Assembly: GCA_021792615.1 (NCBI GenBank)
Contig: JAJYUJ010000031.1
Location: forward strand, 1 to 31,840
Source: a bacterium
Lineage (GTDB): Bacteria; JAMCPX01
Direction: 5' to 3'
DNA: 31,840 bases
Positions within the stretch are counted from its first letter, which is position 1. Each line of letters starts with the position of its first letter. The notes below the pieces were generated by a model. The model was not told the DNA's origin. It made no database searches and worked only from the letters and a program-made list of their open reading frames with translations. Shown here piece after piece: positions 1 to 31,840 of the stretch. The position numbers and the translations under genes were made by a program.

Positions 1-111
1 TTATACCTAGTGCATCATTTTTTTATTGATTTATAAACCAAAATAAAGCTATTGTAAAGTAATAAATAGTTGGCCCAATGTGTGGCGAACGCACATTAAC
101 GAATAAATTTC

Positions 112-140
112 TTGATTTTTTATCTGCATACATGTAATCT
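112..140 (+). promoter_or_regulatory. Candidate promoter of the HEPN-SecB-like operon
   Basis: TTGATT (112-117) and TAATCT (135-140) are separated by 17 bases. A better -10 sequence, TATAAA, lies at 140-145 but has no -35 element at the usual distance. The -10 matches are weak and the region is AT-rich, so chance matches are likely. It is the best placed sigma-70-like pair before the first gene. Confidence 0.3.
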
Positions 141-166
141 ATAAAAGCGTGGACAATCCATAAATT

Positions 167-181
167 GCCTTTTCAAAAGGC
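167..181 (+). promoter_or_regulatory. Short hairpin just upstream of the HEPN gene
   Basis: GCCTTTTCAAAAGGC is a perfect inverted repeat of 7-base arms around one base (physically a 6-bp stem with a 3-base loop). It ends one base before a GGAGG (182-186) and 11 bases before the GAGGT (193-197) that sets the start at 204. It could be an operator or a translational control hairpin. There is no U-tract, so it is not a terminator. Confidence 0.4.
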
Positions 182-203
182 GGAGGATATCTGAGGTATA
201 TTA

Positions 204-566
204 ATGAATAATAAGGCATCGAAAACTTTAGATGCTGCTAATAATTTATTAAATGCACAATATATTGACTCTGCTGCAAGTCGTTTTTATTATGCAGCAT
301 ACCAAGCAGCAATTTATTGTTTAGAAAAAAGAGGCAGGCAATTTTCAGAATTCTCAATTGATGCGGAATATTGGGAGCACAGGATCATTATCAATAATGC
401 ATCCCTTTTAAGAGGCAAAGGTAAGGATGATAAAGTATTTTTAAAGAGTCTGTTTGACTTACGCGTTCAAGCAGATTATAATGTAATACCGGTGCAAGAA
501 ATAGAAGTCAGAGAGAGTGTAAAAGGAATAAAGGAATTTGTAAAAGATTTGATAGGGAAAACATAA
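204..566 (+). CDS. HEPN-domain protein, candidate toxin component
   Basis: The 120-residue all-helical protein has HEPN hallmarks: SRFYYAAYQAA (residues 26-36), matching the Ser-Arg-x-Tyr-Tyr-Ala-Ala-(Phe/Tyr)-x-Ala helix of the PF05168-type family, and Arg-Val-Gln-Ala-Asp-Tyr (87-92), matching the C-terminal Arg-x-x-Ala-Asp-Tyr motif. HEPN proteins are commonly RNases or RNA-binding partners in toxin-antitoxin and defence systems. The usual Rx4-6H catalytic His is absent: Asn93 stands where His might be expected, so RNase activity is uncertain. GAGGT at 193-197 supports the start. The stop overlaps the next start by one base (TAATG), implying coupling. No nucleotidyltransferase (MNT) partner follows, unlike classical HEPN-MNT pairs. 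The domain call is fairly secure; the toxin role is inference. Confidence 0.75.
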   Translation: MNNKASKTLDAANNLLNAQYIDSAASRFYYAAYQAAIYCLEKRGRQFSEFSIDAEYWEHRIIINNASLLRGKGKDDKVFLKSLFDLRVQADYNVIPVQEIEVRESVKGIKEFVKDLIGKT

Positions 567-1180
567 TGGACAAAATTCAAGAACTTAAAAAAGATATTGA
601 GTCAACATTTCTATTTGCGAAAGTCCTAATAGAAAAATTTAAGATCAAGGAAGATAAAAATATTGAGTATTGGTTTTATATATTAAATGTTCCTAACGAA
701 AAACTTTACACAGTTAAAAATTATGCAATAAATAATGCTATAGATTTATATGGAGATGATCCACTTCCATTTTGTGTAAGTACTGTAAATCCAGATGATA
801 CTTGTAAATATTTTAATAATGCTGTTATTCCCTCTCTTCATATTGGTTATGAAATGGTATCAGGTATTTCGGATAATATTTTGTTCCATACTTTAAATAT
901 CCCATTTAATAATGACATTGTTTATTCGTATCTCAATACTATTTATGAAATGCCATTAAACATCCCAGATGATATTTTCTTACCTCCTGTTAATGTTCAA
1001 TTTAATGAATCAGCAATTGTTGGCAATATTAGGAATGAGATCCCGTATTGGGGAAGTATGCTTTCTGTGTCACTTGAAGATTTAAGTAAAAATAAATTTG
1101 TGAGCCTGTTGCCTCAAGTTGAAGAAATCAAAAAAGAAAATGGTTTTATGCCGAGAGAAAAGGTGCTTTTAGCAGCATGA
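566..1180 (+). CDS. Unrecognised protein with Glu-Ile-Pro-Tyr-Trp motif, candidate antitoxin
   Basis: I do not recognise this 204-residue protein. It has no signal peptide, no clear membrane segment, and no helix-turn-helix or nucleotidyltransferase motif. The N-terminus is charged and helical. The middle (about 60-150) is rich in Asn, Asp, Pro and aromatic residues. Near the C-terminus, residues 158-162 read EIPYW. From memory, the chaperone-addiction (ChAD) tail of M. tuberculosis HigA1, which is bound by the SecB-like chaperone Rv1957, contains a similar Glu-Val-Pro-x-Trp motif. Being second of three genes, directly before a SecB-like gene (4-base ATGA overlap), this suggests a chaperone-dependent antitoxin. 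It could equally be the toxin, with the HEPN protein as partner. Base composition is AT-rich like its neighbours. Confidence 0.6.
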   Translation: MDKIQELKKDIESTFLFAKVLIEKFKIKEDKNIEYWFYILNVPNEKLYTVKNYAINNAIDLYGDDPLPFCVSTVNPDDTCKYFNNAVIPSLHIGYEMVSGISDNILFHTLNIPFNNDIVYSYLNTIYEMPLNIPDDIFLPPVNVQFNESAIVGNIRNEIPYWGSMLSVSLEDLSKNKFVSLLPQVEEIKKENGFMPREKVLLAA

Positions 1181-1611
1181 AGGACTTATCTAAACAGCCG
1201 GGATATAGATTTCATTATGTTCGCCTTTTGCATGCTAATTATAATTTAGATCCTTCTTTTGTTCAATTGCCCGAAAAATTCGAGAATAAATTCGATTATG
1301 GGGATTCATTTGAAAAGATTGAAAATAAGCTACTCATAAAGCAAACAGGAAAAATTAGTATATATACGGGTAATTCAGAGCAAAAGAAAGAAATACTCTC
1401 ACTTGAGGTTGTTATAGAAGGTTTATTTGAGGCAACTGGTTTAGAAAATATTGCTTCCGATGAGTTTGGTACAAAGAATGCACCTGTTATCCTATTCCCC
1501 TATTTAAGAGAAATCATATTTAGACTTACTTCAAACATGGGTACAATATCGCCCGTTTTACTTCCGCCAATCAATGTTATAGCACTCAAAGAATCAAGGG
1601 CTGCAAAATAA
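1177..1611 (+). CDS. SecB-like chaperone of a TAC-type cassette
   Basis: The 144-residue protein resembles SecB in its C-terminal half. NAPVILFPYLRE (101-112) followed by LLPPINV (128-134) matches the conserved SecB core (Leu-Phe-Pro-Tyr-x-Arg-Glu and the Pro-x-Asn segment before the last helix). Length is close to the roughly 150 residues of SecB. Export SecB is normally a solitary housekeeping gene in proteobacteria. Here it is the last gene of a three-gene AT-rich cassette and overlaps the preceding gene by four bases, as expected for a toxin-antitoxin-chaperone chaperone (known examples: Rv1957, CmdC). It likely folds or protects the upstream partner. A general export SecB role is the less likely alternative. 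The homology call is confident; the TAC role is inference. Confidence 0.8.
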   Translation: MKDLSKQPGYRFHYVRLLHANYNLDPSFVQLPEKFENKFDYGDSFEKIENKLLIKQTGKISIYTGNSEQKKEILSLEVVIEGLFEATGLENIASDEFGTKNAPVILFPYLREIIFRLTSNMGTISPVLLPPINVIALKESRAAK

Positions 1612-1614
1612 AAA

Positions 1615-4600
1615 TTAATCTGTACAATATAGTTGCTGCACCATTTTGTCTATTTGCTTTTCAAGCTCTTTCACTTTTGCCTGTTTGGTTGGATTGTGTA
1701 AATAGTCTTCGTCTTTGGTGATGGAGAGGATTTTATCGACAAGCTCAATAAATGGTTTCTGCTCGCTAATGGATATGTCCGCTATTGGCAGTTTGCGAAA
1801 ATCGTCTGGATAGAAGTAGTTTTCCAAGCGATGACGCCTGATGTTATTAAGATATTTTAATGCGAACGATGAATTGAGAACTGCCAAAAGATACTTTAAA
1901 TTAAACTTTTCAGAAAGATTTTCAAGTTCTGGGCGTAATAGACGATTGAATTTCTTAATACTCGCTTGAAGACTTTTATTGTTAATACCTTTTAAGTCGC
2001 AGAATTTAACAATCACAACAATACCATGATGCGTTAGTAAACCTTTATCATCATAAATACCTCCAGTTAAACTACCGACCATAAGTTTTGGTCTATCATA
2101 TAGTTGAGGAAAAGTTTTACGTCTAATCCTTGCTGGACAACGTGCCGTACCCCATTCAAGATATCTAATACGTTTAACAATCCAATTCTCTATGTCTTTA
2201 GCTTCTATATACTTTCGTATATGCATCTTGGTTGGAAGATCAGATAATAAATCGTCAACCTTGAATTCACCTTTTGCTGTTTTTTCGTCGGCATTAAGCA
2301 CCATGCCTACACTCATGTAGCAAATATCTCCAAGGTTAATGGTTTCTGCTTTTAAAGTAACCGCATTGTATTCCTTACGAAATGCGTTGCGACCAAGCAA
2401 TTTGAAAGCTTTTGTTGGTATCTCTGTCTTGCTTACGATATTCTCAAAGGAACTTCTATGGATGGTCTTCTTCGTTTTGCCGTAAGCATCATTTTTTCCT
2501 ATATGAAGCACCACGGGGATAACCCCTGCTTCAAACACTGCCATATCATCGAAGTATTCTATAGAATGTGTGATATATTTTTCCTGAATCAAATCAAGTA
2601 ATTTAAAGGCGTATTTAGATGTGCAGATAGCATTTGAGGTTATATAGATAAGATCACCGCTCGACTTGGAAAGTTTTAAGCCCCTTTCTATAAACGGTAC
2701 CATCAAATCCCATTTTTCATACAGCGTTTCGTATATTTTTGATTCTTCCAGTTTCTTTCTAAAGGCAAGGTGTACATCTCCCGAATCAGCACGCACATAC
2801 GGTGGATTGGCGATGACGATGTCGAAGCCGCCTTTTTCGATAAATACTTCTGCAAAATCTACATGCCATATAAAGGTTGGATATGCGCCTGTTTGAAAGT
2901 ATTGACGGCGTAAAGTTTCGATGTCGCCTTTTATCAAAATCTTTTTTTGTTGGGTAATCCGCTCTATCGCATTTTTTGCATTCGCAACCTTTATTTTCAG
3001 ATCGTTCAGTTCTTTGATCTGTCCTTCGTGTTCTTCTTTTACTTTGCGTTCTTTGGCAGTTATATTGTCTTCACCGAACAACTGTGTCTGATAGGAGGTT
3101 AATGCGGCTGTCTTGGCTGCGATAAGCCGTTCTGCAAGGTCTGCCTGCTTGGCAAGGATTTTCAATTCCAATCTATGCTTTTCTCCGGCATTACTTTCTC
3201 TAAAATATGATTGTTTGTCTGCCTGAATTGATTCTATAATCTGTTTTGTTTTTGCATCCATTGCCATTTGATCGAGGTTGATGACATGACCGAACAATCG
3301 TTCCAATAAGCTGTCACCCCGTACAATACGGTAAGACAAATTTGGCAGGCTCGGAACTTCACGTATGGCGTTATCAAATGGCTTATCGCGATCAACCTCA
3401 TAGTCTACCACAAGTGAAAGCCATAATCTCAATTCGCACAACCTGACAGCCTGTTCTTGAATGTCCACACCATAAAGGCAGGATTCGATAATCCGCTTTT
3501 TAAGATCATAATCATAATTACGCTGCCGTAATGCGTCTTCACCCTGAATACTGAGATCCAGTTTTGCAATGGCCGTAGCCATTTCATGAAGCATGCCTAC
3601 TAAAAATGCACCGGACCCAACTGCAGGGTCGCAAACCTTGCAGTTGTATATAGATTGTACAAGGCTTACTGCCTCGGCATTTGTAAAGAGACCCTGCAAC
3701 CTGTCAATTTGTTCATCATCAAGATGATCAGCCGGAGGTAACGAAACAAGTGCTTCTATCTTTTCTTTTATAGAGACTACCTTGATTTTATCCTCTCCGG
3801 CAAGCTGTGTAACCAGATATTCCTTAAACGCCTCTTGACACATGAAATGAACGATGGAACGCGGTGTGTAGTAAGAGCCGGTGAGCTTGCGAAGGTCCTT
3901 GCTTGGGTCTTTTTCGAGTTGAAGGATAAGACTCTCGAATATCTTTCCAAGCATTTCAGGGTCAATGGCAACTTCCATATCAATGGGTGTATCCTCAGCT
4001 ATGGTGAAGTTGAATTTTTCAAGAAGTTCATCGAAAATTGCTTTAAAGGTCGCATTTTTTAGGTGCAGTCTGGCTTGGTTGAGACGCTCAATTTGTGATT
4101 GTTTTTCATCCTCCTCAAATAGTCCGCCGTTCAAGAAAGGTACAGATCTAATGCTATTGGACTTTATATCGGCATTAGACAGAGAAAGAAATAATGGATA
4201 AAGCACCTCGGTATAAAAACTATTACTATCAGGAGCCCGCTTCCAATGTTCTTGAAAGTTTTCATAAAGATAACCGGGCTTTTGATTTAGCCATCCTTTT
4301 TTTTGAATGAAATAAAGAAAAAGCATTCTATCAAGCAGTAATTGGGCAAACTTTCCTGCACCATCTTTAAGACTCTGCACCTGTTCAATATCCTCTATGA
4401 CTTTATGATAAAGCGCTGCAAAGGTACTGAAAAATTCCTTCTGTACCGCCTCGACATCGAAGGCTTCGTCATGTCTTGTCTGGATATCCAGCGGTGAAAT
4501 GCCAAAGAGGTTTTGGTTGATTGATGCAAGATCAAGCATGGCGATACGCTCGGAAGCTGTGCGGAGGCGTTCTTCCTTACCTATGGTTATCCTGCGAAAC

Positions 4601-4992
4601 AACCGGCGTTTGCTGCTATTCTCATCATATTTAACATTTAGAAAATGCCATCTCTCTTGATTATTGTTAGAGAATACAAAAAGAGCATAGGGATGGGTTT
4701 GCAGAAGTTTTGATACTATGGGACGTTCTTGTCCGATGAGCAACCGGTCTGATGCCAATCTGGAATAGATAATATGGAATTCCTTGTCTGATCCCCCGGA
4801 GGCAAACAATATTGGATCTTCAGCCAGAGCTTTATTTGCTGTATCGGATAATCCATGGCGTGAAAGCGGCTCGTTGACCTGTTCGTAATTTAACTCACTC
4901 CAGAATAGTTGTTTTAAAGGCTCAAGCCCCTTCTGTATTTTCAAATCTTCAAGAATATCAAGTACTTCATTTTGTCTTTCAGGACGTGCCAT
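1615..4992 (-). CDS. Fused Type IIG-like restriction-modification adenine methyltransferase
   Basis: The 1125-residue protein is of the Eco57I/PglX-like class. In order it shows: an N-terminal region (1-150) of the type preceding such methylases; a helical domain; TGSYYTPRSIV (371-381); SAM-binding motif I CDPAVGSGAFL (454-464); YGVDIQ (507-512); a long charged coiled-coil insertion (about 575-690); and catalytic NPPY (729-732), the N6-adenine methyltransferase signature. The TaqI-like target-recognition region follows, ending in a short helix (LEKQIDKMVQQLY). The expected role is to methylate host DNA at adenine and cut or block unmethylated DNA. I see no certain PD-(D/E)xK nuclease motif, so it may act only as a methylase or with a partner outside the window. 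It converges with the SecB-like gene at a 3-base gap. No good ribosome-binding site precedes the ATG. Confidence 0.85.
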   Translation of the reverse strand: MARPERQNEVLDILEDLKIQKGLEPLKQLFWSELNYEQVNEPLSRHGLSDTANKALAEDPILFASGGSDKEFHIIYSRLASDRLLIGQERPIVSKLLQTHPYALFVFSNNNQERWHFLNVKYDENSSKRRLFRRITIGKEERLRTASERIAMLDLASINQNLFGISPLDIQTRHDEAFDVEAVQKEFFSTFAALYHKVIEDIEQVQSLKDGAGKFAQLLLDRMLFLYFIQKKGWLNQKPGYLYENFQEHWKRAPDSNSFYTEVLYPLFLSLSNADIKSNSIRSVPFLNGGLFEEDEKQSQIERLNQARLHLKNATFKAIFDELLEKFNFTIAEDTPIDMEVAIDPEMLGKIFESLILQLEKDPSKDLRKLTGSYYTPRSIVHFMCQEAFKEYLVTQLAGEDKIKVVSIKEKIEALVSLPPADHLDDEQIDRLQGLFTNAEAVSLVQSIYNCKVCDPAVGSGAFLVGMLHEMATAIAKLDLSIQGEDALRQRNYDYDLKKRIIESCLYGVDIQEQAVRLCELRLWLSLVVDYEVDRDKPFDNAIREVPSLPNLSYRIVRGDSLLERLFGHVINLDQMAMDAKTKQIIESIQADKQSYFRESNAGEKHRLELKILAKQADLAERLIAAKTAALTSYQTQLFGEDNITAKERKVKEEHEGQIKELNDLKIKVANAKNAIERITQQKKILIKGDIETLRRQYFQTGAYPTFIWHVDFAEVFIEKGGFDIVIANPPYVRADSGDVHLAFRKKLEESKIYETLYEKWDLMVPFIERGLKLSKSSGDLIYITSNAICTSKYAFKLLDLIQEKYITHSIEYFDDMAVFEAGVIPVVLHIGKNDAYGKTKKTIHRSSFENIVSKTEIPTKAFKLLGRNAFRKEYNAVTLKAETINLGDICYMSVGMVLNADEKTAKGEFKVDDLLSDLPTKMHIRKYIEAKDIENWIVKRIRYLEWGTARCPARIRRKTFPQLYDRPKLMVGSLTGGIYDDKGLLTHHGIVVIVKFCDLKGINNKSLQASIKKFNRLLRPELENLSEKFNLKYLLAVLNSSFALKYLNNIRRHRLENYFYPDDFRKLPIADISISEQKPFIELVDKILSITKDEDYLHNPTKQAKVKELEKQIDKMVQQLYCTD

Positions 4993-5127
4993 GAATCAGA
5001 TTATTACTACACTTATCCGGTAAGTTCAATACAAAGTAAGCGTCTGTAAAATCGTGACAAAAAGTTTATCGAGAAGCTTTATTGTAAACCGAAAATGCAA
5101 TGAAGAATTTTGAAGGCATTGCCGTGG

Positions 5128-6993
5128 TTAACGCCTCATCATCAATTCATTCATCTCCTTGCGCTTCTGAATCATATAATCCCTTCGCAGGGTATCTTTG
5201 CACAGGGGCAGTGCCTTATCCAGGTTAGAAATGGCATTGCCGAATTTGCCGGTCTGTTCGTATGCAAGTGCTCTCATAAGATATCCCGTCGAAGAACCCG
5301 GCGCGAGCTTTATGAACGCACGGGAGAGCAGCAGGACATCATCCGCTTTATGCTGCATAAGCAGGCTATCCGCTGTAAGGGCAAATACATGCTCGTTTGC
5401 AGGTTGTAAGGCAAGCGCCTTTTTACCATACATCACGGAGGAATCATAATTGGATGTCTTAAAGTATACGTCCGCATAAGAGCTATACAGTAAAAAATAA
5501 TAGTTTCTCACATCGTAGCCAACGCCGGAATCCGGTATTAAAACCGGATCCAGTTTTCCGTAATTTCTTATCAGCGTCTTATGAAGCGCATCCAGGGTTT
5601 GTATTGCCGTATCGTACATTCCTAAGCGGTAATACACCGCGAACACCTTACTCCACACAACGGGATCATCCGGCAAGAACACGACCGCTTTCCGGGCTTG
5701 TTCGATTGCAGGTTCATCGTAATGATACATAACAAGGGTGTCTGCAAGGAATGCCCTGTCCCTCCCGTTGTTTGGCTCAGACCACACCTGATATTTCCAG
5801 AAGGCGAGTTCGTTTTTCCAGGCCCTTACCGATACGAGATCTATTGTCGCGTAAGAACACAGGATAAGAGACACAGCAACGATTAAACCGTTTTTAGCCA
5901 GATAGCCTTTGTTATGGAGCCATTTGATACCCATGACAAAAAGCACTATGGGTCCGATCACCGGGATATAAAGATACCGGACTGCTCCCTGATAAGCGAT
6001 CGGGATTACCCCGCTCGCGAGCAGGAAGTTTATATAATACCAGCCAATAAAAAATAAAATAGTATGCTGTTGGTGTTTATAGGTGTAATACATTGCATAG
6101 CCGGCACCAATAAGCACAAGAAGGCTTATCAAAAATTCCGGTGATAGTACCCGCATTATGGGATGATCCGGATATGCAATCATGTGTATATAAAAGGGAA
6201 ATACCATAGCTGCGGGGTACTGGGCAATACCCGCAATATTGCTGATAGTCGTCAAAATATGACTGGACAGGCTGCCGCCGAATAGCGTTGTCGTAAATCC
6301 CGTCTTGTGAACAAAAAACAAATATATCACCCCTATAATAGCGGACAGTATCCAGAAATAATATTTCTCCAGAATACTCTTTAAAAGAGGCTGCCGCACA
6401 TACACAAAATCATACCAGACGAGCAGAACGGGGAGTATGACAATATTGGGCTTCACCAGCATGCCGGATATAAAACAAACGAAGGTAATCCATTTGCCCG
6501 CCAGCCACTGTTCCCGCCTGAATTTTATGTACGATATCATTGCAAGAAGAAGGAACATCGTAGAAAGGGTGCTTTTTTGTTCGGAGATCCACGCTACGGT
6601 TTCGACCTGTACGGGATGAATCAGGAAGAGGAGGGCGGCAAGAAATCTGTAGGACCTTTCGGTTATAAAGGACCCGAGCAGAACAAAAACGAGAATGCTG
6701 TTGGTTATGTGAAACAAGAGGTTCGTCATGTGATAACCCGCGTCCGCAAACCCCCACAGCTTATATTCTATAAGATATATCAGGCTGTCCAGCGGCCGGA
6801 TCATGTTTGCGTAGGGCAGAAAAAGGAATTTTACTATATTGTCTGTAACAAGATTTTTCAGGTAGGGATTATTGAATACATAAGCGGGATCATCAATAGA
6901 AATATGGCGGTAGGTTACTACCACGCCGAATACCAGGAGACCGGATGCAATGAGGGCTATTGGATATTGTATCTTTTCTATAAACGGTTTCAT
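5128..6993 (-). CDS. Polytopic GT-C-like glycosyltransferase with C-terminal TPR repeats
   Basis: The 621-residue membrane protein has about nine or ten hydrophobic segments over residues 1-390, then a soluble helical C-terminus with TPR-like repeats (for example YDSSVMYGKKALALQPAN). After the first membrane segment comes SIDDPAYVFNNPYL, an Asp-Asp pair in the first extracytoplasmic loop as in GT-C/protein O-mannosyltransferase-like enzymes that use lipid-linked sugars. The likely role is sugar transfer at the periplasmic face, but donor and acceptor are unknown. A clear paralogue lies at 13983-15899. It starts 72 bases downstream of the metallophosphoesterase stop on the same strand, so the two may be co-transcribed. 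The family-level call is good; enzyme activity is inferred. Confidence 0.75.
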   Translation of the reverse strand: MKPFIEKIQYPIALIASGLLVFGVVVTYRHISIDDPAYVFNNPYLKNLVTDNIVKFLFLPYANMIRPLDSLIYLIEYKLWGFADAGYHMTNLLFHITNSILVFVLLGSFITERSYRFLAALLFLIHPVQVETVAWISEQKSTLSTMFLLLAMISYIKFRREQWLAGKWITFVCFISGMLVKPNIVILPVLLVWYDFVYVRQPLLKSILEKYYFWILSAIIGVIYLFFVHKTGFTTTLFGGSLSSHILTTISNIAGIAQYPAAMVFPFYIHMIAYPDHPIMRVLSPEFLISLLVLIGAGYAMYYTYKHQQHTILFFIGWYYINFLLASGVIPIAYQGAVRYLYIPVIGPIVLFVMGIKWLHNKGYLAKNGLIVAVSLILCSYATIDLVSVRAWKNELAFWKYQVWSEPNNGRDRAFLADTLVMYHYDEPAIEQARKAVVFLPDDPVVWSKVFAVYYRLGMYDTAIQTLDALHKTLIRNYGKLDPVLIPDSGVGYDVRNYYFLLYSSYADVYFKTSNYDSSVMYGKKALALQPANEHVFALTADSLLMQHKADDVLLLSRAFIKLAPGSSTGYLMRALAYEQTGKFGNAISNLDKALPLCKDTLRRDYMIQKRKEMNELMMRR

Positions 6994-7059
6994 GTGATAA
7001 AAGTTGATGGAATATTTATACCATCAATGAACCCTCAACGCAACCAGGCAAACGGCGGT

Positions 7060-7075
7060 CAGGGGTCAGTCCCTG
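7060..7075. repeat. Small hairpin over the metallophosphoesterase stop codon
   Basis: CAGGG (7060-7064) and CCCTG (7071-7075) flank a 6-base loop. The stop codon (complement of 7066-7068) lies inside. There is no U-tract. It may be a weak transcription or processing signal, or a fragment of a REP-like palindrome. Confidence 0.3.
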
Positions 7076-8238
7076 TTGCTTTTATACAGATCGATTACCG
7101 TTATTTCCGGAGGTGACATGAAACGCATTGGCGGACCCCAGGTGCCTGCACCCCTGTTAACATACAGGGCGGAATTCCCGCGAAGTGGCAGATATCCCGC
7201 ATCGATGATATATGACATCTTCGTAATCAGACTGAACGGAAAAAGCTGTCCCTTGTGTGTATGTCCGGAAAGCTGGAGGTCAAAAAGCCCTTCGCACTCC
7301 TTATCTATAACAGGCCTGTGCTTGAGCAGGAGTATAAACCTGTCCTTTGGAAATCCTGACAGCAGTGCCGTCTCCGATATTTCTTTATAAACACCGAAAG
7401 GCTTACCCGCGGGATCATCAATCCCCGCAAGAGCGATGACCCCGTTTACCGTTACGCCCTCACCTCTCAGGACAACAAAGCCCGCTTTTTTTGTAAAATC
7501 CATTGCGTGCTCAATGCCTGCATAAAACTCATGGTTTCCGGTTATTGCAAACTTACCATACTTCGGATTTATTTCCCCGAGCATACCGGCAAGGCCCGTA
7601 AGTCCGTTGATCTGTCCGTCGAGGAGATCTCCGGTCGAAACCAAAATATCGGGATCCGCCTCTTTAACCTTGCCGATGATATTCCTTAATCTGCGCTTTC
7701 GTATAATTAATCCCAAATGCACATCGGAGATCTGCACGATTCTTAACCTGCTTATACCTCCCGGCAGTTTAGATGTGTTGATCGCCATCCATTCCGTATG
7801 AACGTTTTTTGCTTCAAAATATCCATAGATTGCTATCGCCACCGAGAGAATAAGCGGTACATAGAAGGATACCTTTGCGGACGGCATGAGGTTCTGGAGC
7901 GGCTCCTGGCTTAAACGGGAGATGAGGTAAACCCCAATATGATAAACATCGATTAGTAACGCGGAACAGAAGAATAAAAAGAGCGTCCCCATCCACATAT
8001 ATCCGAGATACGACAGAAATCGTGCTATGAGCGCGTAATGGTTTTTTTCGGCATAATAAACGAGGAGCGGCGATACAATCATGAGGAGCATAAACACAGC
8101 GAGCGCTCCGCCGGCACCCGCACCGAAGCCCAATGCAGCCCGGGCTTTGAAAAACACGTACACGTGTGCTGCCGTATATATCAAAAAGAAAATGGACAGG
8201 AAAATCTCCAATATGGCCTCTCTGTTTTTAATCTTCAT
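7066..8238 (-). CDS. Membrane-anchored metallophosphoesterase (YkuE/YaeI-like)
   Basis: From the ATG at 8238 the protein is 390 residues: about four N-terminal membrane segments (to about residue 140), then a calcineurin-like phosphoesterase domain. Metal-binding motifs are ISDVHLG (Asp172, His174), STGDLLDG (Asp204), TGNHEFY (Asn235, His236), a downstream LKHRP segment and LSGHTHKGQ near the C-terminus. Relatives hydrolyse phosphoesters such as UDP-sugar lipids at the membrane; the substrate here is unknown. The frame stays open to 8421, adding 61 Cys-rich residues (YPACPP, GGCAGCLTGC). I prefer the inner start because the family normally begins just before the first membrane helix, but neither start has a clear ribosome-binding site. 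It is divergent from the TonB receptor gene. Confidence 0.85.
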   Translation of the reverse strand: MKIKNREAILEIFLSIFFLIYTAAHVYVFFKARAALGFGAGAGGALAVFMLLMIVSPLLVYYAEKNHYALIARFLSYLGYMWMGTLFLFFCSALLIDVYHIGVYLISRLSQEPLQNLMPSAKVSFYVPLILSVAIAIYGYFEAKNVHTEWMAINTSKLPGGISRLRIVQISDVHLGLIIRKRRLRNIIGKVKEADPDILVSTGDLLDGQINGLTGLAGMLGEINPKYGKFAITGNHEFYAGIEHAMDFTKKAGFVVLRGEGVTVNGVIALAGIDDPAGKPFGVYKEISETALLSGFPKDRFILLLKHRPVIDKECEGLFDLQLSGHTHKGQLFPFSLITKMSYIIDAGYLPLRGNSALYVNRGAGTWGPPMRFMSPPEITVIDLYKSNRD

Positions 8239-8543
8239 GGCAACGTATGAGTTTATGATAGCTACGGGACAAAAAAAACGCAACAAGAGAATGCACCCCG
8301 TCAGACAACCGGCACAGCCGCCGGAAGTATGATTGGACAGCTTATGCTTGCGATGGTACAGGCACAAAACGGCAGGGGGACATGCGGGGTAGACTTTTTG
8401 CCGTAAAAATGGTTGTATCATGATAGTTGCAGGGCAATGTGTTAATAGTTTTTATTTTATAGAAAATATGGTAAAGGAATTGACAGAGGGATACCCTCTT
8501 CATTGTGCAGGGTGATTTCTATAAAAACAAAGGAGGTTCCAGT
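8239..8543. other. Divergent intergenic region, phosphoesterase/receptor
   Basis: About 300 bases separate the preferred starts of the two divergent genes. It holds the open 61-codon extension of the minus-strand gene (8239-8421), a GAGGG-ATA-CCCTC hairpin at 8486-8498 and a good AGGAGG ribosome-binding site at 8531-8536 for the receptor. I see no convincing promoter pair, although TTGACA occurs at 8480-8485. Confidence 0.4.
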
Positions 8544-10886
8544 ATGAAGAAAGGAATAGTCTTTATCGTCTTCCTGATAACAGCGATCAGTATCAATGTT
8601 GCGGCTGACCAGCCGATAATATCGTTTAAGTTTTTCCACAAACCCATACTGACGGCAATACCGGGAAACCCTTTAGAAGTGTCGGCAACGATAGACCCGG
8701 CAAACAAGGTCGCTTATGCATCCTTACTTTACAAATCACCGTCCGATAAATTTTACAAAGCAATATTTTTGAAGCGTACAACGGGTGACACGTTTTCGGG
8801 TACAATACCAGCGGCGGATATAAATCCTCCGAAGCTGCTGTACTATATCACTGTCGTTGACACGGAAGGCCAGTCTCATGTGTTGTTCATGGGTCCCAAT
8901 AATCCCCAGCAGGTGGATGTAGGAGAGGTCAACGTACAGTCTGCGGAAGAGGCATCGGCCATGGAACAGGAGCTTGCTCTGTTCAGTTCTGAAGACGTGG
9001 TTTATTCGGCTGCTAAACACAAGCAAAAGATCACATCGGCACCTGCATCGGTCACGGTTCTTACCCGGGAAGATATAAAAAGCGTAGGACTGTCGCTAAC
9101 CGATATTCTCAGGACCGTCCCTGGCATGGACGTTTCCTACATAAATCCCGGCTATACCATCTTCAATGAGAGAGGTTACGGTACCGAGGAAAACAACCTT
9201 ATGCTTGTTCTGGTCAACGGCAGGGTATTAAACAATACATTCTACGGCCCCCCGTTCCTCGAAAGTCTGCCAATTCCGTTCGACGATATCGAGAGGATCG
9301 AGATTATACGAGGCGCAAGCTCTTCATTGTACGGTGCCGACGCTGTTACCGGTATCATAAGTATAACAACCAGACAACCGAAGGCCAGCCCAACCTTTTC
9401 CATCTCAGGTATCGGCGGTCTGTCGAGCGAGCAGCCACAAAAATTTTTCAACGCTTTTGATACCTACATAGAAGCTCAGGGACAAACAGGCACGACAGGC
9501 TTTTTAAGTGCTATCGGCTACAAAACGGCACCTGACTTCGAAAACCCTGCTCATAACGCTGCCCTTGTTCCCAAGGCGTGGTTCTATGTCACCCATGATT
9601 TTTCCAACGATCTCAATGCTTCACTCGAAGCCGGTTATGACAAACCACAGTTTATGCTGTATACCCTGCTTCAGAATCTATGGACCTACGCCCAGGAGAC
9701 CTATATAAAGCCGCACATCGAATATAAAAACCTTAAGATTGATGCGTATTGGTTTGGGTTCAATGTAAATGTGCCTCTGTATATTACACCGTTTGGCACC
9801 GAAATGAATCTGCTTGGACAAAACCTTTCCGGTACTACCAACACCTATAATATGGATATCCAGTATAACCTTCCCGAAATACCTTACAACAGGATTATTG
9901 TAGGTGCGAATACGAATTATAATACCTATAGCTTCCCGGAACTGGAAACTTCCTATAACGGCATTGACCTTACAAAAGAATTTTTATACGGTGGTTTTAT
10001 CCATGACGAGGTCGGACCATTCTATAACTTCCTGCTTACCCTTGATGCGCGCTATGATCATTACTCGGTAACACCGGCCGGCTTGAGTTACCGGGGAAAC
10101 CTTTCTTATGCTATCACATCGGGACAGACCGTAAGGATATCTTATGGAAATGCTTTCAGAAAGCCGATCTATGTGGAATCCCAGTTCATTCCAAAGGTAT
10201 CCTCATCCTTCATACCTATTTCTGGTACACTCATCGGCAACCCGAATCTCAAGAACGAAACAATGCGCACTACGGAGTTCGGCTATGTCGGAGAATGGGG
10301 AAAACACGTAAGGACAGAGCTGACAGCTTACTACGAGGAATTGTCTGATTTAATCTACTTCTACACCGCTCTCTCTGCAGCTTCCCAGTTCCAGTTCCTG
10401 AACTCCGGCACACGATACGTATCTCACGGCGGAGATGTCAGTGTTGAATACGAGCCTGTGAAAGCGGTGAAAACCTTCGTCAATTATTCCTACCTGGACA
10501 GGGAGGATAACCTTACGGGGACAGTGGCAAATTATACCACCCAGGACTTCAACATAGGAGCACGGTATGCCGTAACGGACAAGTTGTTTTCCAGCATTCA
10601 GGGGGATTACACCTCTGCAAGGACCGCACACATTGCAGACCCGAACACGCTCTATACCAACACGGTTGTACAGATGCCTGCGTATTTTATCGTCAATGCA
10701 AAGGTCGGGTACACATTCATACCGCACAGATTCGAACTCGGGTTCTATGTGTTTAACATGTTCAACGACATTCACCATGAATATCCGTATATCAATCTGC
10801 CCAACAATGCACTTACGCAGAGCACGGTTTTCGGCGGAGAAGAGATCGGCAGGATGCTTATGTTCTATACGAACATTTACTTTTAA
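8544..10886 (+). CDS. TonB-dependent outer-membrane receptor with N-terminal Ig-like domain
   Basis: The start at 8544 is set by AGGAGG seven bases upstream, giving 780 residues. A signal peptide (1-21, ending NVAA) is followed by a beta-rich Ig/FN3-like module (about 25-120) not typical of minimal receptors. The plug domain (about 150-277) contains SAPASVTVLTREDI, the VNGR segment and IEIIRGASSSLYGADAVTGII. A beta-barrel runs to the C-terminal aromatic residue (YTNIYF). The receptor imports a scarce ligand (siderophore, cobalamin, metal or glycan) using TonB energy; the ligand cannot be told. No TonB/ExbB/ExbD or periplasmic binding protein is nearby. The stop overlaps the nfeD-type start (TAATG), an unusual coupling. 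Confidence 0.92.
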   Translation: MKKGIVFIVFLITAISINVAADQPIISFKFFHKPILTAIPGNPLEVSATIDPANKVAYASLLYKSPSDKFYKAIFLKRTTGDTFSGTIPAADINPPKLLYYITVVDTEGQSHVLFMGPNNPQQVDVGEVNVQSAEEASAMEQELALFSSEDVVYSAAKHKQKITSAPASVTVLTREDIKSVGLSLTDILRTVPGMDVSYINPGYTIFNERGYGTEENNLMLVLVNGRVLNNTFYGPPFLESLPIPFDDIERIEIIRGASSSLYGADAVTGIISITTRQPKASPTFSISGIGGLSSEQPQKFFNAFDTYIEAQGQTGTTGFLSAIGYKTAPDFENPAHNAALVPKAWFYVTHDFSNDLNASLEAGYDKPQFMLYTLLQNLWTYAQETYIKPHIEYKNLKIDAYWFGFNVNVPLYITPFGTEMNLLGQNLSGTTNTYNMDIQYNLPEIPYNRIIVGANTNYNTYSFPELETSYNGIDLTKEFLYGGFIHDEVGPFYNFLLTLDARYDHYSVTPAGLSYRGNLSYAITSGQTVRISYGNAFRKPIYVESQFIPKVSSSFIPISGTLIGNPNLKNETMRTTEFGYVGEWGKHVRTELTAYYEELSDLIYFYTALSAASQFQFLNSGTRYVSHGGDVSVEYEPVKAVKTFVNYSYLDREDNLTGTVANYTTQDFNIGARYAVTDKLFSSIQGDYTSARTAHIADPNTLYTNTVVQMPAYFIVNAKVGYTFIPHRFELGFYVFNMFNDIHHEYPYINLPNNALTQSTVFGGEEIGRMLMFYTNIYF

Positions 10887-12163
10887 TGAAAAAAACAATT
10901 TTGATCTTTTTGTTCCTGCTTGTTTCCACGGTATCCGCCAGGGCGGGCTACCATGTCGACGAGATCTCCATCAACGGTCCTATCGGACCGGCGTATGCGT
11001 ACTTTGTACCCCAGGCCATACAAGATGCTGAGGCTGACGGCGCAAACGCTTTGCTGATAACCATCGATACCCCCGGGGGACTGGATGCTTCCATGAGGAC
11101 AATCGTCAAGGCCATAGAGAACGCAAAACTGCCGGTTATCAGTTATATTTACCCGCCGGGCTCACGCGCAGCTTCCGCCGGAGTGTTTATTGTCATGTCA
11201 TCCGACATCGCTGCGATGTCACCTGGTACCAATATCGGTGCAGCCCATCCTGTCACAATCGGAGAAAAACTCGGCAAGGAAATGGAGAAAAAAGTTACCA
11301 ACGACGCGGTTGCTTATATAAAAAGCATCGCGTTGCAAAAAGGAAGAAATGCGGAATGGGCGGGCCAGGCCGTATCACAGAGCGTATCCATACCGGCGGA
11401 CGAGGCGGTCAAAATACACGTCGTTGATTTCACCGCAACAACGGTTGAACATCTGCTGAAAAAAATCGACGGATTGAAGATCAACAAGGCTTCGGGGTCG
11501 TATGTACTCCACACCGGGAATGCACTCATCCACCGGATACCCATGGACCTCAGGGAAAAGATCCTTATGGTTATCAGCGATCCCAATATTTCCTATATAT
11601 TCATGATCATAGGCATGTGGGGCATATTCTTCGAACTGGCAAGCCCGGGTGCGATATTCCCCGGTGTCATCGGAGCTCTTTCACTTATACTTGCATTTGT
11701 ATCGTTTCAGACTATACCTGTTAATTACGGGGGTGTGCTTTTGATAGTGCTGTCGATTGTCCTGTTCATCCTGGAGGTAAAGATAGTGAGTCACGGTATG
11801 CTAGCGGTCGGAGGTATCGTAACGTTTGTACTGGGATCGCTGCTGCTGTTCGATACTTCTTCAGCTTCGTACAGCGTTTCATGGACGCTCATCGCTACGG
11901 CAGCGATACTGACGGCCCTGTTCTTTGTCGTTGCCCTTGGGCTTGCTTTAAAGGTAAGATTGAAGAAACCCCAGACCGGGAAAGAAGGACTGATCGGTCA
12001 GGCCGGCATTGTAAAAGATGTGAACAATGATAAAATAAAGGTGTTCCTCGACGGAGCCTATTGGGACGCATATTCTGATGAAAAAGACATCAGGGCAGGG
12101 GACAAGATCGTTGTGGAAGACATGGATAAGAACATGTTCTTAAAAATTAAAAAGGAGGTATAA
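10886..12163 (+). CDS. NfeD-type membrane serine protease (ClpP-class)
   Basis: The 425-residue protein has a signal peptide (1-20) and a ClpP-like protease domain with DTPGGLDASM (61-70) and catalytic Ser97 in SRAASAGVFI; Lys146 in AYIKSIA is the probable partner of the Ser-Lys dyad known from PH1510-type proteases. Four or so membrane segments (about 230-365) and a C-terminal OB-fold NfeD domain (about 370-425, GLIGQAGIV) follow. This class cleaves the C-terminus of its stomatin-like partner and is thought to act in membrane quality control. The partner is the next gene (3 bases between stop and start). The start codon shares one base with the receptor stop. Confidence 0.92.
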   Translation: MKKTILIFLFLLVSTVSARAGYHVDEISINGPIGPAYAYFVPQAIQDAEADGANALLITIDTPGGLDASMRTIVKAIENAKLPVISYIYPPGSRAASAGVFIVMSSDIAAMSPGTNIGAAHPVTIGEKLGKEMEKKVTNDAVAYIKSIALQKGRNAEWAGQAVSQSVSIPADEAVKIHVVDFTATTVEHLLKKIDGLKINKASGSYVLHTGNALIHRIPMDLREKILMVISDPNISYIFMIIGMWGIFFELASPGAIFPGVIGALSLILAFVSFQTIPVNYGGVLLIVLSIVLFILEVKIVSHGMLAVGGIVTFVLGSLLLFDTSSASYSVSWTLIATAAILTALFFVVALGLALKVRLKKPQTGKEGLIGQAGIVKDVNNDKIKVFLDGAYWDAYSDEKDIRAGDKIVVEDMDKNMFLKIKKEV

Positions 12164-12166
12164 GTT

Positions 12167-12922
12167 ATGGGTTCTATTGTAAGTGTAGCCGCTATTTTCG
12201 TCGTACTGGTGCTTATTTCCGGGATAAAAATCCTCAAGGAATATGACAGGGCTGTTTTATTCAGACTCGGCAGGCTTATCGGGGCAAAAGGACCGGGTAT
12301 CATTTACGTCATACCGTTCATTGACAAGATGTTCAAAGTAAGCACACGGGTTGTAACACTCGATGTACCGGCCCAGGACGTTATCACGAAAGATAACGTT
12401 TCTATTAAAGTCAATGCCGTCGTTTATTTCAAGGTCATTGATCCGAACAAGGCGATCACCGAGGTCGAAAACTACCTGTTTGCAACATCGCAGATTGCCC
12501 AGACAACATTGCGCAGTGTCTGCGGACAGGGTGAGCTTGATAAACTCTTATCCGAGAGAGAAAAGATCAATATGGAGCTTCAGGAGGTTATCGACAAACA
12601 TACTTCCCCCTGGGGCATCAAGGTCTCGACCGTTGAAGTAAAGCAGATCGATCTCCCGCAGGACATGCAGAGGGCGATGGCACGGCAGGCGGAGGCTGAG
12701 AGGGACAGGAGAGCAAAGGTAATAAATGCAGAGGGCGAAATGCAGGCCTCCCAGAAGTACTCCGAGGCTGCGGCAATACTCAGCAAAGAGCCTGCTTCAT
12801 TGCAGTTACGGTATCTCAATACTCTTTCCGAGATCGCAACGGAAAACAATTCAACTGTTATATTCCCCTTACCGCTGGATCTCCTGAGTGTTTTCCTTAA
12901 GAAATCGCAGGAGAACAAATAG
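12167..12922 (+). CDS. Slipin/stomatin-like SPFH membrane protein
   Basis: The 251-residue protein has an N-terminal membrane anchor (about 3-20), an SPFH domain starting [13 protein letters not shown], the conserved [12 protein letters not shown] segment and [12 protein letters not shown], then a helical coiled coil ([19 protein letters not shown]) used for oligomerisation. It assembles rings at the inner membrane and pairs with the NfeD protease, its upstream neighbour. AAAGGAGG directly before the start lies in the nfeD 3' end and gives a strong ribosome-binding site. The C-terminal hydrophobic stretch ([13 protein letters not shown]) resembles the segment that NfeD-type proteases cut in PH1511. 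Confidence 0.93.
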
Positions 12923-12963
12923 CGACACTCCAAGTCATAATCCATGATAGTGCCGCTTTGTTA

Positions 12964-13002
12964 TTGCTTCATTGTTCCGCCGGCTACGGGACGATGAAGC
13001 AA
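12964..13002 (+). terminator. Long hairpin after slipin, likely transcription terminator
   Basis: A 15-bp stem (12964-12978 with 12988-13002, two G-T pairs) encloses a 9-base loop. It lies 41 bases after the slipin stop and is followed by TTCCTGTTCTT, a weak U-rich tract. It is the best candidate end of the receptor-NfeD-slipin operon. Confidence 0.6.
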
Positions 13003-13028
13003 TTCCTGTTCTTAAGGGAATGGCGCAC

Positions 13029-13049
13029 AATGTCCTGAGGGGGGACATT
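13029..13049. repeat. REP-like palindrome before the alpha/beta hydrolase
   Basis: AATGTCC (13029-13035) and GGACATT (13043-13049) are perfect 7-base arms around a 7-base loop (TGAGGGG). The element lies 33 bases before the hydrolase start. It has no U-tract, so it is more likely a REP-type palindrome or leader hairpin than a terminator. Confidence 0.4.
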
Positions 13050-13082
13050 TCGTGGAGTTCACGGGGATAGTGGATAAAACAA

Positions 13083-13931
13083 ATGGGGAAAATAACCAAA
13101 GAAGAAACATTCATAGACTCTGCGGGTCAGCGTATCCACCTGGATATATTCAATAATACGGGCGAGAAGAAATCCATAGTGTTTTTCCCGGGAACCGGGG
13201 CTGCATCGGAATTCTATGCAACGTTCCTCGAAGCTGTTGCATATAAAGGCTTCAACGTCATCGGCATCGATCCCATCGGTCACGGGCATTCTTCGGGCAA
13301 AAAGGGTGACTTTACCATGCAGCAGCTTCTCGTCAATCTCAAAGATGCGGTCGTATACACAAAACAAAAATTTTCAGGCAAAGTAGGCATTATGGGAAGC
13401 AGCCAGGGCGGTATCGTTGTGTACTATGCCGCACTCGAAGGTGTAGAGGTTGATGCCGTGGTAGCACACAATGCAGCACTCGTTTACAAAGACTTTCTGA
13501 ATATTGTCAAGAATCCCGGGCTGTACAAGAGAATACTGCCGGTGATTGACTATCTCAAAACACATTTCCCTTTCCTTAAAATTCCCACATCGGCCTATCT
13601 CAACTGGAAAAAGGTCTTCAATAACCCGAAAATGCTCAAGATGTTCAAAGAGGATAAACTGTTCACGGGTTCTTATACTCTAAGGGCAATTTCCTCGTTG
13701 AAGGACTATGCACCAAACATCAAGGACCTGCCGATGCCGCCGACGATGATCATAACCGGAACGAACGATGAAATTATACCGAAAGAGGTGTCGGAGAGAG
13801 CATTTTATGCGCTGAAGGGCAATCTGCATACCTATGTTGAAATAGAAGGTGCAGCACATATGCTCTTGCTTGAATATATGCCGCAGATATTACCAAGGAT
13901 AGAAGACTGGTTTTCAACAAGACTCGGATAA
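13083..13931 (+). CDS. Alpha/beta hydrolase (serine lipase/esterase-like)
   Basis: The 282-residue cytoplasmic protein has the alpha/beta-hydrolase fold. An oxyanion region FFPGTGAASEF (34-44) and DPIGHGHSSG (63-72) precede the nucleophile elbow GSSQGG (Ser107). The acid is Asp229 in ITGTNDEIIP and the base is His259 in EGAAHMLLLEY. The insertion between about 130 and 200 would form the lid. The pattern is closest to monoacylglycerol lipase or lysophospholipase-like enzymes, but the substrate is unknown. Only a weak purine-rich stretch precedes the ATG. It is probably transcribed separately from slipin because of the intervening hairpins, and may be read together with the gene 51 bases downstream. 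Confidence 0.85.
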   Translation: MGKITKEETFIDSAGQRIHLDIFNNTGEKKSIVFFPGTGAASEFYATFLEAVAYKGFNVIGIDPIGHGHSSGKKGDFTMQQLLVNLKDAVVYTKQKFSGKVGIMGSSQGGIVVYYAALEGVEVDAVVAHNAALVYKDFLNIVKNPGLYKRILPVIDYLKTHFPFLKIPTSAYLNWKKVFNNPKMLKMFKEDKLFTGSYTLRAISSLKDYAPNIKDLPMPPTMIITGTNDEIIPKEVSERAFYALKGNLHTYVEIEGAAHMLLLEYMPQILPRIEDWFSTRLG

Positions 13932-13982
13932 AAGAGTCATGCATAAGTCGACCCCGTACCGATGGTATGATATAAACCGGTT

Positions 13983-15899
13983 ATGATAAAAAAAAGATGG
14001 GTTGATATATCGATAATCGGTACTATTGCTTTTTTACTGCTTCTTCCTTCGTTAAGGTTCGGCTTTGTAAATCTTGATGATAACTTCTACATAACCGACA
14101 ATATCTACATCAGGCACTTATCCCTCTCAAACATAAAATATTTTTTCACATCGTTCCATCACGGCGTGTATGCCCCTGTACAGTATATCGCGTATATGCT
14201 TGTTTACAGCGTCGCAGGATATCATGCCCTCCTGTATCATCTTATGAGCCTGGCATTCTACCTGGCGGCGGGGATAATGGTTTATCTCCTGATCGATAGG
14301 ATCCAGGGGAGCAGACCTGTTGCTTTTTTTTCCGCCTTGCTGTTCCTTTTCTCACCCGTCAATATCGATTCTGCCGTCTGGATATCCGAATTAAAAAATT
14401 CCCAGTCACTTTGTTTTTTCCTTGCCAGCTTTTACTTGTACATCCTGTTCAGGGAACGCCGGAGAGACCAGCTGTCGGAAGGCAGGAACGCCGCTCCGGC
14501 AAATAAAAGACTTGCTCGCCGCGATAGTACCGGGCATAAACCGGACAAAACGGGGTATTTTGGGTTTTATGCCGGTTCTTTCGCTGCATTCGTCTTAGGC
14601 CTGCTCGTAAAACCCCCGGGAGCAACCGTGCTTATCATGATGTTTTTCTATGATTTGATAATCAGGCAAGCTGTCCGTGACAGTATGAAAAAACTTATTC
14701 CCTACGCGGTGATCTCCATTCCTTTTATGATCACCTATATGATAGGCCAGTCAACGATCGGGGCATACCACGGCCTGATACGGGGGAGTTTATGGTCTCA
14801 GATAAAGACGATAACATCGGTTGCATCGGGTATCTTCAATTATCCCCTCAAAATCTTGATACCGTTCAATCTGTCCATAGCGTATCCTATCGATGCAAAG
14901 ATTACGGGCGCTGTGTTCGTGCTGGGTTTAGCCGTACTCTTGGCTGTACTCTCCGGTATACGGGCACTGCTGAAAAATAACGATAGAAGGCCTGCCTTCT
15001 GGGTCCTCTGGTATTTCGTCAATATGCTTCCTTACTATGGAATCATAGCCATGCCTTTCTTCGCAAACTGGTACCTGTATATTCCCTCTATCGGTATCTA
15101 CACACTCCTTGCCGGTTCCATAGTCAACATGGGGAACAGGAAATGTGCGTTCGCGATACTGACGCTTCTCGTGATTGTGTTCGGGGTCTTAGGGTTCGAA
15201 CGCCAGTTTGTATGGAAAAACGATATAACCATGTGGAGGAGTTCTTTAAACTCCGTTGGAGACGACCCGTATGTGCTCAGGAACCTTGCAGTAAGCTATT
15301 TCAGAAACAACGAGAATTCCGAGGGTATCTTTTATGGCTCAAAACTCCTCAAACAAACACCGGATTTTGTCATGATGAAATATCTTATAGGAAAAGGGTA
15401 CGCTGACATGCATGAGTACGGCAGGGCACAAAACACCCTGAACGGTGCATTGGATCAACTCAATGACATGGAAAAAAAGGGGATCGCCGGAGCGGCGGTA
15501 ATGCCCGGTCTCGGGGAAACGCCGGAAACATTACAGGCAATGATCTTCTGCGAAATGGGAAGCATAAAGATATCTCTCGATCAGCCCGGTGCTGCGCTTC
15601 TGTTCTACAACGAAGCCATCGCTGCTGCACCTTACGTACCTGCGTACGATCAACTGGCTTATCTGTATGTAAAGCAGAACCGCATCGATGATGCAAAAAA
15701 CATCCTTGAGAAAATAAGTATATTAAAGCCCGATGACCCTGAGCCGTGGCGCATGCTCGGTTACATAACAGCCCGGTATTACAAAAACAGGGGGCTTGCT
15801 GTGACCTATTTTAAGAAGAGCCTTGCAGTTGCACCGGACCAAACATACGCTCAAGACATGAGGAATCTGATCAAGTCATGGGAGATAAAAAACCCTTAA
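13983..15899 (+). CDS. Second polytopic GT-C-like glycosyltransferase with TPR repeats
   Basis: The 638-residue protein is a paralogue of the one at 5128-6993. It has the same order: an N-terminal membrane helix, an Asp-Asp loop motif (FVNLDDNFYITDN), about ten membrane segments, a shared WISE-L/Q-K segment, LVKP at the next helix end, and a C-terminal TPR region (for example PYVPAYDQLAYLYVKQNRIDDAKNILE). It carries about 30 extra polar, basic residues (about 160-190) in a loop where the paralogue has a short turn; the underlying DNA contains two inverted repeats. The likely role is transfer of a lipid-linked sugar to an envelope acceptor. The TPR domain would bind the acceptor or partner proteins. 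Substrates are unknown. Confidence 0.75.
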   Translation: MIKKRWVDISIIGTIAFLLLLPSLRFGFVNLDDNFYITDNIYIRHLSLSNIKYFFTSFHHGVYAPVQYIAYMLVYSVAGYHALLYHLMSLAFYLAAGIMVYLLIDRIQGSRPVAFFSALLFLFSPVNIDSAVWISELKNSQSLCFFLASFYLYILFRERRRDQLSEGRNAAPANKRLARRDSTGHKPDKTGYFGFYAGSFAAFVLGLLVKPPGATVLIMMFFYDLIIRQAVRDSMKKLIPYAVISIPFMITYMIGQSTIGAYHGLIRGSLWSQIKTITSVASGIFNYPLKILIPFNLSIAYPIDAKITGAVFVLGLAVLLAVLSGIRALLKNNDRRPAFWVLWYFVNMLPYYGIIAMPFFANWYLYIPSIGIYTLLAGSIVNMGNRKCAFAILTLLVIVFGVLGFERQFVWKNDITMWRSSLNSVGDDPYVLRNLAVSYFRNNENSEGIFYGSKLLKQTPDFVMMKYLIGKGYADMHEYGRAQNTLNGALDQLNDMEKKGIAGAAVMPGLGETPETLQAMIFCEMGSIKISLDQPGAALLFYNEAIAAAPYVPAYDQLAYLYVKQNRIDDAKNILEKISILKPDDPEPWRMLGYITARYYKNRGLAVTYFKKSLAVAPDQTYAQDMRNLIKSWEIKNP

Positions 15900-15937
15900 C
15901 CCGAAAAATGCGATTGCAAAATAAGGAGGTTTATGCA

Positions 15938-16033
15938 ATGAGCGATAAGCCCGCGTCAGACAAAGGTATGATTCGAAAATCCGATAAGGAAACTTTATTG
16001 TATTTTTCGGGTCAATTGTTTGGGTGGGTTTGA
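15938..16033 (+). CDS. Possible 31-residue small protein or truncated gene start
   Basis: A near-perfect Shine-Dalgarno sequence, AAGGAGGT (15923-15930), sits seven bases before an ATG that opens a 31-codon frame. The product starts [10 protein letters not shown] and ends [10 protein letters not shown]. The ribosome-binding site is better than those of most neighbours. The frame runs 22 bases into the 3' end of lon on the opposite strand. I do not recognise the peptide. It is either a real small protein co-transcribed with the TPR gene, or the remnant of a longer gene cut off at this junction. An 11-base inverted repeat, ACCCGAAAAAT at 15899-15909 and its complement at 16002-16012, flanks it, which is near chance expectation. 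Confidence 0.35.
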
Positions 16034-18447
16034 TCGGAAGACACGGGCATACCGCTTACCTGCGGGATATCGCGTACATGGGTCTCTGTATCGTACCTGC
16101 CCTTCCATATCTGCTCAAGCGAATCTACCCGCAAAGCCTTTTCTATAACCTGGTCCATATTTTCGACAAACGTAATGCTCAGTGCCTTTTTTATCACGTC
16201 CGGTATTTCCGCAATATCTTTCTCGTTGTCTTTCGGTATCAGCACCTCTTTTATCTGTGCCCGCATGGATGCCATAAGTTTTTCTTTTAATCCCCCTATA
16301 GGGAGTACCCTGCCTCTCAAGGTTATTTCACCGGTCATGGCAAGATCACGTTTTACGGGGATCCTCGTCAAAGCAGAAACAAGCGACGTTGCTATCGTGA
16401 TGCCCGCAGACGGACCGTCCTTGGGGATTGCACCCTCGGGTATATGGATATGCACATCTATTCTCTTGTAAAAATCCTTTTTAAGGCCGAGGGACGATGC
16501 TATCGTCCGTACGTAGCTCATGGCTGCGCTTGCAGACTCTTTCATAATATCACCTAACTTGCCGGTAACGGTCAACTTGCCTTTACCGTTCAGTACCGCG
16601 GATTCTATTGCGAGTATATCCCCCCCTGCTTCTGTCCATGCAAGGCCCGTGGCAACACCAACAAGATCGCGTTCCTCGAGTTCGCTCCTCTTGAATCTCG
16701 CCACGCCAAGATACTTTGCAAGATTCGAACTCCGTATAACGACTTTCTTATTTTTTTCTCCGCTTTTCAGTATGTGTTTTGCTACCTTCCTGAGTATGGT
16801 TGCAATCTCCCGCTCTACATTCCGTACGCCTGCTTCCCGGGTGTAATCCCGTATAATGTTGGCAATAGCTCCTTTTGTGAATTCGAGCTTTTCCGGTACA
16901 AGGCCGTTCGCTTTCAATTGCTTCGGAATAAGAAATTTTTTGGCGATATTGAGTTTTTCTACCTCTATATATCCCGGCAGCCGTATTATCTCCAGACGAT
17001 CCAGCAATGCCGGAGGTATCCCTGCCACCGTATTGGCGGTTGTAATGAACATGACCTTCGAAAGATCATAATCGAGATCGAGATAGTGATCGTTAAAAGC
17101 ATGGTTCTGCTCGGGATCCAGAACCTCTAAAAGGGCTGCGGACGGATCTCCCCGGAAGTCCATGCTCATCTTGTCTATCTCATCGAAAAGGAAGACCGGA
17201 TTCGATGTCCCTGCCTTTCGCATGGATTGAATAATCTTGCCCGGGAGGGCGCTTACATAGGTCCTCCTGTGTCCGCGAATCTCCGCTTCATCCCGTACGC
17301 CGCCGAGTGACTGCCGGACAAAATTCCTTCCCGTCGCCTCGGCTATGGACTTCGCAAGGGACGTCTTTCCCACACCCGGAGGGCCTACAAAGCACAGGAT
17401 GGGCCCTTTCGCGTCGGGACTCAGCGCTTTAACGGCAAGGAACTCGAGAATCCGCTCTTTGATCTGTTCAAGCCCGTAATGATCCCTGTCCAGGACTTTC
17501 TTCGCCTCATTTATGTCTTTTTTCTCATCCGAGTATTCATACCAGGGAAGGGAAAGAATCCATTCAAGATACCCGCGTACGACAGCAGCCTCGGCACTCA
17601 TCGGTGACATCATTTTCAGCTTCTTCAGCTCACCCTTGCAGCGCTTACCCGCCTCATCGGACATCTTTTTCTTCTTGATGCGTTCTTCGAGTTCTTTTAT
17701 CTCTGTTTTAAATTCGTCTTTTTCTCCAAGCTCTTTTTGTATGGCTCTCATCTGCTCGTTCAAATAATATTCTTTCTGAGCCTTCTCTGTCTGCTTCTTT
17801 ACCTGAGCCTTTATTCTTTTTTCGATATCGATTATTTCTATCTCGCCGAAAAGTCTTTCCATCAGTCTGGTCATAAACTTTTCGAGGTCCTCTATCTCCA
17901 TCAATGCCTGCTTTTCTTCCGCTTTCAGTTTGATGCTGCCGGCAATCGTATTCGCAACTATCTCGGCACTATCCACCGAAGAAATATAGGTTACGATTTC
18001 CGGGGCGATAAGATTGGTGTTTTTTGCGTAATCGGTAAATACCGACACCAGTTGTCTTTTTAATGCCTCGACTCCAGGCGTATTATTTAAAAGATCCCCG
18101 AGAGGACTGACCTCGACTTCCACATACAAATCCTCATCACGGTAAGAAAGGATCTTCCCCCGCTTCACTCCCTTTACCAGCAGTTTTATGCTGTCACTTT
18201 CAACGATATGGTGTTCTATGGATGAAAGCGTACCCGTTATCTGAATATCGTTCTCTTTCGGATCCTCAACTTTAGGATCCTTCTGCATGGTCGTAAAGAT
18301 CAGTGAATTGTTTTTTATGGCTTCTTTTACCGCATTGACGGATTTCGATCTGCCGACAATGAGCGGCGTCGTCTGATGAGGGAAAACAACGATATCTCTC
18401 AGTGGTAATAAGGGGACTCTGAAGTTGTCATTGCTGCCGCCGGTCAT
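16012..18447 (-). CDS. lon: ATP-dependent protease Lon
   Basis: The 811-residue protein has the full LonA architecture: N-terminal substrate-binding domain (about 10-200), coiled coil (about 205-265), AAA+ module with Walker A GPPGVGKT (355-362) and Walker B FLFDEID (419-425), and protease domain with catalytic Ser680 in KDGPSAG and Lys721 in GGLKEK. It degrades misfolded and short-lived regulatory proteins in the cytosol. It is the last gene of the tig-clpP-clpX-lon operon; its ATG overlaps the clpX stop by four bases (ATGA). The C-terminal tail after about 780 is polar and probably disordered. Confidence 0.98.
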
Positions 18448-19703
18448 TTCGTTCCACCTGCCTCCGCCTTCTTTTCATACGTAAGCAACGGTTCGCTCTG
18501 TTTAAATATCACGTCAGAATTAATGATACACTCGGTAATATCGCTCCGTGAAGGTATGTCATACATAATGTCGAGCATGATATTTTCCATGATTGCCCTC
18601 AACCCGCGCGCGCCCGATTTTCTTCTGATGGCCTCTTTTGCTATCGACTCTATTGCATCATGGCTGAACACCAGTTTTACACCTTCCATGGAGAACAGCT
18701 TCTGATACTGTTTGATGATTGCATTCCTCGGTTTTACCAGTATCTCCATCAACGCCTGGGCAGTCAGCTCTTCCATGGTGGCGACAATCGGCACCCTGCC
18801 GATGAATTCGGGGATCATACCGTATTTTATAAGGTCTTCCGTCTCTACCATTCCAAGAATATCGGTCAGGCTCTTTCCCCTGACCCCTTTCAGGTCCGCA
18901 CCGAACCCCATGGATTTTACACCGATCCGCTTTGAGATGATCTTTTCGATACCGTCGAACGTACCGCCGCATATAAATAAAATGTTTGAGGTATCTACCC
19001 TGAAATAATCCTGTTCGGGATGTTTTCTTCCGCCCTTGGGTGGAACATTGGCTATTGTACCTTCTATGATTTTCAGAAGTGCCTGCTGCACACCTTCTCC
19101 CGACACATCCCTGGTTATCGAAGGACTGTCTGTTTTCCTTGAAAGCTTGTCTATCTCGTCTATGTAAACGATGCCTCTCTGTGCTTTATTGATATCGTAA
19201 TTTGCATTCTGTATAAGACTCAGCACGATGTTTTCGACATCCTCCCCGACATATCCCGCTTCCGTCAGAGTTGTTGCATCGGCAATGGTAAACGGCACAT
19301 CAAGAAACTTCGCAAGCGTCTGGGCAAGCAGCGTTTTCCCCGTACCGGTCGGGCCCAGAAGCAGAATATTGCTCTTTTGGATCTCCACGTCATCGTTCTT
19401 CTGATGCGAATCTATCCGTTTATAATGGTTGTGAACAGCTACGGATATTATCTTCTTTGCCTTTTCCTGACCTATGACATACCGGTCAAGGAATGCTTTT
19501 ATCTCTCCGGGTTTTGGAACGGCCTTCCGTATGCCCAGGGTGTCCTGCTGGGTTTCGTAGTCTTCCGCGATTATCTCATTGCACAGTTCCACACATTCAT
19601 CGCATATAAAAGCATTCGGACCTGCAATAAGTTTTTTAACCTCTTTCTGCGTCTTGCCGCAGAAAGAGCATTTCAATACGCTTTCGTCTTTTTTAAGAAC
19701 CAA
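18444..19703 (-). CDS. clpX: ClpX, ATPase subunit of ClpXP protease
   Basis: The 419-residue AAA+ unfoldase has an N-terminal zinc-binding domain with Cys12, Cys15, Cys34 and Cys37 and Walker A GPTGTGKT (117-124). It also has Walker B ([10 protein letters not shown]), the YVGEDVE pore loop, and an IGF-type ClpP-contacting loop that reads Ile-Gly-Val here ([11 protein letters not shown]). It selects, unfolds and feeds substrates into ClpP. The start codon is TTG: no in-frame ATG lies before the zinc finger, and GGAGGT seven bases upstream supports it. It overlaps the end of clpP by 11 bases and lon by 4, indicating one operon with coupled translation. Confidence 0.98.
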
Positions 19704-20313
19704 TGCTCTTACCTCCGCCTATTTTCAATTCTTCCCGTTTTGTTATCACGCTGTCTATTATACCATAGGATATCGCATCTTCGCCACCCATGAAGAAATC
19801 CCTCTCGGTATCCGAGGCTATTCTCTCCAGAGGTTGTCCGGTGTGCGCACTTAAAATCTTGTTTATTTCTTCCCTCAGCTTAAGGATTTCTTTGGCATGT
19901 ATGTCGATCTCCGACGCCTTGCCCTGGAGCCCGCCCGATGGTTGATGGATCATAATCCTCGCATTCGGCAGGGCGAACCTTTTACCCTTGACGCCCGCAG
20001 AGAGAAGAACAGCTCCCATACTGGCCGCCTGACCTATGCACATCGTCGTGATATTGGAACGTATGTACTGCATGGTATCGTATATTGCCAGTCCTGCGGT
20101 CACGACGCCGCCGGGTGAATTTATGTACAACTGTATGTCCTTATCCGGATCCTCGGATTCGAGGAACAAAAGCTGTGCAATGACTATATTCGCAAGTTCA
20201 TCGTCGATGGCAGACCCGATAAAAACGATTCGCTCTTTTAGCAGGCGGGAATATATGTCGTATGCTCTTTCACCCTTCGATGTCTGTTCTACAACCATAG
20301 GTATAAGCATCAT
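19693..20313 (-). CDS. clpP: ClpP, proteolytic subunit of Clp protease
   Basis: The 206-residue serine peptidase shows the catalytic triad: Ser98 in [11 protein letters not shown], His123 in MIHQPSGG and Asp172 in TERDFFM. YINSPGG (63-69) forms the oxyanion region. It assembles as a double heptamer and works with ClpX from the next gene. The start overlaps the trigger-factor stop (AAATGATG); the second ATG is equally possible. The ribosome-binding site AGAAGGAG lies inside tig. Confidence 0.98.
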
Positions 20314-21566
20314 TTCTCCTTCTTCTCCTCTATAAGTTGAGCATTTTTCATGATCAAATCAAGAACCTTCTCATTCACCAGGTGCTGTTTGATCGTCTCC
20401 ATGCTGTTGTCTTTATTCAATTTTTCCGTTATATGCTCGGGAGTCTCGTTGTTGTGGTACGCTATATGCGCAATCTCGGATTTCAATTCGTCATCGGTAA
20501 GGGCTACGTTTTCCTGCTTTCCGATTGCATCAAAATATATCCTCGTCATCAGCCCTATACGTATATAGGTATCGATCTGTTTTAACCTTTCCTCTATCTC
20601 CTGTTTATTGTTCATGGCATATGCCCTCTTCAGCTCTTCATCTTCAGTGGCTATGTGTTCCAGCTCTTTCTTTACGAGAGATCCCGGCAATTCCAGGGGG
20701 TGCCTTTGCAGCAAGGCCGCAACGATCATATCCTGATACATAAGCCTGTTGATCCTTTCTATCTCTTCTTCTATATCCTTTTTTAAAGCGGATTTCAACT
20801 CATCCAGCGAATTATAGGTGCCGCTTGTTTTTGCCAGTTCATCGTCTATGGGAGGATATTTGATATACTTTATAGCTTTCAATTCTATCATGAAATGCAC
20901 ATTCTTTGCTGCATCTACCGTGACCTTCCTTTTCTCACCGGGCAGCATACCGATTATCTGGTCGTAGAATTTCTTTCCCAGTTTTTCGTTCACCGCCCAC
21001 AAAAGGTCGTCATTGACTTTCCCGGCTTTGCCCTGCTTGTCAAGTTCCGTCAATTTAACAGAAGCCAGGTCGTTCTCGCGTAAAGGCCTTTGCTCTTCCA
21101 GCGGCATCAAAACACCGAGCCGTTTCTGAATCTTGGCCAGGGCTTCCTGCACCTGTTCTTCCGTTACCTCCGGGGCCGGGAGCTTCTTCAACTCTATGGC
21201 TTTGAAATCTACCTTCTCCAACTCCGGGATATTCTCGACCACAACCGTGTACGTAAGGTCGCCGTCACCCGTATAATCAATTTTTTCGATTACCGGTGAT
21301 CCGATAGCCTTTATATGCGACTCCTCTATCGCACTGTTGATCGTATGGTCTATCACCTCAAGCTCCGCCTCATATTTTATATCGTTTTCAAACTTGCTCT
21401 TTATGACAGATTCCGGGACCTTGCCCTTCCTGAACCCCGGGACCTTCGCACTCTTCTGAAATTCTGCAATCTTGTGGGATATGGTATCCTGCACAAAGTC
21501 CTTTGGTACCATGACCGATACCTTTTTCTTTACACTGCTCTGAGTTTCCACGCCTAAAATCTTCAT
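20310..21566 (-). CDS. tig: Trigger factor, ribosome-associated chaperone
   Basis: The 418-residue protein has the ribosome-binding signature GFRKGKVP (44-51), a middle FKBP-like domain (about 160-232) and a helical C-terminal chaperone domain. It binds nascent chains at the ribosomal tunnel exit. The FKBP-like part looks shortened: [13 protein letters not shown] is followed almost directly by [10 protein letters not shown], without the usual Phe-Pro-x-x-Tyr and Leu-Ala-Gly-Lys segment, so prolyl isomerase activity may be reduced. AGGAAGGT precedes the ATG. It lies 25 bases after tRNA-Leu on the same strand and probably shares its promoter. Confidence 0.96.
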
Positions 21567-21591
21567 CCTTAACCTTCCTGTTTATTTTATT

Positions 21592-21672
21592 TGCGAGGGA
21601 GGGGAGTTGAACCCCTACGGTTATCCCACCAGATCCTAAGTCTGGCGCGTCTACCAGTTCCGCCACCCTCGC
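21592..21672 (-). tRNA. tRNA-Leu, anticodon UAG
   Basis: On the minus strand the 7-bp acceptor stem GCGAGGG/CCCTCGC closes the molecule, with A as discriminator. The anticodon loop CTTAGGA gives anticodon UAG (reads CUN, leucine). A variable arm of about 12 bases and a T arm AGGGG-TTCAACT-CCCCT fit a class II leucine tRNA. CCA is not encoded. Its place directly before tig agrees with deltaproteobacterial gene order as I recall it. Confidence 0.96.
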
Positions 21673-21683
21673 CTGCTTCCATG

Positions 21684-21712
21684 AAGTTAAAATGTATTTC
21701 CAATAAAGTCAA
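21684..21712 (-). promoter_or_regulatory. Candidate sigma-70 promoter of tRNA-Leu and the tig operon
   Basis: On the minus strand TTGACT (21712-21707) and TAACTT (21689-21684) are 17 bases apart, and the tRNA 5' end lies 11 bases after the -10. The -35 is good and the -10 is weak. Position and spacing fit a short tRNA leader. Confidence 0.5.
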
Positions 21713-21775
21713 TTTAAGAGTGCACGAAATGGAACTCGTTGATCTTGGTAAAAATTCCTACTAAACTTCCCGATT

Positions 21776-23356
21776 ATGAGTACTGGTGAAGGACAATTGA
21801 TAGCCGGCAGGTACCTCCTCAAAAAAGAACTCGGCAGGGGGGGGATGGCCATTATCTATGCCGGAACCGATACGGTCCTGAAACGCGAGGTGGCAATAAA
21901 AATCCTCTACCCGCACTTTACCTCCGACAGCACCCTGATCCAGAGGTTTATCAATGAGGCACGGATCATAGCAAAGCTCCATTACAAGAGCATCGTATCG
22001 CTGTATGACATAGCACAGCACGAGGGAGTACCGTTCATCGTGCTCGAGTATGTCCAGGGCTACGATCTCAGGCACATGCAGGATACTATGATCAAAGAGA
22101 GGAAAAAGATATCGCCGGAGGCGGCACTCATCATGGCGTACATCGTATGCGATGCCGTCGCTCATGCGCATTCGCTCGGTATAGTCCATAGAGATATCAA
22201 GCCTGAAAATGTACTCATCAGCAGCCTCGGGGAAATGAAGATTACTGATTTCGGACTCGCCCATATCCTGACGGATACCCGTATCACCATGAGCGGAGCG
22301 GCTATCGGCTCACCCGAATTCATGTCTCCCGAACACATAAATTCGAACAACATCGGCAGTGCATCAGACGTGTTTTCTCTCGGCTCATTGCTGTATTGGC
22401 TTGTCACCGGCGTATCCCCGTTTTATGCGGACAACACCATGTCCATACTCAATAATATATCGAGGAATTATTACAGGCCCATCCGGGCGTCCGCACCAGG
22501 GATCGACGACTGGATCGAAAAGACCGTTGCGACCTGTCTGAGCCCTCAGCCCGAAGGCCGGTATCGCGATGCATCGGAACTGGCGGGGGTACTCTATGAC
22601 GGCATCAAAAAATTCTCGCCGGACCCTTACGCTGCGTTCAGGCTTTATATCTATTCACCCGGACAAACAGAAAACGCGCTCCTGCAGCAGCACAATGTAG
22701 TCCGGCATACCGAAGCAACGGCGTATATAAAATCAAACAACTTTGAAAAAGCGCTCTCCGTCATAAGCACGATACTGGAAACGGGAGACGAACGGACGGA
22801 CGTTTCCGGATTGATGAAAGCGCTGAAGAAGAGAAGATACAGCAGGTGGATAGTAACCGGTCTGGAGCTTGCTGTTCTATTCCTGGCAGTGCTTATGATA
22901 GCAAAGGAAGAGTACCGCGAAACACCGGCAGGCTTTTTCACCAGGCCGCCGTCCCTCGCGCAGCCGGTTCTCCCGGAAGAAACCAGTCCTGCGCACAAAC
23001 CGGCAACCGTGGTCCGCAAAAAAATGGTACGGCAGGTGATGTCCGTGTCCCCTGTCCGGCGGCAAAAAAGCCGCGGGAACAATATACCCGTTCAAAATCC
23101 GGACGCTGCGGCAAACCGGCAGCAGCAAGCGGCACATACCGGAACGCTTGAACTCATAACGTATCCCTGGGCAATGGTATTCATAGACGATAAATATATC
23201 GGCGAAACACCGAGGCTTAAAAGCATCACCCTTTCCGTGGGCGAGCACAAAATGTATCTCATGAATCCCTACCTGAAGCCGTACACCGGCACGCTCACCA
23301 TACTGCCGGATAAAACGATCACAAAAAGAATAGAGCTGAACGGGCCTTTACCCTAA
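21776..23356 (+). CDS. Membrane Ser/Thr protein kinase with C-terminal PEGA domain
   Basis: The 526-residue protein has a complete Hanks-type kinase domain (about 10-280): glycine loop LGRGGMAIIYAG (19-30), Lys42 in VAIKIL, catalytic HRDIKPEN (138-145), DFG (158-160) and a GSPEFMSPE activation segment (179-187). A single membrane helix follows (about 355-375, VTGLELAVLFLAVLMIA). A Pro/Gln/Arg-rich linker leads to a PEGA-like domain (about 455-526) with PWAMVFIDDKYIGETPRLK. The kinase is cytosolic and the PEGA module lies outside the inner membrane, perhaps sensing envelope ligands. It is divergent from tRNA-Leu and convergent with the ABC gene. No obvious ribosome-binding site precedes the ATG. 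Targets are unknown. Confidence 0.92.
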   Translation: MSTGEGQLIAGRYLLKKELGRGGMAIIYAGTDTVLKREVAIKILYPHFTSDSTLIQRFINEARIIAKLHYKSIVSLYDIAQHEGVPFIVLEYVQGYDLRHMQDTMIKERKKISPEAALIMAYIVCDAVAHAHSLGIVHRDIKPENVLISSLGEMKITDFGLAHILTDTRITMSGAAIGSPEFMSPEHINSNNIGSASDVFSLGSLLYWLVTGVSPFYADNTMSILNNISRNYYRPIRASAPGIDDWIEKTVATCLSPQPEGRYRDASELAGVLYDGIKKFSPDPYAAFRLYIYSPGQTENALLQQHNVVRHTEATAYIKSNNFEKALSVISTILETGDERTDVSGLMKALKKRRYSRWIVTGLELAVLFLAVLMIAKEEYRETPAGFFTRPPSLAQPVLPEETSPAHKPATVVRKKMVRQVMSVSPVRRQKSRGNNIPVQNPDAAANRQQQAAHTGTLELITYPWAMVFIDDKYIGETPRLKSITLSVGEHKMYLMNPYLKPYTGTLTILPDKTITKRIELNGPLP

Positions 23357-23374
23357 CCCGCTCCCGCCCGGCAC

Positions 23375-24316
23375 TCATTCGCCTTCCTGCAGGGATGTCC
23401 CTGTTATGGCAAGGAATGCATCTTCAAGATTCGGCGGCCGCCGAACAGGATAGGAAAGAGGATAAATCTCTATCAACTTCTTGTGTATTGCACCTACATC
23501 CTCGGATTTCGCGGGAATGATTAAACCGAACTTGCTTGAAAATTCATGCCGGAATTCGAATTCCTTCAGACTGCCGAGGAGACTGGAAAAATCGCTCCCG
23601 TTGTTGAACTTGATCTCTATGACGTCCGCGGGATACCGGGACGTTACGATATGCCGGGGCGTATCCATATCTACGATGCTTCCGTAATGCATAATCATCA
23701 CCCTGTCACACAGCTTCGTTACCTCTTCCATATAGTGTGTCGTCAGCAGAATGGTTATGCCCTGCTCTTTTATCTGGAGCAGTTTGTCCCACGTATCATG
23801 CCTAACCTGGGGATCGAGTCCTGTCGTCGGTTCATCGAGTATCAGTAAAGACGGATCGTTGATAAGCCCGCGGGCGAGCGTAAGCCTTCTGCGCATACCG
23901 CCGGAAAGCTCCATGACATTATAATCTCCGTATTGTGTAAGATCGAAGAATTTGAGGAGTTCGTTGATCTTTTCTTTCGATACCGCGCCAAAATAACTCG
24001 CGTATATCAAAAGGTTCTCATAAACGCTGAGGTCGGGATCGAGACTGTCTTCCTGCGACACAACGCCCATGAGTCTCCGTATTCCCCGGTCGTGGCTTTT
24101 CGCATCCTTACCCACTATAGACAGTTCGCCGTCATCGATTGTACACTTGCCCGTTATCATATTGACCGTCGTCGTTTTGCCAGCGCCGTTGGGACCCACG
24201 ATACCGAACACCTCGCCCTCGTCCACCTGAAAACTTATCCTGTTCACAGCGACTTTCTTGTCGTATTGTTTAAACAAGTCTCTTGCTGCAATTAATGTTT
24301 TTTGCTCTTTTATCAT
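23375..24316 (-). CDS. ABC transporter ATP-binding protein (DrrA/NodI-like), no permease nearby
   Basis: The 313-residue ATPase has Walker A GPNGAGKTT (41-49), Q-loop VSQED (86-90), ABC signature LSGGM (137-141), Walker B LLILDEP (157-163) and switch His194. A C-terminal extension of about 90 residues is typical of the ABC-2/DrrA group, which normally pairs with a six-helix permease. No permease is encoded next to it. The upstream gene on the same strand is an acyl-CoA ligase 75 bases away, and downstream is the convergent kinase. It may serve a permease elsewhere. The ATPase call is firm; cargo is unknown. Confidence 0.92.
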   Translation of the reverse strand: MIKEQKTLIAARDLFKQYDKKVAVNRISFQVDEGEVFGIVGPNGAGKTTTVNMITGKCTIDDGELSIVGKDAKSHDRGIRRLMGVVSQEDSLDPDLSVYENLLIYASYFGAVSKEKINELLKFFDLTQYGDYNVMELSGGMRRRLTLARGLINDPSLLILDEPTTGLDPQVRHDTWDKLLQIKEQGITILLTTHYMEEVTKLCDRVMIMHYGSIVDMDTPRHIVTSRYPADVIEIKFNNGSDFSSLLGSLKEFEFRHEFSSKFGLIIPAKSEDVGAIHKKLIEIYPLSYPVRRPPNLEDAFLAITGTSLQEGE

Positions 24317-24391
24317 GGTTACCTGCTGTTTGTTACCATACCACGGACCAGCCTCCCTGTCCGGTGATTTTCTGCCGTACGGCTAAAACCA

Positions 24392-26086
24392 TTATTTTTT
24401 CAGTTTTGCGAGTTCTTCCTTTTCAAGGACATTGAACGCGACCTTGCCCACCAGCGTGTGCGGAAGGTCGTTCCTGAACTCTATTTCCCTTGGACAGCTC
24501 CATTTGATCAGGTGTTTTCTGCAATGCTCAATAATCTCTTTAGCCTTGTCCGGTCCCGCATGAGAAGGGTCCTTCAGTACCACAAACCCTTTCACGCGCT
24601 GGACCTGGGCATCGTCAGGAACACCTATCACGCATGCTTCCTTAACATCGGGATGTTCGCAGATCACGTTTTCCACCTGATGGGGATAAACGTTCATGCC
24701 GGAAGACTTGATCATCCTTTTGAGCCGCAGCCGGAAATAGAAGAAACCGTCTTTGTCCATCACTCCGATATCGCCGGTATGAAGCCATAATCTGCCATCG
24801 TGGTGTTTCTTCAGCGTATTGTTTGTTTCTTCCGGCTGATCGATATACCCGAGCATAACAGCCGGACCGCTGACACATATCTCTCCCTCTTCTCCCAGAG
24901 GCGCCTCTTCCGTCGTACCGGACTTGACTATCTTGGCGAGCATATCCGGGAATGGTATGCCGATGCTGTCTTCCCGGTACTCGGAAAGCGGCATTGCCAT
25001 GATTGCGGTTACCGCCTCGGTGAGGCCGTATCCCTGCATCAGCCGGACATCCCCTCCTCCCCGGGTAACGGTCTGTTCGAATCTCTCTTTCACCCTGGGC
25101 GTAAGCGAATCCGCACCGCTGAACGTCGCCTTCAGACAGGACAGGTCGGTTTTCTGGAACAAGGGGTCGTGCGACAGTGCGTCGAAGAGCGTAGGCACAC
25201 CGACGATAAAATTCGGCCGTACGGATTTGATCATCTGAGCAACGGTCTTCGGTGTAAACTGCGGTACGAGTACGCTCTTGCCGCCGCCCATAAATGCGGC
25301 ATTCACGCAAACGCCGAGGCCGAACCCATGGAAGATCGGCAGTATTGCAAGTACGGTGTCCCCGCCGGACAACCGCGCCCACTCGGTGACCTGTTTGCCC
25401 TCGCTGATAAAATTCATGTTCGAGAGCATGATGCCTTTCGGTACACCGGTTGTGCCCCCGCTGTACAATATCGCGGCCATATCGTCCGTCTGCATTGCAG
25501 CTTTCTCCGCATGCGGGTAATGACCTTTCATCAGCGTATTCCACCATACAACGGACGTGTCCCTGATACGAGGTATCTTCCTGCCCTCCACAAGGTAAAA
25601 GGCGATCTTCTTTGCGATACCGAGATAATCGGTTATACCCGTCAGGACGATGGTCTTCAGCGGGGTCTTGTCCTTGATTTTTTCGAACTTACCATAAAAC
25701 ATGTCGAGTGTCAGGGCGAACGTGCTTTTACTGATATTCAGGTACATCCCTATCTCTTCCGGCGTTGAAAGAGGGTGTATCATACTGGCAACACCGCCGA
25801 GTTTGTTCACAGCGTAGAAGCATATAATGCCCTGCGGACTTGTCGGCATGGATATGGTAATACGATCTCCCTTCTTGAACCCGAGGCTTGCAAGCCCGTC
25901 CGCACACCGGTCTATCTGCTGCGCGAATGCCCTGTAGGTTGCCGTGTATCCGAGAAAATAATACGCGGTATCGCCGGGCTTCTCCTGTACGGTCTGCATA
26001 ACGGCCTCGTACATGGTCACCCTGGGATATGCGATCGTAACGGGAATATTGCCGTAAAATTTCAGCCATGGTTTTTGTTCATACAT
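24392..26086 (-). CDS. AMP-forming acyl-CoA ligase (long-chain fatty acid type)
   Basis: The 564-residue ANL-superfamily enzyme has P-loop YSGGTTGVPKG (208-218), the LMQGYGLTEA motif, HTGDIGVMDKDGFFYFRLRLKRMIKSSG hinge (in two parts) and C-terminal catalytic Lys548 in LVGKVAF. It activates a carboxylic acid with ATP to an acyl-adenylate and then forms the CoA thioester. The chain length cannot be fixed by eye. GGAG (26097-26094) seven bases upstream supports the ATG; two in-frame stops lie before it. A leader hairpin overlaps this ribosome-binding site. It is divergent from a second ligase and upstream of the lone ABC ATPase. Confidence 0.9.
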   Translation of the reverse strand: MYEQKPWLKFYGNIPVTIAYPRVTMYEAVMQTVQEKPGDTAYYFLGYTATYRAFAQQIDRCADGLASLGFKKGDRITISMPTSPQGIICFYAVNKLGGVASMIHPLSTPEEIGMYLNISKSTFALTLDMFYGKFEKIKDKTPLKTIVLTGITDYLGIAKKIAFYLVEGRKIPRIRDTSVVWWNTLMKGHYPHAEKAAMQTDDMAAILYSGGTTGVPKGIMLSNMNFISEGKQVTEWARLSGGDTVLAILPIFHGFGLGVCVNAAFMGGGKSVLVPQFTPKTVAQMIKSVRPNFIVGVPTLFDALSHDPLFQKTDLSCLKATFSGADSLTPRVKERFEQTVTRGGGDVRLMQGYGLTEAVTAIMAMPLSEYREDSIGIPFPDMLAKIVKSGTTEEAPLGEEGEICVSGPAVMLGYIDQPEETNNTLKKHHDGRLWLHTGDIGVMDKDGFFYFRLRLKRMIKSSGMNVYPHQVENVICEHPDVKEACVIGVPDDAQVQRVKGFVVLKDPSHAGPDKAKEIIEHCRKHLIKWSCPREIEFRNDLPHTLVGKVAFNVLEKEELAKLKK

Positions 26087-26095
26087 TATTGCTCT

Positions 26096-26135
26096 CCGTT
26101 CTGGTTTTTTTCATCAATGTCTCTTATCAGAACGG
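26096..26135 (-). promoter_or_regulatory. Leader dyad overlapping the ligase ribosome-binding site
   Basis: CCGTTCTG (26096-26103) and CAGAACGG (26128-26135) are perfect 8-base complements 24 bases apart. On the minus-strand transcript the 3' arm covers the first two bases of the GGAG Shine-Dalgarno. An 11-codon upstream ORF (26114 to 26079) starts in the loop and overlaps the main start. It may be an operator or a translational control hairpin. Confidence 0.4.
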
Positions 26136-26141
26136 GTTTTA

Positions 26142-26171
26142 AAAGTCTATCGAGTCCGGACACCAGACTTT
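26142..26171. promoter_or_regulatory. Nested dyad between divergent acyl-CoA ligase genes
   Basis: AAAGTCT (26142-26148) and AGACTTT (26165-26171) are perfect 7-base arms. They enclose the 8-base palindrome GTCCGGAC (26154-26161), with centres one base apart. A T-run follows, then TATTAT (26190-26195), a possible -10 for the plus gene. Position suggests an operator for a fatty-acid regulator; a terminator-like hairpin on the plus strand is the alternative. Confidence 0.45.
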
Positions 26172-26218
26172 GATTTTTTTATACAGATGTATTATTTATG
26201 AATACCGGAGGTGGCGGT

Positions 26219-28030
26219 ATGGAACAATCAATCGTCTCGGTGTTTTATCAGAAGGCAAAACTCCATCCTGACAAGCTCGCGATTATCTGGAACAAGAAGG
26301 GGGATTGGCAGCATATACCATGGCAGGAATACAGGGAACATGTAAACAATGCCTCTTACGGACTTCTCTCCATGGGCTTTCTGCCCGGGGACAGGGCCAA
26401 CATCATCGGGACAAACAGGCCGGAGTGGTTTTATTCCGATCTGGCGATCCTGAGCAACCGGGGTATTTCCGTGCCCGTCTACCAGACCAATACGCCCAAA
26501 CAGATCGGGTATATAGCGCAGCACAGCGAATCCTCTTTTATCTTCCTCGAAAACAGGGCACAGCTCGACAAGGTACTTTCGGTTCGTGCTCAATTGCCCG
26601 CTTTAAAAAAGATCATCATATGGGATAAAGCCGGCGCCATAAACGACCCCATGGTCTTAAGCTTTGCGGAACTCGAGAGCCTCGGAGAGAAGGCAAGGCC
26701 GGAGCAATCCGGCAGCGTAGAAAGAAGGACGCAGGAAATAAAGCTATCCGACACCGCCACCATTGTGTACACATCCGGGACAACGGGTCCTCCCAAGGGT
26801 GCGATGATCTCGCACAGCAATATCGTCTGGACGTGCAACGCCCTTACCCGGGCGAATGATTACTTCGATACGGATATGTATATGAGCTATCTGCCCTTGT
26901 CCCACATAGCTGAGCGTATAGGGATCTACTACTCCTCCATCTTCACGGACGGCACCGTCGGCATACCCGAAAGTATCGATAAGCTCGCCGCAGATATACG
27001 GGTCATACAACCCCACGTCATGTTTGCGGTACCAAGGGTTATGGAGAAGTTTTATGCAGGCATAAAGGCCGCCTTTTCCCAGACAACCGGCTTAAAGAAG
27101 CGGATTATAGATTTTGCGGTTACCACGGGCAATCAATGGGTAAGGTTCATGGAGAGCGGGACGCAGGGTTCGAGGCCTCCGGCGATCTTAAATCTCAAAA
27201 GAAAGATAGCCGGCAAACTTGTTTACTCAAAATTGAAACATGAACTGGGTTTTTCCCGCGGCAGGCTTCTCATCGCCGGAGGTGCACCGGTACCACCTGA
27301 GATACTGAGATTTTTTCAGTCGATAAATATTCCGTTGTGCGTTGTATACGGACAGACCGAGGTAACGGGACCTACATCCATCCATGAACACGGTCATATA
27401 AAATTCGATACCACGGGTCCTGCGGTGCCCGGTGTCGAGATAAAGATAGCACCGGACAGGGAAATATTGGTCAAAGGCGGCAATGTGTTTATGGGCTACT
27501 TCAAGAATCCGGAAGCTACGAATGAGGCATTGAAGGACGGATGGCTTTACTCGGGCGACATCGGGGAACTGGACAAAGACGGACATCTCAAGGTAACGGA
27601 CCGTAAAAAAGATCTTATCATAACATCCGGCGGCAAAAACATTTCTCCTTCTAATTTGGAAAGCATGTTGAAGTCAAACCCTCTTATAAGCCAGGCAGTC
27701 GTTATCGGGGATAAGAGGCCGTTCCTAACCGCACTCCTTACGCTGAATGCCGAGAACATACAAAAATTTGCAAAAGACAAGGGCATTCAGGATACTACCC
27801 TGGAGGGCATCTCGAAACATCCGGAAACTAGTAAAGCGATTTCCGAATTTATTGCAAAGATCAACAGCGACCTTGCCCAGTATGAGACGATCAAAAAATT
27901 CAGACTGCTCGACAGGGACTTTACCCAGGATGCCGATGAGCTGACCCCGACCCTCAAGGTCAAAAGAAAGGTCGTGAATGAAAAATACGCTGGCATCATA
28001 GAAGGGATGTACAGACCGGACGGGCAATAG
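26219..28030 (+). CDS. Long-chain fatty-acid CoA ligase (FadD15/FAA-like)
   Basis: I start it at 26219, where GGAGG lies seven bases upstream, rather than at the ATG at 26198; this gives 603 residues. The P-loop is YTSGTTGPPKG (184-194), followed by YLPLSHIAER, VYGQTEVTGPTS, a YSGDIGELDKDGHLKVTDRKKD hinge (in two parts) and TSGGKNISPSNLE. The pattern matches the larger long-chain acyl-CoA synthetase subfamily, distinct from the divergent 564-residue ligase. It activates long-chain fatty acids for beta-oxidation or lipid synthesis. It ends eight bases before the convergent Crp-like gene. Confidence 0.92.
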   Translation: MEQSIVSVFYQKAKLHPDKLAIIWNKKGDWQHIPWQEYREHVNNASYGLLSMGFLPGDRANIIGTNRPEWFYSDLAILSNRGISVPVYQTNTPKQIGYIAQHSESSFIFLENRAQLDKVLSVRAQLPALKKIIIWDKAGAINDPMVLSFAELESLGEKARPEQSGSVERRTQEIKLSDTATIVYTSGTTGPPKGAMISHSNIVWTCNALTRANDYFDTDMYMSYLPLSHIAERIGIYYSSIFTDGTVGIPESIDKLAADIRVIQPHVMFAVPRVMEKFYAGIKAAFSQTTGLKKRIIDFAVTTGNQWVRFMESGTQGSRPPAILNLKRKIAGKLVYSKLKHELGFSRGRLLIAGGAPVPPEILRFFQSINIPLCVVYGQTEVTGPTSIHEHGHIKFDTTGPAVPGVEIKIAPDREILVKGGNVFMGYFKNPEATNEALKDGWLYSGDIGELDKDGHLKVTDRKKDLIITSGGKNISPSNLESMLKSNPLISQAVVIGDKRPFLTALLTLNAENIQKFAKDKGIQDTTLEGISKHPETSKAISEFIAKINSDLAQYETIKKFRLLDRDFTQDADELTPTLKVKRKVVNEKYAGIIEGMYRPDGQ

Positions 28031-28038
28031 CCCGGCCT

Positions 28039-28671
28039 CTACAGCGGCAGGTCCAGGACCTTGATGCCGGGTACGAGCTTGTGTTCGTTGTAGAGTTCCG
28101 CAAGGGCAAGGATCGTGTGCAGCCTGCCGAGCCCTGCCATTCTGGCAAGCCTGCCCGACGTCGGCCTTATCTTTATGGACAGGTACGATTTGTGATGCAC
28201 CCCTGTTTTAGCGGCAAGAAGCTTCAATGCCTCCTCAAGACGTAACCTCGGCGATTTAAAAATAAGCTTGTCCGGGCTCATCGCGACGATGACTTTTCTT
28301 CTCAATATTCCTTTGTAAAAGGCAAGCTGCACACTGTCGCATGACTTCGCAACCTCGTTCATCTCATCGACTGACAATTCTACAAGATGGGTATCCTGAA
28401 TGGCCGTCAGAACCACGTGCGAACCCATGCCAGAACTTGAGCCGCCAAAACATTCACCGCCCAGTAAAGAAATCAAACCGAGTGATTGGTTCGACCTTGT
28501 TACGAAATCACACCGTATTTCTCCCGACAGCAGTATGTATCCCTGATCGTTATTGAGGTTAACATCAAGGATTGCTCCGGCCCGAAACACCCGTTTCTTT
28601 GCCTTTGCGATACTTGTCTTCTGTTTTTCCATGCCCTTCAGGAGGCTATATCCGCTCACATACCAGAACAT
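28039..28671 (-). CDS. Crp-like regulator with cyclic-nucleotide-binding fold
   Basis: I start it at the ATG at 28671, which shares one base with the upstream stop (TGATG), giving 210 residues; an in-frame TTG three bases earlier is also open. The N-terminal part (about 25-120) is a jelly-roll of the cNMP-binding type (FRAGAILDVN, YILLSGEIRCDF, LISLLGGECFG). The C-terminus resembles the Crp winged helix, TSGRLARMAGLGRL, ending VPGIKVLDLPL. The recognition helix is atypical: the usual Ser-Arg-Glu-Thr-Val-Ser-Arg is replaced by Gly-Arg-Leu-His-Thr-Ile-Leu. It may bind DNA differently or work through protein contacts. Translational coupling to NtrX suggests a shared circuit. The ligand is unknown. 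Confidence 0.7.
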   Translation of the reverse strand: MFWYVSGYSLLKGMEKQKTSIAKAKKRVFRAGAILDVNLNNDQGYILLSGEIRCDFVTRSNQSLGLISLLGGECFGGSSSGMGSHVVLTAIQDTHLVELSVDEMNEVAKSCDSVQLAFYKGILRRKVIVAMSPDKLIFKSPRLRLEEALKLLAAKTGVHHKSYLSIKIRPTSGRLARMAGLGRLHTILALAELYNEHKLVPGIKVLDLPL

Positions 28672-30023
28672 CAAACTTCCCTTTCTATACCGAGTAATTT
28701 CATCTTCCGCGAGAGGTTCTCCCTTGAAATGCCAATCTTCGCCGCTGTTCTTGTTATATTCCAGTTATGCTCTTTGAGCATACGTATGATATAATCCTTC
28801 TCGAAGGCATTTTTGGCAGAATGCAAACCGTCGTCCGCCTGTTCATCGCCATTTTTTGAGTTTGTCCGTATCTCCCTGGGCAGGTCCTCTGTATCGATAA
28901 CATCCCCTTCAACAAGCACAAAAAGTCTCTCTACAAGATTTTTCAGTTCCCGCACATTACCCTTCCATACGAACGAGCTCAGCGCTCCCATGGCCGCGGG
29001 TGTTATTTTCTTTTTTTGTCTGCTGATTTTATTTTTTTCATTCAGGAAATACTCCGTAAGAACGGGTATGTCTTCCTTCCTTTCTCTCAGGGGCACTATG
29101 TGCAGCGGAATGACATTCAAACGGTAATAAAGGTCTTCCCGGAACCTGCCGTCCCGTATTTCGTCCTTTATTATCTTGTTCGTAGCGGCAACAACACGGA
29201 TATCTATATCGATGAGGTTATTTCCTCCTATCCTCGTAAACCGTCCTTCTTCAAGTGTGCGCAGCAACTTGGCCTGCATGCGTACACTCATGTCTCCGAC
29301 CTCATCGAGGAACAGCGTTCCCCTGTCCGCCAGCTCGAGCTTCCCAATCCTTCTGCGGTCTGCACCGGTAAATGCGCCCTTCTCGTGCCCGAACAATTCG
29401 CTCTCCATCAGCTCTTCGGGTATGGCGGCACAGTTCACGTCGATGAATGGCATGTTTGCTCGGGAGCTAAGCCGGTGTATGGCGTTTGCGACAAGCTCTT
29501 TCCCGGTGCCGTTTTCGCCGGTTATCATCACCCAGCTGTCCGAGGGAGCGACGATGGCTATCTTCCTTTTCAAGTCCTCCATGACTCGCGATACGCTGAT
29601 GATCTCGTACTTTTTCTCTATCGTAACCTTTAATTGCTTGTTCTCCTGCTGCAGGTTGAACACCTTGAGACCGTTGCTTATGGTAATGAGGAGCTTGTCC
29701 GCCGCCAGCGGCTTTTCTATGAAATCATACGCTCCCATTTTGATGGTTTTGACTGCTGTATCTATTGTCCCGTGTCCGGATATCATGATCACGATTGTAT
29801 CGGGATACTGCTCCTTTATCCTTTTCAGGACTTCGATCCCATCCATCTGCGGCAGCCATATATCGAGCAGGACAACCGGGGGATAGAAGTTTTTCATGGC
29901 GGTTAATGCCTCGAACCCGTCTTTGGCAAGCTTTACCGTATAATGTTCGTCGTTCAATATGCCGGCTATGGTCGAGCGGATATAGTCTTCGTCGTCCACA
30001 ACAAGCACCGAATTATTACTCAT
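28671..30023 (-). CDS. ntrX: NtrX-like sigma-54-dependent response regulator
   Basis: The 450-residue protein has a receiver domain (Asp10, Asp11, phospho-acceptor Asp54 in LLDIWLPQMDG, Lys104 in FIEKPL) with the NtrX-typical ISGHGTIDTAV stretch. A sigma-54 AAA+ domain follows, with Walker A GENGTGKE (169-176), GAFTGA (216-221) and Walker B GTLFLDE (235-241). A Fis-type helix-turn-helix lies near the end (NITRTAAKIGISRENLSRKM). Phosphorylated by the upstream kinase, it opens sigma-54 promoters. Its ATG overlaps the kinase stop by four bases, and its stop overlaps the Crp-like start by one base. Targets cannot be identified here. Confidence 0.93.
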   Translation of the reverse strand: MSNNSVLVVDDEDYIRSTIAGILNDEHYTVKLAKDGFEALTAMKNFYPPVVLLDIWLPQMDGIEVLKRIKEQYPDTIVIMISGHGTIDTAVKTIKMGAYDFIEKPLAADKLLITISNGLKVFNLQQENKQLKVTIEKKYEIISVSRVMEDLKRKIAIVAPSDSWVMITGENGTGKELVANAIHRLSSRANMPFIDVNCAAIPEELMESELFGHEKGAFTGADRRRIGKLELADRGTLFLDEVGDMSVRMQAKLLRTLEEGRFTRIGGNNLIDIDIRVVAATNKIIKDEIRDGRFREDLYYRLNVIPLHIVPLRERKEDIPVLTEYFLNEKNKISRQKKKITPAAMGALSSFVWKGNVRELKNLVERLFVLVEGDVIDTEDLPREIRTNSKNGDEQADDGLHSAKNAFEKDYIIRMLKEHNWNITRTAAKIGISRENLSRKMKLLGIEREV

Positions 30024-31840
30024 GAGACCGTTTTACCTCCCTTATCATTAAAAAGTTCCCCTTCTTCGACGGCAGACAATTCCACGATAAACCGCGCCCC
30101 CCTCGGCTTGTTGTCCTCCACCACTATCCTCCCGTTATGTTCGGTTATAATCCTCTGAACGATTGCGAGACCGAGTCCGGAGCCTCCCTTTTTCTTCGAA
30201 TAGTATAGATCGAATATTTTGGATTTGTCCAAATCATCGATACCGCTGCCGGTATCGATGATCTCGATCCGGACGACGCCGTTCTTATCATCATAGATCG
30301 ATTTCAGGGTTATTTCACCGGTACCATCCACGGCCCACACGGCATTCTCGACGAGGTTGATAAGCACCCTCCGGATTTGTGAACGGTCGAACTTTATCAG
30401 CGGCACACGCTCGTCCCGGTCGAGAGAAAACTGTATGTTCCGGTGGGCAGAACTGTACAGCGAATAGAGTTCCGATAAAAGTTCATTTACGGAGTTCTGC
30501 TTCGGCTGGCTTGCCGGCATGCGGGCGAAACTATAAAATTCATCCACAAGCCTTCTGAGCTCGTCAACCTCGGTTACGATGGTGCGGGTGCATTCGTCAA
30601 ACACCTCTTTTTCGGACGGTATACTGTCGAGGTATTTTCTCCGTAATCTTTCGGCTGACAGCCGTATCGGTGTCAGCGGGTTCTTTATTTCATGCGCCAT
30701 CCTCTTTGCAACCTCCTGCCATGTCGCAATCTTCTGCATCTTGATCAGGTCGGTCACGTCTTCGAATACGACGATGTATCCGGTCATCCGGTCATTATAA
30801 CTTTTCAGCGATGTCAGCCGCAGGATAAATATCTTCACCTGTCCCTGTGTATTTATCGTGATCTCCCTGGTACTCGTCGCCGAGTTGGTTTTTCTCATAT
30901 CCCTCAGCATTTCCTCGGCGGGAGCTATAATGTCTTTCGCCATGATATCCTGATAATACCTGTTCACCGCCTCGGCGGGATCGACGTTCATAACCTTTCC
31001 GGCTGTTGCATTGATTATGGTAATGTAGCCGTTTCCGTCTATTGCGACAACCCCGGATGAAATGCTGTTCAGGATGGCCTCGATATGGGCTTTTCTCTGT
31101 GTCTGCTCGACATAGGCGAGCGCAAGACTCTCCCTGTTCTGTTTTAATTCCCTCGCCATGATATTAAACGCATCTACGAGGTCACCGACCTCGTCCTTGC
31201 TTTTTCTCTCGATATGCACGTCATAATTATTGGCAACGATCTTCTTCGTAGCGGAAACAAGCATATCGAGCTGGCTCGATATGCCCTTGGCGAGATAAAC
31301 ACTCAGCCATATCGAGGAAAAGATCATCAGCATCGAGATGAGGACAAGGAACAGTATGTAACTCGTTTTCAGGTGCGGTTTTAATATCTGCTGCTGGCGG
31401 TATTCCGTATATCCCTGCTGTATCTCCGCCATTTTCTCGACAAGGCTCTTGTTGATAAAGTAGTTCCCTACCACCAGTCCCGCGGGTACCGTACTGCCGG
31501 TCACATAGACCGGCGAAAACCCTTTGATCATATCGCTGTTACCAATGCTCTCGATAAATGTTTTTAGCTTCCCGTGAAGCGCATCCATGACCTGCTTTCT
31601 GCTTGTCGGGTTCGGGTTCTCCCCCTTTGCATGGACAAAGGCGAGGAGCTTTCCATCAGAATCATACAATTCAACCGCGGTAAGATTATACTCCTGCATT
31701 TTTGCCGTGATAAATCTGTCCAGATCCTGCTTCGTCCCCGGGGGAAGCAATCCCCGATTAATAATCCCTTTTCCTATTGCGGAAGAAAAAGAAATGGTAT
31801 TCTGGGATACGTTCTCATAGTAGGTCTTCGCTATATCCAG
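30020..31840 (-). CDS. ntrY: NtrY-like membrane sensor histidine kinase (5' end outside window)
   Basis: The frame stays open to the window edge, so the N-terminus is missing; the TTG at 31750 is internal. The visible 606 residues begin in a periplasmic sensor region, cross the membrane (about 160-184), and continue with a HAMP domain, a PAS domain (about 252-365), then the HisKA box MAHEIKNPLTPIRLSAERL with His383. The ATPase domain has NLVENAVWA, DTGSGI and GGSGLGLAI. The H-box wording is typical of NtrY. It autophosphorylates and passes phosphate to the NtrX-like partner, with which it overlaps by four bases. The signal is unknown. Confidence 0.92.
   Translation of the reverse strand: MDIAKTYYENVSQNTISFSSAIGKGIINRGLLPPGTKQDLDRFITAKMQEYNLTAVELYDSDGKLLAFVHAKGENPNPTSRKQVMDALHGKLKTFIESIGNSDMIKGFSPVYVTGSTVPAGLVVGNYFINKSLVEKMAEIQQGYTEYRQQQILKPHLKTSYILFLVLISMLMIFSSIWLSVYLAKGISSQLDMLVSATKKIVANNYDVHIERKSKDEVGDLVDAFNIMARELKQNRESLALAYVEQTQRKAHIEAILNSISSGVVAIDGNGYITIINATAGKVMNVDPAEAVNRYYQDIMAKDIIAPAEEMLRDMRKTNSATSTREITINTQGQVKIFILRLTSLKSYNDRMTGYIVVFEDVTDLIKMQKIATWQEVAKRMAHEIKNPLTPIRLSAERLRRKYLDSIPSEKEVFDECTRTIVTEVDELRRLVDEFYSFARMPASQPKQNSVNELLSELYSLYSSAHRNIQFSLDRDERVPLIKFDRSQIRRVLINLVENAVWAVDGTGEITLKSIYDDKNGVVRIEIIDTGSGIDDLDKSKIFDLYYSKKKGGSGLGLAIVQRIITEHNGRIVVEDNKPRGARFIVELSAVEEGELFNDKGGKTVS

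What the first reader, a model, noticed from the sequence alone, without database searches (positions are those of the whole stretch)
204..1611. HEPN - unknown - SecB-like cassette: candidate new toxin-antitoxin-chaperone system
Three AT-rich genes overlap by one and four bases and end in a SecB-like chaperone. This is the architecture of TAC systems (known: HigB-HigA-Rv1957, CmdT-CmdA-CmdC), but with a HEPN protein in the toxin position and an unrecognised middle protein instead of a helix-turn-helix antitoxin. It sits beside a restriction-modification gene. I know of no described HEPN-based TAC, though I cannot search.
Basis: partly seen in the sequence, partly recalled or inferred. Interest (0 to 1): 0.8.

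Follow-up and report, generated by a model that had tools for sequence, protein, structure and literature searches.

The report
HEPN toxin–antitoxin–chaperone operon (HEPN-TAC)
Three overlapping bacterial genes look like a self-poisoning switch: a HEPN-type toxin held in check by an antitoxin that can survive only with its own helper chaperone. The same arrangement recurs in unrelated bacteria, often beside restriction genes, and has not been described before as far as I could find.

Summary
At 204-1611 lie a HEPN gene, an unknown 204-aa gene (X) and a SecB-like gene, overlapping by 1 and 4 nt. They are AT-rich and converge on a type IIG restriction gene. A SecB survey of several hundred diverse genomes gave 27 SecB loci. 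Six are HEPN-X-SecB triads: the window, a 97% copy in another genus, and four divergent ones, in three phyla. All five distinct X proteins end in [LV]AA, the ClpXP degron of CmdA. In one genome with a triad, a paralogous HEPN-X pair lacks both the chaperone and X's C-terminal extension, as chaperone addiction predicts. The HEPN is of the PF05168 class that lacks the classical Rx4-6H but keeps an upstream His. X is neither an active MNT nor a known antitoxin. Likely mechanism (inferred): SecB protects X; a competing client frees X for ClpXP; the HEPN RNase then blocks growth, probably as phage defence. I found no published HEPN-TAC in the open papers searched. New variant of a known kind.

The parts
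1..203 (+). upstream region of the operon with a Shine-Dalgarno-like GAGG (193-196); left end is the contig end, so no upstream gene can be seen
   Evidence: sequence; conserved at about 92-94% with L027
204..566 (+). HEPN-domain protein, predicted RNase toxin (120 aa); conserved Y29 Y30, H59, R87, D91, Y92; no Rx4-6H
   Evidence: PF05168 E 2.4e-8; alignment with the other triad HEPNs; profile matches 2hsb (AF0298) E 0.0023
566..1180 (+). protein X, predicted antitoxin (204 aa), no known family
   Evidence: no Pfam/PADLOC/PDB match, NCBIfam only chance level; Ka/Ks 0.22 against L027 copy
566..805 (+). X N-terminal domain (residues 1-80), predicted alpha-beta-beta-alpha-beta
   Evidence: AlphaFold2 single sequence pLDDT 80, pTM 0.70
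806..1177 (+). X C-terminal tail (residues 81-204), predicted poorly ordered; candidate chaperone-addiction region
   Evidence: AlphaFold2 pLDDT under 50 for residues 66-204 (two-sequence alignment, low confidence)
1037..1051 (+). E158-I-P-Y-W162 in the X tail, resembling E-V-P-T-W of the M. tuberculosis HigA1 ChAD (lead only)
   Evidence: sequence; ChAD start read from PMC5105189
1169..1177 (+). C-terminal L-A-A of X, predicted ClpXP degron
   Evidence: sequence; all five distinct triad X proteins end in [LV]AA against 11 of 295 background ORFs ending AA; CmdA ends LAA (PMC11618068)
1177..1611 (+). SecB-like chaperone (144 aa)
   Evidence: PF02556 E 3.9e-9; PADLOC PD-T4-9_C E 5e-10; family profile matches SecB structures E 1e-10 and Rv1957 5mtw E 1e-4
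1615..4992 (-). adjacent convergent type IIG restriction-methylase; shares the locus with the triad but is not part of the proposed TAC
   Evidence: Eco57I PF07669 E 5.5e-29, PADLOC REase_MTase_IIG E 6e-60; collinear in L027 to window 5038

Best explanation
The operon is a toxin-antitoxin-chaperone system with a HEPN ribonuclease as toxin. X binds and blocks HEPN. X is unstable because of its C-terminal tail and LAA degron, and persists only while the SecB-like chaperone holds the tail. When something, most plausibly an abundant newly made phage protein, occupies the chaperone, ClpXP degrades X; HEPN is freed and stops translation or kills the infected cell. Shown here: architecture, recurrence in three phyla, conserved HEPN residues, the shared degron, and a chaperone-free paralogue without the extension. 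Inferred from CmdTAC, Mtb-TAC and HEPN biochemistry: toxicity, chaperone dependence, ClpXP turnover and phage triggering.
For: Triad with 1- and 4-nt overlaps; SecB of the TAC kind. HEPN-X-SecB found in G000, G008, G342, G426, G253 and G380. All five distinct X proteins end in LLAA, AVAA, WVAA, SLAA or RLAA against 11/295 background ORFs ending AA. G253 carries both a triad whose X is 234 aa ending SLAA (L040) and a HEPN-X pair without SecB whose X is 111 aa, aligns to the first 110 residues (51% identical) and lacks the degron (L049). HEPN keeps the alternative HEPN-T active-site residues. The host encodes ClpP and ClpX (window 18444-20313). The triad is AT-rich, horizontally spread (Ks 0.03-0.06 against 0.40 for the adjacent IIG gene and 78% aa identity for Lon) and lies beside restriction genes; G426's triad follows a C5 methylase. 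In G008 the toxin reading frame is broken while X and SecB are intact.
Against: No toxicity, complex or phage data. HEPN lacks the canonical Rx4-6H. The three X families show no pairwise sequence similarity to one another, so the window's X is an antitoxin by position and ending, not by homology. The SecB tree does not join the HEPN-TAC chaperones. The window's X has no chaperone-free homologue, and its tail is called disordered only from a low-confidence model. The G008 HEPN is disrupted, and that contig has only 2.97x coverage.
Confidence: 0.73

Rival explanations
1. A CmdTAC-like complex in which X is needed to fold or deliver HEPN, so the toxic unit is HEPN freed after X is cleared, and SecB is chiefly the phage sensor.
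For: CmdT alone is not very toxic while CmdT+CmdA is; CmdA folds CmdT (PMC11445053; PMC11618068). Same order T-A-C and same LAA ending.
Against: HEPN domains in HEPN-MNT systems fold and act without their antitoxin (PMC7641770, PMC11586414); toxin families are unrelated.
Confidence: 0.2
2. A derived HEPN-MNT system: X's N-domain is a degenerate minimal nucleotidyltransferase that now inhibits HEPN by binding instead of AMPylation, with an added chaperone-addiction tail.
For: HEPN belongs to the MNT-associated PF05168 class with Tyr beside the active site. X residues 1-80 are predicted alpha-beta-beta-alpha-beta; structural lists include MNT or NTase entries (7ae9 rank 6; 8xeo Z 5.8; 1ylq Z 6.5 over 79 residues).
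Against: All these matches tie with many unrelated folds (Foldseek E above 0.03, Z under 8); profile comparison with MNT sequences gave no signal; no GSX10DXD motif in X.
Confidence: 0.2
3. SecB-like and HEPN-X are two unrelated modules that happen to be adjacent in a defence island; HEPN-X is a two-gene TA and SecB serves something else.
For: A two-gene HEPN-X pair without SecB exists (L049).
Against: SecB directly follows X in six loci of three phyla, overlapping it or 2-14 nt away; the SecB-less X lacks the tail and degron.
Confidence: 0.07
4. X is itself toxic and HEPN is the antitoxin, as first proposed for MNT-HEPN.
For: HEPN lacks Rx4-6H; X family unknown.
Against: X carries the unstable-antitoxin ending; TAC order is toxin-antitoxin-chaperone; in G008 HEPN, not X, is the broken gene.
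Confidence: 0.05

Closest known systems
CmdTAC (PD-T4-9; PMC9519451, PMC11618068)
   Same: three-gene toxin-antitoxin-SecB order, SecB matching the CmdC model, non-HTH antitoxin ending LAA, antitoxins very variable in sequence
   Different: CmdT is an ADP-ribosyltransferase; here the toxin is HEPN; X has no detectable similarity to known families
HigBA-, MqsRA- and HicAB-type TAC systems (Mtb HigB1-HigA1-Rv1957; PMC5105189, PMC6377645)
   Same: SecB-like third gene; antitoxin with a C-terminal chaperone-addiction region; adding or losing the region converts two- and three-gene forms
   Different: RelE/HigB, MqsR or HicA toxins with known antitoxin families; here HEPN and unknown X
HEPN-MNT (type VII, HepT-MntA; PMC7641770, PMC11586414)
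   Same: toxin of the same superfamily and of the MNT-associated PF05168 class, with a Tyr beside the active-site motif as in the AMPylated toxins
   Different: no nucleotidyltransferase motif in X; toxin gene first rather than second; SecB-like chaperone present

Membership tests
TAC (toxin-antitoxin-chaperone) systems | three adjacent co-directional genes with a SecB-family chaperone third | tested here: met
TAC (toxin-antitoxin-chaperone) systems | chaperone related to TAC chaperones rather than only export SecB | tested here: met
   PD-T4-9_C E 5e-10 against far below cut-off for NCBIfam export SecB models; profile of triad SecBs matches Rv1957 5mtw E 1e-4
TAC (toxin-antitoxin-chaperone) systems | antitoxin carries a C-terminal extension absent from chaperone-free relatives | tested here: inconclusive
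   met for the L040/L049 X family; the window's X has no chaperone-free relative; tail predicted poorly ordered at low confidence
TAC (toxin-antitoxin-chaperone) systems | antitoxin C-terminal ClpXP degron (LAA or similar) | tested here: met
   X ends LLAA; all five distinct triad X proteins end [LV]AA
TAC (toxin-antitoxin-chaperone) systems | toxin neutralised by antitoxin only when the chaperone is present | not testable with these tools
   needs growth assays
CmdTAC | ADP-ribosyltransferase toxin (CmdT) | tested here: not met
   first gene is HEPN PF05168, no PD-T4-9_A match
HEPN-MNT (type VII TA) | antitoxin is a minimal nucleotidyltransferase with GSX10DXD | tested here: not met
   X has no such motif (sequence), no Pfam match, no profile signal to MNT
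HEPN superfamily | HEPN domain by curated model | tested here: met
   PF05168 34.6 bits over cut-off 22
HEPN superfamily | canonical Rx4-6H catalytic motif (absent in some recognised HEPN families, so not required) | tested here: not met
   R87-V-Q-A-D91-Y92-N-V, no His; PMC3710099 lists families without it
HEPN superfamily | HEPN-T variant: D in place of H plus a conserved upstream H (AF0298 type, PMC3710099) | tested here: met
   H59, R87, D91 in the window; a His in the same region of the other triad HEPNs, R and D invariant; profile hits 2hsb
HEPN superfamily | ribonuclease activity or toxicity | not testable with these tools
   needs bench work

The most novel reading that the evidence does not exclude
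HEPN-TAC is a widespread chaperone-sensing immune system that arose from HEPN-MNT: the nucleotidyltransferase antitoxin lost catalysis, became a binding inhibitor and gained a SecB-dependent tail, turning a type VII system into a phage-protein sensor that releases a HEPN RNase.
Probability: 0.15. Interest if true: 0.78.

Novelty: new variant of a known kind. Interest (0 to 1): 0.63.

Why it matters
TAC systems are described with RelE/HigB, MqsR, HicA and ADP-ribosyltransferase toxins. A HEPN toxin, recurring in three phyla, would add one of the most common RNase folds of bacterial immunity to chaperone-gated systems. It would show that the SecB/degron gate is a plug-in module for unrelated toxins. 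One genome holding both a chaperone-free HEPN-X pair and a triad with a related, longer X is a natural experiment that makes the origin of chaperone addiction directly testable.

Tried and rejected
Homologues of the window's X in plasmids, phages, IMG/VR and 386 diverse genomes: none beyond noise-level matches, apart from the 97% copy in G008; the species-genome scan returned only that copy. X as a plain nucleotidyltransferase: no motif, no profile signal; structure lists are tied among BolA, ZnT, acyl-CoA ligase domains, ribosomal proteins and NTases, none above Z 7.2. MNT origin therefore kept only as a rival. The three X families as one family: not supported by pairwise shuffles (window against all others 535-898 of 1000 shuffles as good; L33-L45 10 of 1000). 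One origin of HEPN-TAC: the SecB tree needs at least two changes, with long branches, so it is unresolved. Weak X hits L009-L026: none has our HEPN or SecB nearby by tblastn. EIPYW as a ChAD motif: a five-residue resemblance only, not used as evidence of membership. The SecB alignment A5 was too divergent for a viral scan. HEPN in viral contigs: none. RNA elements in the window: only a tRNA.

Full report
Observation. The region is 30-35% GC in a contig that is mostly 43-54% GC. The first is a HEPN domain protein (PF05168, E 2.4e-8), the third a SecB-like protein (PF02556, E 3.9e-9) that also matches the PADLOC model of CmdC (PD-T4-9_C, E 5e-10). The middle protein X matches no curated family and no solved structure. 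The next gene, 1615-4992 on the other strand, is a type IIG restriction-methylase. The window is one contig end to end, so nothing can be said about what lies to the left of the operon.

Relatives. The window's phylum holds only nine genomes here. One of them, G008, of another genus, carries the triad and the IIG gene in the same order; the named record is a metagenome-assembled Deltaproteobacteria bacterium. The two loci are collinear from the left contig end to window position 5038 and unrelated beyond. Inside the triad identity is 96-99% and Ks is 0.03-0.06. In the adjacent IIG gene Ks is 0.40, its specificity region has diverged to about 52% identity, and the housekeeping Lon protein is 78% identical. 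The triad has therefore spread recently between the genera. Ka/Ks is 0.22 for X, 0.38 for SecB and 0.56 for the first 95 codons of HEPN, on few changes. In G008 the HEPN frame is broken by a 7-bp tandem duplication just after R87-x3-D-Y, while X and SecB are intact; the contig has only 2.97-fold coverage, so this needs confirming.

Is the architecture recurrent? Instead of searching with X, which evolves fast, I searched for the chaperone family in 386 diverse genomes, in 288 around G342, overlapping the first set, and in 50 of the phylum of G382, and read the genes in front of every SecB. Of 27 SecB loci, six are HEPN-X-SecB (G000, G008, G342/L033, G426/L051, G253/L040, G380/L045). Four have an ADP-ribosyltransferase-like first gene as in CmdTAC (L038, L046, L103, L104; L046 a fragment), three are MqsRA-type (L031, L037, L085), three HigBA-type (L034, L042, L044), two HicAB-type (L041, L043), and nine have no toxin-antitoxin pair that I recognised. 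The non-HEPN types were assigned by reading the sequences; only the HEPN, SecB and some CmdT calls were checked with profiles. HEPN-TACs are thus about as common as the described TAC types in this sample, in three phyla.

The toxin. HEPN models match the L040 and L051 proteins above the Pfam cut-off and L045 and L049 below it; L033 is unmatched in Pfam but has the same order of conserved residues. Across the six HEPNs Y29, Y30, R87, D91 and Y92 (window numbering) are invariant, and a His near H59 is present in each though shifted in the alignment. The canonical Rx4-6H is absent in the window. This is the HEPN-T variant of Anantharaman et al. 2013 (PMC3710099): Asp in place of the His, and a conserved His upstream that can complete the active site. 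They cite AF0298 (2hsb) as the type, and the triad HEPN profile finds 2hsb (E 0.0023). The same paper notes several instances of this family clustering with restriction-modification operons.

The antitoxin. By sequence there are three X families: the window's; L033 with L051; and L040, L045 and L049. I found no significant pairwise similarity between the window's X and the others. What they share is position, a C-terminal ending LLAA, AVAA, WVAA, SLAA or RLAA, and aromatic residues in the tail. Only 11 of 295 background ORFs end in AA, and that count includes the X proteins themselves. LAA at the C-terminus of CmdA is a ClpXP recognition sequence, as in other TAC antitoxins (PMC11618068). The most telling case is G253. 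It carries a triad (L040) with a 234-residue X ending SLAA, and elsewhere a HEPN-X pair without SecB (L049) whose X is 111 residues, aligns with the first 110 of the other (51% identical) and has neither tail nor degron. This is the pattern shown experimentally for HigA, MqsA and HicB: an antitoxin becomes chaperone-dependent by acquiring a C-terminal tail (PMC5105189). The profile of the L040/L045/L049 family finds no clear relative that is not next to a HEPN gene.

Fold of X. With two sequences AlphaFold2 gave a poor model, folded only in the first 75 residues. Residues 1-80 alone gave pLDDT 80 and pTM 0.70 with an alpha-beta-beta-alpha-beta order. MNT and other nucleotidyltransferase structures appear among the matches, but tied with many unrelated proteins, and profile comparison gave nothing. 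A dead-MNT origin is therefore possible, not shown. X lacks the GSX10DXD motif needed for AMPylation (PMC11586414), so neutralisation is more likely by binding.

Chaperone. The SecB proteins of the triads match solved SecB structures and the M. tuberculosis TAC chaperone Rv1957 in 5mtw. A tree of 22 SecB proteins groups L033 with L051 and L040 with L045 (both strongly), and places the window's with HicAB-type chaperones weakly (80/71). HEPN-TACs may have been assembled more than once.

Setting. Restriction genes lie next to the window's triad, next to G426's triad (a C5 methylase, PF00145 E 2e-99, two genes upstream) and next to the chaperone-free pair of G253 (a type IIG enzyme, PADLOC E 8e-103). 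In G008 the other side holds a PLD-SNF2 helicase and AAA ATPases that match defence models. No defence gene was recognised around the G342, G253 (L040) and G380 triads in the stretches read. The host's clpP, clpX, lon and tig genes are in this same window, so the protease of the proposed mechanism is present.

Mechanism. The best-supported model copies CmdTAC: the chaperone holds the antitoxin tail; a competing newly made phage protein (the T4 capsid protein in CmdTAC, PMC11618068) takes the chaperone away; ClpXP removes the antitoxin; the toxin acts. Here the toxin would be a HEPN RNase. Genetic arrangement, recurrence, residues, degron and tail comparison are shown; toxicity, dependence, turnover and trigger are inferred.

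Novelty. Bordes et al. list HigA, MqsA and HicB antitoxins with SecB chaperones (PMC5105189), to which CmdTAC was added later. Searches for HEPN together with SecB or TAC in 5.39 million open papers found no HEPN-TAC; most subscription papers and all preprints are not held. PADLOC 2023 has no model for it. I rate it a new variant of a known kind.

Noticed in passing
window 2000-2360 against L027 about 7430-7790: The specificity (TRD) part of the adjacent type IIG gene is only about 52-67% identical in nucleotides between the two genomes while both flanks are about 81-98%, a likely TRD swap.
   Followed up: partly
L030 and L032 (G104, G242): In two genomes a SecB-like gene directly follows a GCD14/TrmI-like tRNA methyltransferase gene, with no toxin-antitoxin pair; the two SecBs form one clade. 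Possible specialised SecB of unknown role.
   Followed up: no
L049/L098 (G253:C134): Two-gene HEPN-X pair without SecB, beside a type IIG methylase, in a genome that also has a HEPN-TAC.
   Followed up: yes
L027 5632-6000 (G008): HEPN frame broken by a 7-bp tandem duplication right after the R-x3-D-Y motif, with X and SecB intact.
   Followed up: partly
L103 1067-1405 and L005 2394-2687: Short CmdA-like antitoxins ending in GDLAA and PLAAS, in front of SecB and behind ADP-ribosyltransferase-like genes: further CmdTAC-like members.
   Followed up: no
L082 and L083: Ordinary MNT-like nucleotidyltransferases ending in YAA and YVAA, so AA endings may be common in MNT antitoxins too.
   Followed up: no
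L099 3667-12658 (G008): Defence-like genes left of the triad: PLD-SNF2 helicase, two AAA_15/AAA_21 ATPases, an SDH-type serine protease.
   Followed up: partly
window 16012-21566: lon, clpX, clpP and trigger factor genes in one row on the minus strand of the same contig.
   Followed up: yes
L038 797-1204: Antitoxin-position ORF between an ADP-ribosyltransferase-like gene and SecB ends in WVA; TAC antitoxin endings vary (GQAA, PLAA, EVA, GVA) in the survey.
   Followed up: no
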